The position numbers and the translations under genes were made by a program. A model generated the notes under the pieces. It was not told the origin of the DNA and made no database searches. It was given only the letters and a program-made list of their open reading frames with translations. This document shows, piece by piece, positions 1-64,000 of a stretch of DNA of 64,000 nt (positions are counted from its first letter, which is position 1; every line of letters begins with the position of its first letter). The stretch is from Candidatus Poribacteria bacterium. Lineage in GTDB: Bacteria > Poribacteria > WGA-4E > WGA-3G. The stretch spans positions 124,001 to 188,000 of the forward strand of contig JAPPFM010000002.1 in assembly GCA_028821605.1 (NCBI GenBank), in the 5' to 3' direction.

Positions 1-1316
1 TCATCGCACAGGCGATCCACGAAAGTAGTCCACGTAAGGATAGACCGTTCAAAGCGGTCAACTGCGGCGCGTTTTACAAGGATCTGCTTCAGAGTGAACT
101 CTTCGGGCATGAGAAGGGATCTTTTACCGGGGCAACAACCCAACGGCGTGGCGTGTTTGAACAGGCAGATGGTGGCACGCTCTTTTTAGATGAAGTCGCC
201 GAAATGTCACCTGAAGTACAGGTGAAGTTTCTGCGTATCCTTGAGACACAAGAATTCACACGACTCGGTGGTGAAAGAAATATTAAGGTCGATGTCCGAA
301 TTATCGCCGCGACAAATGTTGATCTTGCGGCATCGGTTAAGGAAAAAAAGTTCAGGCAAGATCTCTATTACCGCCTAAATCTTTTTCGTATCCAGATTCC
401 ACCCTTGCGTGATCGTCGCGAAGATATCCCGTCCTTCGTTTCTGCCTTCGTTTCTGAATTAAGCGCAGAACATGGTAAACCCATTACCGGTATAACCTCA
501 GAAGCACTCAATTATCTCCAGAATGCTAACTGGTACGGCAACGTGCGTGAACTTAGAAACGCCATAGAAACCGCTATTATCTTAGCCACGACTGAAGAAC
601 TGCAACTTAAAGATTTCCCGATGGATGCGGAACCTGAACAGGTTTCCTTGCTTCCTGTTGAAGCCCCTGGCACACAACTCGCACCTACGCGGGTGGTTGA
701 CACAACCGACGACAACACCGAACTTCTTGATGTAACCGGGGAAGCCTTACAGGTCGTCGATACGACCAGTAGTGCGATCGCAACAGAAAATATCGCCATT
801 TACAAAACGATTCTCGGGCTTATCCTCTCTGCAATCCGTCTGCTTGAACCCGCTGCCGTCACCACTGATGAGGAGATGCCGTTCCTTATTCCAGATGAGG
901 ATACCAGTTGGATGCAAATTAGCGAGACGGATGATGCGGCGGGTGTCCTCAAAAAAGCGTTGGAAGTGCTTTCAACGATAGCCAAAGTGCTTGAGAATCG
1001 GGCACAGGAGGGAAGTTTGGCGACGCTTGCAAGAAGTCAATCTTCAAAAATGCCGATTGCTGCGCCGGTGGGACAGCAGGGTGGTTCACAGGGTGAATAT
1101 CTGCCGGTGCTTGATGCGGAAGAGGTCATCGGTAGGGTCGGTATGACAATGGCGGAAATTGAACGCGCAGCGATCCAAAAGACTCTCGCCGAGGCGGGGG
1201 GCAATAAAACAGAGGCAGCGAAGATTCTTGATATTGGGGTGCGAACACTACACCGCAAGTTGGACGCTTACAGACAGGAAACTGGCGATGCAGATAATGG
1301 GCGGGATGAAGGATAG
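1..1316 (+). CDS. Sigma-54-dependent Fis-family activator (5' partial)
   Basis: The frame is open from base 3, so the N-terminus lies outside the window. The visible part is the AAA+ domain: a GSFTGA loop (a variant of the GAFTGA sigma-54 contact), Walker [10 protein letters not shown], sensor I IIAATN, the [10 protein letters not shown] arginine-finger region and sensor [12 protein letters not shown]. The C-terminus has a Fis-type helix-turn-helix ([10 protein letters not shown]...[14 protein letters not shown]). Such proteins hydrolyse ATP to open sigma-54 promoters. About 170 residues of Thr/Glu-rich, low-motif sequence separate the AAA+ and Fis domains, much longer than the usual linker. 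The sensory domain cannot be seen, so the signal is unknown. Confidence 0.93.
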
Positions 1317-1430
1317 CCTATAAGAGATGCTTTTGTAAAAATCTGCCGAAACTTACGAGTACGCCAGGAACCGATGAGTTGTTCCAGAGTCCCTTTTTAA
1401 CTGGGAACTGATACCTGTGACTGACAACCT

Positions 1431-2021
1431 TTAAATGAATAAATCTCGGACGTAACACTGGAACCCTTCAATCACATCGCCACCCTCAAGGATGTCGTTC
1501 CCACGCAAAACGGTAATGTCCTCAGGAGACCGGTACACTTCTACTGTTTCTCGACGCGGATTCACAACCCACACCATCGAACACCCCGCATTTAACCATT
1601 CATCCACCTTTTCTGCGACTTCAGTGTAGGTATCCCCTGGAGAGATAACTTCAACGGCGAGATCGGGCGCGCCTTCCCAATATCCTTTTAAAATACCCCG
1701 TTCATCAATCGTGGCTTGACGAACAAACGCAGCATCTGGTGCACGCACAGTATCTGGATTTTGAGCAATCTTAAATCCTGTTTCGGCACTACAGACATAG
1801 CCTAATTTGTGCCTTTCAACATACGCATCAAGATGTCTTCCAATTTTAGCCGATCGGATCCCATGTTCAAATCCAGCTGGTGGCATTTTATGTATTATCC
1901 CTTTCACCAATTCATACCGATACCCATCATCAGGCTGTTTCCACAGGTCCTCAGCTGTTAAGAGTGTAGGTTGAGCGGATAGCGATTTTGATTTTGGTTG
2001 ATTCCTTTGTATTTCTGCCAT
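1431..2021 (-). CDS. Uma2-family (DUF820) putative endonuclease
   Basis: This 196-aa protein matches the Uma2/DUF820 family, which has a restriction-endonuclease-like PD-(D/E)XK fold. Visible family features are PDAAFV, followed by DLAVEVISPGDTYTEVAEKV, which supplies the D...ExxSP-type acidic site, and the C-terminal WVVNPRRETVEVYR strand pair. A good ribosome site (AAGGA) lies 6-7 bases before the ATG. The gene stands alone and converges on the sigma-54 activator. These genes are often multicopy in cyanobacteria and Poribacteria. Their biological role is unknown, and a mobile-element or repair role is only suspected. Confidence 0.85.
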   Translation of the reverse strand: MAEIQRNQPKSKSLSAQPTLLTAEDLWKQPDDGYRYELVKGIIHKMPPAGFEHGIRSAKIGRHLDAYVERHKLGYVCSAETGFKIAQNPDTVRAPDAAFVRQATIDERGILKGYWEGAPDLAVEVISPGDTYTEVAEKVDEWLNAGCSMVWVVNPRRETVEVYRSPEDITVLRGNDILEGGDVIEGFQCYVRDLFI

Positions 2022-2261
2022 TTTGATTTCCTTGTTTTGCTTATATGAAATCAGCAGGGTTGGTATTGCTTGGTTCTTATATCAAATCAATTTTAATCCA
2101 TTTAATCTTTTTTAACAAGGGAAAATTCACTTCCATAGTATAGTTTCCACTATCCTTTTTCACCTCAAGTGTCTCTAATAGACAAAATCAACAATCTTTT
2201 CATTAAGATTCTGAATTTTTATTTCATTGATGAGCCCCAACACTAACAAAAGGAGTCCATA

Positions 2262-3155
2262 GTGACAAAGTCTAAGCGGTTAGTCGCTTTTTTGGTCCTT
2301 CCTCTCCTGTTTCTATCAGTGGTTATCTTTGTCCTGTTCATAGGAGAAGTCGAAAATACACGCACGAACCGATCAGGTCTTACTGTTAATCCTACCGGAC
2401 GTTTAACAGTTGATCTGGAGTTTGGTACAATTAATATCGATAATATAGAAACCACAGATCAGGATCATATCAATATCGCCTACACAAAGGAATGGAAAGC
2501 AAAATTTTGGGCACTGCGACTGCAGTCTGTCAAATGGATTAGTGAATTGCCCGGGGATTTTGAGATCACAACCAAAAACAGCGACTCGGATACCCAATCA
2601 GATATTCAAATTAAAGGAAAGTTCAAGCGTGGACGAGAACATTGGCGAGAGGGATTGAAGTGGTTTACAGTTGACGTTCGCGTGACAGTGCCGCGTCGGT
2701 ATAGTGTCACACTCAAAACTGCCTCCTCTGGAGATATTCATGTTGACAATTTGATCGGAGCAGTAAGTGCCGAGGTTTTAGACGGCAACTTACATCTTGG
2801 TGAGATCCAGGGCGAAGTGTCGGGAAAAACCAGCAGAAGTGGAGGTATTACGCTCAAAGGGTGCCAAAGTAGCGTTAACCTGACAGCCGCTTTGGGGAAT
2901 ATCCGTGCGGAAATGACAACACAACCACAACATCCGTGGACTTTGCACACATCCGAAAGTGGAGAGATAGATGTCGCGCTCCATCCCGATATCGCAGTTA
3001 ACGTAGATGCCCAAACACAAGGTAATATCTCAAGCGACTTTTCCATTCAACCTCACAGAGATGTCGAAAGTCGGTTAAAGGGAGCGATTAACGGCGGCGG
3101 ACCGTTGCTGAAATTGCGCGCCGCTGCCGGTGAAATCCGCTTAAGGAGGAATTAG
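2262..3155 (+). CDS. DUF4097-like membrane-anchored beta-helix protein
   Basis: 297 aa, starting at GTG (AAAGGAG ends 7 bases upstream). Residues 5-27 form one hydrophobic segment (signal anchor or uncleaved signal). The rest is a repetitive set of short beta-strands of the kind TASSGDIHVDNLIG / SAEVLDGNLHLGEIQG / GKTSRSGGITLKG, typical of DUF4097 (putative adhesin-like beta-helix). The likely location is the periplasm, facing out from the inner membrane. No catalytic motif is visible. DUF4097 proteins often sit with sigma-factor or membrane-stress genes, but here the neighbours give no help. Confidence 0.7.
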   Translation: MTKSKRLVAFLVLPLLFLSVVIFVLFIGEVENTRTNRSGLTVNPTGRLTVDLEFGTINIDNIETTDQDHINIAYTKEWKAKFWALRLQSVKWISELPGDFEITTKNSDSDTQSDIQIKGKFKRGREHWREGLKWFTVDVRVTVPRRYSVTLKTASSGDIHVDNLIGAVSAEVLDGNLHLGEIQGEVSGKTSRSGGITLKGCQSSVNLTAALGNIRAEMTTQPQHPWTLHTSESGEIDVALHPDIAVNVDAQTQGNISSDFSIQPHRDVESRLKGAINGGGPLLKLRAAAGEIRLRRN

Positions 3156-3253
3156 GTTGTTTTTCATAGAAAGTTGCAGATTACAAAAAAAATCACTGGC
3201 ACATTTCCACAACGACAAGGAAAAGTAAACCGCCGTTGAAATGTGAGCGGAAA

Positions 3254-3772
3254 TCATTCGTCCTCAATTGCTATCGGTTCATCCAGAAGTCGCCCGCCGT
3301 TAACAGTATCAGCGATGATAACTTGAATTAGAAATTTATATTTACTGCCCCGCGTGAGACTGTCAATATATTCTGTGCCACTCTCAATGATAATAAGGGT
3401 ATTATTGGTGAGGTCATTGTTCACATCTGCAATCACTATACCTGTATCGTTTTTGAAAATTACAAAAGCCTCAAGCTCTACATACTCACCGTGATACGAC
3501 TCGGTATCCGCCAAGATGTCAGTAACCGTCGTATCAACAGCCAGCTCGTCAAGTGTCTTTCCAGTTATTAGCAAATCCACACAGAGTTTATCCAGGGCGA
3601 GGTAGTAAAACTCAATATCCTGCTCTAAATGATCGTAACAAAATGCAGCATCGTCGACAACTTCGTAGGTGGGTCGGTCTAACTGGTTAAGAACAACATC
3701 TAATCTATTTTCAGCGCAACCGAGTGTGAAAACAACAGCGATAATAAGTAGTGAAAAAGTGAAAAATTTCAT
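3254..3772 (-). CDS. Small lipoprotein, unknown function
   Basis: 172 aa. The N-terminus is a lipoprotein signal: a hydrophobic run ending in FTLGC with the lipobox Cys at residue 19. The mature part is acidic and ends in an all-beta stretch (ESYHGEYVELEAFVIFKN ... NTLIIIESG...SKYKFLIQVIIAD) that resembles an OB-fold arrangement such as tRNA_anti-like or DUF4131-like modules. That reading is weak. It converges with the DUF4097 gene, and the 98-base gap shows no clear terminator. No family was recognised with certainty. Confidence 0.7.
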   Translation of the reverse strand: MKFFTFSLLIIAVVFTLGCAENRLDVVLNQLDRPTYEVVDDAAFCYDHLEQDIEFYYLALDKLCVDLLITGKTLDELAVDTTVTDILADTESYHGEYVELEAFVIFKNDTGIVIADVNNDLTNNTLIIIESGTEYIDSLTRGSKYKFLIQVIIADTVNGGRLLDEPIAIEDE

Positions 3773-3854
3773 TGTGTTTCTCCAAAAGTAGTTTTCAAAG
3801 AGTATAGCACATTCCTAAATGTAATAATAGGCATCGTAAATTTACGTTTTTGAC

Positions 3855-3883
3855 TTGACATTTTTTCGCGTTTTTATTACAAT
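3855..3883 (+). promoter_or_regulatory. Sigma-70-type promoter
   Basis: TTGACA at 3855-3860 and TACAAT at 3878-3883 with a 17-bp spacer. It reads right, toward the folded non-coding stretch at 3909-4119 and, 450 bases on, the Big-1 protein gene. Confidence 0.7.
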
Positions 3884-3889
3884 AAAGGA

Positions 3890-4120
3890 TGGCAGTTACA
3901 TTTTCGTTAGTGCGCCGCAGGTGTTCCCGCACCCGCGACGCTTCGCACTGCCATAGAACAGGTATGACAGCACTGGTTTCTATTGTATCAGATAACACGC
4001 TTTGTGTGTCATCTATAAAATGGAAACCAGCACCTATACGGAAAGATTGCCATCACTACGAAGTGCGATGACGGATTCCCGTCGTCTTCGTTTCTCTTAC
4101 AGAAGCACTCCCCGTATAGA
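3890..4120 (+). ncRNA. Candidate structured RNA or long folded 5' leader
   Basis: The 564-base gap 3773-4336 holds no convincing gene but is full of inverted repeats just after a strong promoter. AGTGCG at 3909-3914 pairs with CGCACT at 3944-3949. An imperfect 58-base hairpin runs 3973-4030 (CTGGTTTC ... GAAACCAG, with extended pairing inside). CTATACGG at 4034-4041 pairs with CCGTATAG at 4112-4119. Nested in that, GATGACGG (4067-4074) pairs with CCGTCGTC (4079-4086, one G-U) and is flanked by ACGAA/TTCGT. It may be a small RNA, a structured leader of the 4337 gene, or a MITE-like repeat. No known RNA family was recognised and no terminator was seen. Confidence 0.35.
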
Positions 4121-4336
4121 GAACACTCACCCCAAAACACGTATATCAAAGCAGTTTTGAGATTTTAAGTATTCGGATATTGTCATGCTCTTACTTATGA
4201 GATGCGGGCATCCGTAGGTGAACGCGTTGCCTAATAATATCTCTTTATTAACTGCTTTCTACCTAAAAAGTTGAATGGATGAACAAGTTCCCACAATTAA
4301 ACTATTGTAGGGTCTAATATATGGGGTAAAAAAATT

Positions 4337-6556
4337 ATGAAAAAGCAACTGATTGGTTTTACATTCCTATTTTTCGTTTGCTTATTAATGCCATTCGTGG
4401 CAATGGCAGACTTCTCCGTTGACCTATCGAGATCTGATCCTCCCTGGACCATCATCCCCGGTGAAAGCATAACATTGACTGTTAAAGTTCAAGAGAATGG
4501 GTATCCAGCATCAGGTCAAACAGTGACATTTAGTGTGACGCGGGACGGTGAGCTTACGGCCGATGAATTTGCGTCGGTAAGTCCCACAAGCGCGACAACT
4601 GATAGCAACGGACAGGCACAAACGACGCTATCGGTTCCGAGTGATACATCAGCCTTCCAGTATGTAGTCTGGGCGAAGCTTGACAATGGCCAAAGTGATT
4701 CTTATTCGGTGCCAGTTACTGTTGCGTCAGATGGTGCCGAGCTAGGTCTGGCCATGAATAATCAGCGCACCTACAAGCCTGGTGAATCGGTTGGGTTTAC
4801 TTTCTGGCTTCAGAATTATAAAGATGGGACGGGCGTATCAGGTAAAACGGTGACGTTTAGCGTGAGTCCAGATAATGGGACTGCGTCGTTAAGTCCCACA
4901 AGCGCGACAACCGATAGGGGCGGAGCTGCCCGGACGACCCTGGTATTGGGGAGTAATGCCTCAGGACGTTACAGCGTCACAGCGACATTGGACGGTGGTA
5001 AATCTGTAAGCAGGTCAACTAGGTCAGTTCATAACCCAAACAAACCATCAGGTTTTTTCCTCGGCATGGAAGTTGCTAATGGTGTTTTTCCTCTCAATCC
5101 AGGTGAGAGCAGAACGTTTACTGCTCATGTACAGAAATTGGTACAGAACGTTGGGCGCTATCGCCATGCATCAGGTGAAACGGTGACGTTTAGCGTGAGT
5201 CCAAACGATGGGACTGTGTCGCTGAGTGCGACAAGCGCGACAACGGATAGCAACGGAAAGGCGAGTACCTCGTTGATTACGGGGAGCGGTTCCTCCGGAA
5301 CGTACACGGTCACAGCGACGGTGGCCAATGGTCAATCTATAAGTGGAACTACGACAGTTGAAGCATCATCATCGCCGCCACCAACCGATCCAAACCCAGA
5401 TCCCTTACCGGAAGTCATACAGATTCCGCAGGAACAGCAGGCTGCCCCTGAAGGTCCGACGGGTAATACACCAGGGCAGCAGGCTGCCCCTGAAGGTCCG
5501 ACGGGTAATACACAAGGAACGCCGCGTTCGGTCACCACTAACACACCTGCTAATACAACACGGACACCGACCCCTGATACACCTGAGCAACAGGCATCTG
5601 ATTTAGTTGTTGATGCCCTTGAAGTAAACAAAAATGTCTTGGATGCGGGTGAATCTTTTACACTTTCCGCTGTTGTTAGAAATCAAAGCGAAGAATTGTC
5701 GTCTACAGGAACGCTGACATACTATCAATACTTTGATGATAAGTCCGTAGAAAAGGTGGGTGAATCTGAGATTGCCTTACTTGCTGCTGGTGAAACAACC
5801 GATGTCGGTATTACACTGACAGCACCAGAAACGTCTGGAACACACTCTTATTATGCATGCGTTAGCACGAACTGTACATCTATTGTCAAGATTTCTGTCA
5901 GATCAGAAATAAAAGAATTGGTAATTTCTTCTGGAAATAATCAGACAGGAACCCCTAACAACGATTTGCCTAATCCTATTTCTGTACGGGTATTAGGTGA
6001 AGATGGCATAGGTGTTCCGCGTGTTCTCGTTATTTTCCGAGTTGTGTCGGGCAACGCTCGCATGAGGAGGGCTGGGGGCCCTAAAAGATGGCGCGGTGCG
6101 TCTGCTTGGACAGATAGTGAGGGTTACGCGAAAGCGTATGTTACTCCGACGGGCAGTGAGCCAATAGAGATTCGAGCAAGTGTCGATGGTTTAGACCCAG
6201 TCGTCTTTACGGTTAATCCTGAACAGGTGGGTGGTGCTCCTTCAGCACAGTTCCCACAATCTCATGTAACTGCTCTGTTGGCGAACTACCCAAATCCGTT
6301 TAATCCCGAGACATGGATCCCTTATCGGTTGGCAGCGGCAGCGGATGTCACACTCACCATCTACGACATAAACGGACAAGTGGTTCGGCAGTTAGCACTC
6401 GGACATCAGGCTGCGGGGATGTATCAGACGCGGAGCCGTGCGGCATATTGGGATGGGAGAAACGCGTTCGGTGAACCTGTCGCAAGTGGTGTGTATTTCT
6501 ATACGCTCACCGCTGGCAACTTCACCGCAACACGGAAGATGCTGATTTTGAAATAG
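4337..6556 (+). CDS. Secreted Big-1/CARDB repeat protein with C-terminal sorting-like domain
   Basis: 739 aa with a cleavable signal peptide (residues 1-24, ending FVAMA). About residues 25-345 are three Big-1-type Ig domains sharing VTFSVSP, TSATTDSNG and YTVTATV blocks. Residues 346-420 are a Pro/Thr/Gln linker containing a 14-residue duplication. Residues 420-525 look like a CARDB domain, 525-640 like a fourth Ig domain, and 645-739 a FlgD/T9SS-like C-terminal domain (NYPNPFNPETW, then ASGVYFYTLTAG and TRKMLILK at the end). Such C-terminal domains mark exported surface proteins in Bacteroidetes-type and poribacterial genomes. An adhesion or matrix role is likely. The ligand is unknown. Confidence 0.85.
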   Translation: MKKQLIGFTFLFFVCLLMPFVAMADFSVDLSRSDPPWTIIPGESITLTVKVQENGYPASGQTVTFSVTRDGELTADEFASVSPTSATTDSNGQAQTTLSVPSDTSAFQYVVWAKLDNGQSDSYSVPVTVASDGAELGLAMNNQRTYKPGESVGFTFWLQNYKDGTGVSGKTVTFSVSPDNGTASLSPTSATTDRGGAARTTLVLGSNASGRYSVTATLDGGKSVSRSTRSVHNPNKPSGFFLGMEVANGVFPLNPGESRTFTAHVQKLVQNVGRYRHASGETVTFSVSPNDGTVSLSATSATTDSNGKASTSLITGSGSSGTYTVTATVANGQSISGTTTVEASSSPPPTDPNPDPLPEVIQIPQEQQAAPEGPTGNTPGQQAAPEGPTGNTQGTPRSVTTNTPANTTRTPTPDTPEQQASDLVVDALEVNKNVLDAGESFTLSAVVRNQSEELSSTGTLTYYQYFDDKSVEKVGESEIALLAAGETTDVGITLTAPETSGTHSYYACVSTNCTSIVKISVRSEIKELVISSGNNQTGTPNNDLPNPISVRVLGEDGIGVPRVLVIFRVVSGNARMRRAGGPKRWRGASAWTDSEGYAKAYVTPTGSEPIEIRASVDGLDPVVFTVNPEQVGGAPSAQFPQSHVTALLANYPNPFNPETWIPYRLAAAADVTLTIYDINGQVVRQLALGHQAAGMYQTRSRAAYWDGRNAFGEPVASGVYFYTLTAGNFTATRKMLILK
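5435..5514 (+). repeat. In-frame 42-bp tandem duplication in the linker
   Basis: The unit starting CAGCAGGCTGCCCCTGAAGG at 5435 recurs at 5477, exactly 42 bases later and almost identical. It encodes QQAAPEGPTGNT twice. Near identity implies a recent slippage or duplication in the flexible linker. Confidence 0.9.
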
Positions 6557-6572
6557 TATCAAATGACCTTAT

Positions 6573-6619
6573 GATGGAAACCGGGAAGCTGATGTTTATT
6601 AGCTTCCCGGTCATCCATC
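6573..6619 (+). terminator. Hairpin after the Big-1 gene
   Basis: CCGGGAAGCT (6581-6590) and AGCTTCCCGG (6601-6610) are perfect complements with a 10-base loop. Outer GATGG/CCATC extend the stem. There is no long T-run, so efficiency is uncertain. Confidence 0.6.
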
Positions 6620-6952
6620 GTTTCTGACTGAATTGAGTTAAGTTCGCTGGCATCTTCATTGAGAAATAATGTGCTGAGCCATAAGCATGTCTCAAGTATA
6701 GCAAAATCAGAATTCGTTAGTAGCAACTTGAGTTATAATAAGGATTTAATCTATGATAAAAATGACAAACAGAACCACCCGTTCCAAACACAATTCCAAG
6801 TTTACGCGGAATCGAGAAAATCCTAACCGATGCTTTGACAATGAATCGTGAAAAAAGATAAAAAAGAGAGATAGGTCGATGATGGTACCAAATGTCCACT
6901 CTTTTTTTAAGTAATGGGTGATTATAGACTTTAGAGGAATTTATCAAAAATC
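6620..6952. other. Gap without a gene
   Basis: Between the terminator and the stop of the GH32-like gene I see only AT-rich sequence and short reading frames without a ribosome site or family resemblance. Confidence 0.6.
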
Positions 6953-9016
6953 TTACCATTGGTTTGCTGCTGCCATCTTCCACCCCGTTACGTCTGCTTT
7001 GATGTCTCCACCTATGCTGTAAAGGCAGATTCCAACATCTTCCGGCTTATGCAGTTGACTCTGTACGACAGCCTGACGTTCATTGATGAAGACTTCCACG
7101 AGTGCTCTGTCAATGAATATCCGTAAATTCAAATCCTCTCCGACTTTCAACTCGAACGGTGCGACACCATAAGGTTGGGAACTACCATACGGTTTTGCCT
7201 CTTCATTGCCATCACCTATCGAAATCGTCTTCTCGTCGGCTGAGTAGAAGATCTCCATCCCGTTCTGGTTGTCTTTATCACAGAACACTTTTACACCATA
7301 GTCCTTCGCTTCGGTAGGCTTGATTGTGAGGTTCAATTCAACCGTATCGCCTGAAATTTCCTTCAGTCTGTAGTCCTCGCTATCTTTGACTGTAATGTCC
7401 TTTTCGACCGTTTCGTTGTAGCGCAGACACTCAAGTTCGCGAACCGGTTTAATCCGTACAATCCCATCGTCAGGCAGGCTCAACTCCCAAGGCAATGAGA
7501 ATATGCAGCTCCATAAAGTGTTGCCGAGGTTAACCTGTATATTGGTAATAACGACTCTGCGTCCGTCTGGTGTGAGGAAGGTTTTGGGTGCCCAATAGAT
7601 CGGTATGCCGCGATAATTGTTGGTCCAACTCATCTTAGTATGAAACTCCGGCGTGAACTTGTTATCCTTCCATTCACCCAGATAGTACCGCGCACCCCAA
7701 CTATGGCTGATAAGCAGCATCATGTGCTTGTCGCCGAGTTTGAAGAAATCGGTGCAGGAATGATCGTGTCGCTCAAGTCCCGGTAACTCTTTCGTCATAA
7801 ATTCACCCAGAAATTCCCACTTCTTAAAGTCTTTGGAGCGCATCAGTGTCGTTCGTTTATACCAATTCCCCAGTCCTGGTCGTGTATCCTCCATTGGATG
7901 GTCCCCTGAGAATATGTAATAGTAATCTCCCTCAACCCAAGCCGTTGGATCCCAGAATACCCAATAATCGGCATCCCGTGCCTCTTGAGGCACATCAATC
8001 TCAATCGGTTTAGACCAATCCTCCAGATGCTCATCCGAAGCCTCTACATAAGTCGGACGACCGCCAAATATGCCGACGAAGATAACTTTCTTGCCATCTT
8101 TGGTTATAATCGTACCGCCCGTACCACAACCGCCGCTGCCCAAGGCGCAATCCCCACGCCGCCGCCAATGAACGAGATCGGTACTCGTGAAGTGACCAAA
8201 AGCGTGCTCGTCGCCTTTGCACATATAGCCGAAGTGGTACTGACCTTTCCAGTAAATCATAAAATTGGGATCGGTCGAATAGTTCCTTTCGTTATCACCT
8301 TCGGAATTAACCAAGTGATATGTCGGGCGACTCGGGTCATGCATCAGCCGTTGACGAAAATCACGAGCGATACGAACAGCTTCGTTGTCCAAGGTAAACA
8401 TGTGTCTGTCGTCTCGATCGAAAACAATATACGCGTCTTCATCGTTCTCTTTTATCGCCGCAATGTTTCTAAACTCAGGGAATTTACCGGCACGATCTAC
8501 CCACCAACCATCTTTCGAGAAATCGTACCAGCTGAAGGGTTGAATTGCCGAAGGTGCGTTCGGTCTCAGTTCCTTAATCTGATCTTGCGTCAAAGCCTGT
8601 GCATAAATCCGGACGTCCTTGACTTTTCCCCTGAACGATGTGGCGTAGTTGGGATTTAGATTGACCGCGCCAATTACGAGTTGTAGGTAGGGGCTGTTCA
8701 GGAAATCAAACGGCTCTTCAATGGTATAGTGAGCGTACACTTCGCCATCTCGGTAAATTGTGACCGAATTGTCCTTGTAAACGGCGGCCATCATCATGAA
8801 CTGTCCGAGGACAATTTCCTGCGCTGGATTTTGGGCGAGTTGTTCGGGAGTTTGTGTACGGGTGTTATCGTCGCTAGCGGTGGACCATTTATCCAGGGCA
8901 TCCTGTCCAAAAGCGAGTGCGTCATACTTATCAACCGCCTGCACGGTAATCACGCTGCAGTGCTTTGGGGCTTCCTCATCAAAGCAGAACCAGCTTACGA
9001 GGGTCTTGTCTGTCAT
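6953..9016 (-). CDS. GH32-like beta-fructosidase-type protein with LamG domain
   Basis: 687 aa from the ATG at 9016, which has AAAGGCAGG six bases upstream. A TTG 36 bases earlier lacks such a site. Residues 60-155 form a LamG/concanavalin-like domain. From about 230 there is a five-blade GH32 propeller: STDPNF (nucleophile Asp about 249), FWDPTAW (transition-state Asp about 356) and a C-terminal beta-sandwich with LRIFIDRALVEVFIN. The third catalytic block reads HSCTDFF where GH32 enzymes have WECPDFF, so the acid/base Glu appears to be Ser (about 420). There is no signal peptide. It would act on fructosyl sugars or be a catalytically altered homologue. Confidence 0.85.
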   Translation of the reverse strand: MTDKTLVSWFCFDEEAPKHCSVITVQAVDKYDALAFGQDALDKWSTASDDNTRTQTPEQLAQNPAQEIVLGQFMMMAAVYKDNSVTIYRDGEVYAHYTIEEPFDFLNSPYLQLVIGAVNLNPNYATSFRGKVKDVRIYAQALTQDQIKELRPNAPSAIQPFSWYDFSKDGWWVDRAGKFPEFRNIAAIKENDEDAYIVFDRDDRHMFTLDNEAVRIARDFRQRLMHDPSRPTYHLVNSEGDNERNYSTDPNFMIYWKGQYHFGYMCKGDEHAFGHFTSTDLVHWRRRGDCALGSGGCGTGGTIITKDGKKVIFVGIFGGRPTYVEASDEHLEDWSKPIEIDVPQEARDADYWVFWDPTAWVEGDYYYIFSGDHPMEDTRPGLGNWYKRTTLMRSKDFKKWEFLGEFMTKELPGLERHDHSCTDFFKLGDKHMMLLISHSWGARYYLGEWKDNKFTPEFHTKMSWTNNYRGIPIYWAPKTFLTPDGRRVVITNIQVNLGNTLWSCIFSLPWELSLPDDGIVRIKPVRELECLRYNETVEKDITVKDSEDYRLKEISGDTVELNLTIKPTEAKDYGVKVFCDKDNQNGMEIFYSADEKTISIGDGNEEAKPYGSSQPYGVAPFELKVGEDLNLRIFIDRALVEVFINERQAVVQSQLHKPEDVGICLYSIGGDIKADVTGWKMAAANQW

Positions 9017-9072
9017 AAGATACCTGCCTTTCAGTTTTGGCGCTTGATACAACGTTTCTTGTGTCAGTTCTC

Positions 9073-9308
9073 GTAGGTTGGGTTGAACGGAGACCTACAG
9101 AAAACCGGAGGGACTAATGGATCTTTAAATTCATGAAGCAACCTAAAATTACCGAAGGACGAGTGAAACCCAACATATCTTCACCCCGAAATCATTCGGT
9201 TTGTTGGGTTTCGCTATATGTATTCACACCAATAGGGCATAGAAAGATGGGTTCTTCCATATATATAAACAAATGGGACTTTGTCGTTTATCGCTCAACC
9301 CAACCTAC
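9073..9308. repeat. MITE-like element with nested inverted repeats
   Basis: GTAGGTTGGGTTGA at 9073-9086 is the exact reverse complement of TCAACCCAACCTAC at 9295-9308. Inside, GAAACCCAACA (9165-9175) pairs with TGTTGGGTTTC (9202-9212). The 236-bp unit encodes no protein. The GTAGGTTGGGTTGA / AACCCAACA motif resembles dispersed palindromes common in cyanobacterial and poribacterial genomes. It fills the gap between the GH32-like and M14 genes. Confidence 0.65.
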
Positions 9309-9317
9309 ATCTATTTT

Positions 9318-12032
9318 TTAAGGGATAGTGCTATAAAGAATGGCATTGAAGAGCAACTTAAAGGTTCCATGGGATTGTCCTCGATGCTGGGGTTTAAAAC
9401 CGAACAGAATCACGCGTCCATCGCCTAAGTTTGTTTCCAAAAGTGCCGCCTTCTGTCGAATCCGTTTTTCGCCTTCAAGCCAACCGCTCATCAATGGATT
9501 AAACTCCGGGTATGTCGCGACAACTTTTGCACCACCACGTCCCGCTTCAAAAACAGGACCCGATTTAAAAAAGATTGCCATCTCTTTATCCAATCCACGT
9601 CCGATGGGGTGCCTCGTATCTATCCGAACCCGTAATAATGAGCCGGGACAGAAGAACTCGTCTTGTCCCGATTGATTTGCTTTCTCGACCACATTGACAA
9701 TGCCTTTTTCACCAAGTCCGAAATACTTCAGCGGAAGTTCTGTGGCACGATTTAAGCAGATAAGTGTGCCTCCATCTTCCACAAACGCTCGTAAATTCGC
9801 CAACCCCTCTGTACCGATCCCGCCGACGTATTCGGGTGGCAATTTCCCCGTTGCATGTCCGTTGAGAATACCAGAAGCACCAAAGTCCGGTAAGATTATC
9901 GCGTCGTAACGCGCTGCTAAATCCCCCGCACGAATCTCCGCATTCGTGAGGCTGTTATAATTGAATTCGTGTGTGTCCAAAACCCAGCGTGTCCATCCTT
10001 CGTCCATGTTCGCTGTCCAAGGTTTATAAAGACCGAGGCGCGGTCCAGTCACTTTTGAGAATGTGCGACTGAGCGTCTTTTCATCGATAGATGCATCGGC
10101 GTGGATGTGAATACCGTATTCGGCTGCGAGTGTCCGCATCTCCTCAATCTGTTGAAGTGGCGGCTCCACTGTCTTTATCAGGATAGTCCCGCGTTGTAAT
10201 GTTTTACCGGCGAGTTCTACATCCCGTCGTGCCCAGTAAAGATGATATTTCGGACTGTTATCTGCCAGTCTCTCCCTAAACAGACGATTCAGGACAATCA
10301 CTTCCATGTTCGTCCGATTCTCAAACAGATAGTTGGTCGGTTCAGGGACACTCTCCAGCGCGCCTTGCACCTGTGGTAGCACGGGCAGCTGCCTTAAATC
10401 TGCCGCAAACGGCTGCACAACTGCGATTGTTCTGACACCCATCTGTAACGGCAGCGTCCAGCCCGCAATATCGTAAGGACGTTCAGGCGGTGATTCAGGC
10501 GACGGACGGCGTTCCGGGTAGTGTTGAACCTCAAGCAGATCCTTCGCATGTGCCCGAAAGGGCTGGGACATTGAAACGACATAGGTGTCCGTGGGATATT
10601 CTACACCATCGGCGGTAAACGGCGCGTTCGCCTGATGAATCTGTACGCCACCGCGTTTCAGAATATCCAACATTTTGAGCGTTGTGTGAATGTCCCGTTG
10701 TTCGGTTGGGATGAGGAACGCACGCGGCGGTTCATCTTCCCCTTTTGCTATGGCATTGCGTCCCATCTTGTAAAAGTTCGTTTTGAGTGTTATCCGATGC
10801 TCAGCGGCGAAAGCGAGGATTGAGAGTGCAGCCGCTTTCTCATAGTCTACGATGTCTCGTAATCGCCACCAGCCGCCGGGCCACGGTTCCGGGAAGTTCG
10901 TGCGAAGTGTATATTTATCAAGTCCACGCCGATAACCTTTTAAAGTGTGATGCGGTTGGAAAATTGGGGTTGCGATTTCCACACGTGCCGCTTCCGTCAA
11001 AATGCCTACCATGTTGTGACGATACGGCACCGTTCGAAATCCACCGTGCCACCATGTGTCGTAGACAGCACTTGAAAGCACACCTGTAAACCCTTCACTC
11101 GTCAAATCGAAAGCGAGTTGCGCCCCGATTAGCGAAAGCGTCCGCTGTAAGAGCGGTGGAATATTCGGATTGACCGGTTCAAAATAGGGCGGTATTACAA
11201 ACCGAGGACCGCGATAACTCATCTCATGGACATCGTAGACGACTTCAGGAAACCACTCCTCATAAAGCACTCGCGTCAGGAGCTGCGTTTCCACTTGTGT
11301 CAACATAAACCAATCGCGATTGTTATCGTGTCCTGTGTATTTATGATACAACCACGGGATTTCAGACCCTTCATAAGGGGTGCCGACAGTTCGGTTATAC
11401 CAGTCCACCACGATGTCTAAACCATCGGGGTTCGCAGAAGGGACGAGCAGAATTATCACATTTTCAAGAATCTCTTTAATTTGCGGTGTTTCGGCTGTTG
11501 CGAATTGATATGCGAACTCCATCGACATCTGTGAGGAGGCGATCTCCGTGGAATGCAGATTGCAATTAATCAGTACGACCGCTTTACCCTCTTCGGCAAG
11601 CGCATCCAATTCTGCGCTGCTGTCCTCTGTTATAGGCTTATTGGGCAGCGCAAGTTGTTTTTGGATTTGCTGATAGCGTCCCAAATTTTCCAAGTTTTCT
11701 GGGGCAGAAATTAGCAGCATCACAAAATCGTTGTCCTCTGTCGTTTTTCCAAGTACATCCAACAGAATCCGATCCGAGTTCGCTGCAACATGCCGCATAT
11801 AGTCAGAGACTGTCTGCCATGCTGCTACTTGATAATCTGCGCCGACTTGAAATCCGAGAACCTCTTCTGGGGACATAAGCTGCGCGTCTGCTGATCCTTG
11901 CAATAACATCGCGCACACTAACAACACGCTGAATGTGCGTCGTAGTATTGTTGCTCTGTTTTGCTGTAAGTCTGCTTTTCGTTGATGAAATAGGGATACA
12001 CAAGTGGCGTAAAAAGACCCAGAAATTTTCAT
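9318..12032 (-). CDS. M14-family zinc carboxypeptidase, secreted
   Basis: 904 aa from the ATG at 12032 (GAAAGGGA eight bases upstream); an upstream in-frame ATG at 12074 has a poorly placed site. The N-terminus has a hydrophobic signal around residues 31-50. The peptidase domain shows the zinc motif LHSTE (His160, Glu163), then PSANPDGLD, and YDVHEMSYRG, which gives the third zinc ligand. The remaining roughly 550 residues contain a glutamine-amidotransferase/ThuA-like region near the end (IILPDFG, VEDGGTLICLN). This layout is common in large poribacterial and Bacteroidetes M14 proteins. It should trim peptides outside the cytoplasm. Confidence 0.85.
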   Translation of the reverse strand: MKISGSFYATCVSLFHQRKADLQQNRATILRRTFSVLLVCAMLLQGSADAQLMSPEEVLGFQVGADYQVAAWQTVSDYMRHVAANSDRILLDVLGKTTEDNDFVMLLISAPENLENLGRYQQIQKQLALPNKPITEDSSAELDALAEEGKAVVLINCNLHSTEIASSQMSMEFAYQFATAETPQIKEILENVIILLVPSANPDGLDIVVDWYNRTVGTPYEGSEIPWLYHKYTGHDNNRDWFMLTQVETQLLTRVLYEEWFPEVVYDVHEMSYRGPRFVIPPYFEPVNPNIPPLLQRTLSLIGAQLAFDLTSEGFTGVLSSAVYDTWWHGGFRTVPYRHNMVGILTEAARVEIATPIFQPHHTLKGYRRGLDKYTLRTNFPEPWPGGWWRLRDIVDYEKAAALSILAFAAEHRITLKTNFYKMGRNAIAKGEDEPPRAFLIPTEQRDIHTTLKMLDILKRGGVQIHQANAPFTADGVEYPTDTYVVSMSQPFRAHAKDLLEVQHYPERRPSPESPPERPYDIAGWTLPLQMGVRTIAVVQPFAADLRQLPVLPQVQGALESVPEPTNYLFENRTNMEVIVLNRLFRERLADNSPKYHLYWARRDVELAGKTLQRGTILIKTVEPPLQQIEEMRTLAAEYGIHIHADASIDEKTLSRTFSKVTGPRLGLYKPWTANMDEGWTRWVLDTHEFNYNSLTNAEIRAGDLAARYDAIILPDFGASGILNGHATGKLPPEYVGGIGTEGLANLRAFVEDGGTLICLNRATELPLKYFGLGEKGIVNVVEKANQSGQDEFFCPGSLLRVRIDTRHPIGRGLDKEMAIFFKSGPVFEAGRGGAKVVATYPEFNPLMSGWLEGEKRIRQKAALLETNLGDGRVILFGFKPQHRGQSHGTFKLLFNAILYSTIP

Positions 12033-12133
12033 AAAAGATTCCCTTTCTATAGACGCGTATGGCTTAATTTTCATCCTGCTTCTATTATAGACACATCAGT
12101 CTTGGTGAATTCTGTCTTTGGTACATATCAACA

Positions 12134-12162
12134 AGTATAGTCAAAACCTGTACGCGTGTCAA
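12134..12162 (-). promoter_or_regulatory. Sigma-70-type promoter for the M14 gene
   Basis: On the minus strand TTGACA (12162-12157), a 17-bp spacer and TATACT (12139-12134), about 100 bases before the chosen ATG. The rest of the 344-base gap 12033-12376 shows only a weaker TATAAT at 12279-12284 facing the HEAT lipoprotein. Confidence 0.65.
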
Positions 12163-12376
12163 GCCATTAGTTTTCTTGTAAAAGGTATCTCTAAATTTAG
12201 CGATAACCACGATATAACCGAGAACCGAAGTGCTCGGCAAAATCTTCACTTGACTTTTTGCTAATTTTGTGATATTGTTATAATCGGAATACTTCAAAAT
12301 CGCAATATGCTATAGTGTGCGGTTGTGTCAGGCAGTCATTCCCAAAGAAACGATTTCAGGAGGAGAGCAGAAGCTA

Positions 12377-13573
12377 ATGAAAAAAATTATCGTTATTCCA
12401 CTGGTTGTCCTATTGCTCACGAGTTTTAGTTGTGAGACAAAACAGAAGGGCCCGAGTAATCTATCCGTGGGCAGAAGTAAATTGATTGACAGCGGCAACG
12501 CACTGGAGGCTGTTGATCATCTCGAGAAAGCAGAAGAGGAAGAGGTTAATAAACTTGAACCGCGTGCCCTGCTCGTTATCGCTTATTCACACGGGCTTTC
12601 TACCGGAAGTGCGAGTAGTCTTGGTGTGGAAGCCAAATTCAAAAATCAGCGGGAGCAGCGCATAAAAGAACTCAATGAGGCTGAGATGAAGCAAATCTTG
12701 CAAATTCTCAGTAAACCGTCCCGTATACAGAAAGACGGCTTACAGGTGCTTGTAGATAAGGGACCCGAGGCTGCTGTCTTGATTCTTGATAGTCTCACCA
12801 AAGGTAGATATCCAACCCTTCACGCCAATTTTACACAGATGCTTGTGGAGATGGGTCCTCAGGGACTTGACCTCGTTCTCGCCAGGCTCACCGATGAAAC
12901 GACGTCACCTGCTGTCAAGAGTAGGCTTGTGCAAGTCTTGGCTGAAATCGGTGATGCAAAAGCCGTAGACGCGTTGAAATCCCTTCAAACCGGAACAATG
13001 GAACCGGGACTGATGATGGAGATTAATACAACACTCTATCAACTCGGTGAAGAATCGTATCAAAAAGACATCATTGCAGGGCTAAGTCATAGTGATGTAG
13101 CTGTTCGTCGTGCTGCTGCGAAAGCCATGGTCAATCTCAGTGATGTCTCATCGAAAACACTCATTGCAGGGTTAAAGGATACTGACTCTGAAGTCGTAGC
13201 ATCACTTGTAGAAGCACTCGCAGTCCATCGGGATGCCGCCGCCGTTGATGCACTCGTAGATATCCTCACGGGTGAATTGAGCAAAGATCCGAAGCAGGCG
13301 GCTATTAATACGCTTGACATTTACGGACAAAACAAACTTACCAGAGGTTTGGCAAAACGGATCACAGAGCTGCTGATTGAGGGAACTGTTAGCGACGCGG
13401 ACAGTCGGCTCCATCTTGTTCAACTTCTGAAGAGGGAACCGTTCCTAAAGCAAATTCGAGCAACCGAATTATACGACAATCTTGAGTTCAAACTCTATGA
13501 ATATCACAGAGAAAAAGAGCCCAGTGAGCTTGTCAAAACGTCACTTAAGCAACTCCTTGATGCACTCCAATAG
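12377..13573 (+). CDS. HEAT-repeat lipoprotein, first of a tandem pair
   Basis: 398 aa from the ATG at 12377 (AGGAGGAG about 11 bases upstream); a longer frame from 12317 would push the lipobox inward. The lipobox is LTSFSC at residue 19. Helical repeats follow: a TPR-like start (GNALEAVDHLEKAEEEE), then HEAT units such as PAVKSRLVQVLAEIGDAKAVDAL and SDVAVRRAAAKAMVNL. It is clearly paralogous to the next gene across its full length. HEAT solenoids bind other proteins. Its partner is unknown; location is the periplasmic side of a membrane. Confidence 0.85.
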   Translation: MKKIIVIPLVVLLLTSFSCETKQKGPSNLSVGRSKLIDSGNALEAVDHLEKAEEEEVNKLEPRALLVIAYSHGLSTGSASSLGVEAKFKNQREQRIKELNEAEMKQILQILSKPSRIQKDGLQVLVDKGPEAAVLILDSLTKGRYPTLHANFTQMLVEMGPQGLDLVLARLTDETTSPAVKSRLVQVLAEIGDAKAVDALKSLQTGTMEPGLMMEINTTLYQLGEESYQKDIIAGLSHSDVAVRRAAAKAMVNLSDVSSKTLIAGLKDTDSEVVASLVEALAVHRDAAAVDALVDILTGELSKDPKQAAINTLDIYGQNKLTRGLAKRITELLIEGTVSDADSRLHLVQLLKREPFLKQIRATELYDNLEFKLYEYHREKEPSELVKTSLKQLLDALQ

Positions 13574-13700
13574 GATTTCATGTGCGCAACGTTTCTTCGC
13601 TGGTGTGATTTTCGAGCGCGCTTTAAGAGTGGTTTTTGTCTGAGTCCTGAGAATTTTCTGTTTCCAAAAGAGGAAGTTTGTAAACTGCATCTTAAAATTG

Positions 13701-13729
13701 TTGACAGAAAAGTGTATTTATTTTAGAAT
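13701..13729 (+). promoter_or_regulatory. Sigma-70-type promoter for the second HEAT lipoprotein
   Basis: TTGACA (13701-13706), a 17-bp spacer, TAGAAT (13724-13729). It leaves a leader of about 275 bases before the ATG at 14011. The rest of the 437-base gap 13574-14010 holds nothing else I can support. Confidence 0.65.
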
Positions 13730-14010
13730 ATGTGTTACATCAGTACTTGCCCGGATTGGTAGTCCCTGTTCGGTGGGTGTGCAAATGCCGAAAACCTCAA
13801 GCGTCCTTGCTATATGAGAAACCTGCAAATTTTGCCCTAAATCGACGTACCAAACTGGACTGAGAAGATATTAAAAACTTGGTTCTTTTTTTATCTGCTT
13901 GCAAGTTACGCGCTGTCAAATGGTGCGCTATCTTCATGAAGTATGCACGCGATGAGTGACACAGACGGGCAGGTCTAATCGAGATTCCAGGAGGAAAAGA
14001 TAAACGGAAC

Positions 14011-15198
14011 ATGAAAAAAGCTTTGACGATATTACTGCTTATAGGGGTTATAAGCTTCGGCTGCCAGGAACAGGTCATCACCCAACTTGAAGTCGGTAGA
14101 AGTAAGTTATTAGACGCGGGACTCTCGCTGGAGGCGGTCCAACACCTTGAACGCGCTGAGCATGAAGAGGAGAATAAGGTTGAACCTCGCGCGCTCTTGG
14201 TGCTTGCTTATAGCAACGCCATTTCAACAGGTGCTGCTAAAACCCATAATGTAGAACCCAGATATCAAACTGAACGTGACCGCCGCGTTGGTGAATTGGG
14301 CGAATATGAGATGAAGAAGATCCTCCAGATCCTCGGAGAACGCCATAGGATACAAAAGGATGCCATGCAGGTACTCGTTGACAAAGGTGCACCAGCCGTG
14401 CCTTTCCTGTTGGAGGACCTCATTAAAAATCGGTATCGCCATGTCCATGGCGATTTCGTTCAAATCTTGGAGGAAATCGGCAGCTCAGCTATTAACGACC
14501 TTCTAAAGGCAGCTGGTGATGGCAATACACCACCTGCTGTGAAGATTCAAATCGTCCGTATCGTAGGGAATATAGGGGATACATCCGCCATCGCAGGGTT
14601 AGAGACACTCCATAATGCAACCCCTGATGAAGGGTTAAAGATGGAAATTAACACCGCACTCTATCTGCTTGGAAACGAAGCCTCCGAAGCAAAAATCGTC
14701 GCGGGTTTGACCGATGATAACGCCGTTGTCCGACGAGCCGCCGCGAAATCTATGATGTTCCTCAAAGAACACCCCACAGATATGCTGATTGAGGCACTTG
14801 GAGATTCTGACGACACTGTACGTAGGGATATTGCTATGGCGCTGCGGAAATATCCTGACGCAGGTGCTGTTGACGGTCTCGTTGCAATTCTGACCGACCG
14901 TTCGAGCCTCAATACTAAGCAAACCGCCATTGATACGCTGAACCATTACGCCGAAAACGGACTCGCTGATGGATTAGCCGGGCGTTTGATCGTTTTGTTA
15001 GCAAACCCTGAAGTCGTTGACCATGAAGATAGACTCCGTATTGTTCAACTTCTCAAGAAACCTGCTTTAGTAAAGCAGATTCAGGAGGCTGATCAGTACG
15101 ATAATCTGCCCCACAAGCTTGACGTTTTCTTCAGGGAGCAGGAAACTAATGACATGGTGAAAGACGCACTCAATGAACTGCTTCTTGTCCTTGAGTAG
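14011..15198 (+). CDS. HEAT-repeat lipoprotein, second of a tandem pair
   Basis: 395 aa with AGGAGG before the ATG. The lipobox is VISFGC at residue 18. It matches the preceding lipoprotein from end to end: VGRSKLLDAGLSLEAVQHLE, EPRALLVLAYSN, RIQKDAMQVLVDKG, KMEINTALYLLG and NAVVRRAAAKSMMFL all have counterparts in the same order. The two arose by tandem duplication, but each has its own promoter region, and they have diverged enough to be functionally distinct. The role is unknown; a periplasmic scaffold is the natural guess. Confidence 0.85.
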   Translation: MKKALTILLLIGVISFGCQEQVITQLEVGRSKLLDAGLSLEAVQHLERAEHEEENKVEPRALLVLAYSNAISTGAAKTHNVEPRYQTERDRRVGELGEYEMKKILQILGERHRIQKDAMQVLVDKGAPAVPFLLEDLIKNRYRHVHGDFVQILEEIGSSAINDLLKAAGDGNTPPAVKIQIVRIVGNIGDTSAIAGLETLHNATPDEGLKMEINTALYLLGNEASEAKIVAGLTDDNAVVRRAAAKSMMFLKEHPTDMLIEALGDSDDTVRRDIAMALRKYPDAGAVDGLVAILTDRSSLNTKQTAIDTLNHYAENGLADGLAGRLIVLLANPEVVDHEDRLRIVQLLKKPALVKQIQEADQYDNLPHKLDVFFREQETNDMVKDALNELLLVLE

Positions 15199-15327
15199 GA
15201 AAATTGTGGAACAGTGTTGATGATTTCCATAGGTGCTTGCGTTTGTTCCCCTATACCTTTCGGCAAATTGTTAGTTAAATGAAATGCTGAAACTTCGCTA
15301 CCGGAGAGTGGAAGGAAATTAACGAGT

Positions 15328-16494
15328 ATGCAGAACTATCCGACCGGTATCAAGATTACCAAAGTTGAGCAGGTTACAATTGAGATTGACCAACCTGCCA
15401 TCGGTTGTAACTCCGGCGCGAAGGAAATAAAACAACCTGATCCGAACGGTAAATGGAACGAACGCATTATCCGCATCTATACAAGCGATGGTACACTCGG
15501 TTGGGGGACTGGCAGTTGGGGAACAGCAACCGCTGAGAATGCAGAAGGTGTCCTCAATCAGAACCCCTTTGACCTTTTAAATCCTGAAGATGGCGTTGTT
15601 GAAGAATTTCGAGGACTTGAAAACGCCCTCTGGGACTCAATCGGGAAAATTCTCGGCAAGCCTGCCTATCAACTCATCGGTGGCGATGTTTTTTCAAACG
15701 GGTTACCCGCTTACGACAGCACCATCTATTTCAACGATCTCCTGTATGAAACGAAAGCCGAAGGGCTCAAACGTATCGAAGATGATGTTAAAAGCAGTCT
15801 CGCCAACGGATTTACCGCATGTAAAATGAAGATCGGGCGCGGTAATCATCTCATGGAACGGAAAGCGGGACTGCAACGGGACATAGAACTTGTCCGACTT
15901 GCCCGCAGCACTGCTGGAGAAGGGTTCAATATTCTCGTCGATGCAAACAACGCATACACCTACGATGAAGTCATCACCTTCCTAAACGAGACGAGCGACT
16001 GTGATGTCTTTTGGATAGAGGAGATGTTTGAGGAAGACGTTGAGTTGTATCGCAACCTAAAGGCTTACATCAAAGATAAGGGCTTGAAAACCTTCATTGC
16101 CGATGGCGAAACTCGAACGCGTGAACCGCTTGAATTCTACGATCCCTTCTTTGAGGCGGGTGTCATTGATGTCATCCAGCACGATATGAAGGGACTCGGC
16201 GTTACCGGCTGGCGACGACTTGCTGATATGGCTGCCGCACACGATGTCCAATGTGCACCTCATAACTGGGGCTCCCTACTCGGCTTCTATCTCAGTCTCC
16301 AATTCGGCAAAACCATCCCCCATTTCCTCTACGGCGAAGTCGCAACCCTCACGAGTGATGTCATTGATACTTCTGGCTACACCTTCACGGGTGGCACGTT
16401 CACAGTCCCGGATACTCCTGGACTCGGACTGGAACTCAATGAAGATGTCTACGATGACCGCTACGCCGGAAAAGAGGATTGGCAGATCTCCTAA
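15328..16494 (+). CDS. Mandelate racemase/muconate lactonizing enzyme family dehydratase
   Basis: 388 aa, cytosolic, enolase superfamily. All the expected active-site elements are present: KMK (Lys166 and Lys168), metal ligands in VDANN (Asp205), WIEEM (Glu231) and ADGE (Glu261), and PHNWGS with His312 as the likely general base or acid. The N-terminal capping domain covers about residues 8-130. Members abstract an alpha proton from a carboxylic or sugar acid. The substrate cannot be read from sequence. It follows the HEAT lipoproteins by 129 bases and is probably a separate unit. Confidence 0.9.
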   Translation: MQNYPTGIKITKVEQVTIEIDQPAIGCNSGAKEIKQPDPNGKWNERIIRIYTSDGTLGWGTGSWGTATAENAEGVLNQNPFDLLNPEDGVVEEFRGLENALWDSIGKILGKPAYQLIGGDVFSNGLPAYDSTIYFNDLLYETKAEGLKRIEDDVKSSLANGFTACKMKIGRGNHLMERKAGLQRDIELVRLARSTAGEGFNILVDANNAYTYDEVITFLNETSDCDVFWIEEMFEEDVELYRNLKAYIKDKGLKTFIADGETRTREPLEFYDPFFEAGVIDVIQHDMKGLGVTGWRRLADMAAAHDVQCAPHNWGSLLGFYLSLQFGKTIPHFLYGEVATLTSDVIDTSGYTFTGGTFTVPDTPGLGLELNEDVYDDRYAGKEDWQIS

Positions 16495-17084
16495 TACTTT
16501 ATTTTCCTTGCCTCAGTAGGTGCGGTTTCCTACATCGCACCATAAGTGTCAATTTTAGAAAAACACATCCTCGGGCCCCATGCCCGGTAGGGTTTTGCTG
16601 GGTGTCTTTGCTTGGGTATTTCTGCGGATTTCTTCACGGTTTCCTAACCGCACCGGATTTTACACAGCAACCTTCATTGACGTACCACATCTTCAGCTGC
16701 GGATAATTTGGTTAGGTTGAAGATTCCGTTGTCAACGAGCCAGACTTCCCCTCGATTTTGCTTCAGCATCCTCCACCTCCATTTGATCATGTTCAACGAA
16801 AAGTGCGTCAGCAATTGCCGGACAATTTCAGGAAATTATACCGGTTTTGGATAAAAATTTAGATTTTTTTCGTATTATGCAAGCATTTGACTCAAAAATC
16901 CGTCTTTAACGACTAAGGGCATCATGCCTGCCTAAGTAGATATGATCTTTGCTGTGTGCTACAATTTGAAATGTGAGACATAAACAACGTTTTCCTGAGA
17001 ATATTGACGACGGGGTTGTCATTGTGGACGATCCAACGGTATTTAGGATTTCACGATGCACGCTATCGGAATGGAGGCATTGTT
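16495..17084. other. 590-base gap with repeat remnants
   Basis: It contains a 9-bp inverted repeat pair (GGTGCGGTT at 16519-16527, AACCGCACC at 16646-16654) flanked by similar TTTCCTA words, and looks like a degraded dispersed repeat. On the minus strand 16674-16769 encodes a 31-residue frame starting like a PemK/MazF toxin (RGEVWLVD) that then diverges. This may be a remnant but is too short to call. Confidence 0.45.
16519..16654. repeat. Degenerate inverted-repeat element
   Basis: GGTGCGGTT (16519-16527) and AACCGCACC (16646-16654) are exact complements. Both ends carry GTTTCCTA-like words. No coding content is convincing between them. Confidence 0.4.
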
Positions 17085-18515
17085 ATGTTAATTACCCTAA
17101 TTCAGAAAGAGATGATGCATCATCTGCTGAGTGCTCGGTTTATAGCATTACTTCTGATGTGTGTATTGCTTATCCCACTCAACTTCCATATTAATTACCA
17201 TCGTTATCTCCAACGTCAAATTGACTATCAGGAAACCGTCAAAGACGAAAACAATAAGGACCCAGCGGCGCAACCCTGGCTACGGAAACAGCGGATAGAT
17301 CCGAATCTTGAAGTTTCCAAATTGATTCTGAAGCCGACACCTTTAAGCGTGTTTGGGATGGGCTTGGAAGCTGCCTTACCGAGTTATCTCGGTATGACGC
17401 GCAACGGCATACAACGCGGAGAAGCGGCACTGTCTACCGCGCCGATCGCCTTCCTTCTGGGGCATCTTGACTTTGTGTTCGTTGTGAGCACCGTCTTTAG
17501 TCTGCTCGCGCTCTTGTTTACCTTTGATGCCGTTGCGGGAGAAAGAGAAGCAGGCACACTTCGGATAACCCTCGCCAACGCGCTGCCACGTGATATTTTT
17601 TTGTGGAGCAAACTCATCGGCGGATACCTTGTATTCATCGTCCCATTCTTAGTTTCATTAATCATCGGCTTACTTGTGTTGGTCTGGCAAGGGTTTCCAT
17701 TGGCTGAACCGGACATCTTTCCGCGTGTTCTCTACCTCATGGGCATCTCGCTGCTCTACATTGCGGTCTTTTTTGCAATCGGTGCTGTGATTTCGATTTA
17801 TTTTGACAGTTCCAAGACAGCACTCATCGTCGCCTTTACCGTTTGGGTGTTCGCTGTTCTGATCTTACCGCGTGTCGGGTTTCTTGCAGCGCAAACCTTC
17901 GCGTCGACTTCAACAGCGGAGAGCGTCTATAGGGAAAAGACAGCGAGGCGAGCAGAATTGCATGCCACTCTCGAAGTGGAAAGAAACAAAATCATGGGTA
18001 AAATGATACAGGAATCTAATCAGGGAGAGGCAACCACCGGCTTCTTTAGATTAGATGAAGCGTTCGTCGCCAAAATGAATGCGAAGATGCTCCCGCTTGA
18101 AGAGGCTGCGCGGTTAAAGTACCGAGACCTCGCAACACAACTCGACAGGCGTTATGAACAAGAAAGAAGATGGCAGGATAAAATCGGCATAAACTTTTCT
18201 CGGATCACGCCTACGTCTTCCTTCATTTTTCTCGCAACGGATGCTACACAAACCGGTCAAGTCAAAAGAGATACCTACTTACAAACGGGCACTCGCTATT
18301 ATGAGGTGCTGGATGCAGAAATGTTCAGCAAAATGTCAGACGCTGCGCTCATTGAAACAGTAGAAATCCCGTCCCCGCCAGCTCCGCCGCCGCTGACGGC
18401 GTTGACTTTGGAAGAGATGCTTCAGCACGCTGCTCTGGATTTGCTATTGCTCTGCTTTTTCATAGGCGGGTTTACAAGTATCGCGTTCCTGAAATTCTTC
18501 AGGTCGGATATTTAA
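17085..18515 (+). CDS. ABC-2-type transporter permease (DUF3526-like)
   Basis: 476 aa from the ATG at 17085, which has GGAGG seven bases upstream; the frame is open further 5' but without a site. One N-terminal membrane helix (MHHLLSARFIALLLMCVLL), a soluble loop of about 90 residues, then a block of helices (LDFVFVVSTVFSLLALLF, FIVPFLVSLIIGLLVLVW, LLYIAVFFAIGAVISIYF, ALIVAFTVWVFAVLILP), a long soluble loop with a coiled-coil part and a final helix. DAVAGEREAGTLR is the usual ABC-2 loop. No ATPase subunit lies upstream, so it must be elsewhere. It is followed after 13 bases by an ECF sigma gene, probably one operon. Confidence 0.8.
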   Translation: MLITLIQKEMMHHLLSARFIALLLMCVLLIPLNFHINYHRYLQRQIDYQETVKDENNKDPAAQPWLRKQRIDPNLEVSKLILKPTPLSVFGMGLEAALPSYLGMTRNGIQRGEAALSTAPIAFLLGHLDFVFVVSTVFSLLALLFTFDAVAGEREAGTLRITLANALPRDIFLWSKLIGGYLVFIVPFLVSLIIGLLVLVWQGFPLAEPDIFPRVLYLMGISLLYIAVFFAIGAVISIYFDSSKTALIVAFTVWVFAVLILPRVGFLAAQTFASTSTAESVYREKTARRAELHATLEVERNKIMGKMIQESNQGEATTGFFRLDEAFVAKMNAKMLPLEEAARLKYRDLATQLDRRYEQERRWQDKIGINFSRITPTSSFIFLATDATQTGQVKRDTYLQTGTRYYEVLDAEMFSKMSDAALIETVEIPSPPAPPPLTALTLEEMLQHAALDLLLLCFFIGGFTSIAFLKFFRSDI

Positions 18516-18528
18516 GAGGAGTATCCTG

Positions 18529-19341
18529 ATGGAAAAAGATGACGTTCAACTTATTCACGATATTTTAGCGGGTAACCACACCGCATTTACCACATTGGTT
18601 GAAAAATACCAAAAAAGCGTTCACGTCTTGGCATGGCGGAAGATCGGTGATTTTCATCATGCTCAAGAAATCACACAAGACACCTTCCTCCAAGCATATC
18701 AGAACCTTTCTACACTCAGGAATCCTAATGTTTTTGCTGGGTGGCTCTATATGATCGCCAATCGGCTTTGCATTGATTGGCTACGAAAGCAAAAACCTGA
18801 GATGCAATCCTTGGAGGACCCACGTATAGAAAATATTGTAGAGAAACTCTCTTATACGCGTTATATGTCGGAACAGCGGGAAACAGAAACTGCTGAGCAC
18901 TATTATGAAATTGTTAAACAACTCCTCGAAAAACTCCCAGAAAAGGAACGCACCGTCGTCACGCTCCACTACCTTGATGAAATGACGACTAAAGAGATTG
19001 GCAGCTTTTTAGGCGTATCGGTGAACACAATTCATAGTTGGCTCTATCGGGCACGTAAACGCTTACGCGAACACTTACAAGGAGAAGAATTTCACATGAC
19101 ACAAGAGGGTAGAGGAGAACTGGATCAATCAACTGAAGAAGTAATTCTAAAAGAATTTGTGCCTAAGATGCTCGGCACCATAGAGACAAAGATTCACGCC
19201 GAACTTCAAGGGCAACTCGGAAAAAGTATTCCCGATACACAAGTGCTCGAACAAGTGTTGGAAAAGATGATGGGTGATATTAAGGAAAAAATACTGGCAG
19301 AAATTCAAGCACAACTCGGAAAAGAGTTTCCAAAGATGTAA
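18529..19341 (+). CDS. ECF-type sigma-70 factor with C-terminal extension
   Basis: 270 aa. Region 2 is FTTLVEKYQKSVHVLAWRKI ... ITQDTFLQAYQNL ... WLYMIANRLCIDWLRKQ. Region 4 is LLEKLPEKERTVVTLHYLDEMTTKEIGSFLGVSVNTIHSWLYRARKRL. After region 4 there are about 85 extra residues, mostly acidic amphipathic helix (VPKMLGTIETKIHAELQGQL, with a near-repeat KEKILAEIQAQLGKEFP). The extension may be an anti-sigma-like or oligomerising part. It probably shares a transcript with the ABC permease, suggesting response to an envelope or transported signal. No anti-sigma gene is adjacent. Confidence 0.88.
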   Translation: MEKDDVQLIHDILAGNHTAFTTLVEKYQKSVHVLAWRKIGDFHHAQEITQDTFLQAYQNLSTLRNPNVFAGWLYMIANRLCIDWLRKQKPEMQSLEDPRIENIVEKLSYTRYMSEQRETETAEHYYEIVKQLLEKLPEKERTVVTLHYLDEMTTKEIGSFLGVSVNTIHSWLYRARKRLREHLQGEEFHMTQEGRGELDQSTEEVILKEFVPKMLGTIETKIHAELQGQLGKSIPDTQVLEQVLEKMMGDIKEKILAEIQAQLGKEFPKM

Positions 19342-19544
19342 GCGGGCAGGAGACGCTTAGCCAATTATCGGCGTTGATGTTGCCTTGATGTGTTGTTATT
19401 CATCAACGGTCTTTGGTTACAGTACTTCCACCCTGACATTTGATGAGTGTGTGCTCTATGATATTCTCCAACTCTTGCCCATTCAACGATGCACCTAAAA
19501 GTATGCCACGACTACACAAAAATTTGAAGTGCCCCAAATTTTGC

Positions 19545-19573
19545 CTGACAAATCCCCTATTATGTGGTATAAT
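19545..19573 (+). promoter_or_regulatory. Sigma-70-type promoter for mnmA
   Basis: CTGACA (19545-19550), a 17-bp spacer, TATAAT (19568-19573), giving a leader of about 78 bases to the ATG at 19657. Confidence 0.65.
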
Positions 19574-19600
19574 TAAATGAGATTAGCAAACACACGGCTG

Positions 19601-19619
19601 GCGAGATTTCCAACCTCGC
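19601..19619. repeat. Short palindrome of the GCGAGGTT/AACCTCGC type in the mnmA leader
   Basis: GCGAGATT pairs with AACCTCGC across a short loop. Almost the same palindrome (GGCGAGGTT/AACCTCGCC) stands at 31411-31431, so this looks like a dispersed element. Confidence 0.5.
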
Positions 19620-19656
19620 TACTTAAGCGTATCGTGCTTTTCAACAAGGTAGTCCT

Positions 19657-20772
19657 ATGCAAAAGATTCTCGTCGCAATGAGCGGAGGCGTAGACAGTTC
19701 CGTCACCGCTGCCATGATGGTTGACGCAGGCTATGATGTCACCGGCATCACCATGCGCCTCGGTGCGCCTGATACGATTGAAGTCGACCCGGAGCGTCCC
19801 AACTGCTGCTCCCTTGAAGGCATTGAGGACGCGCGCCGCGTCGCCACACAACTCGGCATCCCTTTCTACGGCGTGAACTACGAGGACGCTTTCCGTGAAC
19901 AGATTATCGACTATTTTGTAGACGAATACCTCGTCGGCAGGACCCCCAGCCCTTGTATGGTATGTAACAGAGAATTGAAATTTGGTAGGCTTCTTGACCT
20001 CGCCAAAACATTGGAGTGCGATGCCATCGCCACGGGGCACTATGCCCGCGTTGAGCAAGATCCAGAAACCGGACGCTATCTCTTACGCAAAGCACACGAT
20101 ATCAGCAAAGACCAATCCTATTTCCTCGCTGCACTCACACAGGAACAGTTAAAATGTGCCATGATGCCCCTCGGTGAATACACGAAAGCCGAGGTCCGGG
20201 AACTTGCCAGAAAGTATGAGTTGCGCACTGCTGAAAAGATTGAAAGTCAGGAACTCTGCTTCGTTGCCGATACCAATTATAGACGCTTCCTCCAAGACAG
20301 GGTCCCTGAGAAAATTGAGGGCGGCGATATTGTTGATACGGAAGGCAATGTCCTCGGTCAGCATGAGGGTGTCCCGTTTTATACCGTTGGACAGCGGCGC
20401 GGATTAGGTATTGCAGTCGGCAAACCGCTCTATGTAACGCAGCTCAACGCGGCAGAGAATACCGTGGTTGTCGGTGCCTCCGATGCCCTCCTTGAGGACA
20501 CGATGCATGTTGAACGCATCAACCTCATTGCCATTGAGAAATTGACAGAACCGATCTGGGCAAACGTCAAAATCCGATCCCGTGACGATGGCGGTCCCGC
20601 GACAATCTCTCCGGTTAGTGACACCGAGGCAGTCGTGAAGTTTGACGAACCGCGCCGCGCGATTACCCCCGGACAAGCCACCGTCTTTTATGATGGTGAG
20701 TACGTCCTCGGTGGCGGTTGGATTGTGGATCCTCGCGACACCGCTGTGGAAGGGGTTTGTACCCCCGAATGA
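19657..20772 (+). CDS. mnmA: tRNA-specific 2-thiouridylase MnmA
   Basis: 371 aa, typical length. It activates U34 of Lys/Glu/Gln tRNAs with ATP and transfers sulfur to make 2-thiouridine. The PP-loop SGGVDSS is at residues 9-15. The two catalytic cysteines are in TPSPCMVCN and ESQELCFV. GHYAR, KDQSYFLA and GQRRGLGI blocks are all present, and the C-terminal beta-barrel ends GQATVFYDGEYVLGGGWI. It has its own promoter and is followed 46 bases later by miaA, so two tRNA anticodon-loop modification genes are adjacent. Confidence 0.97.
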   Translation: MQKILVAMSGGVDSSVTAAMMVDAGYDVTGITMRLGAPDTIEVDPERPNCCSLEGIEDARRVATQLGIPFYGVNYEDAFREQIIDYFVDEYLVGRTPSPCMVCNRELKFGRLLDLAKTLECDAIATGHYARVEQDPETGRYLLRKAHDISKDQSYFLAALTQEQLKCAMMPLGEYTKAEVRELARKYELRTAEKIESQELCFVADTNYRRFLQDRVPEKIEGGDIVDTEGNVLGQHEGVPFYTVGQRRGLGIAVGKPLYVTQLNAAENTVVVGASDALLEDTMHVERINLIAIEKLTEPIWANVKIRSRDDGGPATISPVSDTEAVVKFDEPRRAITPGQATVFYDGEYVLGGGWIVDPRDTAVEGVCTPE

Positions 20773-20818
20773 AGATTTCCCAAATGCAAACTACGTTTTT
20801 TCCCGTTAGCTGCTAAAA

Positions 20819-21739
20819 ATGAAATCAAAACTCATCTGTCTCCTCGGTCCTACAGCCGTCGGCAAAACGGAGATAGCGATTCACCTTGCACAGCATCTCA
20901 ATGCCGAAATTGTCTCTGTTGATTCCCGCCAAATCTATCGACAGATGGACATCGGCACCGCCAAACCTACCCCTGAAGAACAAAAAACAGCACGGCACCA
21001 CCTCATAGACTGCGTAGACATTTCCCAACCCTTCTCCGTTGCCGATTATCAATCCCTCGCAGACGCAGCGATCGCCGACATCCAAGACAGAGGCAAGCGG
21101 GTACTACTCGTCGGCGGGGCAGGTCTCTATTTCCGCGCGATTGTTGATGGTTTGTTTGAGGGACCGGGGGCGGATCCTGCACTTCGAGAACAACTTGAAC
21201 GGGAAGCGGCGCAGTACGGTGTTGAGGTTCTCCACAACAGACTCCGCGCTTGTGATCCAGAATCTGCTGAACGAATTCATCCGAATAACGTCCTCCGCGT
21301 CATCCGTGCCTTGGAAGTCTATGAATTGACAGGCACGCCTATGTCTGAACTCCAACAGCAGTGGCACCCCGAAAAACAGCGGTATCCGTTCATCGCCTTC
21401 TGCCTGACGATGCCGCGTGCGCTGCTGTACCACCGTATTGAGCAACGTGTAGATATAATGCTTGCGAATGGACTGATAGCAGAGGTGGAATCGTTGTTAG
21501 CAGCCGGATATGCGCGTGGGACAGTCGCACTCCAAAGTTTTGGTTACAGAGAGTTGATTGCGTATCTGGACGGAGAATGTACGTATGTAGAGGCAATCTC
21601 CCAACTGAAACAGAATACCCGTCGCTTCGCCAAGCGGCAGCTAACATGGTTCCGTAAGGACACGCGTATTGAGTGGATAGATCGGAACGCAACACCGGAT
21701 GTTGTCACGTGTCTACTGGAGAAAATTGGGGATGTATAG
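20819..21739 (+). CDS. miaA: tRNA dimethylallyltransferase MiaA
   Basis: 306 aa, typical length. It prenylates A37 of tRNAs that read UNN codons. The P-loop GPTAVGKTE is at residues 10-18. SVDSRQIYRQMDIGTAKPT, HHLIDCVDISQPFSVADYQ, VGGAGLYFRAI and the C-terminal RRFAKRQLTWFR are all standard MiaA motifs. The ribosome site is weak, so it may depend on translation of mnmA 46 bases upstream. Nothing unusual. Confidence 0.97.
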   Translation: MKSKLICLLGPTAVGKTEIAIHLAQHLNAEIVSVDSRQIYRQMDIGTAKPTPEEQKTARHHLIDCVDISQPFSVADYQSLADAAIADIQDRGKRVLLVGGAGLYFRAIVDGLFEGPGADPALREQLEREAAQYGVEVLHNRLRACDPESAERIHPNNVLRVIRALEVYELTGTPMSELQQQWHPEKQRYPFIAFCLTMPRALLYHRIEQRVDIMLANGLIAEVESLLAAGYARGTVALQSFGYRELIAYLDGECTYVEAISQLKQNTRRFAKRQLTWFRKDTRIEWIDRNATPDVVTCLLEKIGDV

Positions 21740-21798
21740 CAAATTGAAGTCCTCAATTATTGACCTAAAAGCAGAGCCTCGTAAAACTAAATTTCGCG

Positions 21799-21827
21799 TT
21801 GATTTCATCAATCGGGTGTAATATAAT
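21799..21827 (+). promoter_or_regulatory. Sigma-70-type promoter for the AAA/PD-(D/E)XK gene
   Basis: TTGATT (21799-21804), a 17-bp spacer, consensus TATAAT (21822-21827), 30 bases before the ATG at 21858. Confidence 0.7.
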
Positions 21828-21857
21828 ATCTCATTAATACAAGAGCGGAACGGAAAA

Positions 21858-23501
21858 ATGAGACATTTTGGAACACAGGGTCCCGTCAATCCCCAAGAAC
21901 ACTACGTTGTTTCACGTACCGAAGAAATTGTCGATTTCATCAACCGTGTTGAACAAGGTAAATATATCGTCTTGTTCGCACCACGTCAAACAGGAAAAAC
22001 TACCTTCTTTCAAGATGCCTTAGCAGCACTTATAGCTGGTTCAGCGTCAGTTGAGCAGACTATAGACTATTTTCCAATTCAACTGAATTTTGATGTCTGT
22101 AAAAACCTTACCTTGTCTACTTTCTATGAATATCTCTATGAACAAATGCGTGAAGAGATAGAAGCCGTTTTCCAAGGACGTGGATGTGTCCCCTCTGAGG
22201 CTTTACGCGGATTTTTGGAAGGGACAACTTTAACAAATCATCTTTCGATGATGACATTTTTTAAACGGTTTGCACGTTTTCTGGACGCTGAACATGCTGG
22301 GCAGCAGGTTGTAATCGTCATTGATGAATTTGATGGTATCCCGCAGGTTGCGTTGAGTGATTTTCTTCATACGCTCCGTCATATCTATATTTCTGGTAAG
22401 CCGCGATGTCCCCACAGCGTTGGCATCATCGGTGTCAAAAGTATTGCGCAACTTAACTATGACCGCTCAATTTCTCCGTTCAATATTCAAGATGAATTTC
22501 ATCTACCCAACTTTACCCTTGAACAGGTACACGAACTGCTTGGGCAATATACGGATGAAGTCGGGCAACCCTTCATGCGAGAGGTTATAGAATCTATCCA
22601 TAAGCAGACTGCTGGGCAACCCTTCCTTGTAAGTCGATGCGCACAGATTCTCACAGAAGAATTAGACATCCCAAAAACTGAGCCGATTACCATGGCGCAC
22701 TTTTCAAAGGCACACGCACAGCTGCTACACGAACGGAACACCAATATTGAGCATCTGACAACCAATATCCCCAAAAACCCGCGCTTTGAAAGTGTGCTGA
22801 TGCGGATTATGGCGCGAGATGAAGGTGTTGACTTCAATATGGACGATGACATCATCAGTGAACTTGCTACGTACGGGGTTATTGCCAGAGGCACCGATGG
22901 TATGTGTGAAATAGTTAATCCAGTTTATCTGTATTGCATTCTACAGGCATTCAAGGCAGTCGTGAACGGTCTGGAAGATGAGTACTTACATGAGGACTCG
23001 CTTGAAAGTTTTCTTGATTACCTTACACCTATAGGGCAGATTGATATGGCGGCGTTACTTGATAATTTCCGGGATTTCATTACGCGTGTCGAATTCAAAA
23101 TTTTACAAGTGCCGGATACACCACAAGAATCGGTTGGCAGGCATCTTCTGCTCGCGTATCTCGACCAGTTTGTTAAGATCATCGGCGGTTTTATGTACGT
23201 TGAAGTGCAAACCGGTCGTGGTAGAATGGACATCATTATCATCCACAACCAGAAAAAATATATCGTAGAAACGAAAATTTGGAGAGGCGACAGTCGTTAT
23301 CAGGCGGGTAAAAAGCAGCTTGCATCATATCTCAAATCGGAGCGGACTATAGAGGGGTACTATATCGTCTTTGATCATCGAGAAGAGCCGGAACCACGAG
23401 TAGAGACAGAAACAATAGAAGGATTGACGATTCGGAGTTATCTTATTCCTGTGATGCAAGAGCTGCCTTCAGAGGTTCAAAATACTTCTGAGATGTGGTA
23501 A
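21858..23501 (+). CDS. AAA-like ATPase with C-terminal PD-(D/E)XK nuclease-like domain
   Basis: 547 aa. The N-terminus resembles AAA-like (AAA_35-type) ATPases: HYVVSRTEEI, then Walker A APRQTGKTT (41-49) and Walker B VVIVIDEFDG (151-160). A winged-helix-like middle follows. The C-terminal 130 residues carry Asp458 and Glu471-x-Lys473 (GRMDIIII ... YIVETKIW), the spacing of a PD-(D/E)XK nuclease core, with QLASYLKS as the next helix. The family is widespread and multicopy in Poribacteria and Bacteroidetes, with no settled function. It converges on the recQ gene with 7 bases between the stops. Confidence 0.82.
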   Translation: MRHFGTQGPVNPQEHYVVSRTEEIVDFINRVEQGKYIVLFAPRQTGKTTFFQDALAALIAGSASVEQTIDYFPIQLNFDVCKNLTLSTFYEYLYEQMREEIEAVFQGRGCVPSEALRGFLEGTTLTNHLSMMTFFKRFARFLDAEHAGQQVVIVIDEFDGIPQVALSDFLHTLRHIYISGKPRCPHSVGIIGVKSIAQLNYDRSISPFNIQDEFHLPNFTLEQVHELLGQYTDEVGQPFMREVIESIHKQTAGQPFLVSRCAQILTEELDIPKTEPITMAHFSKAHAQLLHERNTNIEHLTTNIPKNPRFESVLMRIMARDEGVDFNMDDDIISELATYGVIARGTDGMCEIVNPVYLYCILQAFKAVVNGLEDEYLHEDSLESFLDYLTPIGQIDMAALLDNFRDFITRVEFKILQVPDTPQESVGRHLLLAYLDQFVKIIGGFMYVEVQTGRGRMDIIIIHNQKKYIVETKIWRGDSRYQAGKKQLASYLKSERTIEGYYIVFDHREEPEPRVETETIEGLTIRSYLIPVMQELPSEVQNTSEMW

Positions 23502-23508
23502 AAAGACT

Positions 23509-26286
23509 TCAATCAATACCGTGTTCTTCGCAGTACGCACGGATGATTGGCAAAAAATCATCGGCGTATTTTTCCGTTTTCGCGGGCCCAATACCCTGAA
23601 TCTGTCTGAACGTTTCTCGTGTTCGTGGCAAATGGATGACTATTTCTTTTAAGATCTTGTCAGAAAAAATACGGAATGCCCTTACCTCTTCTTTATCTGC
23701 CACAGTTTTGCGTTTATCGCGAAGTAGCTCGAAAAGTTCCAGAGCTTGTGCGTTCGGTTCTGCGGAGGTTGGTGGATCGGTATTCAATGCCTCAGTCGGG
23801 CGCGCTACCGGATTCGTTCCATATTCTTTACAATAGGCACGAATGATAGGCAAAAAGACATCACTGTATTTTTCGGTTTTTGCGGGTCCCACACCTGGCA
23901 TCACTCTGAACGATTCTTCAGATGTCGGAAAATAGGTCGCCATCGCTTGCAATGCTTTATCGTGAAAAACCGCATTAGGGTGTACACCCTCCACCTCAGC
24001 GATTTTGTCTCGTTCAGCCCGAAGTAATTCAAAGAGTTCCGAAGCATATTCAGAGGACGCTTCGGATGTGAGAATATCTACCGATTCCACCGAAAATCCC
24101 CAAAATTTATCTTTGCTATTGAGTACTCCCCAACCTTTCTGAGTTACGCGGAGGCTGCCGTGCCGCGCATCTCGTTCAAGTAATTTGTGTTGGAGGAATT
24201 GATGAGACAAATATCTCCACTGCGTTCTGCTGTATTCCATACCAATGCTGTATGTGGAGAGTCTGTCGTGTCTGTTATCAAGAATTTTTTTCTGCTTTGA
24301 CCCCCGTAAGACATCAATAATATATGCTTCCCCAAATAGTTCTTCTGTCCGAAGGACACAGGAAAGAAATTTTTGCGCCGGTATTGTTAAGTCAACTCGC
24401 TCTGTTTCCGATTTACGGCAGTTGTCACACATCCCACAATTTTCCTGGTCGTATTGTTCGCCAAAATAAGTTAATAACACTTTTCGACGACACGCTATTG
24501 ACGTTGCCCACGAAATTAGTGTTTGTGATCTTTCCAGTCGTCCCTGTTTTTCGGATTGCGCGCCTTGCTCGATGAAATGATTGATGGTGTCAACATCGCC
24601 GTAACTAAATAGCAAGAGACATTCGGCTGGAAGTCCGTCGCGACCACTGCGACCGATTTCTTGGTAGTAAGATTCGGGTTCCTTGGGCAAACCAGCGTGT
24701 AGAACAAAACGTACGTCCGCCTTATCTATTCCCATACCGAACGCAATGGTAGCGATGATCACTTGGATCTCGCCTTTAATAAATGCTTCTTGATTTTGTT
24801 TCCGCGTTGCGTTATCAAGGTCTGCATGGTAAGGACGTACTGAGATGCGCCTGGCGGTTAAATTACGACAGAGCGATTCAACCTGCTTCTTGGTTTGACA
24901 ATATATAATACCAGATTCACCGCGATGCCTATTAAGAAACGCGAGCGTCTGTTCCAGCAACTCAACTTTCGGTTCAACAGCCATGAATAGATTTTCTCGG
25001 TCGAAACTGCCTATGAACTCATTTCCGTCGTCAAACTTGAGTAATTTTTTGATGTCATTTTGAACCCGTGGGGTCGCAGTAGCTGTTAGGGCAACGCAAA
25101 CGGCGTTTTGGAAGCGTTCGCGAATAGAAACCAACTGTCGATATTCCTGCCGAAAGTCGTGTCCCCATTCCGAAATGCAATGTGCTTCATCAATCGCAAG
25201 GCAGGCAACATCTGAATCCTCAAGCATAACAAGTATTTCGGGGCGAACGAGCGTTTCAGGGGCAAGGTAAAGCAGCTTGATTTCACCCTGTCTGACCTGT
25301 TGCATCGTGGCGACGTATTCTGTATTCCCAACAGTATGGTTGAGAAACGCAGCACGAATACCACGATTTTGGAGTTGCATCACCTGATCCTGCATGAGTG
25401 AAATTAGTGGCGAAACAACAACGGTTACACCATCAAACATGAGTGCAGGCAATTGATAACAGAGCGATTTTCCGCCACCTGTCGGTAAAACAATTAGCGC
25501 ATCCTGTCGTTTTAGGATGTGATTGATGATAGTCTCCTGAAATGGACGAAACTCTTCATGTCCGAAAACCTCTGTGAGGATATCTAAAGGAGTTTGCGTT
25601 GAAATTGCGGGTGAAGGCTGTTCCCGTTCTCTGGGACGTTCCGATTGCCCTTGTTCTACTTCTTCAAAAAACCAGCCAGAGAGCTGCGCGTAGTGCCGTT
25701 CTTCAGCATCAGGCTGATCTTTCGGTCTCCACCGATGTGCCAGCGATACACGCAGGAGCATACCTGCAGGAATTGTCTCAATCGGTTCTTGGAAACCGAC
25801 GAAGGTGAGCGTACAGCTCCCGTTTTCGGTAGGGTAGCGATATCGTATTCGTTTCTCTTCTGTATCGCGGGTAAGCGGTTGATCCGGCCTCCAAAACGTA
25901 GTACTGTAAGGTGGAATATCACCGTCCACAGCGATGTAGAGCGAACCGCTACTTGTCATTTTCAATAAGCCTTCATAAAGCTCTCGTGGATCCCCAGTTT
26001 TCGGCGGCATCAAAAGTTCAATAGCACTGACTAAATCTTTCGTATCTTTTGCGAGGTGAAGGCGCGATTTTTTATGAACAACAATATTTTCGTTATGCGG
26101 TGGAATCAGTGAAGTCTCGGGCTCGGCGGAAATCTCCCAAATCTCACCAACCTCATATTCTCCGTTCGCGCCATCATGGGGATCAGCATTAAACGGAATA
26201 AGGCGGACGCTTTCTCCTTTCTCTGTAATCGCACCAATGCACGCGCCGCTGCCCATTCGGGTTTTCGCAACAATTAATACTCTCAC
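23509..26286 (-). CDS. recQ: RecQ-family DNA helicase with N-terminal OB-like domain and two HRDC domains
   Basis: 925 aa, longer than typical RecQ (about 600). Residues 1-215 are an extra all-beta domain (MRVLIVAKTRMGSGACIGAI ... IRLIPFN-type strands) resembling dual-OB domains attached to some RecQ proteins; I am unsure of that name. The helicase follows: FRPFQ, Walker A LPTGGGKS (267-274), AIDEAHCISEWGHDFR, GIIYCQTKK, HADL, GRSGRDG, and a CGMCDNC zinc knuckle. Two C-terminal HRDC domains each contain GxGPAKTEKY. The GTG start overlaps the TGA of the upstream DUF488 gene (GTGA), implying translational coupling. It unwinds DNA 3' to 5' in repair or defence. Confidence 0.9.
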   Translation of the reverse strand: MRVLIVAKTRMGSGACIGAITEKGESVRLIPFNADPHDGANGEYEVGEIWEISAEPETSLIPPHNENIVVHKKSRLHLAKDTKDLVSAIELLMPPKTGDPRELYEGLLKMTSSGSLYIAVDGDIPPYSTTFWRPDQPLTRDTEEKRIRYRYPTENGSCTLTFVGFQEPIETIPAGMLLRVSLAHRWRPKDQPDAEERHYAQLSGWFFEEVEQGQSERPREREQPSPAISTQTPLDILTEVFGHEEFRPFQETIINHILKRQDALIVLPTGGGKSLCYQLPALMFDGVTVVVSPLISLMQDQVMQLQNRGIRAAFLNHTVGNTEYVATMQQVRQGEIKLLYLAPETLVRPEILVMLEDSDVACLAIDEAHCISEWGHDFRQEYRQLVSIRERFQNAVCVALTATATPRVQNDIKKLLKFDDGNEFIGSFDRENLFMAVEPKVELLEQTLAFLNRHRGESGIIYCQTKKQVESLCRNLTARRISVRPYHADLDNATRKQNQEAFIKGEIQVIIATIAFGMGIDKADVRFVLHAGLPKEPESYYQEIGRSGRDGLPAECLLLFSYGDVDTINHFIEQGAQSEKQGRLERSQTLISWATSIACRRKVLLTYFGEQYDQENCGMCDNCRKSETERVDLTIPAQKFLSCVLRTEELFGEAYIIDVLRGSKQKKILDNRHDRLSTYSIGMEYSRTQWRYLSHQFLQHKLLERDARHGSLRVTQKGWGVLNSKDKFWGFSVESVDILTSEASSEYASELFELLRAERDKIAEVEGVHPNAVFHDKALQAMATYFPTSEESFRVMPGVGPAKTEKYSDVFLPIIRAYCKEYGTNPVARPTEALNTDPPTSAEPNAQALELFELLRDKRKTVADKEEVRAFRIFSDKILKEIVIHLPRTRETFRQIQGIGPAKTEKYADDFLPIIRAYCEEHGID

Positions 26287-26774
26287 GGTAAAACGTTTTC
26301 AACCTCCAGATTAAATGCTTGTGCCAGTTTATCGGCTACTAAGGAGCGGTGGCATGCCTCCGGTGCTGTTTCCACACAAAAGAGGGCAACAACTTTGGCA
26401 TCCGATTCCAGTTCATCCAATAGGCTTTGGGGTTCAAACTCGGCGAGGCATTCAGTATGATAGGCTTCGATAAACGCTTCTCCCAATGTGGTGCGTTTGC
26501 GTTTAGCCGTTTTGGTTGCTTTATCTGCTGCTGCCTGTTTTTCTCGAACGGTTTTCGTCGGTCCCAAATCTTTTCTATAGATGTATCGGATGCCGAGCTC
26601 CGCGAGTCGTGCCTGTAACCGTTTACTATTAGCGAATGCATAGGTCGCACCGCGTACACCGCGTCGGTTACGAATATCACAGAACGTATCAACCCCTGCT
26701 TGGCATAAAGCATCGAAAAAGCCGGTTTCATCAAATCCGTATACACCGATCGTAATAATTTTGATTTTCTTCAT
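26283..26774 (-). CDS. DUF488 family protein (second of pair)
   Basis: 163 aa. DUF488 signatures are IITIGVYGF at the start, FCDIRNRRGVRG, and the C-terminal CVETAPEACHRSLVADKL with Cys and Cys-His positions conserved in the family. The middle (residues 75-105) is Lys-rich. It lies 12 bases after the other DUF488 gene and overlaps the recQ start by four bases, so the three form one operon. DUF488 has no assigned biochemical role; the Cys/His/Arg pattern suggests a nucleic-acid or nucleotide-binding enzyme. That is inference. Confidence 0.85.
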   Translation of the reverse strand: MKKIKIITIGVYGFDETGFFDALCQAGVDTFCDIRNRRGVRGATYAFANSKRLQARLAELGIRYIYRKDLGPTKTVREKQAAADKATKTAKRKRTTLGEAFIEAYHTECLAEFEPQSLLDELESDAKVVALFCVETAPEACHRSLVADKLAQAFNLEVENVLP

Positions 26775-26786
26775 AGTAGATTTGAA

Positions 26787-27341
26787 TTAGGAGTATTTTT
26801 TCCGAGAGTGGAACGTATCCTCACCAAACAACGGCAATTGCCCGCCCGTCAGACGTTCGATGACTTTTTCCTGTGTTACTTGCTCGTTGTTTTCGTCGAT
26901 ATGAATAACGGGGATATTTTGTGTTGTAAGGGTCGTACCGATGAGTTTGCATCGGTGACATTCTTCCGGCTTTCCCTCACTACACATCAGAACAACGGAT
27001 TGTTGTTGCAGGAAGGCAGTATGGAGGCGTTCAATCCCGTGCTGATAGAATACTGTGGCTTTGACCTTTTCGTAATCGACCTTTCCGTTGACGTAACACG
27101 TTTCGTCGTCGGGTCTGCCACCGAGTGTGTCTCCCATGAACACGTAGCGGATGCCGTGCTGTTCCAGTTGATTCGCTAACGGTGCTTTGGAGAATTCCGG
27201 TTTGTAGCGCGAGTAGGGCGCGGAACGGACATCAATGAGGTAGGCAATTTCGTGCTGGTGTAGCACTTCAATGAGCTCCTCTATTGATCGGTTTCCGTAG
27301 CCTATCGTGTAAATTGGAATAGAGTCAGACGATTTTTCCAT
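26787..27341 (-). CDS. DUF488 family protein (first of pair)
   Basis: 184 aa from the ATG at 27341. Frames starting further upstream (27383) would begin before the predicted transcription start. Motifs are IYTIGYGNRSIEEL, LIDVRSAPYSRY, FMGDTLGGRP and VVLMCSEGKPEECHRCKLIG. It belongs to a different DUF488 branch from its neighbour (DVRSxPxS versus DIRNRRGVRG), so the pair is not a recent duplication. The ATG is only about 7 bases from the expected transcript start, so the mRNA may be almost leaderless. Confidence 0.85.
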   Translation of the reverse strand: MEKSSDSIPIYTIGYGNRSIEELIEVLHQHEIAYLIDVRSAPYSRYKPEFSKAPLANQLEQHGIRYVFMGDTLGGRPDDETCYVNGKVDYEKVKATVFYQHGIERLHTAFLQQQSVVLMCSEGKPEECHRCKLIGTTLTTQNIPVIHIDENNEQVTQEKVIERLTGGQLPLFGEDTFHSRKKYS

Positions 27342-27354
27342 GATAATACATAGT

Positions 27355-27383
27355 ATCATATAGTTTCCACAAAACGCAATCAA
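27355..27383 (-). promoter_or_regulatory. Sigma-70-type promoter of the DUF488-DUF488-recQ operon
   Basis: On the minus strand TTGATT (27383-27378), a 17-bp spacer, TATGAT (27360-27355). It stands back to back with the GNAT promoter; the two -35 boxes are 7 bp apart. Confidence 0.65.
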
Positions 27384-27390
27384 AATATCC

Positions 27391-27420
27391 TTGCCATTTT
27401 TCTGTAGCGTTTGCTATATT
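27391..27420 (+). promoter_or_regulatory. Sigma-70-type promoter for the GNAT/SpoIIE pair
   Basis: TTGCCA (27391-27396), an 18-bp spacer, TATATT (27415-27420). Its predicted start near 27427 excludes the upstream in-frame ATG at 27391 and supports the ATG at 27478. Confidence 0.6.
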
Positions 27421-27477
27421 AACTTGCGTGAGCAACAGATTTTCAGAACTTCATTTTCCGCAATCCCATACCCAATC

Positions 27478-28029
27478 ATGAAAAACTACAGCGTTAGAAT
27501 GCTTCGTGAGAACATGGAAAATATCCCACAATTCCCGATTCCAGAAGGGTATGCCATCCGGAATTATCGCCGGAATGAGGGACATATCTGGACACGTATT
27601 CTAAAAGCAGGCGAACCTTATATGGAAATTGACGACGGGCTTTTTGATCGCGAGTTTGGACACCATCTTTCAGTAATGGGGGATAGAAGTTTTTACCTGA
27701 CGACGGACACAGGCGAGGAAATCGGCACAATCACGGCGTGGTGGCAAAATATAGATGGAGAAGTGTGGGGACAGATCCACTGGGTCGTGATTCATCCCGA
27801 CTATCAAGGACGTGGACTTTCCAAACCGATGATGTCTGTAGCGATGGCGCGCCTGAAACAGTCCCACGAACGTTGTTTCCTTGGTACGTCAACCGGGCGT
27901 ATGGCAGCAATCAAAGTCTATCTCGATTTCGGATTCATTCCAGACCTTTCAGTTGAGAATAGTAGAGCAGCTTGGACAGAAGTCGCGTCCGTTTTGGAAC
28001 ACCCAATTTTGAAGGAATTGAATTTTTAG
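27478..28029 (+). CDS. GNAT-family N-acetyltransferase
   Basis: 183 aa from the ATG at 27478. The acetyl-CoA site is HWVVIHPDYQGRGLSKPMMS (motif A, Q-x-G-R-G) with the following GTSTGRMAAIKVYLDFGF as motif B. The substrate is not predictable. Its stop is one base before the ATG of the SpoIIE phosphatase gene, so the two are probably translated together, and the acetyltransferase may act in the same signalling branch. No strong ribosome site was seen. Confidence 0.88.
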   Translation: MKNYSVRMLRENMENIPQFPIPEGYAIRNYRRNEGHIWTRILKAGEPYMEIDDGLFDREFGHHLSVMGDRSFYLTTDTGEEIGTITAWWQNIDGEVWGQIHWVVIHPDYQGRGLSKPMMSVAMARLKQSHERCFLGTSTGRMAAIKVYLDFGFIPDLSVENSRAAWTEVASVLEHPILKELNF

Positions 28030-28030
28030 T

Positions 28031-30094
28031 ATGAGGCAAGGATTGATTCTAACTTCCTATCTCATTTTAGCGGCGTTCGGATTCGTATCGCAAGGAGCTG
28101 CGCAAGAGAGCAACTTTGTGCCGGTCACCGGTATACGTGTCCTGACATTAGAGGCTGTCCATTCGGGAGCAGATTTGTTCTCTGCCCCTTGGAAGTATCA
28201 TCCAGGCGATAATCGGGAATGGGCAAGTCCAACCTTTGATGATACCGCGTGGGAATCCAGGAGTACACTACTGTCCCGAAAGGAACTCTCCGAAAATAGA
28301 TGGGAAGGCATCGCTTGGTTCAGACTTCATCTGTCTGTTCCTAATGAGCATCTCTGGAATCTGCCCTTGGCACTCTATGTAACGTATCAAGCGGGTGCGT
28401 CTGAAATCTATCTTGATGGGGAGCTGATCTATAAATTCGGTACAGTCGGAACCCGGAAAGAAGAAGAAAAACCGTATTGGGAGCGCAACCCGCAAGTGAT
28501 TTCGTTCTCCGGCAAAACCGATCATGTCATCGCAGTCCGGTATTCCAATTTCTCTTCTCCCGAGTCGATACCGATACGTGGCTTTGGACTCAGATTGACA
28601 GAACTGAACCCGAACATTAAAAGACATGTCACCATTGTTCGAGAAGTCACCACTTTTCAGATGGTGTGGACAGCAATTTCGATTTTCATGATGCTGCAGC
28701 ACCTGTTGTTATTTGTCTTTTATCCGCGGGCACGCGAAAACTTTTATTTTGCAATCTCGATAGGGAGCATCGGTGCTTTTGTTTTCCTTGGCTTCCAAAT
28801 TGCCTTTTTAGCAACAAGTGTAACACAAATGCTGTTTCTACTTCAGGTACTTGCGTGTGTTTATGTACTGATGTTTTTGGCAGGAGTGCTATTTCTCTAC
28901 ACACTCTTTTATCCGAAGTTGCCCAAACTGTCTTGGTTCTTTCTTATGGGTTGGGTTATATCTATCTGCTTGATTTTCCTTGGTGTTGATACTGTCCCAA
29001 TTCTCGTACTCGGAGCGACTACGGGGGAAATTTTCGAGATATCCCTTACTGGGTCTCTACTCTTATCTCTATTAACCGCTCTCACATTTTTAGAGATGGC
29101 GCGTGTGATTATCGTCGCCATCTTCAAGAAAAAAGATGGCGCGTGGATTTTTGGGCTTGGCTCGCTCATGCCTATTATCCTTCCGTTCATGTTCGCTTTT
29201 TTCGTCTCATATACAAGATATGATGGAAACATAAACTGGCAATTTAGTGCACTCGCTATAACGCTCGCCCCGCTTTTTTCTATGTCGGTTTACCTTGCTC
29301 GCAATTTCTCCCGAACGCACCGAAAACTTGAGACGGAGGCACTTGAGCGGCAACTCTTAGAGGTTGAGAACACCCGCAAAACGGAGGAGTTGGAAGAGGC
29401 ACGTAAACTCCAGATGTCGATGCTACCGCAAGACGTACCCCAACTTCCTAATCTTGAGGTCGCGTTCAAAATGCAACCCGCAACAGAGGTCGGTGGTGAT
29501 TATTATGACTACAATCTTACGGAGGACAACCGACTTACACTTGCAATCGGAGATGCCACTGGACACGGCATGAATGCTGGACTCGTCGTTTCCGCCGTCA
29601 AGAGCCTCTTCAAGACATCGGCACCGGATGCTGACAACTTAGAAACGCTTGACCGTATCTCACAAGGCATTAAGAGCATGAATCTAAAGAGGTTGTACAT
29701 GGTGATGACGCTCATCACGTTCAACCACAATAAATTGGAGCTGGCAGGGGCAGGGATGCCACCTACACTCATCTATCGAGCGAACGAAGACCTCGTTGAG
29801 GAAATATTGCTTGAAGGCATGCCGTTGGGCGGGTTTATCGGAGCGGAACGAGAAGAAGCGTCGTTTGAGCTCCAGCCGGGTGATACGCTCCTGTTCATGA
29901 GTGACGGTCTGCCGGAAATGTTGAACCCTGAAAACGAAATGTTGGACTATCCAAAAACGAAGGAACTCTTTGCGGAGGTAGCGAGTCAATCACCCCAAAT
30001 GATTATCGACCATCTCTTCAATGCGGGCATGTCATGGGCACAGGGAAGACCACCAGAAGATGATGTGACACTTGTTGTGATGAAGATGAAGTGA
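28031..30094 (+). CDS. Membrane sensor with 7TM region and SpoIIE/PP2C phosphatase domain
   Basis: 687 aa. A signal peptide (ending GAAQE) leads to a periplasmic beta-sandwich (about 30-200) resembling a glycosidase sugar-binding or 7TMR-DISM sensor domain. Seven membrane helices span about 210-420. A short coiled coil (LERQLLEVENTRKTEELEEA) leads to the SpoIIE domain, with metal-binding acidic residues in GGDYYDY, GDATGHGM, SDGLPE and EDDVTLVV. It should sense an external ligand and dephosphorylate an anti-anti-sigma or similar protein. No STAS or anti-sigma gene is adjacent. Confidence 0.88.
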   Translation: MRQGLILTSYLILAAFGFVSQGAAQESNFVPVTGIRVLTLEAVHSGADLFSAPWKYHPGDNREWASPTFDDTAWESRSTLLSRKELSENRWEGIAWFRLHLSVPNEHLWNLPLALYVTYQAGASEIYLDGELIYKFGTVGTRKEEEKPYWERNPQVISFSGKTDHVIAVRYSNFSSPESIPIRGFGLRLTELNPNIKRHVTIVREVTTFQMVWTAISIFMMLQHLLLFVFYPRARENFYFAISIGSIGAFVFLGFQIAFLATSVTQMLFLLQVLACVYVLMFLAGVLFLYTLFYPKLPKLSWFFLMGWVISICLIFLGVDTVPILVLGATTGEIFEISLTGSLLLSLLTALTFLEMARVIIVAIFKKKDGAWIFGLGSLMPIILPFMFAFFVSYTRYDGNINWQFSALAITLAPLFSMSVYLARNFSRTHRKLETEALERQLLEVENTRKTEELEEARKLQMSMLPQDVPQLPNLEVAFKMQPATEVGGDYYDYNLTEDNRLTLAIGDATGHGMNAGLVVSAVKSLFKTSAPDADNLETLDRISQGIKSMNLKRLYMVMTLITFNHNKLELAGAGMPPTLIYRANEDLVEEILLEGMPLGGFIGAEREEASFELQPGDTLLFMSDGLPEMLNPENEMLDYPKTKELFAEVASQSPQMIIDHLFNAGMSWAQGRPPEDDVTLVVMKMK

Positions 30095-30173
30095 GGCTTA
30101 TAGGCGTTTTATTGCCCGTCAAACAGGCTACTACATTCTCCGTGAAGACTTTAATGAGAAGGAGTTTTTTGTT

Positions 30174-31379
30174 ATGACAACGATAACCCCAACGCTCAGT
30201 GCACAACAGATTGCCGACTACAATGAGGAAGGTTATCTCATTGTGCGCAATGTTTTGTCTCCTAAGGAAGCGGATGAACTTCGGCGTGTCGTTCAAAAAG
30301 AGGTCCAACGCGATGCCTATCCATCATCGTTGACGTATCCTCAGCCAGCGAAATACACAGTGAGTGGTAACCGCCTCGCTGCACCCGGACTCACCGCTAT
30401 TGCCGAGCATCCAACGGTTGTTAGTGCTGTGGAGTCTGCCCTCGGTCAACCCGCGCACCTGACGGCTTACGTCGCCTATCTACGCACGCCGGGTGATAAG
30501 GGTGCCGGTGCTCATTGCGACTACAAACGGTGGCGACCTGTCGGTTCGTCGATGAACTGGGTGTTCGCCATTATTCCACTAACCGATTTTGATGAGGCAT
30601 ACGGTCCTTTTCTCGTGTCGCCCAAATCGCATAAGCTGACGCAGGTGATCGATCCAGACGCACATATCTTGGATCTCACCCGTCCAGATGCTGAGCAGCT
30701 GCCGCCCTTCATCGACCCAGAACTCAAGGCTGGGGACTTACTCGTTGTCAACGAGCATGTCTGGCACAAGGCACCCGCGGGAACAACAACTGAAGATCGA
30801 TGCGGTATTTTCAATAAATATTGTGCGATAGACGCGCCACCCGCAGCCGGATATTATCCTTACAATCCCGCCGCGTTCAATGCTTTAAGCGACGACGGGA
30901 AACGTCTCATACCAGCCTGTTTCGACAAGCCGATTACGACGACGCGCCTACTCATTGAGCATCCATCTGGGCAGGAATCGAAATTCTTGGTGCACCGCGA
31001 TGCCGAAAAAGCGTCCTGGGAGTTGCCGGGAGGCAAAGGCTGGGAAGAGGAGAAACTCGTCGGTTGGGATGTCGGCGCACGGATCGGTTCACTGCAAGTG
31101 CTCACCGAAACCCAACTCGGTTTAGAGGTTCCTTGGATGTCCTATATCGAGGATGTTGAAGAGGAAGATGATATCTGTCGCATCTACGGCTTTTCGGACG
31201 ACAACCTTAATCTTGATGCGCTCGCGGACAAAGGATGCGACTGGTTTACGAAATCCGAACTGCAAAAACGTCTCGGTGAGAGTGACACTGTCTGTCACGC
31301 GATTGATACATGGCAACAGACCGATGTAATTCGAGGCAAAGGGAAGGCGTGCTATCAAAGCCGAACCCAATTTGAATAA
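30174..31379 (+). CDS. PhyH-family dioxygenase fused to a degenerate Nudix-like domain
   Basis: 401 aa. Residues 10-235 are an Fe(II)/2-oxoglutarate dioxygenase of the phytanoyl-CoA hydroxylase type: HCD (His114, Asp116), His198 in NEHVWHKAPAG, and Arg209 for the cosubstrate. Residues 255-390 look like a Nudix domain (TTRLLIEH, SWELPGGKGWEEE, then LTETQLGLEV and DICRIYGFSDDN), but the REUxEE core of the Nudix box is lost and a short insertion interrupts it. PhyH families are greatly expanded in Poribacteria, with unknown substrates. AAGGAG lies upstream of the ATG. Confidence 0.85.
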   Translation: MTTITPTLSAQQIADYNEEGYLIVRNVLSPKEADELRRVVQKEVQRDAYPSSLTYPQPAKYTVSGNRLAAPGLTAIAEHPTVVSAVESALGQPAHLTAYVAYLRTPGDKGAGAHCDYKRWRPVGSSMNWVFAIIPLTDFDEAYGPFLVSPKSHKLTQVIDPDAHILDLTRPDAEQLPPFIDPELKAGDLLVVNEHVWHKAPAGTTTEDRCGIFNKYCAIDAPPAAGYYPYNPAAFNALSDDGKRLIPACFDKPITTTRLLIEHPSGQESKFLVHRDAEKASWELPGGKGWEEEKLVGWDVGARIGSLQVLTETQLGLEVPWMSYIEDVEEEDDICRIYGFSDDNLNLDALADKGCDWFTKSELQKRLGESDTVCHAIDTWQQTDVIRGKGKACYQSRTQFE

Positions 31380-31410
31380 ATTTCATCGCACCCGTTTCAC
31401 CTGCTTTGCT

Positions 31411-31431
31411 GGCGAGGTTTTCAACCTCGCC
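31411..31431. terminator. Hairpin between convergent PhyH genes
   Basis: GGCGAGGTT (31411-31419) and AACCTCGCC (31423-31431) form a perfect 9-bp stem with a 3-base loop, placed between two converging stops. It is the same palindrome type as in the mnmA leader, so it may be a dispersed repeat used as a terminator. Confidence 0.55.
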
Positions 31432-32334
31432 CTACTCCCCTATTTCAAGTCGTTTTTTCTGTTCCTCCATCATCTTCTTCTGACGCTTGACGCGCTCTGG
31501 GACTAAGCGTTCTCTCGGTGCTGTCGGCTTGAAATCCAGTCGGTCTTTCCCCAATCCGTGCAGGACCCCTAACTCCACCGGTGAGAAATCGTCAGGATTC
31601 TCACGATTAAAATTCATCGGTTCCGCGAGACCGACAGGTGGATTTGTGATAAAGCGGGCCCGACCGGAAGGATTCTGTGATGCAGCATGCAAAATGAACG
31701 GATGCAGCAGCACAACATCGCCTGCGTTCCCTGTGATTTCGACAAAGTCCTTGCATTTCCCAATGAGTTGTCCAAATCCTCCGGGTGGCAATCCCTCCGG
31801 GTGTTCATACAACCGTTGTGCAACATGCTGCACCGAATCGCACGCCACAAACGTGCCACCGCTCTGCGGATAGATATCTGACCAGACAACGATAGTGAGC
31901 AATCCTTGCTCCGGGCTGTCAAGGAAATGACGGAAGAAGTCGCCATCTTTATGCCAACCACTGACTTCTGGAGAAGGAGGTTGCCAAGGGGTGTCCGCGC
32001 CTAACGCAAAGTTGATAATGAATCCGTCACCCCATGAAGGTTTTGTGTTATCCCGCAGATTGATAACTCTGTCTTCACCACCGAGAAGGTCGCAGATGGC
32101 ATTCCATGCCCTCGGCGCGATTTCCTGAATTGGCACGCGATTCATTGAAGGTAGGTGGATACGTGGCTCTTCCCAAGTGCTCGGATCATCTGGAGCATAA
32201 CCGAGTCGTTTAAAGGCGAATGATCGCCACTCTTCTGCCAATTCTCCTGGAAAGCAGTCTTTCAGGATAATGTGCCCTTTTTCAACAAAATGGTTAACAT
32301 CTGATTCAGTCAATGTTTTGTAGATTTTCGCCAT
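31432..32334 (-). CDS. PhyH-family Fe(II)/2-oxoglutarate dioxygenase
   Basis: 300 aa, cytosolic. Iron ligands are His128 and Asp130 (GWHKDGDFF) and His216 (FILHAASQN); Arg227 follows for 2-oxoglutarate. The C-terminus is a basic coiled tail (ERVKRQKKMMEEQKKRLE). AGGAGA stands just before the ATG. It lies 11 bases after the UPF0261 gene and surely shares its transcript. The pairing with UPF0261 suggests a catabolic step on a small organic acid or natural product, but the substrate is unknown. Confidence 0.88.
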   Translation of the reverse strand: MAKIYKTLTESDVNHFVEKGHIILKDCFPGELAEEWRSFAFKRLGYAPDDPSTWEEPRIHLPSMNRVPIQEIAPRAWNAICDLLGGEDRVINLRDNTKPSWGDGFIINFALGADTPWQPPSPEVSGWHKDGDFFRHFLDSPEQGLLTIVVWSDIYPQSGGTFVACDSVQHVAQRLYEHPEGLPPGGFGQLIGKCKDFVEITGNAGDVVLLHPFILHAASQNPSGRARFITNPPVGLAEPMNFNRENPDDFSPVELGVLHGLGKDRLDFKPTAPRERLVPERVKRQKKMMEEQKKRLEIGE

Positions 32335-32345
32335 TTGTCTCCTCT

Positions 32346-33554
32346 TTACTGTACACTGTCCAATAATGTTTCTGCAAGTTTTGTTGCGAACTCGTCGTCG
32401 TTAATGTGAGCGTCCATCTCAATAACTGTGACATTATCCCCAATATGTGCCTTCAAATTCTCTATCCATGCGGTTCTGGCTTCGGGTGAATCAAAGGGCT
32501 GTCCGGTTTTGTCAATTGCTGATACGCCTTGTGTCGGAATGATAACAGTGGTAGGTCCCTGTGCTTCACTGAGTTTGCGCGCCATGATGCGTCCGAGTTC
32601 AGCGGTTTCTTCAGCCGTTGTCCGCATTAGTGTCACTGTCGGATTGTGCTGATAAAACAACCTATCGCTGAACTGTTCTGGCACTGTGTCCGGGGGACCG
32701 AAGTTCACCATATCCAGTGCGCCGGGCGAGACAACTTGCGGCAATCCAGATTCTCCAGCGGCTTCCAATCGGTCAGGACCAGCACTCAGAATTCCGCCAA
32801 CCAATTCGTCAGCAAGTTCCGTCGTCGTTACGTCTAACACCCCAGCGAGGAATCCACCTTTAACCAGATCCTCCATCGCTTGCCCACCGGTGCCGGTTGC
32901 GTGAAACACGAGGACTTCATAGCCAGCTGCTTCAAGGATTTCCCGCGCCTTTGTGACGCACGGAGTTGTCACGCCGAACATCGTCGCCGCGATTAAGGGT
33001 TTATCGTCTGTCGCTGCTGGTACTTCCGCGTTCACCATCCCAACGATTGCCCCCGCGGCATTAGCGAGAATCTGTCGTGACAAACGGTTAATGCCGGCGA
33101 TGTCCACGACAGAGTACATCATACTTATGTCTTTCGACTGCACATAAGGGCTTGTATCACCGGATGCCAAGGTTGACACCATAATCTTCGGAACGCCCAC
33201 TGGTACTGCCTGCATTGTTGTTGTTCCGATGGTAGTGCCTGCGGAACCACCCAGCGAAATTATTCCGTCAATTTCGCCCGCGGCGTGTTTCTCAGCAATG
33301 AGCGTTGCCGCACCCTCTGCCATCACAGCGACACTGTTGCCCCGGTCACCTTCATCTCTCAAAGCCTGTAGAGATGAACCTCCTGCCTGTGCGACTTCAT
33401 CTGCAGAGACATCCGGCGTTAATTGTGGTTCGCCTAATATACCTGTATTGATAACACACGTTGAGACTCCTGCTGATTCTATCTGCGCTTTAATGAACTC
33501 GAATTCCACGCCTTTCGTATCCATTGTTCCAACAATACAAACTGTTTTTGCCAT
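32346..33554 (-). CDS. UPF0261/Tm-1-like ATP-binding protein
   Basis: 402 aa. It begins KTVCIVGTMDTKGVEFEFIK, the typical UPF0261 start, with GGSAGTTIGTTTMQAVPVG (ATP-binding part), MMYSVVDIAGINRLSRQILANA, FHATGTGGQAMEDL and the C-terminal PTQGVSAIDKTGQPFDSPE. Family members include the ATP-binding domain of the plant Tm-1 resistance protein; bacterial homologues occur in catabolic clusters and their reaction is not firmly known. It is the first gene of the leftward arm of the divergent regulatory region at 33666-33734. GGAGG lies 9 bases before the ATG. Confidence 0.9.
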   Translation of the reverse strand: MAKTVCIVGTMDTKGVEFEFIKAQIESAGVSTCVINTGILGEPQLTPDVSADEVAQAGGSSLQALRDEGDRGNSVAVMAEGAATLIAEKHAAGEIDGIISLGGSAGTTIGTTTMQAVPVGVPKIMVSTLASGDTSPYVQSKDISMMYSVVDIAGINRLSRQILANAAGAIVGMVNAEVPAATDDKPLIAATMFGVTTPCVTKAREILEAAGYEVLVFHATGTGGQAMEDLVKGGFLAGVLDVTTTELADELVGGILSAGPDRLEAAGESGLPQVVSPGALDMVNFGPPDTVPEQFSDRLFYQHNPTVTLMRTTAEETAELGRIMARKLSEAQGPTTVIIPTQGVSAIDKTGQPFDSPEARTAWIENLKAHIGDNVTVIEMDAHINDDEFATKLAETLLDSVQ

Positions 33555-33665
33555 CTACAGATACCTCCACTGTTTGACAGATTTAGACTTTACCTTACAG
33601 CGTTCCCTGAATTTTTCGCATTTTCCGATGGGGTTGTTTTGACTAAAATCACGTTATCGTAGATT

Positions 33666-33694
33666 ATTATAGGATGTGTTATAGGACGTGTCAA
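33666..33694 (-). promoter_or_regulatory. Consensus promoter of the UPF0261-PhyH operon
   Basis: On the minus strand TTGACA (33694-33689), a 17-bp spacer, TATAAT (33671-33666): a perfect match to the sigma-70 consensus in both boxes and spacing. Confidence 0.8.
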
Positions 33695-33712
33695 GTTTTT
33701 AAAAATTGACAC
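33688..33712. promoter_or_regulatory. 25-bp palindrome spanning both divergent -35 boxes (putative operator)
   Basis: GTGTCAAGTTTT and its partner at the right half match in 11 of 12 positions around a central T/A run, ending TTGACAC. It contains the -35 box of the leftward promoter on its left arm and that of the rightward promoter on its right arm. One dimeric repressor or activator bound here would control both operons. No regulator gene is adjacent. Confidence 0.5.
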
Positions 33713-33734
33713 AATTCAGAAGATATGATACAAT
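33706..33734 (+). promoter_or_regulatory. Sigma-70-type promoter of the pseudopilin-enolase-LamG-ALDH genes
   Basis: TTGACA (33706-33711), a 17-bp spacer, TACAAT (33729-33734), about 180 bases before the GTG at 33913. The leader contains TCAGTT words related to the dispersed repeats elsewhere; nothing else is seen in the 358-base gap. Confidence 0.75.
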
Positions 33735-33912
33735 GATAGTCAGTTGTTTGTTTTCAGTTGTCTTTAATACTTCAATTACTTACGCATTCACCGTAAATAA
33801 TTGGGGCGTGTCCGTTTTGACTTCATTACGAAAATTTCAACTGATGACAGATAACGTTTTTGTCTTTGCTATGTTAGGTTAGGCGTATATGCGCGGATTG
33901 CGGAGGAAATGT

Positions 33913-34365
33913 GTGAAATCAATTCATTCTAAACAGGCAGGATTAACATCAATACAGGTCTTAGTTGTCGTTATTGTCCTCGGAATTATTGCGGCAGTAC
34001 TTTTGGCACCTCGATTGCTTGGGCAAGCTGGTCGCGCTTTACAGGCGCAAGCCGCTGAAGATATTGAAACGCTTGGTATTGCTCTCGATAGATACGCCAA
34101 GGATAATGGCGATTATCCATCGACTGAACAAGGCTTGAAAGCACTCTGGGAGAAACCTGAAGCACCGCCAAGTCCTATATACTGGCTTGGACCCTACATT
34201 CAAATCCCGGTTACGGAGGACCCATGGGGGAATCCTTACGTCTATGTCCGCCCCGGTACGCACGACCGATACGGGTACGATCTTATCTCTTTCGGTAGTG
34301 ATGGCGTTGAAGGCGGAACGGGTGAAGCAGAAGATGTCGTCAGTTGGATTCGGCGTGATGAATAA
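33913..34365 (+). CDS. GspG-like type II secretion/type IV pilin-like protein
   Basis: 150 aa from the GTG at 33913 (GGAGGAA just upstream), which gives a short basic leader (VKSIHSKQAG) as expected for prepilins. The hydrophobic helix LTSIQVLVVVIVLGIIAAVL follows, then the GspG core: AEDIETLGIALDRYAKDNGDYPSTEQGLKAL, a W-rich middle, DPWGNPYVYVRPG, YDLISFGSDG. Glu at mature position 5, normally conserved (GFTLIE), is Gln here (GLTSIQ). There are no other secretion genes nearby, so it is an orphan pseudopilin at the head of a metabolic cluster. Confidence 0.85.
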   Translation: MKSIHSKQAGLTSIQVLVVVIVLGIIAAVLLAPRLLGQAGRALQAQAAEDIETLGIALDRYAKDNGDYPSTEQGLKALWEKPEAPPSPIYWLGPYIQIPVTEDPWGNPYVYVRPGTHDRYGYDLISFGSDGVEGGTGEAEDVVSWIRRDE

Positions 34366-34415
34366 TTCAGAAGACTGGTAACCGATAACTGAAAACTATT
34401 CCGCGGAGGCACTTA

Positions 34416-35420
34416 ATGAAAATTACCCAGATTGACGTTATAAAGGTGAGAGTGCCGTATCATGAAGGCATTTATGAACTCATGACGCGCCGCAATCTTT
34501 ACCAAATCGACTACGTTTACAAGGTTCACACCGATGTCGGACTCGTTGGAATCGGTGATGGTGCGTTTCAAGCGGATGATGTTGTTCAACGGTACATCGG
34601 TAGAAACCCGTTTGAGTTTATGAACGGTTGGGCACCGACACCGCTTCAACAGGCTTTTTACGACATTATGGGTAAGGCACTCGGCGTGCCGGTACATCAA
34701 CTTTTAGGTGAGAAAGTTCACGACAAAACATCGTTCGGCTACTGGTCTATTGATATGACACCGGAGGAGTGGGCAGCAGAAGCACAACATGCTTATGCCC
34801 TCGGTTATCGACTCCACAAAATCAAAGCCCGTCCGTGGTTTGAAGTCCTTGAACAGGTGGAGGCGATTACGGCGGTTGTGCCGGATGATTATCAACTCCG
34901 AGTTGATGCAAATGATTCGTTTGAAACCCCTGAACGTACCCTCGAAGTCGCACGCCAACTCCAGGATTACAATATAGAATCGTTTGAAACGCCGATCCCA
35001 CAAGCGGATATCGCTGGATACCAAGAAATCAAGCAGCACACTGATGTCCCTATAACAATTCACTTCGGTAACCCAGATCCGATTGAGGCAATTCGGGCAA
35101 AGATGAACGATTCTTTCATCATTGCTTACCCGGACTCACGCGCTACCAATGCCAAGCGGGAAGCAATTATTTCCGATGCCGCACATCTCCCCGTCTGGAT
35201 ACAGATTGTTGGACTCGGTATTACAACCTGTTACGTTATGCACCTTGCTGCAGTGATGCCGAACGCGACTATGCCTTCGATTACACTCAATGCGTTGCGT
35301 GCTTTCGATCTTGTCGCGCCTTCCACGATTCCGCTTGTTGATGGATACGCAACTATTCCAGATAAACCGGGGTTAGGGATTGAATTGGATGAGGACGCGC
35401 TTGACAATTGTCGCGTCTAA
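34416..35420 (+). CDS. Mandelate racemase/muconate lactonizing enzyme-like protein
   Basis: 334 aa, enolase superfamily. The N-terminal cap starts MKITQIDVIKVRVPY. The barrel has KIK (Lys135 and Lys137), VDAND (Asp164) and FETP (Glu191), but the third metal position reads ITIHFGNPDP (His216 region) with no acidic ligand, and no PHxxxS-type catalytic His follows; WIQIVGLGITTC takes its place. Metal binding is therefore unusual and the activity may differ from the first MR-like enzyme in the window. GGAGG precedes the ATG. It is 50 bases after the pseudopilin and 12 before the LamG gene. Confidence 0.82.
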   Translation: MKITQIDVIKVRVPYHEGIYELMTRRNLYQIDYVYKVHTDVGLVGIGDGAFQADDVVQRYIGRNPFEFMNGWAPTPLQQAFYDIMGKALGVPVHQLLGEKVHDKTSFGYWSIDMTPEEWAAEAQHAYALGYRLHKIKARPWFEVLEQVEAITAVVPDDYQLRVDANDSFETPERTLEVARQLQDYNIESFETPIPQADIAGYQEIKQHTDVPITIHFGNPDPIEAIRAKMNDSFIIAYPDSRATNAKREAIISDAAHLPVWIQIVGLGITTCYVMHLAAVMPNATMPSITLNALRAFDLVAPSTIPLVDGYATIPDKPGLGIELDEDALDNCRV

Positions 35421-35432
35421 AGGAGGGATACG

Positions 35433-36218
35433 ATGAAGGTATTTACCATCTGCCGAGTGCTGGTCTTTGCAGGACTGATTCTTATGATCGGATTCGGTGT
35501 TTCCGCACACGCTGCGAAACTCGGATTGGTGAGTGCTTGGCTCTTTGAGGAAAATGGTGGAAAGGTTGTCAAAGATATTGTCAGTGGATACGACGGTGAA
35601 ATCAAAGGCTCCCTTGAATGGGTAAAAGACGGCAAATTCGGCGGGGCATTGAAATTCCCCGGCAAGGGCGATAGTTACGTCCGCGTTGACCACGACGACG
35701 TTTTCAATTCCGATCCGTACTCGTTTGTCGCATGGGTGAAGCTGGAAAACGCCTCGTGGCAATATGTTGTCTGGCGAAATGGGGATGTCTGGCCCGAACC
35801 CGAAAATGTACGCCATCTCGATATATGGATTCACACTGACGACTATCCGGTCTTTATGTGGCACGTCAAGGGAAACGTCGGGCGGATTGACGGTAAAACC
35901 ATCATTGCTGACGGTAAGTGGCATCACATTGCCAAAATCTATGACGGCAAAAATGTTCAGATGTACGTTGATGGAAAAGTAGATGGTGAGAAACCGAGCG
36001 GTGGGACACTGGATACGAGTAAATCCCCTATCTGGATAGGCGCACGCCCCGGCAACGTTGCTGCGACGGGACTCTTTGACGAGGTCGGCTTCTTCACGGA
36101 GGCACTCTCTAAAGATGAGCTCAACGATGTTATGGATAATGGGTTGGCTGGCTATGCTGCTGTTGATGCAGCTGGGAAAGCAACGACAACTTGGGGACTG
36201 CTGAAAACAATAAAATAA
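35433..36218 (+). CDS. Secreted LamG-domain protein with C-terminal TTWG tag
   Basis: 261 aa. The signal peptide ends VSAHA (about residue 28). A single LamG/concanavalin-like jelly roll fills residues 32-235: LVSAWLFEENGGKVVKDIV, GALKFPGKGDSYVRV, WHHIAKIYDGKNVQMYVDGK, FDEVGFFTEALSKDEL. The last 18 residues are VDAAGKATTTWGLLKTIK, a tag shared with the proteins at 43276 and 44139. AAAGGAGGG lies before the ATG, 12 bases after the enolase gene. It probably binds carbohydrate outside the cytoplasm. Confidence 0.85.
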   Translation: MKVFTICRVLVFAGLILMIGFGVSAHAAKLGLVSAWLFEENGGKVVKDIVSGYDGEIKGSLEWVKDGKFGGALKFPGKGDSYVRVDHDDVFNSDPYSFVAWVKLENASWQYVVWRNGDVWPEPENVRHLDIWIHTDDYPVFMWHVKGNVGRIDGKTIIADGKWHHIAKIYDGKNVQMYVDGKVDGEKPSGGTLDTSKSPIWIGARPGNVAATGLFDEVGFFTEALSKDELNDVMDNGLAGYAAVDAAGKATTTWGLLKTIK

Positions 36219-36324
36219 TAGGCACGCATCATTTATAGAGGGTTTTTGCTTGGGGGTTTCCCCTAGGTCTTACGCTTGCCCACATACTGTATGCCTAAAA
36301 ACGAGAAATGGAGAAAAACGCATT

Positions 36325-37743
36325 ATGCAAATGCACGTAGGTGGAGAATGGATTGATAAATCCAATAAAATTGACGTACTGAGTCCGTTTGACGGTTCAG
36401 TTGTTGACACTGTTCCGAGAGGCGATGCAGCCGATGTCGAAACCGCTATTCAGACCGCAGAACGCGGCGCAAAGATCATGGCAGGGTTAACTGGCTATGA
36501 ACGCTACGAAATCCTGCGGAAAGTCGCGGACTTGATGGTGGAGAAGGCTGACGAACTCGCCGAGGTTATCACCCGCGAAGAGGGGAAAATCCTTGCCGAG
36601 GCAACTATTGAAGCCACCCGCGCTTCGGAAATTATCGCACTCTCCGCAGAGGAAGCGAAACGGGTAACCGGTGAAACGATTCCGCTTGAAGGCGCGCCGG
36701 GTGTGAAAGATAAACTCGGCTTTACTGTCCGTGTGCCGTGTGGCATTGTTGCCGGTATTAGCCCCTTCAATTTTCCGCTTCACCTTGTCTGCCACAAAGC
36801 GGGTCCTGCAATTGCAGGTGGAAACGCTATTATCATCAAACCCGCAACGGACACACCGCTCTCCGCGTTAAAACTCGTTGAACTCTTTTTAGAGGCTGGC
36901 ACACCGCCCGAAGCGATTCAGTGTGTGACGGGACCCGGTGGCGAAATCGGTGATACACTCTGTGCAGATCGACGCGTCCGGAAGATTACCTTTACTGGCA
37001 GCCGTGATGTCGGCGAACACATCTGTAAGGTCGCAGGATTGAAGCGTGTCACGATGGAGCTCGGCTCCAATTCGCCGCTCATCGTGATGCCGGATGCCGA
37101 CCCTGAGAAGGTCGCACGTGCAGCGGCAGCGTCTGGTTATTCCAATGCAGGACAGGTCTGTATCTCAACGCAGCGCGTCATCGCACATGAGAAAATCTAT
37201 GGGGATTTCTTGGATGCGTTCCAAGCCGAAGTTGCCGAAATCAGCACTGGCGACCCACTCGTAGAAGGAACACGGATGGGACCGATGATTCGGGAAGATG
37301 ATGCGACCCGTGTCGCTGAATGGATTCAGGAAGCCGTCTCTGACGGTGCGGAACTCCTCACTGGTGGAGATAAGCAGGACCAGTTCGTTACACCCGCTAT
37401 TCTTGCCAACGTCAAGCCGGAGATGAAAATTTCTTGTGATGAGGTCTTCGGACCGGCTGTCGGTGTGACGCGAGTCAACGACATTGACGAGGCGATCGCC
37501 CTTGCTAACGATACGAACTACGGGCTAAGTGCTGCGATCTTCACACAGAACGTCGATTGGGCGATGAAGTTTGTCCGCCAGGTCGAATCTGGCAATCTGA
37601 TGGTGAACTGGGGCACACAATGGCGTGCGGACTTGATGCCTTATGGTGGGGTCAAAGAGAGCGGTATGGGCAAGGAAGGTCCGAAATACGCCATAGAAGA
37701 GATGACCGAATTGAAGATGGCGATCTTCCACCTTGACGGTTAA
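36325..37743 (+). CDS. NAD(P)-dependent aldehyde dehydrogenase
   Basis: 472 aa from the ATG at 36325 (GGAGA about 10 bases upstream; the frame is open further but has no site). The cofactor fold has ITFTGSRDVGEHI. Catalytic residues are Glu in MELGSNSPLIV and Cys in SNAGQVCISTQRV. GISPFNFPLHLVCHKAGPAI and EVFGPAVGV are standard. It is most like lactaldehyde, succinate-semialdehyde or glyceraldehyde-3-phosphate (non-phosphorylating) dehydrogenases. Downstream of an enolase-family dehydratase it may oxidise an aldehyde from acid-sugar breakdown. That link is inferred from position. Confidence 0.92.
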   Translation: MQMHVGGEWIDKSNKIDVLSPFDGSVVDTVPRGDAADVETAIQTAERGAKIMAGLTGYERYEILRKVADLMVEKADELAEVITREEGKILAEATIEATRASEIIALSAEEAKRVTGETIPLEGAPGVKDKLGFTVRVPCGIVAGISPFNFPLHLVCHKAGPAIAGGNAIIIKPATDTPLSALKLVELFLEAGTPPEAIQCVTGPGGEIGDTLCADRRVRKITFTGSRDVGEHICKVAGLKRVTMELGSNSPLIVMPDADPEKVARAAAASGYSNAGQVCISTQRVIAHEKIYGDFLDAFQAEVAEISTGDPLVEGTRMGPMIREDDATRVAEWIQEAVSDGAELLTGGDKQDQFVTPAILANVKPEMKISCDEVFGPAVGVTRVNDIDEAIALANDTNYGLSAAIFTQNVDWAMKFVRQVESGNLMVNWGTQWRADLMPYGGVKESGMGKEGPKYAIEEMTELKMAIFHLDG

Positions 37744-37786
37744 AGGGTTTTGACAACGGGCGGATGGCGTTATCTGCCCGTTTCCT

Positions 37787-38392
37787 TCATGCCTTTTGTG
37801 CCGCCATGCTGGCGAGGATACCGAGGATTTTGTCGCACTGTGCGATCTGGTAGGCTGCCATATCAAGTTGAAGTTTCTTTCCCTCCAACTTAAGGAATAC
37901 CCAATCTATCCCTGATGTAAGGGCACCATAGACGCAAGGGATGTCGTTCTCCCTTTCGGCATTAAAGCGTTGGGCGGCAACCATCTCTGCAACACACTGT
38001 CCGAGCCCTATCGTCAAATTATCCCTTTTTGCTTCAACCAGGAGGATGACTGGTGCCTCCAAATGAAATTGGGATGGCGACAGACTTACCAAAAAATCAC
38101 AAACACCGGTCAAGCCGTTTTCAGCATCAACATTAAAGTCAATCCCCGAAAAGAAGCTGATGCCGCGGTTGAAGTGCTCCCAGAGCTCAACCAGAATTGC
38201 AGAGACAATCAATTCTGGTTTTGCCTTCTCAGTGCCTATAGCAAAGGCTAATGGCACATTCCGCGCCAGTGCCGTGTTAAGATGTGCACTCGGAGCGACC
38301 GGTTCTACGTTAGAAAAAATGCCGATGGCGTTCACTTCTTCGAGGTGAAACGCTTTCCTCACTGTTTCTAAAGTCCAATCGCTATATGCCAT
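37787..38392 (-). CDS. Small PD-(D/E)XK-like protein of unknown function
   Basis: 201 aa. The central part reads NGLTGVCDFLVSLSP ... APVILLVEAKRDNL, with an Asp in the first strand and an E-A-K triad in the next. This is the core pattern of PD-(D/E)XK nuclease-like folds such as the N-terminal part of type I restriction R subunits. The next helix is GLGQCVAEMVAAQRF. There is no recognised family name. It stands alone with its own promoter, diverging from the small two-gene module to its right. Confidence 0.7.
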   Translation of the reverse strand: MAYSDWTLETVRKAFHLEEVNAIGIFSNVEPVAPSAHLNTALARNVPLAFAIGTEKAKPELIVSAILVELWEHFNRGISFFSGIDFNVDAENGLTGVCDFLVSLSPSQFHLEAPVILLVEAKRDNLTIGLGQCVAEMVAAQRFNAERENDIPCVYGALTSGIDWVFLKLEGKKLQLDMAAYQIAQCDKILGILASMAAQKA

Positions 38393-38425
38393 GTGGGAAA
38401 ACCACCGTCCTTTAAGTTTGATAGG

Positions 38426-38454
38426 AGTCTACCCGAGAACAGTGGAAGTGTCAA
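38426..38454 (-). promoter_or_regulatory. Promoter of the small PD-(D/E)XK gene
   Basis: On the minus strand TTGACA (38454-38449), a 17-bp spacer, TAGACT (38431-38426). It is back to back with the promoter at 38470-38498. Confidence 0.6.
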
Positions 38455-38469
38455 GGTATTCGGGAAAAC

Positions 38470-38498
38470 TTGACAACTCGTTAAATCTGTGGTACACT
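38470..38498 (+). promoter_or_regulatory. Promoter of the two-gene unknown module
   Basis: TTGACA (38470-38475), a 17-bp spacer, TACACT (38493-38498), about 108 bases before the TTG start at 38607. Confidence 0.65.
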
Positions 38499-38606
38499 TT
38501 AAGGACATCTGATACAAAGATTATGGAAAGGCATTTATCATAGTATTAAAAAAGCAGGCATTTACACTCGATAATCAATAGCCTGCAAAATGAAAGGACT
38601 ACCGAG

Positions 38607-38981
38607 TTGCAGTGGCCAGACTATTATCCAGAAAATTGTCCGCCTGAGGAAGCTGAACAGGCTTCAGGAACAGTTTATAGACTTGTCCGACATAATCCAC
38701 CACAGGCAAAAGATTTCTTATCTACTTGGGAAGAATTCCCAGGCAGATTTCCAGAACCGACTATCAAAAACAGTGGAGTCTCTGTCTACACGGACCCGCA
38801 AGATATTGAACGGCTCAAGAAAAGAATCAGGCAACTTAAAGATAGAAAAACTGCTGAAGGCGAACTCAATCCAACGCTTGGTGTGATTCGACGAACAGAG
38901 GGAAAAGAAAAATCTCACCATACTTGGTGGATACCCATTGGCTCAGAACCTTGGCTTGTTTTTAAGGTTGTAAACGAGTAA
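38607..38981 (+). CDS. Small protein of unknown function, first gene of a pair
   Basis: 124 aa from a TTG start with AAAGGA about 9 bases upstream. An ATG at 38590 opens only a different, non-protein-like frame. The sequence is rich in Pro, Trp and charge: WPDYYPENCPPEEA, a helix DPQDIERLKKRIRQLKDRKT, then HHTWWIPIGSEPWLVFKVV at the end. There is no signal peptide, membrane helix or known motif. It sits 34 bases before the DUF6575-like gene and shares its promoter. The size and pairing resemble toxin-antitoxin or regulatory modules. I do not recognise its family. Confidence 0.65.
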   Translation: MQWPDYYPENCPPEEAEQASGTVYRLVRHNPPQAKDFLSTWEEFPGRFPEPTIKNSGVSVYTDPQDIERLKKRIRQLKDRKTAEGELNPTLGVIRRTEGKEKSHHTWWIPIGSEPWLVFKVVNE

Positions 38982-39015
38982 AGCAGCAGAGAGCAATTCG
39001 GAAAAGACACATAAG

Positions 39016-39402
39016 ATGGTTAATATACTCAATATTCCAGAGTTAGGCGAACTTGAGATTGTAGAAGTATACGAATACTACGATCAACCTGTTCTTTATT
39101 CTTGTAAAAACGCTGCAGGTCATCTTTACCTTGTTGTGGCTGCTGATGAAAACGATAAATACGTAACTTGGCTCTGTGTTGCAGTCTCTACTGAACGGCT
39201 CAATCTTGTCCGATCTGGCAAAATTGACCTCCACGATGCATTCGCCTCTCCTGAAAATCCTTATGCAATTCAAGTAAGGGTTCCCTACGACAAACATGCT
39301 TCACACCAGATAGATTTTACGCAATCAAATCAAATTTCTGAGGACCTGCTCCCAATACCTGGTGAATGTCTTGATCTTGAAAGCGAAACCTCCCCGTTTT
39401 AG
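39016..39402 (+). CDS. DUF6575-like protein, second gene of a pair
   Basis: 128 aa. The pattern LGELEIVEVYEYYDQPVLYS, CKNAAGHLYLVVAADE, WLCVAVSTERLNLVRSGKID and LHDAFASPE matches a family found in cyanobacteria and other environmental bacteria, known to me as DUF6575. Function is unknown. The protein is acidic and cytosolic with no catalytic motif visible. It follows the 124-aa gene by 34 bases, with a weak ribosome site, so coupled expression is likely. Confidence 0.7.
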   Translation: MVNILNIPELGELEIVEVYEYYDQPVLYSCKNAAGHLYLVVAADENDKYVTWLCVAVSTERLNLVRSGKIDLHDAFASPENPYAIQVRVPYDKHASHQIDFTQSNQISEDLLPIPGECLDLESETSPF

Positions 39403-39568
39403 AAAACATTTGACCTTTTACCAAATTTGTGATGGACTTTAAATCCCATCATGAAGACATGTTTTTAATCTTTGCCGCAGCAGTGGTTTGAACCAATGCA
39501 AAAGATAGAGCAGCATTTTACGGATACGCAGATGACGCTGCTGCGTTCATAACATATTAACGGGGTAG

Positions 39569-39587
39569 GGGCTGGGTAACCCAGCCC
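39569..39587. repeat. Palindrome after the EF-G-like gene
   Basis: GGGCTGGGT (39569-39577) and ACCCAGCCC (39579-39587) form an almost continuous 19-bp palindrome 9 bases past the stop of the EF-G-like gene. Similar GGGTTGGG/CCCAACCC words occur in the repeats at 9073 and 49371, so it is probably a dispersed element doubling as a terminator. Confidence 0.5.
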
Positions 39588-39595
39588 GTACGATT

Positions 39596-41668
39596 CTACT
39601 CTTCTTCTTCCTGTTTCGACTCGGCGATCACCTTCTGCGCAACGTCGTCAGGTGCAACCTCGTAATGTGAGAATTCCATTGTGAAGTTGCCACGGGCACT
39701 CGTCATCGACTTGAGATCGATCGAATACCTAAGCATCTCCGAAAGTGGAACATTTGCCTGAATCACCTGCTTTCTCCCTATCTGCTCGACACCCATCACC
39801 TGTCCGCGTCGTCCATTCAGGTCGCCGATGATGTTTCCCATGAACTGTTCTGGCACTGTGATTGCAACGTTCATAATCGGTTCAAGCAAGCCTGGGTCAG
39901 CCTGTTCTGCGGCAGCAGAGAACGCGAGGGAACCAGCAATCTGGAACGCCATATCCGAAGAATCGACGGGGTGGTATTTCCCATCATAGAGATCGATTTG
40001 GATATCGACGATTGGGAAGCCTGCGAGTAAACCCCTGTCCATTCGCTCACGAATACCTTTTTCAACAGCAGGGATGTAGTTACGCGGAATCGCGCCACCG
40101 ACGATGTTGTTAACGAACTCAAATCCTTCACCGCGTTGCAAGGGAGCGAGGTTAATCCAGACATCTCCGAACTGCCCTCTTCCACCGGATTGACGTTTGT
40201 GCCGTCCTTGGACGCTCCGGACGCTTCGACGAATCGTTTCACGATATGGCACTTTTGGCGGTGAAACATCGGTTTCAACACCAAATTTGTCTGACATCCG
40301 TTCCCGATTGACGGTGATGTGCAGATCTCCAAGTCCGGAAACGAGAAGTTGTTTCGTAACTTCATTCCGTTCAATCCTAAACACAGGATCTTCTTCGGAC
40401 ATGCGTGTGAGAGATGTCATCAGCTTTTCATCGTCACCTTCGCGTGTCGGGCTAATGGCATAGGAGATGACGGAGTTCGGGAATTCGACACCCGTGAGTT
40501 GAATAGGAGCATCTCTGTCGCAAAGCGTATCCCCTGTCTGAGTCGCGGCAAGTTTCGTGAGTGCGCCGATGTCTCCTGCTTCCACTTGGGGTGTGCTAAT
40601 CGGATCCTTACCGTTCATGAACGCTGTTTTTCCGAGTCGTTCAATCTGTCCTTGAGTTGAATTGCTGACTTGGGAATCCCCTTCCAAGATACCGGAATAA
40701 ACGCGGAAGAAGCTCAACTGTCCCGCGAATGGATCAGCAATCGTTTTGAATACAACGGCGGACATTGGTGCATCTGTTGACGGTTCTCTGCTTTCCTCTT
40801 CGTTTTCCGCTGCTGTAACTGCCCCTACATCGACTGGAGACGGGCATCCAGTTACCAACATATCCATCAATTGTTGCACGCCGATATTATTCAGAGCAGC
40901 ACCGCAAAGCACAGGAGTAAATTGGTTCTCGAAAATTCCGAGTTGCAATCCGTTCTGAATCTCTTCGTCGGACAGTTCGCCTTCAAAAAATTTTTCAATG
41001 AGTTCATCATCACTTTCTGCAGCGACTTCAACGAGTGCTTCACGGGTTTCTTCAGCCTGTGCCTCCAAATCTGCTGGTATTTCGGCTTTCGCAGCGCGTT
41101 TGCTACCGTCGGGTTGCAGATAAGCCGCCATTTGTATAACATCGACAACACCGGAAAACTGATCTTCTTTACCGATCGGGAGTTGAATAGGGACAGCCCG
41201 TGTCTCTAAAATATCTTCAACGCTCGCGAGCGCGTTTTCGAAACTGGCGTTCTCTTTATCCATTTTATTGATAAAGATGAGGCGTGGCAGTTCATATTTG
41301 TCCGCGACCTCCCACACTTTTTCGGTGCCGCCTTCGACACCGGTTGTCGCATCGACGACGACAACAACAGCATCAACGACTCGGAGGACGCTGTGGAGGT
41401 CTCCGTAAAAGTCTTCTGCGCCTGGGGTATCAATCAGATTTAGTTTGTGTCCTTCCCATTCTGCGATACAGACTGAACAGTTGAGGGTCGTTTTACGTTC
41501 TATCTCGTCAGCGGCATAGTCGGCTACAGAATTTCCGCTATCAACAGCCCCCATGCGCTCAATGGCACCACCGTTATAAAGCATCGCTTCAACAAGTGAT
41601 GTCTTGCCTGCTCCTGAATGCGCTATAATTGCAATGTTCCGGATCTCATCGGTCCTGTATTGTTTCAT
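39596..41668 (-). CDS. Elongation factor G-like GTPase (EF-G2 type)
   Basis: 690 aa from the ATG at 41668 (AGGA a few bases upstream); the frame runs further 5' but the protein family starts here (MKQYRTDEIRNIAIIAHSG). G1 is AHSGAGKTSL, where ordinary EF-G has AHIDAGKTT, which marks the EF-G-like paralogue group. G3 is DTPGAEDF and G4 NKMD. Domain II (SAVVFKTIADPFAGQLSFFRVYSG), domain IV (GRGQFGDVWI) and domain V follow in order. Such paralogues are ribosome-associated GTPases of uncertain role; a second, true EF-G is expected elsewhere. Confidence 0.9.
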   Translation of the reverse strand: MKQYRTDEIRNIAIIAHSGAGKTSLVEAMLYNGGAIERMGAVDSGNSVADYAADEIERKTTLNCSVCIAEWEGHKLNLIDTPGAEDFYGDLHSVLRVVDAVVVVVDATTGVEGGTEKVWEVADKYELPRLIFINKMDKENASFENALASVEDILETRAVPIQLPIGKEDQFSGVVDVIQMAAYLQPDGSKRAAKAEIPADLEAQAEETREALVEVAAESDDELIEKFFEGELSDEEIQNGLQLGIFENQFTPVLCGAALNNIGVQQLMDMLVTGCPSPVDVGAVTAAENEEESREPSTDAPMSAVVFKTIADPFAGQLSFFRVYSGILEGDSQVSNSTQGQIERLGKTAFMNGKDPISTPQVEAGDIGALTKLAATQTGDTLCDRDAPIQLTGVEFPNSVISYAISPTREGDDEKLMTSLTRMSEEDPVFRIERNEVTKQLLVSGLGDLHITVNRERMSDKFGVETDVSPPKVPYRETIRRSVRSVQGRHKRQSGGRGQFGDVWINLAPLQRGEGFEFVNNIVGGAIPRNYIPAVEKGIRERMDRGLLAGFPIVDIQIDLYDGKYHPVDSSDMAFQIAGSLAFSAAAEQADPGLLEPIMNVAITVPEQFMGNIIGDLNGRRGQVMGVEQIGRKQVIQANVPLSEMLRYSIDLKSMTSARGNFTMEFSHYEVAPDDVAQKVIAESKQEEEE

Positions 41669-41736
41669 ACGTCCTAAAATTTCTCCTTTTACTATTAACC
41701 ACACGGGATAGAGCGAACTATGCCGTTTAAAGTTAA

Positions 41737-41765
41737 ATCTTAACACCTTGAAACAAAAATGTCAA
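41737..41765 (-). promoter_or_regulatory. Promoter of the EF-G-like gene
   Basis: On the minus strand TTGACA (41765-41760), a 17-bp spacer, TAAGAT (41742-41737), about 68 bases before the ATG at 41668. Confidence 0.65.
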
Positions 41766-41874
41766 GAAAATATTTATGCTGCCTTCTGGAGTGGTATCTT
41801 CTTTTAATTATGCTGATGGGTGATGTCCGAATGGCAAAGTCCATCCACGGAATGGTCAGGCACATTTCCCGCTG

Positions 41875-42843
41875 CTATGGTGCGGTAGACAGCGCAATGC
41901 CGATAGTTAGTATACTGTCGGTGACAACATCTTCAACATTTGAACCATCGAGGTTGGCACGCTGAACCTTATATTTATGTGGAGTTGTCCAATATATTTT
42001 TCCACCCGAAATATCTAAGGCAATACCGATCGGACTATTCGCATAATATATTTTTAGACCTAAAATACCTAACGGAATATTTATCGCAGTACCGATAAGT
42101 TTACCGTATCTAACAAAGAGAGTCTTGAGATTTGAACCATCGAGGTTCGCACACTGAATTTTACCACTGAACTCATCTGCCCAATAAATTTTACTTCCAT
42201 CTAAATCCAGAGCGATACCGTTTGGGCCCAGCAAACCAGTGATGATGTCTTCAACCTCTGAACCATTGAGATTCGCACGTTGAATCTTACCGGCACCAAG
42301 GTCTGCCCAGTACATTTTTCCATTGGGAACGTCCAAGGTGATGCCACGTGGACTTTGCAAACCAGTGATGATGTCTTCAATCTCTGAACCATCAAGGTTG
42401 GCGCGTTGAATTTTATTCGTCGGAGCATTCCAGACGGTCCAGTACATCTTACTTCCATCAACATCCAGTGCAATACCTTCCTTGATTCCTTTACTGGACG
42501 GAACAAGTTCCTCAACGTTTGAGCCGTCCCAGTGAGCACGTTGAATTTTACAACCGCTCGTCCAGTACATCTGACCGCCGGAAATGTCTAATGCTATACC
42601 AATTGGAGAGCATACGTCAGTAAAGAGGTTTTCAATGTCTGAGCTATCGGAGCGAATGCGCCGAATTCTACCTGATCTGTTTGTCCAATAGATGAGGGCA
42701 TCTTCAGTTTCGATTTCCTGCTCAACGGATGGTTCTTCGGATAATATGTCTTGGGACATTTTCCTGTCTTTCTCGTAACCCACGAAAAAAACGACACATC
42801 CAATTCCAATTAAAACGATAGCAAATATTGCTTTTTTTTTCAT
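41875..42843 (-). CDS. Membrane-anchored YWTD-repeat beta-propeller
   Basis: 322 aa. One N-terminal membrane helix (AIFAIVLIGIGCVVFFVGY) serves as an anchor or uncleaved signal. From residue 50 there are about six LDL-receptor class B (YWTD) repeats: units read GIALDxxGxKMYWT ... KIQRANLDGSEIEDIITGL. One blade (IYYANSP) is degenerate. It folds as a propeller for protein or ligand binding, probably on the outer face of the inner membrane. The repeats are highly alike at DNA level, so some are recent copies. No ribosome site is evident before the ATG. Confidence 0.85.
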   Translation of the reverse strand: MKKKAIFAIVLIGIGCVVFFVGYEKDRKMSQDILSEEPSVEQEIETEDALIYWTNRSGRIRRIRSDSSDIENLFTDVCSPIGIALDISGGQMYWTSGCKIQRAHWDGSNVEELVPSSKGIKEGIALDVDGSKMYWTVWNAPTNKIQRANLDGSEIEDIITGLQSPRGITLDVPNGKMYWADLGAGKIQRANLNGSEVEDIITGLLGPNGIALDLDGSKIYWADEFSGKIQCANLDGSNLKTLFVRYGKLIGTAINIPLGILGLKIYYANSPIGIALDISGGKIYWTTPHKYKVQRANLDGSNVEDVVTDSILTIGIALSTAP

Positions 42844-43141
42844 AATTCATTATTCTTTTGATAATCGCTATGCCCTAAGTTAGCACCGCAACAAAATACG
42901 GATCAAATCAAAACCGCATAAACGGACATAGAATCAATATATTTAATTCTATATGTTATGTGTTACTATGGTTTAATTGTAATTTGTTTCCGTTTAGAAG
43001 TCAACTTAGTAGGGTCATTTGACCAGAGCCATTCGGCTTAAAAAAAGGGGCGGGTTTATTTTTTTAGCGATCCAGCGTGGTTAGAAAACTGCACCTACGG
43101 GACCTGGTTATTCAAAATCGTTCCAAAGATTGAGAAGAAGG
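42844..43141. other. Gap without a gene
   Basis: Sequence between the YWTD gene and the promoter at 43142. AT-rich, no supported gene, repeat or terminator. Confidence 0.5.
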
Positions 43142-43170
43142 TTGACAGATTACGCCGTGTTGTGTAAAAT
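43142..43170 (+). promoter_or_regulatory. Promoter of the secreted LamG-type gene at 43276
   Basis: TTGACA (43142-43147), a 17-bp spacer, TAAAAT (43165-43170), about 100 bases before the ATG. Confidence 0.7.
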
Positions 43171-43275
43171 AATTGGACTTTAGAGCAGTTGATAGGTTTC
43201 CAAAATTTACTGTCAACTCATAAGAAAACCGAGCGAAAAATTTCGTGTTTACAACACCTATAAGGAGAAAATCTC

Positions 43276-43950
43276 ATGAAGCATCTAAACGTTCAATGCC
43301 TCTGTATATGTGTCTGTTTTGCTTTCATATTAGCGATACACCCAGCATCAGCGATTCGTTACGAGTTTGATAGCGACAAAGAGATTGCAGATTGGGAACT
43401 CGGACCCCAAGCAACAGCGAAAGTCAAAGACGGTATGCTTGAACTCACCGTTGCCGGTGGACAGAATTCGGGTATCTATTTTGGAGAGGATAACTGGACC
43501 GATTACCGAATGGAGGTCAAAGCACGGAAGGCCGCTGGTCCCTATTTCCATTTGTTTGTTCGGACCCAAGAACCGGCACAGGATTTCTATTTCATGGAGA
43601 TCAGTTATAACTCGCATACGACTTCGGTTTTCATGTTTAGCGGTGGTGCCGCGAATGAAATTACCGGTGGTCCCCGCCCGAAACGTCCCGATTCAAAGGA
43701 CACTAAAGGTGGCGATGCCTATACTATAGTCTTTGAAGTGGAAGGCGAAACCCTCAGGACCTACATTGATGGGAAATTGATGGTTGAAACTGAGGATAAG
43801 ACCTACGATAAAGGTCGTCCCGGCTTGGGTGGCAGAGATTCGACAGTCCTCTACGAGTACATGGAAATTAACGGTGAGGGCATCCCACCGACAGCAGTTG
43901 AGCCTGCTGATAAATTAGCGACTTTATGGGGCGAATTGAAGAGCCGATAA
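43276..43950 (+). CDS. Secreted concanavalin-like (DUF1080-type) protein with TTWG tag
   Basis: 224 aa. The signal peptide ends HPASA (about residue 26). The body is one beta-sandwich with features of DUF1080/LamG folds: YEFDSDKEIADWELGP, VKDGMLELTVAGGQ, WTDYRMEVKARKA, GGDAYTIVFEVEGETLRTYID, GRPGLGGRDSTVLYEYMEI. The last residues, ADKLATLWGELKSR, are the shared C-terminal tag. Immediately after its stop, a second tag copy lies in another frame (43943-43990). TAAGGAG lies before the ATG. It is probably an extracytoplasmic carbohydrate-binding or hydrolytic protein. Confidence 0.8.
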   Translation: MKHLNVQCLCICVCFAFILAIHPASAIRYEFDSDKEIADWELGPQATAKVKDGMLELTVAGGQNSGIYFGEDNWTDYRMEVKARKAAGPYFHLFVRTQEPAQDFYFMEISYNSHTTSVFMFSGGAANEITGGPRPKRPDSKDTKGGDAYTIVFEVEGETLRTYIDGKLMVETEDKTYDKGRPGLGGRDSTVLYEYMEINGEGIPPTAVEPADKLATLWGELKSR

Positions 43951-43990
43951 ATTAACAACAACTTGGGGAAAACTGAGATCCCCGAAATAG
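43943..43990 (+). pseudogene. Orphan, out-of-frame copy of the TTWG C-terminal tag
   Basis: Read in a frame different from the gene just upstream, 43943-43990 encodes ADKLTTTWGKLRSPK and a stop. This matches the tags VDAGGKLTTTWGKLKSRK (44139 gene) and ADKLATLWGELKSR (43276 gene). It overlaps the end of the latter. It looks like the surviving 3' end of another tagged gene, or a tag duplication that shifted frame. Confidence 0.6.
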
Positions 43991-44138
43991 CAGTCAGCCA
44001 TCAGAGAAGATACGGTCAATAATTACCAGAAATCTTCTTGGTCTCCGACTGCTGATAACCATTAAAAAAATTGGAGGAAAATGTGAAGGTAGTACTATGG
44101 ATAAATATGTCTGTGTGATGCTTTCACAGTGGATAAAG

Positions 44139-44894
44139 ATGAGTCAATTAGTATACTTTTTGATAGCTGCAGTGCTCTTGATGAGTTGTGTCTTCACTTA
44201 TGCAGCCGATGCAGAGGAAGATTTACTTATCTACTTACCTTTTGATGAAGGACAAGGTAACAAGGCGGAAGATGTTGGGCCTAATGGATTTGTTGGTGAT
44301 ATAAAGAACGCAAAATGGGTGGAAGGAATTGCCGGTCAAGCACTCCAATTCAAAAATGGAAGTGTCAACTTTGATCCACTCAAAATTGATCAACCGAAAG
44401 AAATGACGATTGAGTTTTGGTTTAAACCGGACGAGGAAATTGAAGGTGGTGGTAGGATTGATCTGCTCTATCGTTTGAATGGTGGCGGACGGCCCCACAT
44501 TACGTTCAACCGTGGAGGAATTTTGTTCGGTTTCTACTTTGCGACGCAAGGTGTAGAAATACCAATACACACGAATTATGATGTGTTTAAGCCGGAATGG
44601 TACTACTTCGTTGGGTCGCAGAGCAAACAGATAGCGTGGATGTATATCAACGGAGAACTTGATGCTGAAGCGAAAGCTGGTGGAGATGCACGCATGGATT
44701 TCGGCACCGAAGGAATGTGCATCGCAGCGAGTCAGGGCAACGCCAACTTCTTCAACGGTGTGATTGACGAATTTAAGATGTGGAGTTTCGCGTTCACCGC
44801 TGAGGACGTTAAAGCCAGTATGGAAGAAACCCTCGCTGTCGATGCAGGTGGAAAACTAACGACGACATGGGGTAAACTTAAGTCGAGAAAATAG
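44139..44894 (+). CDS. Secreted LamG-domain protein with TTWG tag
   Basis: 251 aa from the ATG at 44139, where a signal peptide begins (hydrophobic to VFTYAADA). An ATG at 44097 would add 14 residues but has no ribosome site. A strong GGAGG at 44073-44077 instead precedes an 11-codon frame from GTG 44083 that stops at 44118. The mature part is one LamG domain (EDLLIYLPFDEGQGNKAEDVG, MTIEFWFKPDEE, AWMYINGELDAEAK, GVIDEFKMWSFAFTAEDVKASM). The end, VDAGGKLTTTWGKLKSRK, is the clearest copy of the shared tag. Its TAG stop falls inside the repeat at 44890. Confidence 0.82.
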   Translation: MSQLVYFLIAAVLLMSCVFTYAADAEEDLLIYLPFDEGQGNKAEDVGPNGFVGDIKNAKWVEGIAGQALQFKNGSVNFDPLKIDQPKEMTIEFWFKPDEEIEGGGRIDLLYRLNGGGRPHITFNRGGILFGFYFATQGVEIPIHTNYDVFKPEWYYFVGSQSKQIAWMYINGELDAEAKAGGDARMDFGTEGMCIAASQGNANFFNGVIDEFKMWSFAFTAEDVKASMEETLAVDAGGKLTTTWGKLKSRK

Positions 44895-44998
44895 TTGTCA
44901 GTTGTTAGTACGGTTTTTCTACGAAAAACCTTCAGTCTACCTCACAGTGAGAGAAAGAGACTTTAGAACTCTCAAAAATCTGATAACTGAAAACTATT
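44890..44998. repeat. MITE-like repeat with 19-bp terminal inverted repeats
   Basis: The left end AATAGTTGTCAGTTGTTAG and the right end CTGATAACTGAAAACTATT are reverse complements in 17 of 19 positions. The unit is about 109 bp, non-coding, and fills the gap between two converging genes, contributing the stop codon of the LamG gene and abutting the stop of pbpC. Confidence 0.6.
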
Positions 44999-47608
44999 CT
45001 ACCGTATCATTGAGATGTGGAGCGGGCGGCTTGCTGAGCGTCCCTCCGCATCCACACACGTTAGCACATGTTGCCCTTTAACAGGTGTGAACCAGTGTTC
45101 CTCTCCCGCCTTTCCTTTGAAAATTAACTCACCGTCCAGAAACCAGAACAAATTTTGTGTCCTGTTAGAAGTCGAAGCGGATAGACGAATTTTTTGGTTC
45201 TCCAATGGCACACCTGCCCGAATGTAGTAGGTGGTGTCTTCTGCTGGGGATAGAATAATAGGGGCGTTCCCTGCGATTGTACCGGTACACAATGGATTAT
45301 GTTCTGGCAGAACCGGCACGGCAAATCCATTTTCTGCTAACCAAGTCGCTGCCTCAGCGGGCCACTCTTCAAATATTTTTCGGTGCGCGTTATCTGTCGA
45401 AAAATTTCGACAGTGAGAACAGAGACTATACCCTGTAGTTTCATCGATATAGATACGTTTGTGAATTGCACAGGTCGCTACAGGTGAGATACCGGGGATG
45501 TATACATCGCTCTTATGGGTAGGGCAGTGTGGTGAAACCGGTGCACCACTGAGCGCACAGACCTGCCGTGTTTTCAATTGTTTCGGCTTGGTGAACCATC
45601 GATGTGTGTCCTGCCCTGTTAGTGCTGTAAAGAGTGCAAATAAAATAGGGGTTGCGGCATCTGTCCCACTCAGCATCGGAGAACCCCTTCCGTCGAAGTT
45701 GCCGAGCCACACACCAATCGTTAATGTTGGTGAGTACCCGATACACCATGCATCTCGGTGCCCGTAAGACGTACCAGTTTTCCATGCGATCTTCGGCAGG
45801 TTCATTGTGCTTTCAAAAACTTCTAAACTTTTAACTGCGTTCGCAGGGCGTTGTGACGTTGTGAGCATCTCGGTTATGATGAAACTCGTTTCCGCTCGGA
45901 GTAAACGTTTGTTTGAATAGTTTTCAGTTTTCAGTTTTCGGTTATCAGTTAAAGAAGTATTTACTTTACCGAAAACCTCTTGTAACTGACCGCTGACCAC
46001 TGATGACTGATGACTCCGCAGTGCTATTTGATAAGGTTCAAATTCTCCCATATTTGCCAACCCTGCGTAGAGTGTGGTCAACTCAAGCAAATTCACTTCA
46101 CATCCACCGAGAACCATAGAGAGTCCGTACTTTCTGTCGGGTGCAAGCGTGGAAATGCCAGCCTGTTTGAGGAAGGTGGGCAGTGTGATATTCTTCAGAC
46201 GTGCATTCAGGTTAACGGCGGGGACATTGAGAGAGCGTGCCAATGCCTGACGGGCGGTAACGTAGCCATTATATTTGCCATCATAATTCGCGGGTTCATA
46301 TCCAGCGTAGCTGACAGGCACATCGAATAACAGTGTTTCTGGCGTAATCAAACCCTGTTCCATTGCAAGCGCGTAGACAAAAGGTTTGAGTGCAGAACCG
46401 GGAGAGCGCGGCGCGAGCGTCCCGTTTATCTGTCCCGACGCGCGCCGGTCGAAAAAATCGTGAGAACCCACCATTGCTAAAACCTCACGGCTTTGTGTAT
46501 CCATAACGACAATCGCACCTGTGCCAGCACTATGAGAGCCTTGAAGGCTTGGTTTTCCTGCTGCATCCAAATATTCGCGAAGAATACGTACGGCAGTCTC
46601 CTGAACCTTTGTGTCTATTGTCGTGTATATCCTACCGTCTGTTGTAGGTGTTGCATGTCTAACCAACATGCGTGAGAGATGGGGTGCTTTGAATGGGAGT
46701 GGATAACGTTTTTTAGGGATCGGCTCTTGCGATGCTTCCTGCCACTGCTGTTTGGAGATCTGTCCACGTGTGAGAAGACGGTTCAGCACTTTTTCGCGTG
46801 CCTTTCTCGCATTTTCTGGAAATCTATCCGGTCGCAAACGTTCTGGGGCATTCGGGATAGCGGCGAGGAGTGCGGCTTCGCCGAGGCTAAGCGCGTGTTG
46901 AGGTTTGTTAAAGTAAAACCGAGATGCTGCCGCTGTTCCAACGATGTTCCCTCCGTAGGGAAGCATATTGAAATAAAAGTTTAAAATCTCAGATTTAGAG
47001 TAGGCATATTCAAGTTGAAGGGCGCGGAACGCCTCGATGAGTTTGTTTGGAATATTTCGGGCTTTAGGTTCCATCAGTCGCGCGAGCTGCATGGTAATGG
47101 TTGAACCGCCGCGCACCACCTCACCTGCTTTGAGATTGTCATAGAGGGCGGTTGCAATGGACACTGGGTTGATACCGTAGTGGTAGTAAAACCATCTGTC
47201 TTCCGATGTTAGTATTGCTTGGTGTAATAACACGGAATGGCTCTCGGAAACCCTCGGCTCTCGGAAGCCTTCAGCAGAACGGTTGATGGCTATTTCACTG
47301 ACTTCTGATGGAAACCGATGGCTGATGGCTATTCGCCACATGCCATCGTCCGCTAAAAATGCTCGGAGCCACTGTCCGTTTCTGTCCAGCACAATCCGAG
47401 AGGGTGGTGGATGCAGACGTGCTTTCGGCAGCGGGAAACACCAGTTTGCGAGCATGAAGAGAATGATGATAAGGAGTGGGGGTAGCAGCCAAAATAGTCT
47501 TTTGAATGGAAGGATGGAAAGGGGGAAGGATGGATGGTCCCACAATCTTCCAATCTTCCAATCTTCCAATCTTCCAATCCTCAAGCCTTCCATTCTGATT
47601 TTTTTCAT
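44999..47608 (-). CDS. pbpC: Penicillin-binding protein 1C
   Basis: 869 aa. The cytoplasmic tail (1-30) is followed by a membrane anchor (LFWLLPPLLIIILFMLANW). The GT51 domain has SEDRWFY with the catalytic Glu, GGSTITMQLARL and EALLAAIPNAP. The transpeptidase has SPGSALKPF (Ser-x-x-Lys) and KTGTSYGH. A C-terminal BiPBP_C-type domain contains several Cys. The ATG overlaps the TGA of the alpha-2-macroglobulin gene, the same order as E. coli yfhM-pbpC. Two oddities: an octamer repeat encodes IGRLEDWKIGRL in the tail, and about 33 residues (SSVVSGQ ... DNRKLKTEN) are an inserted dispersed repeat. Confidence 0.93.
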   Translation of the reverse strand: MKKIRMEGLRIGRLEDWKIGRLWDHPSFPLSILPFKRLFWLLPPLLIIILFMLANWCFPLPKARLHPPPSRIVLDRNGQWLRAFLADDGMWRIAISHRFPSEVSEIAINRSAEGFREPRVSESHSVLLHQAILTSEDRWFYYHYGINPVSIATALYDNLKAGEVVRGGSTITMQLARLMEPKARNIPNKLIEAFRALQLEYAYSKSEILNFYFNMLPYGGNIVGTAAASRFYFNKPQHALSLGEAALLAAIPNAPERLRPDRFPENARKAREKVLNRLLTRGQISKQQWQEASQEPIPKKRYPLPFKAPHLSRMLVRHATPTTDGRIYTTIDTKVQETAVRILREYLDAAGKPSLQGSHSAGTGAIVVMDTQSREVLAMVGSHDFFDRRASGQINGTLAPRSPGSALKPFVYALAMEQGLITPETLLFDVPVSYAGYEPANYDGKYNGYVTARQALARSLNVPAVNLNARLKNITLPTFLKQAGISTLAPDRKYGLSMVLGGCEVNLLELTTLYAGLANMGEFEPYQIALRSHQSSVVSGQLQEVFGKVNTSLTDNRKLKTENYSNKRLLRAETSFIITEMLTTSQRPANAVKSLEVFESTMNLPKIAWKTGTSYGHRDAWCIGYSPTLTIGVWLGNFDGRGSPMLSGTDAATPILFALFTALTGQDTHRWFTKPKQLKTRQVCALSGAPVSPHCPTHKSDVYIPGISPVATCAIHKRIYIDETTGYSLCSHCRNFSTDNAHRKIFEEWPAEAATWLAENGFAVPVLPEHNPLCTGTIAGNAPIILSPAEDTTYYIRAGVPLENQKIRLSASTSNRTQNLFWFLDGELIFKGKAGEEHWFTPVKGQHVLTCVDAEGRSASRPLHISMIR
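45915..46015. repeat. TCAGTT-type dispersed repeat inserted in frame in pbpC
   Basis: It starts GAATAGTTTTCAGTTTTCAG and ends in ACTGATGACTGATGACT, with AACTGA/TCAGTT words in opposite orientation at the two ends. The left core GAATAGTTTTCAGTT recurs, inverted, at 34386-34401 and at 44983-44999. It is translated through without a stop. Confidence 0.65.
47544..47580. repeat. Octamer minisatellite in the pbpC 5' end
   Basis: AATCTTCC is repeated four times without change (47544-47575), followed by AATCC. Because 8 is not a multiple of 3, each added unit changes the frame; three units (24 bp) restore it. Length changes would therefore switch pbpC translation on or off. Confidence 0.8.
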
Positions 47609-50600
47609 TGTTCTGCGACCACTTCAATCCGCATGCTACCTTTTACTGCAGATTTTGTTGGATCGTACATCGCTTCAGCGACAATAGGAGGTAACGTAAA
47701 TTCACCTTGTGTGACAGCGCGTAGGGCGTAATAGAACTTACGTTCACGTTGCCGTGGGAAGGTACCGAAGAAAATAAGCCGGTCGTCGCGAATATCGAGA
47801 TAGTCCGGTTTGAAGTCTTGCGCTTTCAACCACGGGATACCCGCACGGGACTCCAGCCGCGGGTTCTCAATCTCAAAGCCTGTGGGCAACATATCGACGA
47901 TAACGACGTTTTCGAGGTTAGCGGTAAGGGCTTTGACGGTTATCTCCGCAACGATTAAATCGCCGTGCACAAATGTACCGGTAAGTCCTTCACCATCTTT
48001 GTTGAAATAGCGGCGGCTCACCTGTAACTCGCGCTCATATTCCTCAATAAAGGAATCGCGTTGGATACCGAATGCACTCCAGTAATAGTAGCAGCTGCCT
48101 TCGCCTTCGACGGAGAGTTGGATGCGCGTTCCGTCCCATGCTTCATCGGTGTAGCGCGTTTCCGTTGCATCAAAATTCGCGAAGTGTTCGCCGTTAAGTT
48201 TCAGGGTGCCGGTGTAATTTCGGTCCATCTGCTTCTTCAAAATCTTACCTAATGCGAGGAAAGCGAAAGCGTTCTCCTGTGTTGTTGCCCAGCGATTGCC
48301 TTCCGATGCCGCTTCACTCAAGTGCTTGACAAACATCGGAACTGATGGATGGTTTGCGTTGACTTCAGCAAGCACATCCAGCATAATGGCTTGGGCGCGA
48401 ATAGACGAGTCAAACGTTCCACCCGTTTCCCGTTGTCCTGTTCCTTTACCATTTCCATTAACAGGCAGTGATACCGACACCGGAAGCATTGACAAGGCGG
48501 TTTCCAGTTCGCCACTGAGCGCAAACGCCCCTGCGAGTTGGAAATGGCTGTAATCGCTGAGTCCGCTTAAACCCCTATTTTTCAGGTAGTGCATTGTCCC
48601 TCGATCAGGTTGACCGGCGGCAGCTAAGACGTAAGCTGCGTAGGTTGCAAGCGAAATCTCTCTCCTTATCTTTTTTTCTTCATTTTCGTTTTCCATGTTT
48701 GGTGAGAATTTCGCTTGTGCTCTCAAACCTTCCAGCATTGCCTCGTAAACTCGATCTGCGACTTCGTAACCTGCTTTCCGTGCTTCTACAAGGAAGTGGG
48801 ACGCGTAGATGCTGCTCCATGGGTTGACGTAAGTACCACCGGGCCAGTAGCTAAAACGGTTGTTTGACTTCAGCATACTTTCGATTTTTATGATACCTGA
48901 TGTGATGTAGTAGTCTACTGAATTTTCTGCTGCCAGCATCGGTTCGACACTTCGCGCTAAGTCGCTGAAGTAGAGGAGTGGAAAGACCTTGCTCGTTGTC
49001 TGTTCCAAACATCCGTGTGGGTAGCGGACAAGGTAACGGAGGCTGTCCGCAAATTTGATACTTGGGAATGGTGATAGCGTCAGACTGAATTCTGACGAAT
49101 CTGGTATCAAATTCGCAGGCAAAATGAAATCTACAGGTTCACCGGCGCGTACCACCCCCTGTCCTGTTTTTGTAACGGGTGGAGCGACAGAGCGCAGTGG
49201 GATTTTTACCTCCAGCTGTGTCGTCTCGGTATTACCATGCGCGGAGAGATTGAAATCGGCTTCTCCTATGGCATCGTGAACGAGAATATCAAAAAAGACC
49301 TGGGCTTCTATGCCCGCCTCAACGCTCTTATCTATACTGAGAGCGTTTTCAGTTTTCAGTTGTTGGTTGTCGTAGGGGTTGGGTTTCCCAACCCGTTCGG
49401 ACGAGGTAACCTCGCCCCTACGACTGAGGATTGAGGACTCTGAACTTGCTGAAAGGAGTTGCACATCGCCTGCCGCTTGCAATTGTACCTTGAATTCTCC
49501 GTCCTCACCTGTACCATTGAAAAGGGTGACGGGTACACGAATCTTGTCACCGCCTGCGAGAAATCGGGGGAATGTTGGTGTTAAGACAATGGGTTCTCGG
49601 ACGGTCAAATGGGCTTCCGATGCCCCGTAATCTCCCCCGGTGAATGCAACTGCCATTAGCCGCAGTGTTCCGTTGAACTGCGGAATTTTGAATTGGACAG
49701 TGCCGCGTCCGTTTCCATCCGTTCTTACAAAGCCTGACCAGAGCGAAACCGGCTTCACCCGCCGAATACTACCAGTATTCAGTCGTTTCTGCCGTCCTGC
49801 CTGACGCATCGCTCCATCTCCACCTGTGCTTGAATTATCGGTAACAGCTGCGATTTCAGGTAGAATCCCACTATACAGGTCAAAAGAGCGCGTCTTAAGC
49901 CCGCGTTGTCGATAGAAGTAGTCGTGTGGGTTAGGCGTTCTGAAGTCTGTTAGCGTGAGAATCCCTTCATCAACAGCTGCGATACAGACATCGTATTTTT
50001 GCCAAGAGCGTCTACCGTGGACTTCAAACGCTATGGTCACCTCGCTGTTAGGGCGGACTGTTACCTCGTTATTTTCAGACTTGGAGACTTGTAAACTGCC
50101 ATCCGCAGATGCAGCGTCCTCTTTCGGATTGAGGAGCGAAATCTTCTTTTTCTTACCGGTATCATCTATCTGCTCAAGCGACATCTCTACAGAGAGTCGT
50201 CTCCGCGTTTCATCTATTTTCAATGGAATTACGCCAAACGCGCGCGCAGGAAGAGGCGACTGTTCACCACTCGCGGCCGCTTCCGTTGGGATGGAACGGG
50301 TCAGCGTCGCGGAAAGATACACATTCGGTCTATAGGCATACCGGACCGGAATTGATAGAGTCGCGGTATTGTTTTTCATTACTATTGTCCGGTGACTTAA
50401 CACCTTTCCTCGCTCGACAGTAAGCAAGAGTGTGCCGGGGAAGGGTGCCTTAATGGACAGTTTCGCTGTTTGTTCCGGACGGTAGGCAGGTTTATCCAGC
50501 GTTAGGTCTAACCGAGTAGGGTGCTCCATAGAGACAGGCGTACGCCCCCATCCGCTGACATAAAACTTTAATTCTGCTGCTGCTGTTGAGGCGATGTCCT

Positions 50601-53331
50601 CAATACGGACACGGTATTCGCCATAGTCTGAGGGTGTTAACGTCACCGTTTGCGCTTCCTCCGCTGAAGTTAACATCTGTGTTTCCACTTCTGTCATCTG
50701 CGGTTCAGAGACGTACTTGTAACGTCCTGCGGTGTTCTGCCGAAGTATTGTGTTCCAATGGACCTTGTATAGACTGAGTTTTAAAGCTCGTCCCGGCGCG
50801 GCTGCCATTGCATCGTCGATAGCGATATAGTCGAAACGAAGCGGTTTGTTAATTTTTACATCTCCGGTCGTTGTCTGTCGGAGTCCGACATAATGCGAGT
50901 ATGGGTGGATAACAACTCGGTGTGAAGCGGTGACTGCTCTGCCACCGACTTCGCTGACGGTTGCTGTCAGAATCCCGTTTAGCAAGGAGGGAGCTTTCAA
51001 TGTTGCAGGAATTGTGAACTGATAGTGCGTCTTACCCGTTGTGTCAGTTTTGGCTTCTCCCAACTCAATTCTCTGTTTCTCAAAATTTGAGCTGGTATTT
51101 CCGAAAACGAACGAACTCCATTTTTTTTCATCTGTGTCTTGTAGGACGCTGTCTGTTAGGAACGGGACTGCTTCTAAATCGCATGAAACTTGCACCTTCC
51201 GTCCTACAGCTGGAGGACCGAACAGATTGATGGCAGTGACTTCAATGTCAAGTTCATCTCCGAGTTTATAGGCGGCTTTGTCCGCTGTCACAGAAACTTT
51301 CATTCGATCGGGCATAAATTCTTCAACCTGAAATTGTGCGCTTCCAACGACCCGATCAGCGATCCGCATCTTGGCAATATAGCTGCCGGTCAAGGCATAA
51401 TCAGGAATGGGAATTTGCACATCGCAGGCACCACTTTTGTTTGTTTGCTGCCTTAACTCTCGCAAGATTCTGCCATCAGGAGAGATAACTTCAATTCGCG
51501 TAGGCAGCGGTTGTGGTATTTTATGCTTGGGTCCTCGGACAATGCCAGCGAGTTGAACAGTTTCACCCGGACGATAAACGCCCCTGCTGGTGTATAGAAA
51601 GGCTTCATAGCCTTTTTGCAGATAGGCGGAACCTGCGATATTGAAATCTACTGTTGCGATTTCATGCCGGTCCAATTGAATGAAAGCAAGATCATCGCGT
51701 TTCTCGACGGTGATCATAAAGGGTGTAAAGTTTTCCGTCTTCTCCGCAACATCTGTGAACTCAATGAATCCTGCCCAGTTGGTTGCACCCCTGAACAATG
51801 TTTGGTTGTTATCGCTGATGAGTTTGACGCGCGCGCTTGGTACGGGTTTACCGGTAGATAGGGATTTCACCCAAACGTACAGTCTATCTCCGAGGCGTTT
51901 AGCACTAATGCCCAAATCCGTGATGAGCACCCATTGATGTGCACTGTTCCACCTATTTCGTGTGTTTCGTGCTACAACTTTGAAGATACCGACATGTTCA
52001 TCTGAGAGATACTCCTCCAAAGAGATAGGTGTCGTCACCTCTTCGTTCAATTGAGAAGACACATCAAGCACTTCTGTATGAATGGGTTTACCTAAATTTC
52101 TGCTCCAACGGCTCCATCTCTCTAATTTCGAGACATAGATAAGATTGTTTGCAAAAACTTTCTCGATATTGAGTTCCACGCGTTCCACGTTAATCGTTGC
52201 GACCCCCAGGTTCAGCTGCCCCTTTCTCGCGAGGAAGAAGCCATCACCGAGAAACCGGAGCTGCGGTTTAATGTCGGGAATCTTGAGCCGCGTCATGTAG
52301 TCCTGTTTTAAAACGGCATCGTTTCGTGCTGTTAAGCCTTTTTGAATCTTCAGTGTGTAGGTCGTCCGTCTCTTAAAATCGCCGTAGATTCTTATGTTTC
52401 GATAATCGGATGTCACCTTATATGTTACTGCCGGTGTAAGTTCTAAGTACGGCTCAATTGTGTCACTGAGTACCGGTGCACTGAAACTGACCGAAATATA
52501 GGGCGTACCATCACTTTCCCAAACATCTGAATATGTTACACCGAGTGTCCCTCTTCCTCGGAGTATCACGGGCGTAACGCTTGGTTTTTCCAAACCAATT
52601 TTTCCACCTGTACACTTGAATCCCTTTTCAATCCTAATTTTTATCTCTCGGTTCACCTTGCCGCGTTTTATTCGTTTTGTTTTGAATCTTACCGTTCGTG
52701 CTGTCGCGGCGTTGGTTTCAATTTGGTATGGAACTTCTGTTCCATCGTCGAGTTCAATGGAGAGGTGTGCCTTTAAGTCGACAATGGTTACCGGATAGTT
52801 AAATGCTATTGTGCCAGACCCCGTTACATGCTCATTGTGAGAAGTAAACTCCATACGTGTCTGTTGGACTGCGAAAGGTTCGGTGGCGAATTTAAACTCT
52901 TTTTGTCCGGTGAGTAGGAAGGTTTCGGATGGGTTGAGTTCTGGTGTGAGTTGGACAGTATATTGTGTAGAGGGTGCTAAAGGGGCATCTAAGAAAAAAC
53001 CGACTCTATCGCGCGCAGCCCAGCGGGCAGTGCCTTGGACGGCTGGCGTAAACCGAAGTGCCTCTGCTGGAACTTCAGTTCCGACACGCGACTTATCGAT
53101 GATTGCCTCTGAGAACGTAATCGAGAAATCAGCCCATTGTGGAATCTCTCCTTGCGGCGTGAAGGTCTTTACACTGTATCGTGTTCGTGCGCGCATGTTA
53201 CCTTGCACGATATAGAAGATACAGACACCGAGAAGGATGGACATCAGCCCAACTAAACCGATTAAACTTTTTAAAAGCAAATTTCGGTCCCTGGGGTTCG
53301 TCGAGGAATTTTTGGAAAGTTCGGCTGCCAT
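47605..53331 (-). CDS. yfhM: Bacterial alpha-2-macroglobulin (MG) family protein
   Basis: 1908 aa. An N-terminal membrane helix (SLIGLVGLMSILLGVCIFYIV) anchors it. Multiple MG beta-sandwich domains follow: YTSRGVYRPGETVQLAGIVRG, then MG7-like, then the bait region and KPVSLWSGFVRTDGNGRGTVQFKIPQFNGTLRLMAVAF. The thioester motif GCLEQ is intact (YPHGCLEQTTSKVFPLLY), followed by the alpha-helical thioester domain. It should trap proteases in the periplasm, with PBP1C repairing peptidoglycan. An inserted repeat near the bait-to-thioester transition encodes RGEVTSSERVGKPNPYDNQQ. The gene symbol is by homology and order. AGGAGA lies before the ATG. Confidence 0.92.
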   Translation of the reverse strand: MAAELSKNSSTNPRDRNLLLKSLIGLVGLMSILLGVCIFYIVQGNMRARTRYSVKTFTPQGEIPQWADFSITFSEAIIDKSRVGTEVPAEALRFTPAVQGTARWAARDRVGFFLDAPLAPSTQYTVQLTPELNPSETFLLTGQKEFKFATEPFAVQQTRMEFTSHNEHVTGSGTIAFNYPVTIVDLKAHLSIELDDGTEVPYQIETNAATARTVRFKTKRIKRGKVNREIKIRIEKGFKCTGGKIGLEKPSVTPVILRGRGTLGVTYSDVWESDGTPYISVSFSAPVLSDTIEPYLELTPAVTYKVTSDYRNIRIYGDFKRRTTYTLKIQKGLTARNDAVLKQDYMTRLKIPDIKPQLRFLGDGFFLARKGQLNLGVATINVERVELNIEKVFANNLIYVSKLERWSRWSRNLGKPIHTEVLDVSSQLNEEVTTPISLEEYLSDEHVGIFKVVARNTRNRWNSAHQWVLITDLGISAKRLGDRLYVWVKSLSTGKPVPSARVKLISDNNQTLFRGATNWAGFIEFTDVAEKTENFTPFMITVEKRDDLAFIQLDRHEIATVDFNIAGSAYLQKGYEAFLYTSRGVYRPGETVQLAGIVRGPKHKIPQPLPTRIEVISPDGRILRELRQQTNKSGACDVQIPIPDYALTGSYIAKMRIADRVVGSAQFQVEEFMPDRMKVSVTADKAAYKLGDELDIEVTAINLFGPPAVGRKVQVSCDLEAVPFLTDSVLQDTDEKKWSSFVFGNTSSNFEKQRIELGEAKTDTTGKTHYQFTIPATLKAPSLLNGILTATVSEVGGRAVTASHRVVIHPYSHYVGLRQTTTGDVKINKPLRFDYIAIDDAMAAAPGRALKLSLYKVHWNTILRQNTAGRYKYVSEPQMTEVETQMLTSAEEAQTVTLTPSDYGEYRVRIEDIASTAAAELKFYVSGWGRTPVSMEHPTRLDLTLDKPAYRPEQTAKLSIKAPFPGTLLLTVERGKVLSHRTIVMKNNTATLSIPVRYAYRPNVYLSATLTRSIPTEAAASGEQSPLPARAFGVIPLKIDETRRRLSVEMSLEQIDDTGKKKKISLLNPKEDAASADGSLQVSKSENNEVTVRPNSEVTIAFEVHGRRSWQKYDVCIAAVDEGILTLTDFRTPNPHDYFYRQRGLKTRSFDLYSGILPEIAAVTDNSSTGGDGAMRQAGRQKRLNTGSIRRVKPVSLWSGFVRTDGNGRGTVQFKIPQFNGTLRLMAVAFTGGDYGASEAHLTVREPIVLTPTFPRFLAGGDKIRVPVTLFNGTGEDGEFKVQLQAAGDVQLLSASSESSILSRRGEVTSSERVGKPNPYDNQQLKTENALSIDKSVEAGIEAQVFFDILVHDAIGEADFNLSAHGNTETTQLEVKIPLRSVAPPVTKTGQGVVRAGEPVDFILPANLIPDSSEFSLTLSPFPSIKFADSLRYLVRYPHGCLEQTTSKVFPLLYFSDLARSVEPMLAAENSVDYYITSGIIKIESMLKSNNRFSYWPGGTYVNPWSSIYASHFLVEARKAGYEVADRVYEAMLEGLRAQAKFSPNMENENEEKKIRREISLATYAAYVLAAAGQPDRGTMHYLKNRGLSGLSDYSHFQLAGAFALSGELETALSMLPVSVSLPVNGNGKGTGQRETGGTFDSSIRAQAIMLDVLAEVNANHPSVPMFVKHLSEAASEGNRWATTQENAFAFLALGKILKKQMDRNYTGTLKLNGEHFANFDATETRYTDEAWDGTRIQLSVEGEGSCYYYWSAFGIQRDSFIEEYERELQVSRRYFNKDGEGLTGTFVHGDLIVAEITVKALTANLENVVIVDMLPTGFEIENPRLESRAGIPWLKAQDFKPDYLDIRDDRLIFFGTFPRQRERKFYYALRAVTQGEFTLPPIVAEAMYDPTKSAVKGSMRIEVVAEQ
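49347..49440. repeat. Composite dispersed repeat inserted in frame in the alpha-2-macroglobulin gene
   Basis: A TTTTCAGTTTTCAGTT block is followed by a 52-bp double hairpin at 49371-49422: CGTAGGGG and CCCCTACG at the ends, with GGTTGGG/CCCAACC and CGAGGT/ACCTCG inside. The whole stretch is read as protein without a stop. Confidence 0.7.
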
Positions 53332-53799
53332 AAGAAGTGTCTCCTGCGCTCTAAGGTTCTGTACTTATAGGCTTTTTATTTTGAGCAATTTAAGGGATTG
53401 TTGTAGAAGCGATCGCCCAATTTAACTCCTGTTTTATATTGATTGCGGACTTCTGTTATTGCAGACTGGAATCACTTGCAGGTTACGCCAACTATAACGA
53501 ATATAAGCGGACAAAAGATACTTTAAAGTTTCAAGCAATACCGTTTAAGCAATTTTTATGCCAATCAAGCTTTTGCTGTCATATTAAGCGTTTAAGGCGT
53601 AATAGTGTGAGGTTCAGGAGAGATTTCAAACATCACTAATACTTGGGAAGGGTATATAAGATGTCTTTAGGTGACGTTATGTGTAAATATAAACACATAG
53701 GAACGGATTTTCGTATCCGTCCCTATATGTTTTGAAGTGTATTGAGCGCGTTAGCATTTCGATAAATGCAAACTCTTGTGGGTGAAATTTAAGGATATG
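53332..53799. other. 468-base gap
   Basis: Holds the hairpin at 53696-53730 and otherwise AT-rich sequence; no gene supported. The promoter of the alpha-2-macroglobulin gene must lie near 53360-53450, but no clear pair of boxes was found. Confidence 0.5.
53696..53730 (-). terminator. Hairpin downstream of the cytochrome-porin gene
   Basis: ACGGAT/ATCCGT with outer CATAGG/CCTATATG forms a stem of 12 or more pairs about 70 bases past the stop. In the minus direction it is followed by a T-rich stretch (TGTGTTTATATTTA). Confidence 0.5.
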
Positions 53800-55020
53800 T
53801 CAGAACCAGAATCGCGACATCAGAATAATCTGGTCGGTACCTTGAAGTTGACGTAGCGTCCCTTTGTCCTGTATTGTATTATCGTTACCACGGTCGGCAT
53901 TCGCGAGGTTTGCCCAGTAGAAAATAGAGATTGCCCCATTTTCGATGAAATTGTATTGGGCACTGAGTGTCACTCGCTGACTTGCGTCCCCTTTAATTGT
54001 CCTATCTGGGTCAAATAATCCGTACCGACCCGAGACAGTGAGTTGAGGCAGGACGCGATATTTTGCGCCGATATAGTACCCTTTTGAATCAACGGCATCC
54101 GGTGCGAAGGAGGCTGCCTCTCCGCTGTTTCCAAAATTGAATTCCCCTTCAACACTCACGCCTGCATAAGAAGCGGTGAGAAACGCACCGATGAGTCGTT
54201 TCCAGTCTTCACCGGGTTTTTCAAATATACCAGAAATACCTGCCCGAACCGGTCCGAGTTGTGCGCCGAGGGTCCCGAGTCCCCCTTTCGCTGCTGCATT
54301 ATCAGTGTTAAAGAAAGCCGCGTTGTAAAAAACTTTCCGCGCACTCCCACCAAGTTCAACGCCGACATCTCGTTTGTTAGAGCCGAGACCATAACCTTCT
54401 CGGACAAGAATGTTGTGGTCTTTCTGTTTGATAGCAAACGGTAAGCGGAATTGCCCGACTTTGACGTAGAGGTGTTTTGGTATAGCATCTACCGTTGCAA
54501 ACGCGTTCATTGTTGTTCCAGCGTTGTTGGAGAGGGTAAGTCGGACATGCTCTGAGGCTTGCGCATTGAATGTTACTTCTGCTTGCATAAGCAGAAATCT
54601 GTCAATCGAAGAGTGGCATGAATTGCATCCAGCGATGGCATTTTCCTCTTGGTCAACGTGTGTTGTCTTAATGAAAGCGGTTTGGAAGTCAAGTGAAGTT
54701 GTGAGTTGCTTGACAATTTCCTTGGCTTCTTCGCTTACGGTGTCCATATCAAAATCTTCGGGAAATTCAAAATAGTTCTCTTCAAAAATTTCACCGATTC
54801 GATTTCGGGGTCCGCCACCAGCCGGGTCAAGATGACAAAAGCTACATTCCTTCTCAAGTTCGGTTGCAAACTCAGGGCGTGCCTCCACCACGGTTGGTAA
54901 AAAAATGCTGAGGACAACACTGGCTATGAACACGAGTAGTAAGAGCAGTGATGCCCGCAGCGGTTTTGGCAGTGAGGTATTATTACGAGAGGACCTCACG
55001 CGATTGTTGTGTGGATTCAA
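53800..55020 (-). CDS. Diheme cytochrome c fused to an outer-membrane porin-like barrel
   Basis: 406 aa from a TTG start at 55020, with AAGGAG six bases upstream and the previous stop 10 bases away; the ATG at 55125 would overlap the P460 gene by 95 bases. A long hydrophobic signal (to TVVEA, about 47). Two heme c sites: CSFCH (59-63) and CNSCH (132-136). From about 150 it is a beta-barrel resembling phosphate-selective porin O/P (VKVGQFRLPFAIKQKD, DVGVELGG, YYIGAKYRVLPQLTVSGRYG) and ends in Phe (SRFWF), the outer-membrane signature. The layout recalls Fe-oxidising Cyc2 (heme plus barrel) but has two hemes. Likely electron passage across the outer membrane, inferred. Confidence 0.82.
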   Translation of the reverse strand: MNPHNNRVRSSRNNTSLPKPLRASLLLLLVFIASVVLSIFLPTVVEARPEFATELEKECSFCHLDPAGGGPRNRIGEIFEENYFEFPEDFDMDTVSEEAKEIVKQLTTSLDFQTAFIKTTHVDQEENAIAGCNSCHSSIDRFLLMQAEVTFNAQASEHVRLTLSNNAGTTMNAFATVDAIPKHLYVKVGQFRLPFAIKQKDHNILVREGYGLGSNKRDVGVELGGSARKVFYNAAFFNTDNAAAKGGLGTLGAQLGPVRAGISGIFEKPGEDWKRLIGAFLTASYAGVSVEGEFNFGNSGEAASFAPDAVDSKGYYIGAKYRVLPQLTVSGRYGLFDPDRTIKGDASQRVTLSAQYNFIENGAISIFYWANLANADRGNDNTIQDKGTLRQLQGTDQIILMSRFWF

Positions 55021-55030
55021 AAGGTGCTCC

Positions 55031-55606
55031 TTATTCGAGTTTTGTAAAAACGTAATCGATGTCTTTGACTCGGGCGTGGCATCCCCAGCAGACACCATCT
55101 TTGGCGATGACACGGAACTCGGCATCCGCCGCGTTTCGGACGTATTCGATGAACTCCCAATCGTTATGCTCTGGGTCTACGCCTGCTTTCTTCCGCATAA
55201 TCGCGATGAGTCCGATAAAGTCCTTACCGGGGCGGATTGCGTCCTTTACGACAATACTTCCATCCGGGTATGGGAACTGCTGGGTCCCGTTTGGTGCGAT
55301 GGTATCACGTGTTTGATTAACGTAAACATTTTTTGTGCCGTTGTGTGGATCGCCACCAGGGACTGGAGGAATGGGGTCTGCGTTTAATTTGAGCCACTGT
55401 GTATATCCTGCTACATCTTGGGGTAAACCAGGGAGTGCTACTGCTGCTGGTTCTTCGGGTTGGACAGGTTGCGTTTCCGTTACATCCGTAGTTTCTTCTT
55501 CTGACTGTTGAACGAGTTCGTCTAACTGTTTTTCTGCGCAGGCGGTGAAAAGTAAAATTATCGCCAATGCAGTGAGTAGGTTTCGGGTGTGTTTTAATTT
55601 TAACAT
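55031..55606 (-). CDS. Cytochrome P460-family lipoprotein
   Basis: 191 aa. Lipobox LFTAC at about residue 23. An acidic Pro/Glu linker (25-55) leads to a P460-type domain: KNVYVNQTRDTI, FPYPDGSIVVKDAI, GLIAIMRKKAGVDPEHNDWEFIEY, AEFRVIAKDGVCWGCHARVKDIDYVF. CWGCH binds heme c. In characterised P460 enzymes a Lys cross-links to the heme and hydroxylamine or NO is oxidised; this branch (with DxxFxxL ending) is common but unstudied. GAGGAA lies before the ATG. It is followed 10 bases later by the diheme porin, so the two proteins are co-made and may form one electron path. Confidence 0.85.
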   Translation of the reverse strand: MLKLKHTRNLLTALAIILLFTACAEKQLDELVQQSEEETTDVTETQPVQPEEPAAVALPGLPQDVAGYTQWLKLNADPIPPVPGGDPHNGTKNVYVNQTRDTIAPNGTQQFPYPDGSIVVKDAIRPGKDFIGLIAIMRKKAGVDPEHNDWEFIEYVRNAADAEFRVIAKDGVCWGCHARVKDIDYVFTKLE

Positions 55607-55675
55607 GATGTATTCCTCAACTTTCGGATAATAAATAAAAGTTAAAAAATCTTCTCTCTTATGACCGTATTTCTA

Positions 55676-55704
55676 AGTATACCACAAGGTACGGAGTGTT
55701 TCAA
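55676..55704 (-). promoter_or_regulatory. Promoter of the P460-porin operon
   Basis: On the minus strand TTGAAA (55704-55699), a 17-bp spacer, TATACT (55681-55676), about 70 bases before the ATG at 55606. Confidence 0.65.
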
Positions 55705-55758
55705 GGAAATTTGTATAAATACGGATTTTTTTACGCGATATCCTCCTATCTCTTTTCG

Positions 55759-55788
55759 TTGCCTTTTTGCGTGTTGTTACTGTATTAT
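55759..55788 (+). promoter_or_regulatory. Possible ftsY promoter
   Basis: TTGCCT (55759-55764), an 18-bp spacer, TATTAT (55783-55788), about 68 bases before the ATG at 55856. Confidence 0.45.
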
Positions 55789-55855
55789 ATTAAAGCAGCA
55801 GACCCGATTTCTGCTAATGGCTATAGGTACAAAACAAAATAAAAAGGGAAACGTA

Positions 55856-56848
55856 ATGCTTAGAAATTTATTTAAAGGTGGTGATAAAAGCCACAATGAA
55901 TCCGATGCTGTAGATGAGCGGGGAAACTGGTTTAATCGGCTTAAGTCCGGCTTATCGAAAACCCGCGACCAGTTCCTGTCTCAACTGTCAAGTCTCCTAC
56001 GGGTTGGCAGAAAAATTGACGAAGATTTGATGGAGGAAATTGAGGAGATTTTAATCCAATCGGATGTAGGTGTTGATACCACATTGACGTTGATGGATAA
56101 CGTCAGGGAGAGAGTAAAAGCGGAAGGATTGAGCGATTCTTCCGAATTGGGATCGGTCATAAAATCCGAAATTTTGAATTTGCTTGGCGCGGATGTCCCA
56201 CTGCAGATTGAAAATGAGAAACCGTATACAATTTTAGTCTTGGGTGTAAATGGCGCGGGAAAAACGACAACGATCGGCAAACTCGCAAGTCGCTTTACCA
56301 CGAATGGACAACAAGTGCTTGTTGCTGCGGGTGATACGTTCCGTGCAGCAGCGGAGGACCAGCTTGCTATTTGGTGTAAGCGTGCTGGTGCGGAATTAAT
56401 TCGCGGTGGCGAGAATGCTGAACCCGCCGCTGTTGTCTTTGATGCGGTTCACGCAGCGAAGCATCGCGATGCGGATGTGCTAATTGTAGATACCGCGGGG
56501 AGGCTGCATACCAAAAAACCGTTGATGGATGAATTGTCAAAAATCGGGCGTGTAATGGGACGAGCACAAGCTGGAGCACCCCATGAAGTACTCCTTGTCA
56601 TTGATGGAACGGTGGGTCAAAATGCCCTAATGCAAGCGAAGATTTTCAATGAGGCGGTGCCGATTACAGGGGTCGCCGTTACGAAACTGGATGGCACTGC
56701 GAAGGGCGGCATTGTAATTGCGGTAAATGCGGAGATTGGTGCCCCTGTCAAACTGATTGGTATTGGTGAGAAACTTGACGATTTGAGAGATTTCGCGGGG
56801 GCAGATTTCGTTGAAGCACTCTTTGCAGATGAAACAACAGGCGCGTAA
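55856..56848 (+). CDS. ftsY: Signal recognition particle receptor FtsY
   Basis: 330 aa from the ATG at 55856 (AAAAAGGGA upstream); the longer frame has an unrelated Cys-rich start. The N domain (NWFNRLKSGLSKTRDQF ... LLRVGRKIDEDLMEEIEEIL) precedes the G domain: G1 GVNGAGKTTTIGKLA, AAGDTFRAAAEDQLAIW, G3 DTAGRLH, G4 TKLDGTAKGG and the closing IGIGEKLDDLRDF. The acidic A domain of E. coli is missing, as in many bacteria. It docks ribosome-SRP complexes at the inner membrane. Confidence 0.97.
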   Translation: MLRNLFKGGDKSHNESDAVDERGNWFNRLKSGLSKTRDQFLSQLSSLLRVGRKIDEDLMEEIEEILIQSDVGVDTTLTLMDNVRERVKAEGLSDSSELGSVIKSEILNLLGADVPLQIENEKPYTILVLGVNGAGKTTTIGKLASRFTTNGQQVLVAAGDTFRAAAEDQLAIWCKRAGAELIRGGENAEPAAVVFDAVHAAKHRDADVLIVDTAGRLHTKKPLMDELSKIGRVMGRAQAGAPHEVLLVIDGTVGQNALMQAKIFNEAVPITGVAVTKLDGTAKGGIVIAVNAEIGAPVKLIGIGEKLDDLRDFAGADFVEALFADETTGA

Positions 56849-56914
56849 GGAGTGCTGAGTTCTGTTGTCTACGCGTAAAACACTTTAAAACTGCGATCTT
56901 ACCTACACCGTGGC

Positions 56915-56941
56915 GTATGCGCGCTTCCAAAGCGCGCATAC
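56915..56941 (+). terminator. Rho-independent terminator of ftsY
   Basis: A perfect 12-bp stem GTATGCGCGCTT (56915-56926) and AAGCGCGCATAC (56930-56941) with a 3-base loop, followed by AACAATTTTTAG. It may also stop the opposing sigma-factor transcript. Confidence 0.8.
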
Positions 56942-56949
56942 AACAATTT

Positions 56950-57564
56950 TTAGTGACCTGTTTCTCGTACGTAACCGCGGAGATGCCTACGAAGGTTACG
57001 ATGTGCGTGGAGCAGATGCGCTTTAACTGTTCCGTCGGATCTCCCAACGGCAGCCGCAATGTCTTTAAGTGATAGCCCATCCCAGTGTCGTAAAATGAAG
57101 ATTTGCCGTTGCTTTGGAGGGAGGCGACGAACGGCTTTCCGGATATGAGCCCTCAACTCCTTATTCTCGGCCGCTTTTGCTGGTGATTCTGAGCGAGGGT
57201 CCGGGATGTTCGCCATCGGCAGTTCATCAGATTCATCGGAGTCGTACAAGAGGACTTCCGATCTCGCCTTTTTCCTTAAGAAATCGATACAAAGATTCAC
57301 CGTAATTCGGTAAAGCCAACTGTAAAACTGGCATTGGCTTTTAAAGTCGCCTAATCCTTGATACGCGCGTATGAAGGCATCTTGTGTTAAATCTGATGCA
57401 TCTTCCGGGTTTGAGACGAAGCGTTGCACCAAACGGTAGGTGCGTTTTTGGTAGCGGGTGAAGAGCATATCAAATGCGGCGGTGTCGCCGTTTTGAAATC
57501 GCTCAATTAGTTCGTTGTCATCGTAACATTCTGGAGGCAGACTTTCAGAACTTTGGGACTGCAT
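56950..57564 (-). CDS. ECF-type RNA polymerase sigma factor
   Basis: 204 aa. Region 2: ELIERFQNGDTAAFDMLFTR, RFVSNPEDASDLTQDAFIRA, QFYSWLYRITVNLCIDFLRK. Region 4: AVRRLPPKQRQIFILRHWDGLSLKDIAAAVGRSDGTVKAHLLHAHRNLRRHL. GAGGAGAA stands just before the ATG. There is no adjacent anti-sigma or zf-HC2 gene downstream (the next gene is ftsY, opposed), so its control is not visible. It is shorter and of a different group from the ECF factor at 18529. Confidence 0.9.
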   Translation of the reverse strand: MQSQSSESLPPECYDDNELIERFQNGDTAAFDMLFTRYQKRTYRLVQRFVSNPEDASDLTQDAFIRAYQGLGDFKSQCQFYSWLYRITVNLCIDFLRKKARSEVLLYDSDESDELPMANIPDPRSESPAKAAENKELRAHIRKAVRRLPPKQRQIFILRHWDGLSLKDIAAAVGRSDGTVKAHLLHAHRNLRRHLRGYVRETGH

Positions 57565-57676
57565 GTTCTCCTCTTAAGCGTCATCAGCCGGGAAAGCGGT
57601 TTCTGACTTTCGGTGGGGCTTTCAAGCCGATGGAAATGGAAGCCAGAAACTCAGGTGGCTATTGACAAAATAGAAG

Positions 57677-58555
57677 TCACTGATTCATTTGTTTATAGAT
57701 ACTACGAAACCAACGTCTATATCTTTGGCTATCTTGAACCATCTGTTGTAGGAACGTTAAGTCCTCGGTTTCTTCGACATGGGGGGTCGTCTCGAGCAAG
57801 GAGAGTAATTCCTCGTAGACTAACTTGTCTTCATGAATGAGTGATGAAAGTAGCCTCTCGAAATTCTCACCATGTCCAAGGCGTGCTAACAGTTGGTTCG
57901 TATGACGTATTTCCTCGGAGGCGGCTTGGTTCAAGTACGCTGCAAGCTCATGTTCATTGCGCTTTTCCGCGATTTGCGCGAGAATCAATCGCATCCCGAC
58001 AAGTTTCAGTTTTGCTTGTGCGAGTTCATCCAAATCCGCTTCAAATCGTTTTTGTAGGTGGTCTGCGTCGCGTGGATGCAGCTGCGCGTAACTTGGCCAC
58101 ACCGGTTTTGCCATCACCTGTTTCAGCCGTTTCAGGCTTTCAATCAGGTTTTCCTGCTCCTGCGTGGATAGCTGCCCGAAGGTACTTTGCCAAAAGTTCG
58201 TCGCATGTTCTACACGTTCTCGGAAAAGTTGTTCAGACTGCGGCGTAAGTTTAATCCGTGCGCGTCTCCGATCCTTCTCACATTTACGACGGATTACCCA
58301 ACCGTGCCGTTCAAGACGGCTCACTAAGCCAGATGTTGTGTTATGGGCAAGACCCAAGTGCTCACCAAGTTCACTCACTGACATACCAGCCTCACTCCCA
58401 TACCAATGAAGGTGTTGTAGCGCGTTAAACTGGACAATCGTCAGGCGGTTGGGAACAACTTCCTGAATAAACCTGGATTTGACAGCCGCTTGCGCGTGAT
58501 GCATCACACGCATGACGACATCAATTTCGTTATGGAATTCTTGGTCTTTAGACAT
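57677..58555 (-). CDS. MarR-family regulator fused to a ferritin-like domain
   Basis: 292 aa from the ATG at 58555 (an ATG at 58579 is also possible; neither has a good site). Residues 15-150 are a MarR winged helix: TIVQFNALQHLHWYGSEAG, MSVSELGEHLGLAHNTTSGLVSRLERHGWV, KDRRRARIKLTPQSEQLF. Residues 165-290 are helical and resemble rubrerythrin/ferritin-like bundles: AAYLNQAASEEIRHTNQLLARLG carries an ExxH, and HEDKLVYEELLSLL follows; the expected second ExxH is replaced by DSQRYRRWF. It may sense iron, oxygen or peroxide. The fusion reading is mine. Confidence 0.75.
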   Translation of the reverse strand: MSKDQEFHNEIDVVMRVMHHAQAAVKSRFIQEVVPNRLTIVQFNALQHLHWYGSEAGMSVSELGEHLGLAHNTTSGLVSRLERHGWVIRRKCEKDRRRARIKLTPQSEQLFRERVEHATNFWQSTFGQLSTQEQENLIESLKRLKQVMAKPVWPSYAQLHPRDADHLQKRFEADLDELAQAKLKLVGMRLILAQIAEKRNEHELAAYLNQAASEEIRHTNQLLARLGHGENFERLLSSLIHEDKLVYEELLSLLETTPHVEETEDLTFLQQMVQDSQRYRRWFRSIYKQMNQ

Positions 58556-58815
58556 TATCTGGCATGGTTTGCAAGTCAAAACTTGCTGTTAGTTAGAAGT
58601 TGACAGTATAGGTGTTTTTTCAAGGATATAATCTAAAAAAATTAATATGTCCTATATCAGATACATTTTCCATCGTATACACGACGTAATAATTATACGC
58701 GGATTTTATCTGAATGTCAAATTAAAATGAAAAAATGTTAATTTTAGCATGTTTTCTGGGGAAAATTCGGTATTTTGCTGAAATTATCTGCATTTTTCAC
58801 AAAATTGGCGATTCT

Positions 58816-60552
58816 TTAATTGCTACCGACGAGACGCTGTGCTCTTATTTTTCGCTTTCGCTTTGATTTCGATTTACGTTTGGGTGAACCAGTTTGCGTA
58901 TTTTCTATTTTTGGGTTGTCTTCGTTTTGTAGTTGATCTGCTTGAGAGGCTTGTTGCTCCTGTGCTATGTACTCGGCGTAGTTGCCTTCAAAAAGTTCCG
59001 CAGTCCCTCCGGGTTTACCATCAAAGATGAGCAATTTTGTCGCAAGATTGTTTAGCAGGTACCGATCGTGGGAGATAATGAAGAGCGTTGCTGGATATTC
59101 TGCCAGTGCTGCTTCCAAAGCCTCGCGCGCTGGGATATCAAGATGGTTCGTCGGTTCATCAAGGAGTAAGACGTTCGCGTTCGCTAATAGCAGTTTTGCA
59201 AGGAGTACGCGGCTCTGTTCTCCTCCACTCAGATTTCCAACCCGTTTGAATACATCATCGCCGGAAAATAAAAATTTCGCCAAAAAGTTTCGTATTTCGC
59301 CCTGTGTCTGCTTTGGTCGAAGTGCCCAGATTTCGTTAATGATTTCATTATCTGGGTTGAGTCCTTCCAATTCTTGGGTATAGTGGCCGAATTTAAGCGT
59401 GGGTCCTACCCACATTTCACCTTGTGTTGCTGCTTCATCGCCTAAAATCATTCGGAAGAGCGTTGTTTTTCCAGTGCCGTTCGCCCCGATAATTCCGATA
59501 ACATCGCGACGATACACCTCAAAATTCAGGTTTGTAAAAATCACCTTGTCGCCAAATGTTTTGCCAACATTTTGGCAGCGGAGGATATCGTTTCCGCCGC
59601 GCGCTTCAGGTGTAAAGTTAATTTTCAGCGTGGGCGCGTCGCGCCTCGGTTTTTCGACTCTCTCCAATCGCGCTAATCTTTTCCGTCTGCCTTGTGCTTC
59701 TCGTGTGCGCTGTCCTGCAATGTTGAGGCGAATAAATTCCTCTTCGTGTGCAATATACGCTTGTTGTTTTTTGAATTCCCGTTCTCCGACGAGTTTTTCA
59801 ACATTTTTGGTTTCAATGTATTTGGAGTAGTTCCCACGGTAAATTTTTATCTTATGTTCTTCGAGTTCCCAAACCTTTCGGACAACCTTGTCTAAAAAAT
59901 ACCGATCGTGAGAGACGACGAGGACTGCACCGTTATATTCGATGTTGAGATAGTTTTCAAGCCATTCGATCCCGTTGATGTCAAGGTGATTCGTAGGTTC
60001 ATCGAAAAGTAGAAGATCGGGCTTTTCGAGGAGTAACTTGGCAAGTGTTGCTCGGCTTTTTTGTCCGCCGCTCAACACGCGAATCGGAAGATTGAAGTCG
60101 AGTTCACTGAAACCTAAGCCGCCGAGGATGCGGTTAATCTCGTGTTCGTAATCGTAGCCCCCCAGTTTCTCGTGTTGTTCCTGAATCCGAGCATATTCTG
60201 CTAAGAGATGTGATGTTTCTGCCGTCTCCATCTCCTCTGCGAGGAGGAGCATCTTATCTTCAAGTGCTCGTTGTTTTTCAAAAACTTTGAGCATCTCCTG
60301 CCTTAGGGTACAGTCGCGTGCGAGTTCAGGTTCTTGGCTAAGGTAGCCGATGTGCAATCCTTTCGCGGACACAACTTTCCCTTTAAAATTGGCAAGCATA
60401 CCGTTAATAATTTTAATTAACGTTGTTTTTCCAGTTCCGTTACGGCCAATTAATCCAATTCTATCGCCATGCTCAATTGCGACCGATATATCGTCCAGAA
60501 TCAGGTCTGGATCATACAATTTGGTGACGTGTTCTAATCGTATTAAAGACAT
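58816..60552 (-). CDS. ABC-F family ATP-binding protein (Uup/EttA-like)
   Basis: 578 aa, two tandem ABC domains on one chain, no membrane part. NBD1: GLIGRNGTGKTTL, LSGGQKSRATLAKLLLEKP, LLLFDEPTNHLD. NBD2: GIIGANGTGKTTLFRM, NLSGGEQSRVLLAKLLLAN, VLLLDEPTNHLD. The linker (GEREFKKQQAYIAHEEEFIR) is the P-site tRNA interaction motif region. The C-terminus ends in a short Lys/Arg-rich tail rather than the Uup coiled coil. ABC-F proteins act on the ribosome. Upstream is a small-molecule kinase gene, 43 bases away. Confidence 0.92.
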   Translation of the reverse strand: MSLIRLEHVTKLYDPDLILDDISVAIEHGDRIGLIGRNGTGKTTLIKIINGMLANFKGKVVSAKGLHIGYLSQEPELARDCTLRQEMLKVFEKQRALEDKMLLLAEEMETAETSHLLAEYARIQEQHEKLGGYDYEHEINRILGGLGFSELDFNLPIRVLSGGQKSRATLAKLLLEKPDLLLFDEPTNHLDINGIEWLENYLNIEYNGAVLVVSHDRYFLDKVVRKVWELEEHKIKIYRGNYSKYIETKNVEKLVGEREFKKQQAYIAHEEEFIRLNIAGQRTREAQGRRKRLARLERVEKPRRDAPTLKINFTPEARGGNDILRCQNVGKTFGDKVIFTNLNFEVYRRDVIGIIGANGTGKTTLFRMILGDEAATQGEMWVGPTLKFGHYTQELEGLNPDNEIINEIWALRPKQTQGEIRNFLAKFLFSGDDVFKRVGNLSGGEQSRVLLAKLLLANANVLLLDEPTNHLDIPAREALEAALAEYPATLFIISHDRYLLNNLATKLLIFDGKPGGTAELFEGNYAEYIAQEQQASQADQLQNEDNPKIENTQTGSPKRKSKSKRKRKIRAQRLVGSN

Positions 60553-60595
60553 ATTCCAAATAGTTGTCAGTTTGCCTTGCAGTGAGAGTTGTCAG

Positions 60596-61543
60596 TTAAG
60601 AGAACTTGGGTAATAATCTATCAGATAAAGACTGCCATTCGGCACTGCGGGTAATCATTTCCTTATAGGTATTTGCGCGGTGTACATCTGGACGACGAAT
60701 GTTAAATTGTCTGAATCGCCAAAAGGCTATGGAGAGGGCCGCGTAATGAACGAAACAGTCTAAGGATTGCCATTCATTCTCTGTCAAAGGGCGAAAGGCA
60801 TTGTAAGCGTCTAAAAACCCCTGTACAGACTCAAGATTTAGTTGGTGCTGCGATGTATAACAGCACCCAATGATTGTCATTCCAACATCTATTAGCAGGG
60901 TATCGTGACATCCCTCCTCAAAATCAAGGATTGCTACCATTTCATCGCCGTCGAAGAGGGTGTTGTCCAAAAAGAGATCACCGTGTAGAAGTCCCGTCGG
61001 AAGTGACGCGGTAAGTTGTGCTTCCATTGATTCGAGTTCCGATTTCAACGATTCAACGAACGGGTGTCTGGCAAATTGTGTGTCTTGAACCTCCTTGAAA
61101 AAAGGAATCATTTGTGAGATTCCCATTGCAAAACGAGGTAACCCTGAAATGGGTGGGATGCAGTGCAATTTTGCCAGTGCCTCGCCGAGTTGCGCCAGTG
61201 TGTTCGGTGAGGGATGTGGTTGCGCCCCTTTCAGGAACGGATAGAGCATTACGCTGCCGAATGTCTCATGCGTGAGTGATTTCTCATCTTTCGTTAGTAT
61301 CGGATACACCGTCGGGTACGCGTACTCGTGGAGATGCTGCAACAACGCGATTTGCATGTCGAGTTCTGCCGAGTCTTTCTCATCGCAAATTTTGAGCAGA
61401 AACTCACCAGTTGTGGTTGTCAATTTAAAATTGCTATTTCCAAACCCACCAGCAATCTCCTCAAGTTTCATCGGTGTTCCGATCGGATATTTTGCGACAA
61501 TATGCGCGACTTCTGTGGGTGAAAGGGTTGTGTAGCGTGCCAT
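60596..61543 (-). CDS. Homoserine kinase type II/aminoglycoside phosphotransferase-like kinase
   Basis: 315 aa of the APH fold. The ATP-binding part is FKLTTTTGEFLLKICDE; the catalytic loop is LLHGDLFLDNTLFDGDEMVAILDFEEG with HGD and the metal-binding LDF. The N-terminal SPTEVAHIVAKYPIG and the spacing fit ThrB2-type homoserine kinases, but choline/ethanolamine-type or drug kinases look alike, so the substrate is open. It follows the TPR lipoprotein by 17 bases, within a run of minus-strand genes. Confidence 0.82.
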   Translation of the reverse strand: MARYTTLSPTEVAHIVAKYPIGTPMKLEEIAGGFGNSNFKLTTTTGEFLLKICDEKDSAELDMQIALLQHLHEYAYPTVYPILTKDEKSLTHETFGSVMLYPFLKGAQPHPSPNTLAQLGEALAKLHCIPPISGLPRFAMGISQMIPFFKEVQDTQFARHPFVESLKSELESMEAQLTASLPTGLLHGDLFLDNTLFDGDEMVAILDFEEGCHDTLLIDVGMTIIGCCYTSQHQLNLESVQGFLDAYNAFRPLTENEWQSLDCFVHYAALSIAFWRFRQFNIRRPDVHRANTYKEMITRSAEWQSLSDRLLPKFS

Positions 61544-61560
61544 ATCTTGTCGCTGAGACC

Positions 61561-62100
61561 TTATTCATTGGGTTCAGTGACTTTCTCTAATTCTTGGAAT
61601 TCCGGTGTGTTACGAATGTTGTCAAAAGCGGGTTCCGTTTTCGCAGAAGAGAGTGCCGCCTCGTCTAAACGGATTGCCTCACGCAACGAGGCGATTGAGA
61701 GTGCCTTTTCTGCTTTATGTGAATAGGCGACAGCGAGATTGTAATGTGCTTTCGCGAAATCAGCATCTAACTGAGTAGCACGCTCCCACGCTTGGATGGC
61801 TCGATCGAGTTCTCCTTGATTGCCATAGACAACGCCTAATGTGAAAAGTGGCATTACCCACCCCGGTTCACTCTGGATTGCCAAACTGAGTTCCATGACG
61901 GCTTGTCTGAAGTTGCCTTCGTCGGCATACGCTATGCCCCAATTATAATGCGCGACGGCGACAGCATTCGGTTCAGGTGCCTCTGGACTTTGTGAATAGG
62001 GAATCGCTTTCGGACCGCACGCGGTCAGGGAGATTATCAAACCCGTGATTAACAATAGCACGTAAAGGCGTAATTTGTTTAGTCCGTATAGAAAAGTCAT
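61561..62100 (-). CDS. TPR-repeat lipoprotein
   Basis: 179 aa from the ATG at 62100 (GGAGGGAAAAATT upstream); the frame is open 12 codons more. The lipobox ISLTAC is at about residue 28. Three TPR units follow: VAHYNWGIAYADEGNFRQAV, MPLFTLGVVYGNQGELDRAI, KAHYNLAVAYSHKAEKALSI. A protein-interaction scaffold tethered to a membrane. No specific partner is visible. Confidence 0.88.
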   Translation of the reverse strand: MTFLYGLNKLRLYVLLLITGLIISLTACGPKAIPYSQSPEAPEPNAVAVAHYNWGIAYADEGNFRQAVMELSLAIQSEPGWVMPLFTLGVVYGNQGELDRAIQAWERATQLDADFAKAHYNLAVAYSHKAEKALSIASLREAIRLDEAALSSAKTEPAFDNIRNTPEFQELEKVTEPNE

Positions 62101-62151
62101 AATTTTTCCCTCCATCTCTCCGTTACATTTTAGCAAAAGATGGGATTGAAA

Positions 62152-63606
62152 TCAAGGTTTCCCTGCTTTTTTCACGTAAATCGCGTAAACCTTCGGATCC
62201 TCTGGACGAATCCCTATGTAATTGAGTCGAACACGGATCGTTTCTTTTCCTTTAACCCATTCACCCCTTTTCCACTTCATTTTTTCATGAAATCCTGACG
62301 TAAGAGGATGGCAGTCTTCTCTGGAATACCCTTCAAGCGGTTGGAAACGTTCGTCTAAGATGTCAACTGTAACCTGACTATACTCGGACAATCCATCAAC
62401 GTTCAAGGACACTGTGCAAAGTTGTCCTTCAAGGTCAATAGGTGCTGAAATCACGTGTGGTGGCTGCTCTGTTTTCCGCGTCATGTCTGCTACCTGAAAG
62501 TAACCGAGTCGATCGCGCTGCCACGTTGCGATCCGGACCCCGTTGCTGAGCTGCTCTGGCCAGGGGGCATACCAGAAGAGTGTCTCATCGCCGACGTTTT
62601 CAAAACCTTGTCCTTGCATAAGTGCAGCGTGTTTGAAATTCATTGGGGTCGGTAAATGTTCAAAGTCGTCCTCCGCTGCCTCTACCATCTGAAAATCTGG
62701 AATCGGCTCTCGGTAGTGAAGCGCGTCGTTGCTGACAACTAACCCGAGATCCATTGTCACATGTCGGCGATCGTTATTTTCCGGTCCGTGCCACTGCCCA
62801 TAAAATCCAAGAATCACATTCCCGCGGTTCCACAGTGCTGCACCGAGGTGTACCTGTTCACCTTGGTGTGCACCGTATACCACAGGTCTTGGTGGGATGT
62901 TACCTCGCCGAAAACCCAAGCATGAGGCTTCGATCCAGTGTTCAAAATCGTAAGATGCATACATCACCATCTGCCTTGTTGGACCGATGTGACTGCCACC
63001 GTGTGCGCTCAGGTAATAACAGCCGTTGAATTTCGTGAGACCGGACATTTCACAGGATGGTGGGTCTGGATGCCGTTCAGCCTCGTGCCATTGGAGTCCA
63101 TCTTCACTAAACATGACGGCGAACTTTGGGGAATATTTGGAGGTTTCAATGATGGCTTTGAACCGTCGGGCAGGATCCGGGTCATCTGGTTCATAATACA
63201 CTACACACGCCTGAATGTGATATTTTCCGCCTTGTATGTCCACGAGATTATTTCGGGTTGAGCCGTTATATTCTACCAGTCCGAGTTCTGGTTTCTCCCA
63301 GTTGTATCCATCACGACTCTTTGCGAAGCAGACCCGATGATGCCAACTATCATCATCGCCTTGTGCTAAGTACCACATCCAGAGTTCGTCGCCAACACGC
63401 TGGACAGATCCATAGTAGATAACACGGGAACTGTCGGGTACACCGAGAGGACCGGGGTGTACCACAATTCGGGTACGATCAACCCCGGCTCTGTAAGGCA
63501 CGAGGTGTAACCGAACACCGTGTTGAAACGGAATGCTGTAGTCATCGAAAGGAAACAGGACAATCTCGTCTGTGCTTATGTGTTCAGGATTGTTTTTGAT
63601 AATCAT
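62152..63606 (-). CDS. Glycosidase-like five-bladed propeller protein
   Basis: 484 aa, no signal peptide. Blade motifs typical of the GH32/43/68/130 superfamily are present: VIYYGSVQRVGDELWMWYL, VCFAKSRDGYNWEKPELGLV, RFKAIIETSKYSPKFAVMFSEDGLQW, MVMYASYDFEHWIEAS. The last 100 residues are an Ig-like sandwich (LCTVSLNVDGLSEYSQVTVDIL). Clear catalytic acids cannot be assigned by eye. Proteins of this kind are abundant in Poribacteria and planctomycetes and may act on sponge or algal glycans. No ribosome site was seen before the ATG. Confidence 0.78.
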   Translation of the reverse strand: MIIKNNPEHISTDEIVLFPFDDYSIPFQHGVRLHLVPYRAGVDRTRIVVHPGPLGVPDSSRVIYYGSVQRVGDELWMWYLAQGDDDSWHHRVCFAKSRDGYNWEKPELGLVEYNGSTRNNLVDIQGGKYHIQACVVYYEPDDPDPARRFKAIIETSKYSPKFAVMFSEDGLQWHEAERHPDPPSCEMSGLTKFNGCYYLSAHGGSHIGPTRQMVMYASYDFEHWIEASCLGFRRGNIPPRPVVYGAHQGEQVHLGAALWNRGNVILGFYGQWHGPENNDRRHVTMDLGLVVSNDALHYREPIPDFQMVEAAEDDFEHLPTPMNFKHAALMQGQGFENVGDETLFWYAPWPEQLSNGVRIATWQRDRLGYFQVADMTRKTEQPPHVISAPIDLEGQLCTVSLNVDGLSEYSQVTVDILDERFQPLEGYSREDCHPLTSGFHEKMKWKRGEWVKGKETIRVRLNYIGIRPEDPKVYAIYVKKAGKP

Positions 63607-63654
63607 GTTTTAGTGGTTGTTGGTTATCAGTCTTCAGTTGCTTCGCAGTGAAAG

Positions 63655-64000
63655 TTAAAGAGATTTCTGGTGTATATCAAGCGTTTCTTCTAAAATTGCG
63701 TCGTAAACGAGTGGCTTGACCCTTTCACTCAGTTCGGAAAATGGAATGTGCTGCGCAAGTGTGATTACTACCAATTCATCTCGCGGAGAAATCCAGAATT
63801 CTGTGCTTGCTCCACCGATCCAACCGTATTCGCCGACTTGGGAGGCAGGCACCCAATCTGTCTTCTGCACACGCACCGAGACACCCAGTCCAAAACCGAG
63901 TCCAGCATAACGTTTATCCGGTTTTTTGTCGAGCGGTATCAGATGTTCTGATAGATGGTTGCGTGTCATCAATTCCACGGACTCTGCTGTTATTAACCGT
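63655..64000 (-). CDS. Beta-lactamase-fold serine hydrolase, C-terminal part (partial)
   Basis: The frame is open to the window edge and continues beyond it; the visible 114 residues read ...ITAESVELMTRNHL ... GLGFGLGVSVRV ... GEYGWIGGASTEFWISPRDELVVITLAQ. This is the end of a class C beta-lactamase/esterase-type fold (GWxGGA takes the place of the KTG/HTG box). The catalytic Ser-x-x-Lys lies outside the window. Substrate unknown. Confidence 0.82.
   Translation of the reverse strand, partial: RLITAESVELMTRNHLSEHLIPLDKKPDKRYAGLGFGLGVSVRVQKTDWVPASQVGEYGWIGGASTEFWISPRDELVVITLAQHIPFSELSERVKPLVYDAILEETLDIHQKSL

Follow-up and report, generated by a model that had tools for sequence, protein, structure and literature searches.

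Poribacteria, a lineage known from sponges, are major symbionts of these hosts. In the genome of one of them, a 6.0-Mb MAG that is 98% complete, a stretch of 64,000 nucleotides (the window) carries a gene for a heme lipoprotein followed by a gene whose product combines c-type heme motifs with a porin-like C-terminus. This pairing raises the question of whether the second protein conducts electrons through the outer membrane, as an earlier note made from the sequence alone had proposed, and how it relates to known conduits. In the open-licence literature searched, we found neither a description of a diheme cytochrome-porin fusion, or of any cytochrome-porin fusion in Poribacteria, nor a report of extracellular electron transfer in this lineage.

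A P460-family lipoprotein gene precedes a cytochrome-porin gene

The P460 gene lies upstream of the porin-fusion gene, separated by a gap of exactly 10 bases (55021-55030), and a ribosome-binding-like sequence stands before each start (GAGGAA 5' of the P460 ATG, AAGGAG 5' of the porin-fusion TTG; Table 1). A P460-type lipoprotein with a CWGCH motif had been claimed, and both its lipobox and its match to Pfam Cytochrome_P460 (PF16694; E 2.5e-11, 44.5 bits against a cut-off of 27) bear this out. Likewise, the coordinates, the motifs and the terminal ...SRFWF agree with the reported 10-base spacing to a protein with two CxxCH and a C-terminal porin. The further claim that a single promoter drives the pair held in part: an extended -10 match is present 5' of the P460 gene, but promoter-like sites were no commoner in the overall scan than in shuffles, where such matches occur equally often.

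Table 1. Features of the gene pair and its surroundings (positions in the window)
Feature	Position	Strand	Details and basis
Penicillin-binding-protein-like gene	44999-47608	-	Paired with the alpha-2-macroglobulin-like gene; name read from translation
Alpha-2-macroglobulin-like gene	47605-53331	-	Flanks the pair on the side opposite to the ftsY-resembling gene; name read from translation
Diheme cytochrome-porin fusion gene	53800-55020	-	406 aa from a TTG codon; mature chain begins near Arg48, after a signal peptide
His202, candidate distal ligand of heme 1	54415-54417	-	Loop L3 (KQKDHNILVR); alignment of heme-bearing versus heme-free barrels
Met145, candidate distal ligand of heme 1	54586-54588	-	Strand 2; alignment of heme-bearing versus heme-free barrels
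Heme site 2, CNSCH	54613-54627	-	Residues 132-136 (mature 85-89), loop between strands 1 and 2; motif, predicted topology
Heme site 1, CSFCH	54832-54846	-	Residues 59-63, N-terminal module ARPEFATELEKECSFCHLDPAGGGPRN; motif, conservation, profile match to Cyc2 N-termini
P460-family lipoprotein gene	55031-55606	-	191 aa; lipobox LLFTAC (Cys23); CWGCH 173-177
ftsY-resembling gene	55661-56848	+	Flanks the pair; name read from translation
Sigma-70-like promoter match	55676-55704	-	Upstream of the pair; TTGAAA-17-TATACT, extended -10 (TG); consensus match only

Two conserved heme sites and a predicted 16-strand barrel

The mature 406-aa protein contains four cysteines in all, every one within a CxxCH. 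Two CxxCH motifs arose in 0 of 20,000 shuffles, and this result, together with conservation across the phylum, ruled out a chance origin of the two motifs. In an alignment of 31 homologues reaching down to 35% identity, no sequence departs from heme site 1, and L107 is the one protein that lacks heme site 2. Across the 60 loci, every full-length homologue other than L107 keeps both motifs, confirming the conservation on which the earlier reading depended. Since CcmE, of c-heme maturation system I, was found in the genome, covalent c-heme attachment is plausible; system I is likely present in the host genome, and a search there for ResB, of system II, was negative. We infer that heme is attached at both CxxCH sites of the fusion.

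Profile searches gave a Pfam Porin_4 match of the 406-aa protein at 22.5 bits, below the cut-off of 27, and a Porin_O_P match in only 3 of the 31 homologues (E<0.01). Nothing above cut-off was returned by an NCBIfam search, and solved structures searched by sequence, with a single sequence or a profile, yielded no useful match for the barrel. Structure prediction, which the earlier note had suggested and which would have refuted its reading had no membrane barrel appeared, produced a 16-strand porin barrel. The AlphaFold2 model (mean pLDDT 66.9, pTM 0.69) shows 15 clear strands and a weak one, running in mature residues from 59-72, 94-107 and 113-119 through the weak strand near 130 and onward to 350-358. 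Most connections on one side of the barrel are short turns, those on the opposite side are long loops, and the last residue is Phe. Foldseek matched this model to 16-strand porins with prob 1.00, among them OprP (2o4v, TM 0.58).

The earlier note had placed both hemes ahead of the barrel. This needed correction: heme 1 is N-terminal, while heme 2 falls between predicted strands 1 and 2. Because the termini would be periplasmic, as in such porins, the loop carrying heme 2 would be the extracellular L1, and heme 2 thus apparently sits on an outward-facing loop of the modelled barrel. The N-terminal 56 residues and L1 have pLDDT values of 30-60 and are poorly predicted, so that the heme positions were inferred from topology.

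Candidate ligands of the hemes came from the alignment. Met145 and the Asp201-His202 pair are present in 17 of 17 sampled heme-bearing barrels and in 0 of 10 heme-free relatives, in which Arg usually occupies the Met145 position; as the two groups are the two sides of one branch, this correlation amounts to a single evolutionary contrast and is therefore suggestive rather than statistical proof. Met145 and His202 go with heme 1 and not with heme 2, because monoheme proteins and L107 have both. In porins of the OprO/P-like type, L3 folds into the pore, and the location of His202 in this loop therefore suggests that heme 1 lies inside the barrel, probably within the pore to judge from these residue patterns. 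For heme 2, the alignment gave no clear His, Met or Lys candidate that is invariant with this heme and missing without it, the closest candidates being His183 and Lys198 (93%).

Distribution and history of the fusion

The porin fusion is near-universal in the phylum: 74 of the 85 genomes have it, among them 52 of the 56 good ones, and it also occurs in 53 of 60 relatives. Scanning genomes returned 62 loci, 60 of them from Poribacteria and the remaining two from Nitrospirae (L109) and Geomonas (L110); these two match in the heme module only, which is there fused to other membrane domains. At another locus (L043, G052:C284, 790-2033, + strand), the barrel gene is broken into two overlapping frames, the first of which contains the two heme motifs; this may reflect a frameshift or an assembly error.

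Searches of Nitrospirota and Desulfobacterota genomes also recovered fused barrels that have an N-terminal CxxCHxNPTGGGxRN but lack the L1 heme, as well as heme-free Porin_O_P-like proteins. Heme 2 was found in none of the matches listed from the 246 genomes of Nitrospirota and the 297 of Desulfobacterota, and plasmid records gave no match to the poribacterial barrel. A heme module of the form CxxCHxDPxGGG stands on a membrane protein in L109, L110, L165, L167 and L175, from genomes of the same two phyla; in L109 the fusion is to CopD and cytochrome b5 domains (Pfam). As a similar module is joined to a membrane protein at each of these loci, it seems mobile between membrane proteins.

In the tree, all heme-2 proteins form one group (support 84/87), with L107 as its sister on a long branch. 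Because the tree unites the diheme proteins in this way, the simplest history would be that heme 2 was gained once, in Poribacteria. A fused barrel from the phylum of Geomonas (L170 in G357, ORF 1375-2673, - strand) has two N-terminal CxxCH (CLSCH, CNSCHVNPTGGGLRN); the one additional to the heme-1 motif is located ahead of that motif and not in L1, so that two hemes may have been combined here independently, with none in L1.

A proposed electron conduit and its alternatives

With a barrel modelled and the CxxCH sites conserved, an outer-membrane electron conduit is the best reading of the 406-aa protein and one that we consider probable; the earlier proposal of a diheme-barrel conduit thus stands as an interpretation, with heme 2 moved to a loop of the barrel. 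Heme 1, in the N-terminal module, would plug the pore, with Met145, His202 or both as its probable ligands from the barrel, and heme 2 would be positioned at the pore mouth on extracellular L1, about ten residues from Met145. Electrons could then hop by way of heme 2 and heme 1, in that order from the outside, between a small extracellular redox partner (a dissolved metal ion or a small molecule) and a carrier in the periplasm. More tentatively, we propose that the protein is an L1-exposed two-heme wire in a single small barrel, with covalent c-heme at the cell surface, and that this minimal type of conduit arose once.

By analogy with Cyc2, we lean weakly towards electron uptake. Export, by which extracellular acceptors such as metal oxides, quinone-like molecules or other cells would be reduced during anoxic periods in the sponge, would suit the heterotrophic hosts and the occurrence of fused relatives among the Desulfobacterota, where metal reducers abound; we nevertheless regard it as unlikely, given that there are two hemes only, no multiheme surface cytochrome nearby and no known acceptor.

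More doubtful is a role as a common solute porin, in which the hemes would serve the structure or a redox-sensing pore gate and bring about no net passage of electrons through the membrane. The barrel does belong to the Porin_O_P/Porin_4 neighbourhood, and a pore-plugging module could act as a gate, but two strictly conserved c-type hemes, one of them on an outside loop, would be costly and unusual for this purpose, and the precedent for a fused heme-barrel, Cyc2, is electron transfer.

We further consider it improbable that the fusion is a Cyc2-type iron oxidase proper, oxidizing dissolved Fe(II) at the surface and using its second heme as an adaptation to seawater or sponge tissue. Published criteria define Cyc2 by a single CXXCH, AXPXFAR[Q/K][T/Y] upstream of it, PXL four residues downstream, and a C-terminally fused 16-strand OprO/P-like barrel, at a length of at least 365 (Keffer 2021). 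The poribacterial protein shares the architecture (406 aa, 15 clear strands plus a weak one, OprP among the Foldseek matches) and may share a related N-terminal module, which hhalign matched to Cyc2 homologues, taken from plasmid records with a query peptide composed from published motifs, with E 2.8e-4 and probability 41 over 17 columns, HMM searches being weak. Also in favour of iron oxidation are the marine hosts and sediments and the P460 gene beside the barrel gene, which recalls the small c-type cytochromes adjoining Cyc2 homologues. On the other hand, profile comparison aligned the N-terminal module alone, and not the barrel, with Cyc2; P460 is the sole neighbouring cytochrome, with no cytochrome chain; and Poribacteria have been described as carbohydrate degraders, a paper on their energy metabolism mentioning neither iron metabolism nor extracellular electron transfer, a point that also counts against the conduit reading as such. 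Filing the protein as Cyc2 was ruled out by its two CxxCH and by the absence of both R[Q/K][T/Y] and PxL.

The P460 protein as a probable auxiliary partner

Pfam, a PDB sequence search and a structure model all assign the lipoprotein to the P460/c'-beta domain, and the top 8 Foldseek matches are all P460/c'-beta. Lys121, invariant in every poribacterial copy, aligns with Phe61 of McCP-beta at the cross-link position, equivalent to Lys70/78/106. Ala135, likewise invariant, aligns with McCP-beta Gly82, where active P460s have Glu96 or Asp102, the alignment being gapped just before this position, and the counterpart of the McCP-beta cap residue Phe32 is His88. On the basis of the published P460 table, Lys121 and Ala135 therefore predict a cross-linked heme without hydroxylamine oxidation. 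The protein would be a heme protein at the membrane, probably with a Lys cross-link, and its role would be NO binding or electron relay.

A search across genomes, recommended in the earlier note, showed that in 49 of the 57 loci that could be tested the P460 gene stands immediately 5' of the barrel gene, although the pair is often broken. In family f2 (L115, L116) P460 is unlinked to the barrel, three f3 genomes retain the barrel but have no P460, and four genomes have P460 but no barrel; in most families without an adjacent P460, no other cytochrome gene adjoins the barrel. These unlinked, P460-less and barrel-less genomes ruled out P460 as an obligate partner; it is a frequent companion, and would be auxiliary rather than essential. 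Elsewhere in the MAG that contains the window, and unlinked to the barrel, lies a gene for another P460 lipoprotein, which has two P460 domains in tandem (L119, G000:C32:78000-88000, ORF 3940-5127, + strand) and is also present in relatives.

Least probable of all is a surface nitrogen-oxide or hydroxylamine system in which P460 would act on NO or oxidize NH2OH and send the electrons by way of the barrel, since the adjacency conserved over two families and the ubiquitous cross-link Lys are set against an Ala at the catalytic carboxylate position, a feature shared with native NsP460, a protein without NH2OH oxidation, and against many genomes with only one of the two genes or with both unlinked, leaving the earlier suggestion of reduced-nitrogen oxidation unsupported.

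Implications

If it is a conduit, this near-universal two-heme cytochrome-porin gives Poribacteria a redox link to the sponge matrix. With two hemes in one chain of about 360 residues, it would be among the smallest plausible complete conduits and a good test object for the minimum number of hemes needed to cross the outer membrane and for the surface assembly of a heme-bearing loop. Should the L1 heme be real, the outer-membrane assembly machinery must insert a loop that carries heme.

Comparison with known systems

Relative to NeP460, McP460, McCP-beta and TtCP-beta, the poribacterial P460 shares domain, fold and CxxCH, and has Lys at the cross-link position; it differs in being a lipoprotein, in having Ala instead of the distal Glu/Asp carboxylate, and in carrying His at the cap position, usually Phe or Arg in known P460/c'-beta proteins.

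With OprO/OprP (Pfam Porin_O_P), the fusion has barrel type and strand order in common, whereas these porins are without hemes and mostly show Arg at the strand 2 position that Met takes in the heme proteins. The monoheme fusions with CxxCHxNPxGxGxRN from Nitrospirota (L159, L160, L162), a Poribacteria class (L045, L046, L048) and Desulfobacterota (L170) align over both module and barrel and possess the Met and the L3 Asp-His of the diheme protein, but have no L1 heme. MtrAB/MtoAB/PioAB and PCC serve the same inferred purpose, passing electrons through an outer-membrane barrel, yet use a separate 26-strand barrel and a multiheme cytochrome in place of one chain with two hemes and 16 strands.

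Cyc2 (Acidithiobacillus, Mariprofundus; Cyc572 of Leptospirillum), whose heme module is thought to plug the barrel, likewise combines a signal peptide, a short CxxCH module beginning at AxPxFA and a 16-strand barrel in one chain. It has one CxxCH, in contrast to the two conserved ones here, the second in L1; the poribacterial ARPEFATEL retains AXPXFA without R[Q/K][T/Y], and DPAGGGPRN follows the heme motif instead of PXL (CSFCHLDPAGGGPRN). Cyc2 homologues on plasmids of Caballeronia, Methylocystis, Paraburkholderia, Ideonella, Polymorphobacter and Acidithiobacillus (L124-L129) are annotated only as 'hypothetical protein' or 'cytochrome C', and most adjoin c-type cytochrome genes. The earlier statement that the protein fits neither Cyc2 nor MtrAB holds for the strict definitions of both, but its architecture works like a Cyc2 fusion with an extra heme. 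Overall, the porin fusion is best read as a two-heme variant of the fused, Cyc2-like conduit rather than a strict member of Cyc2.
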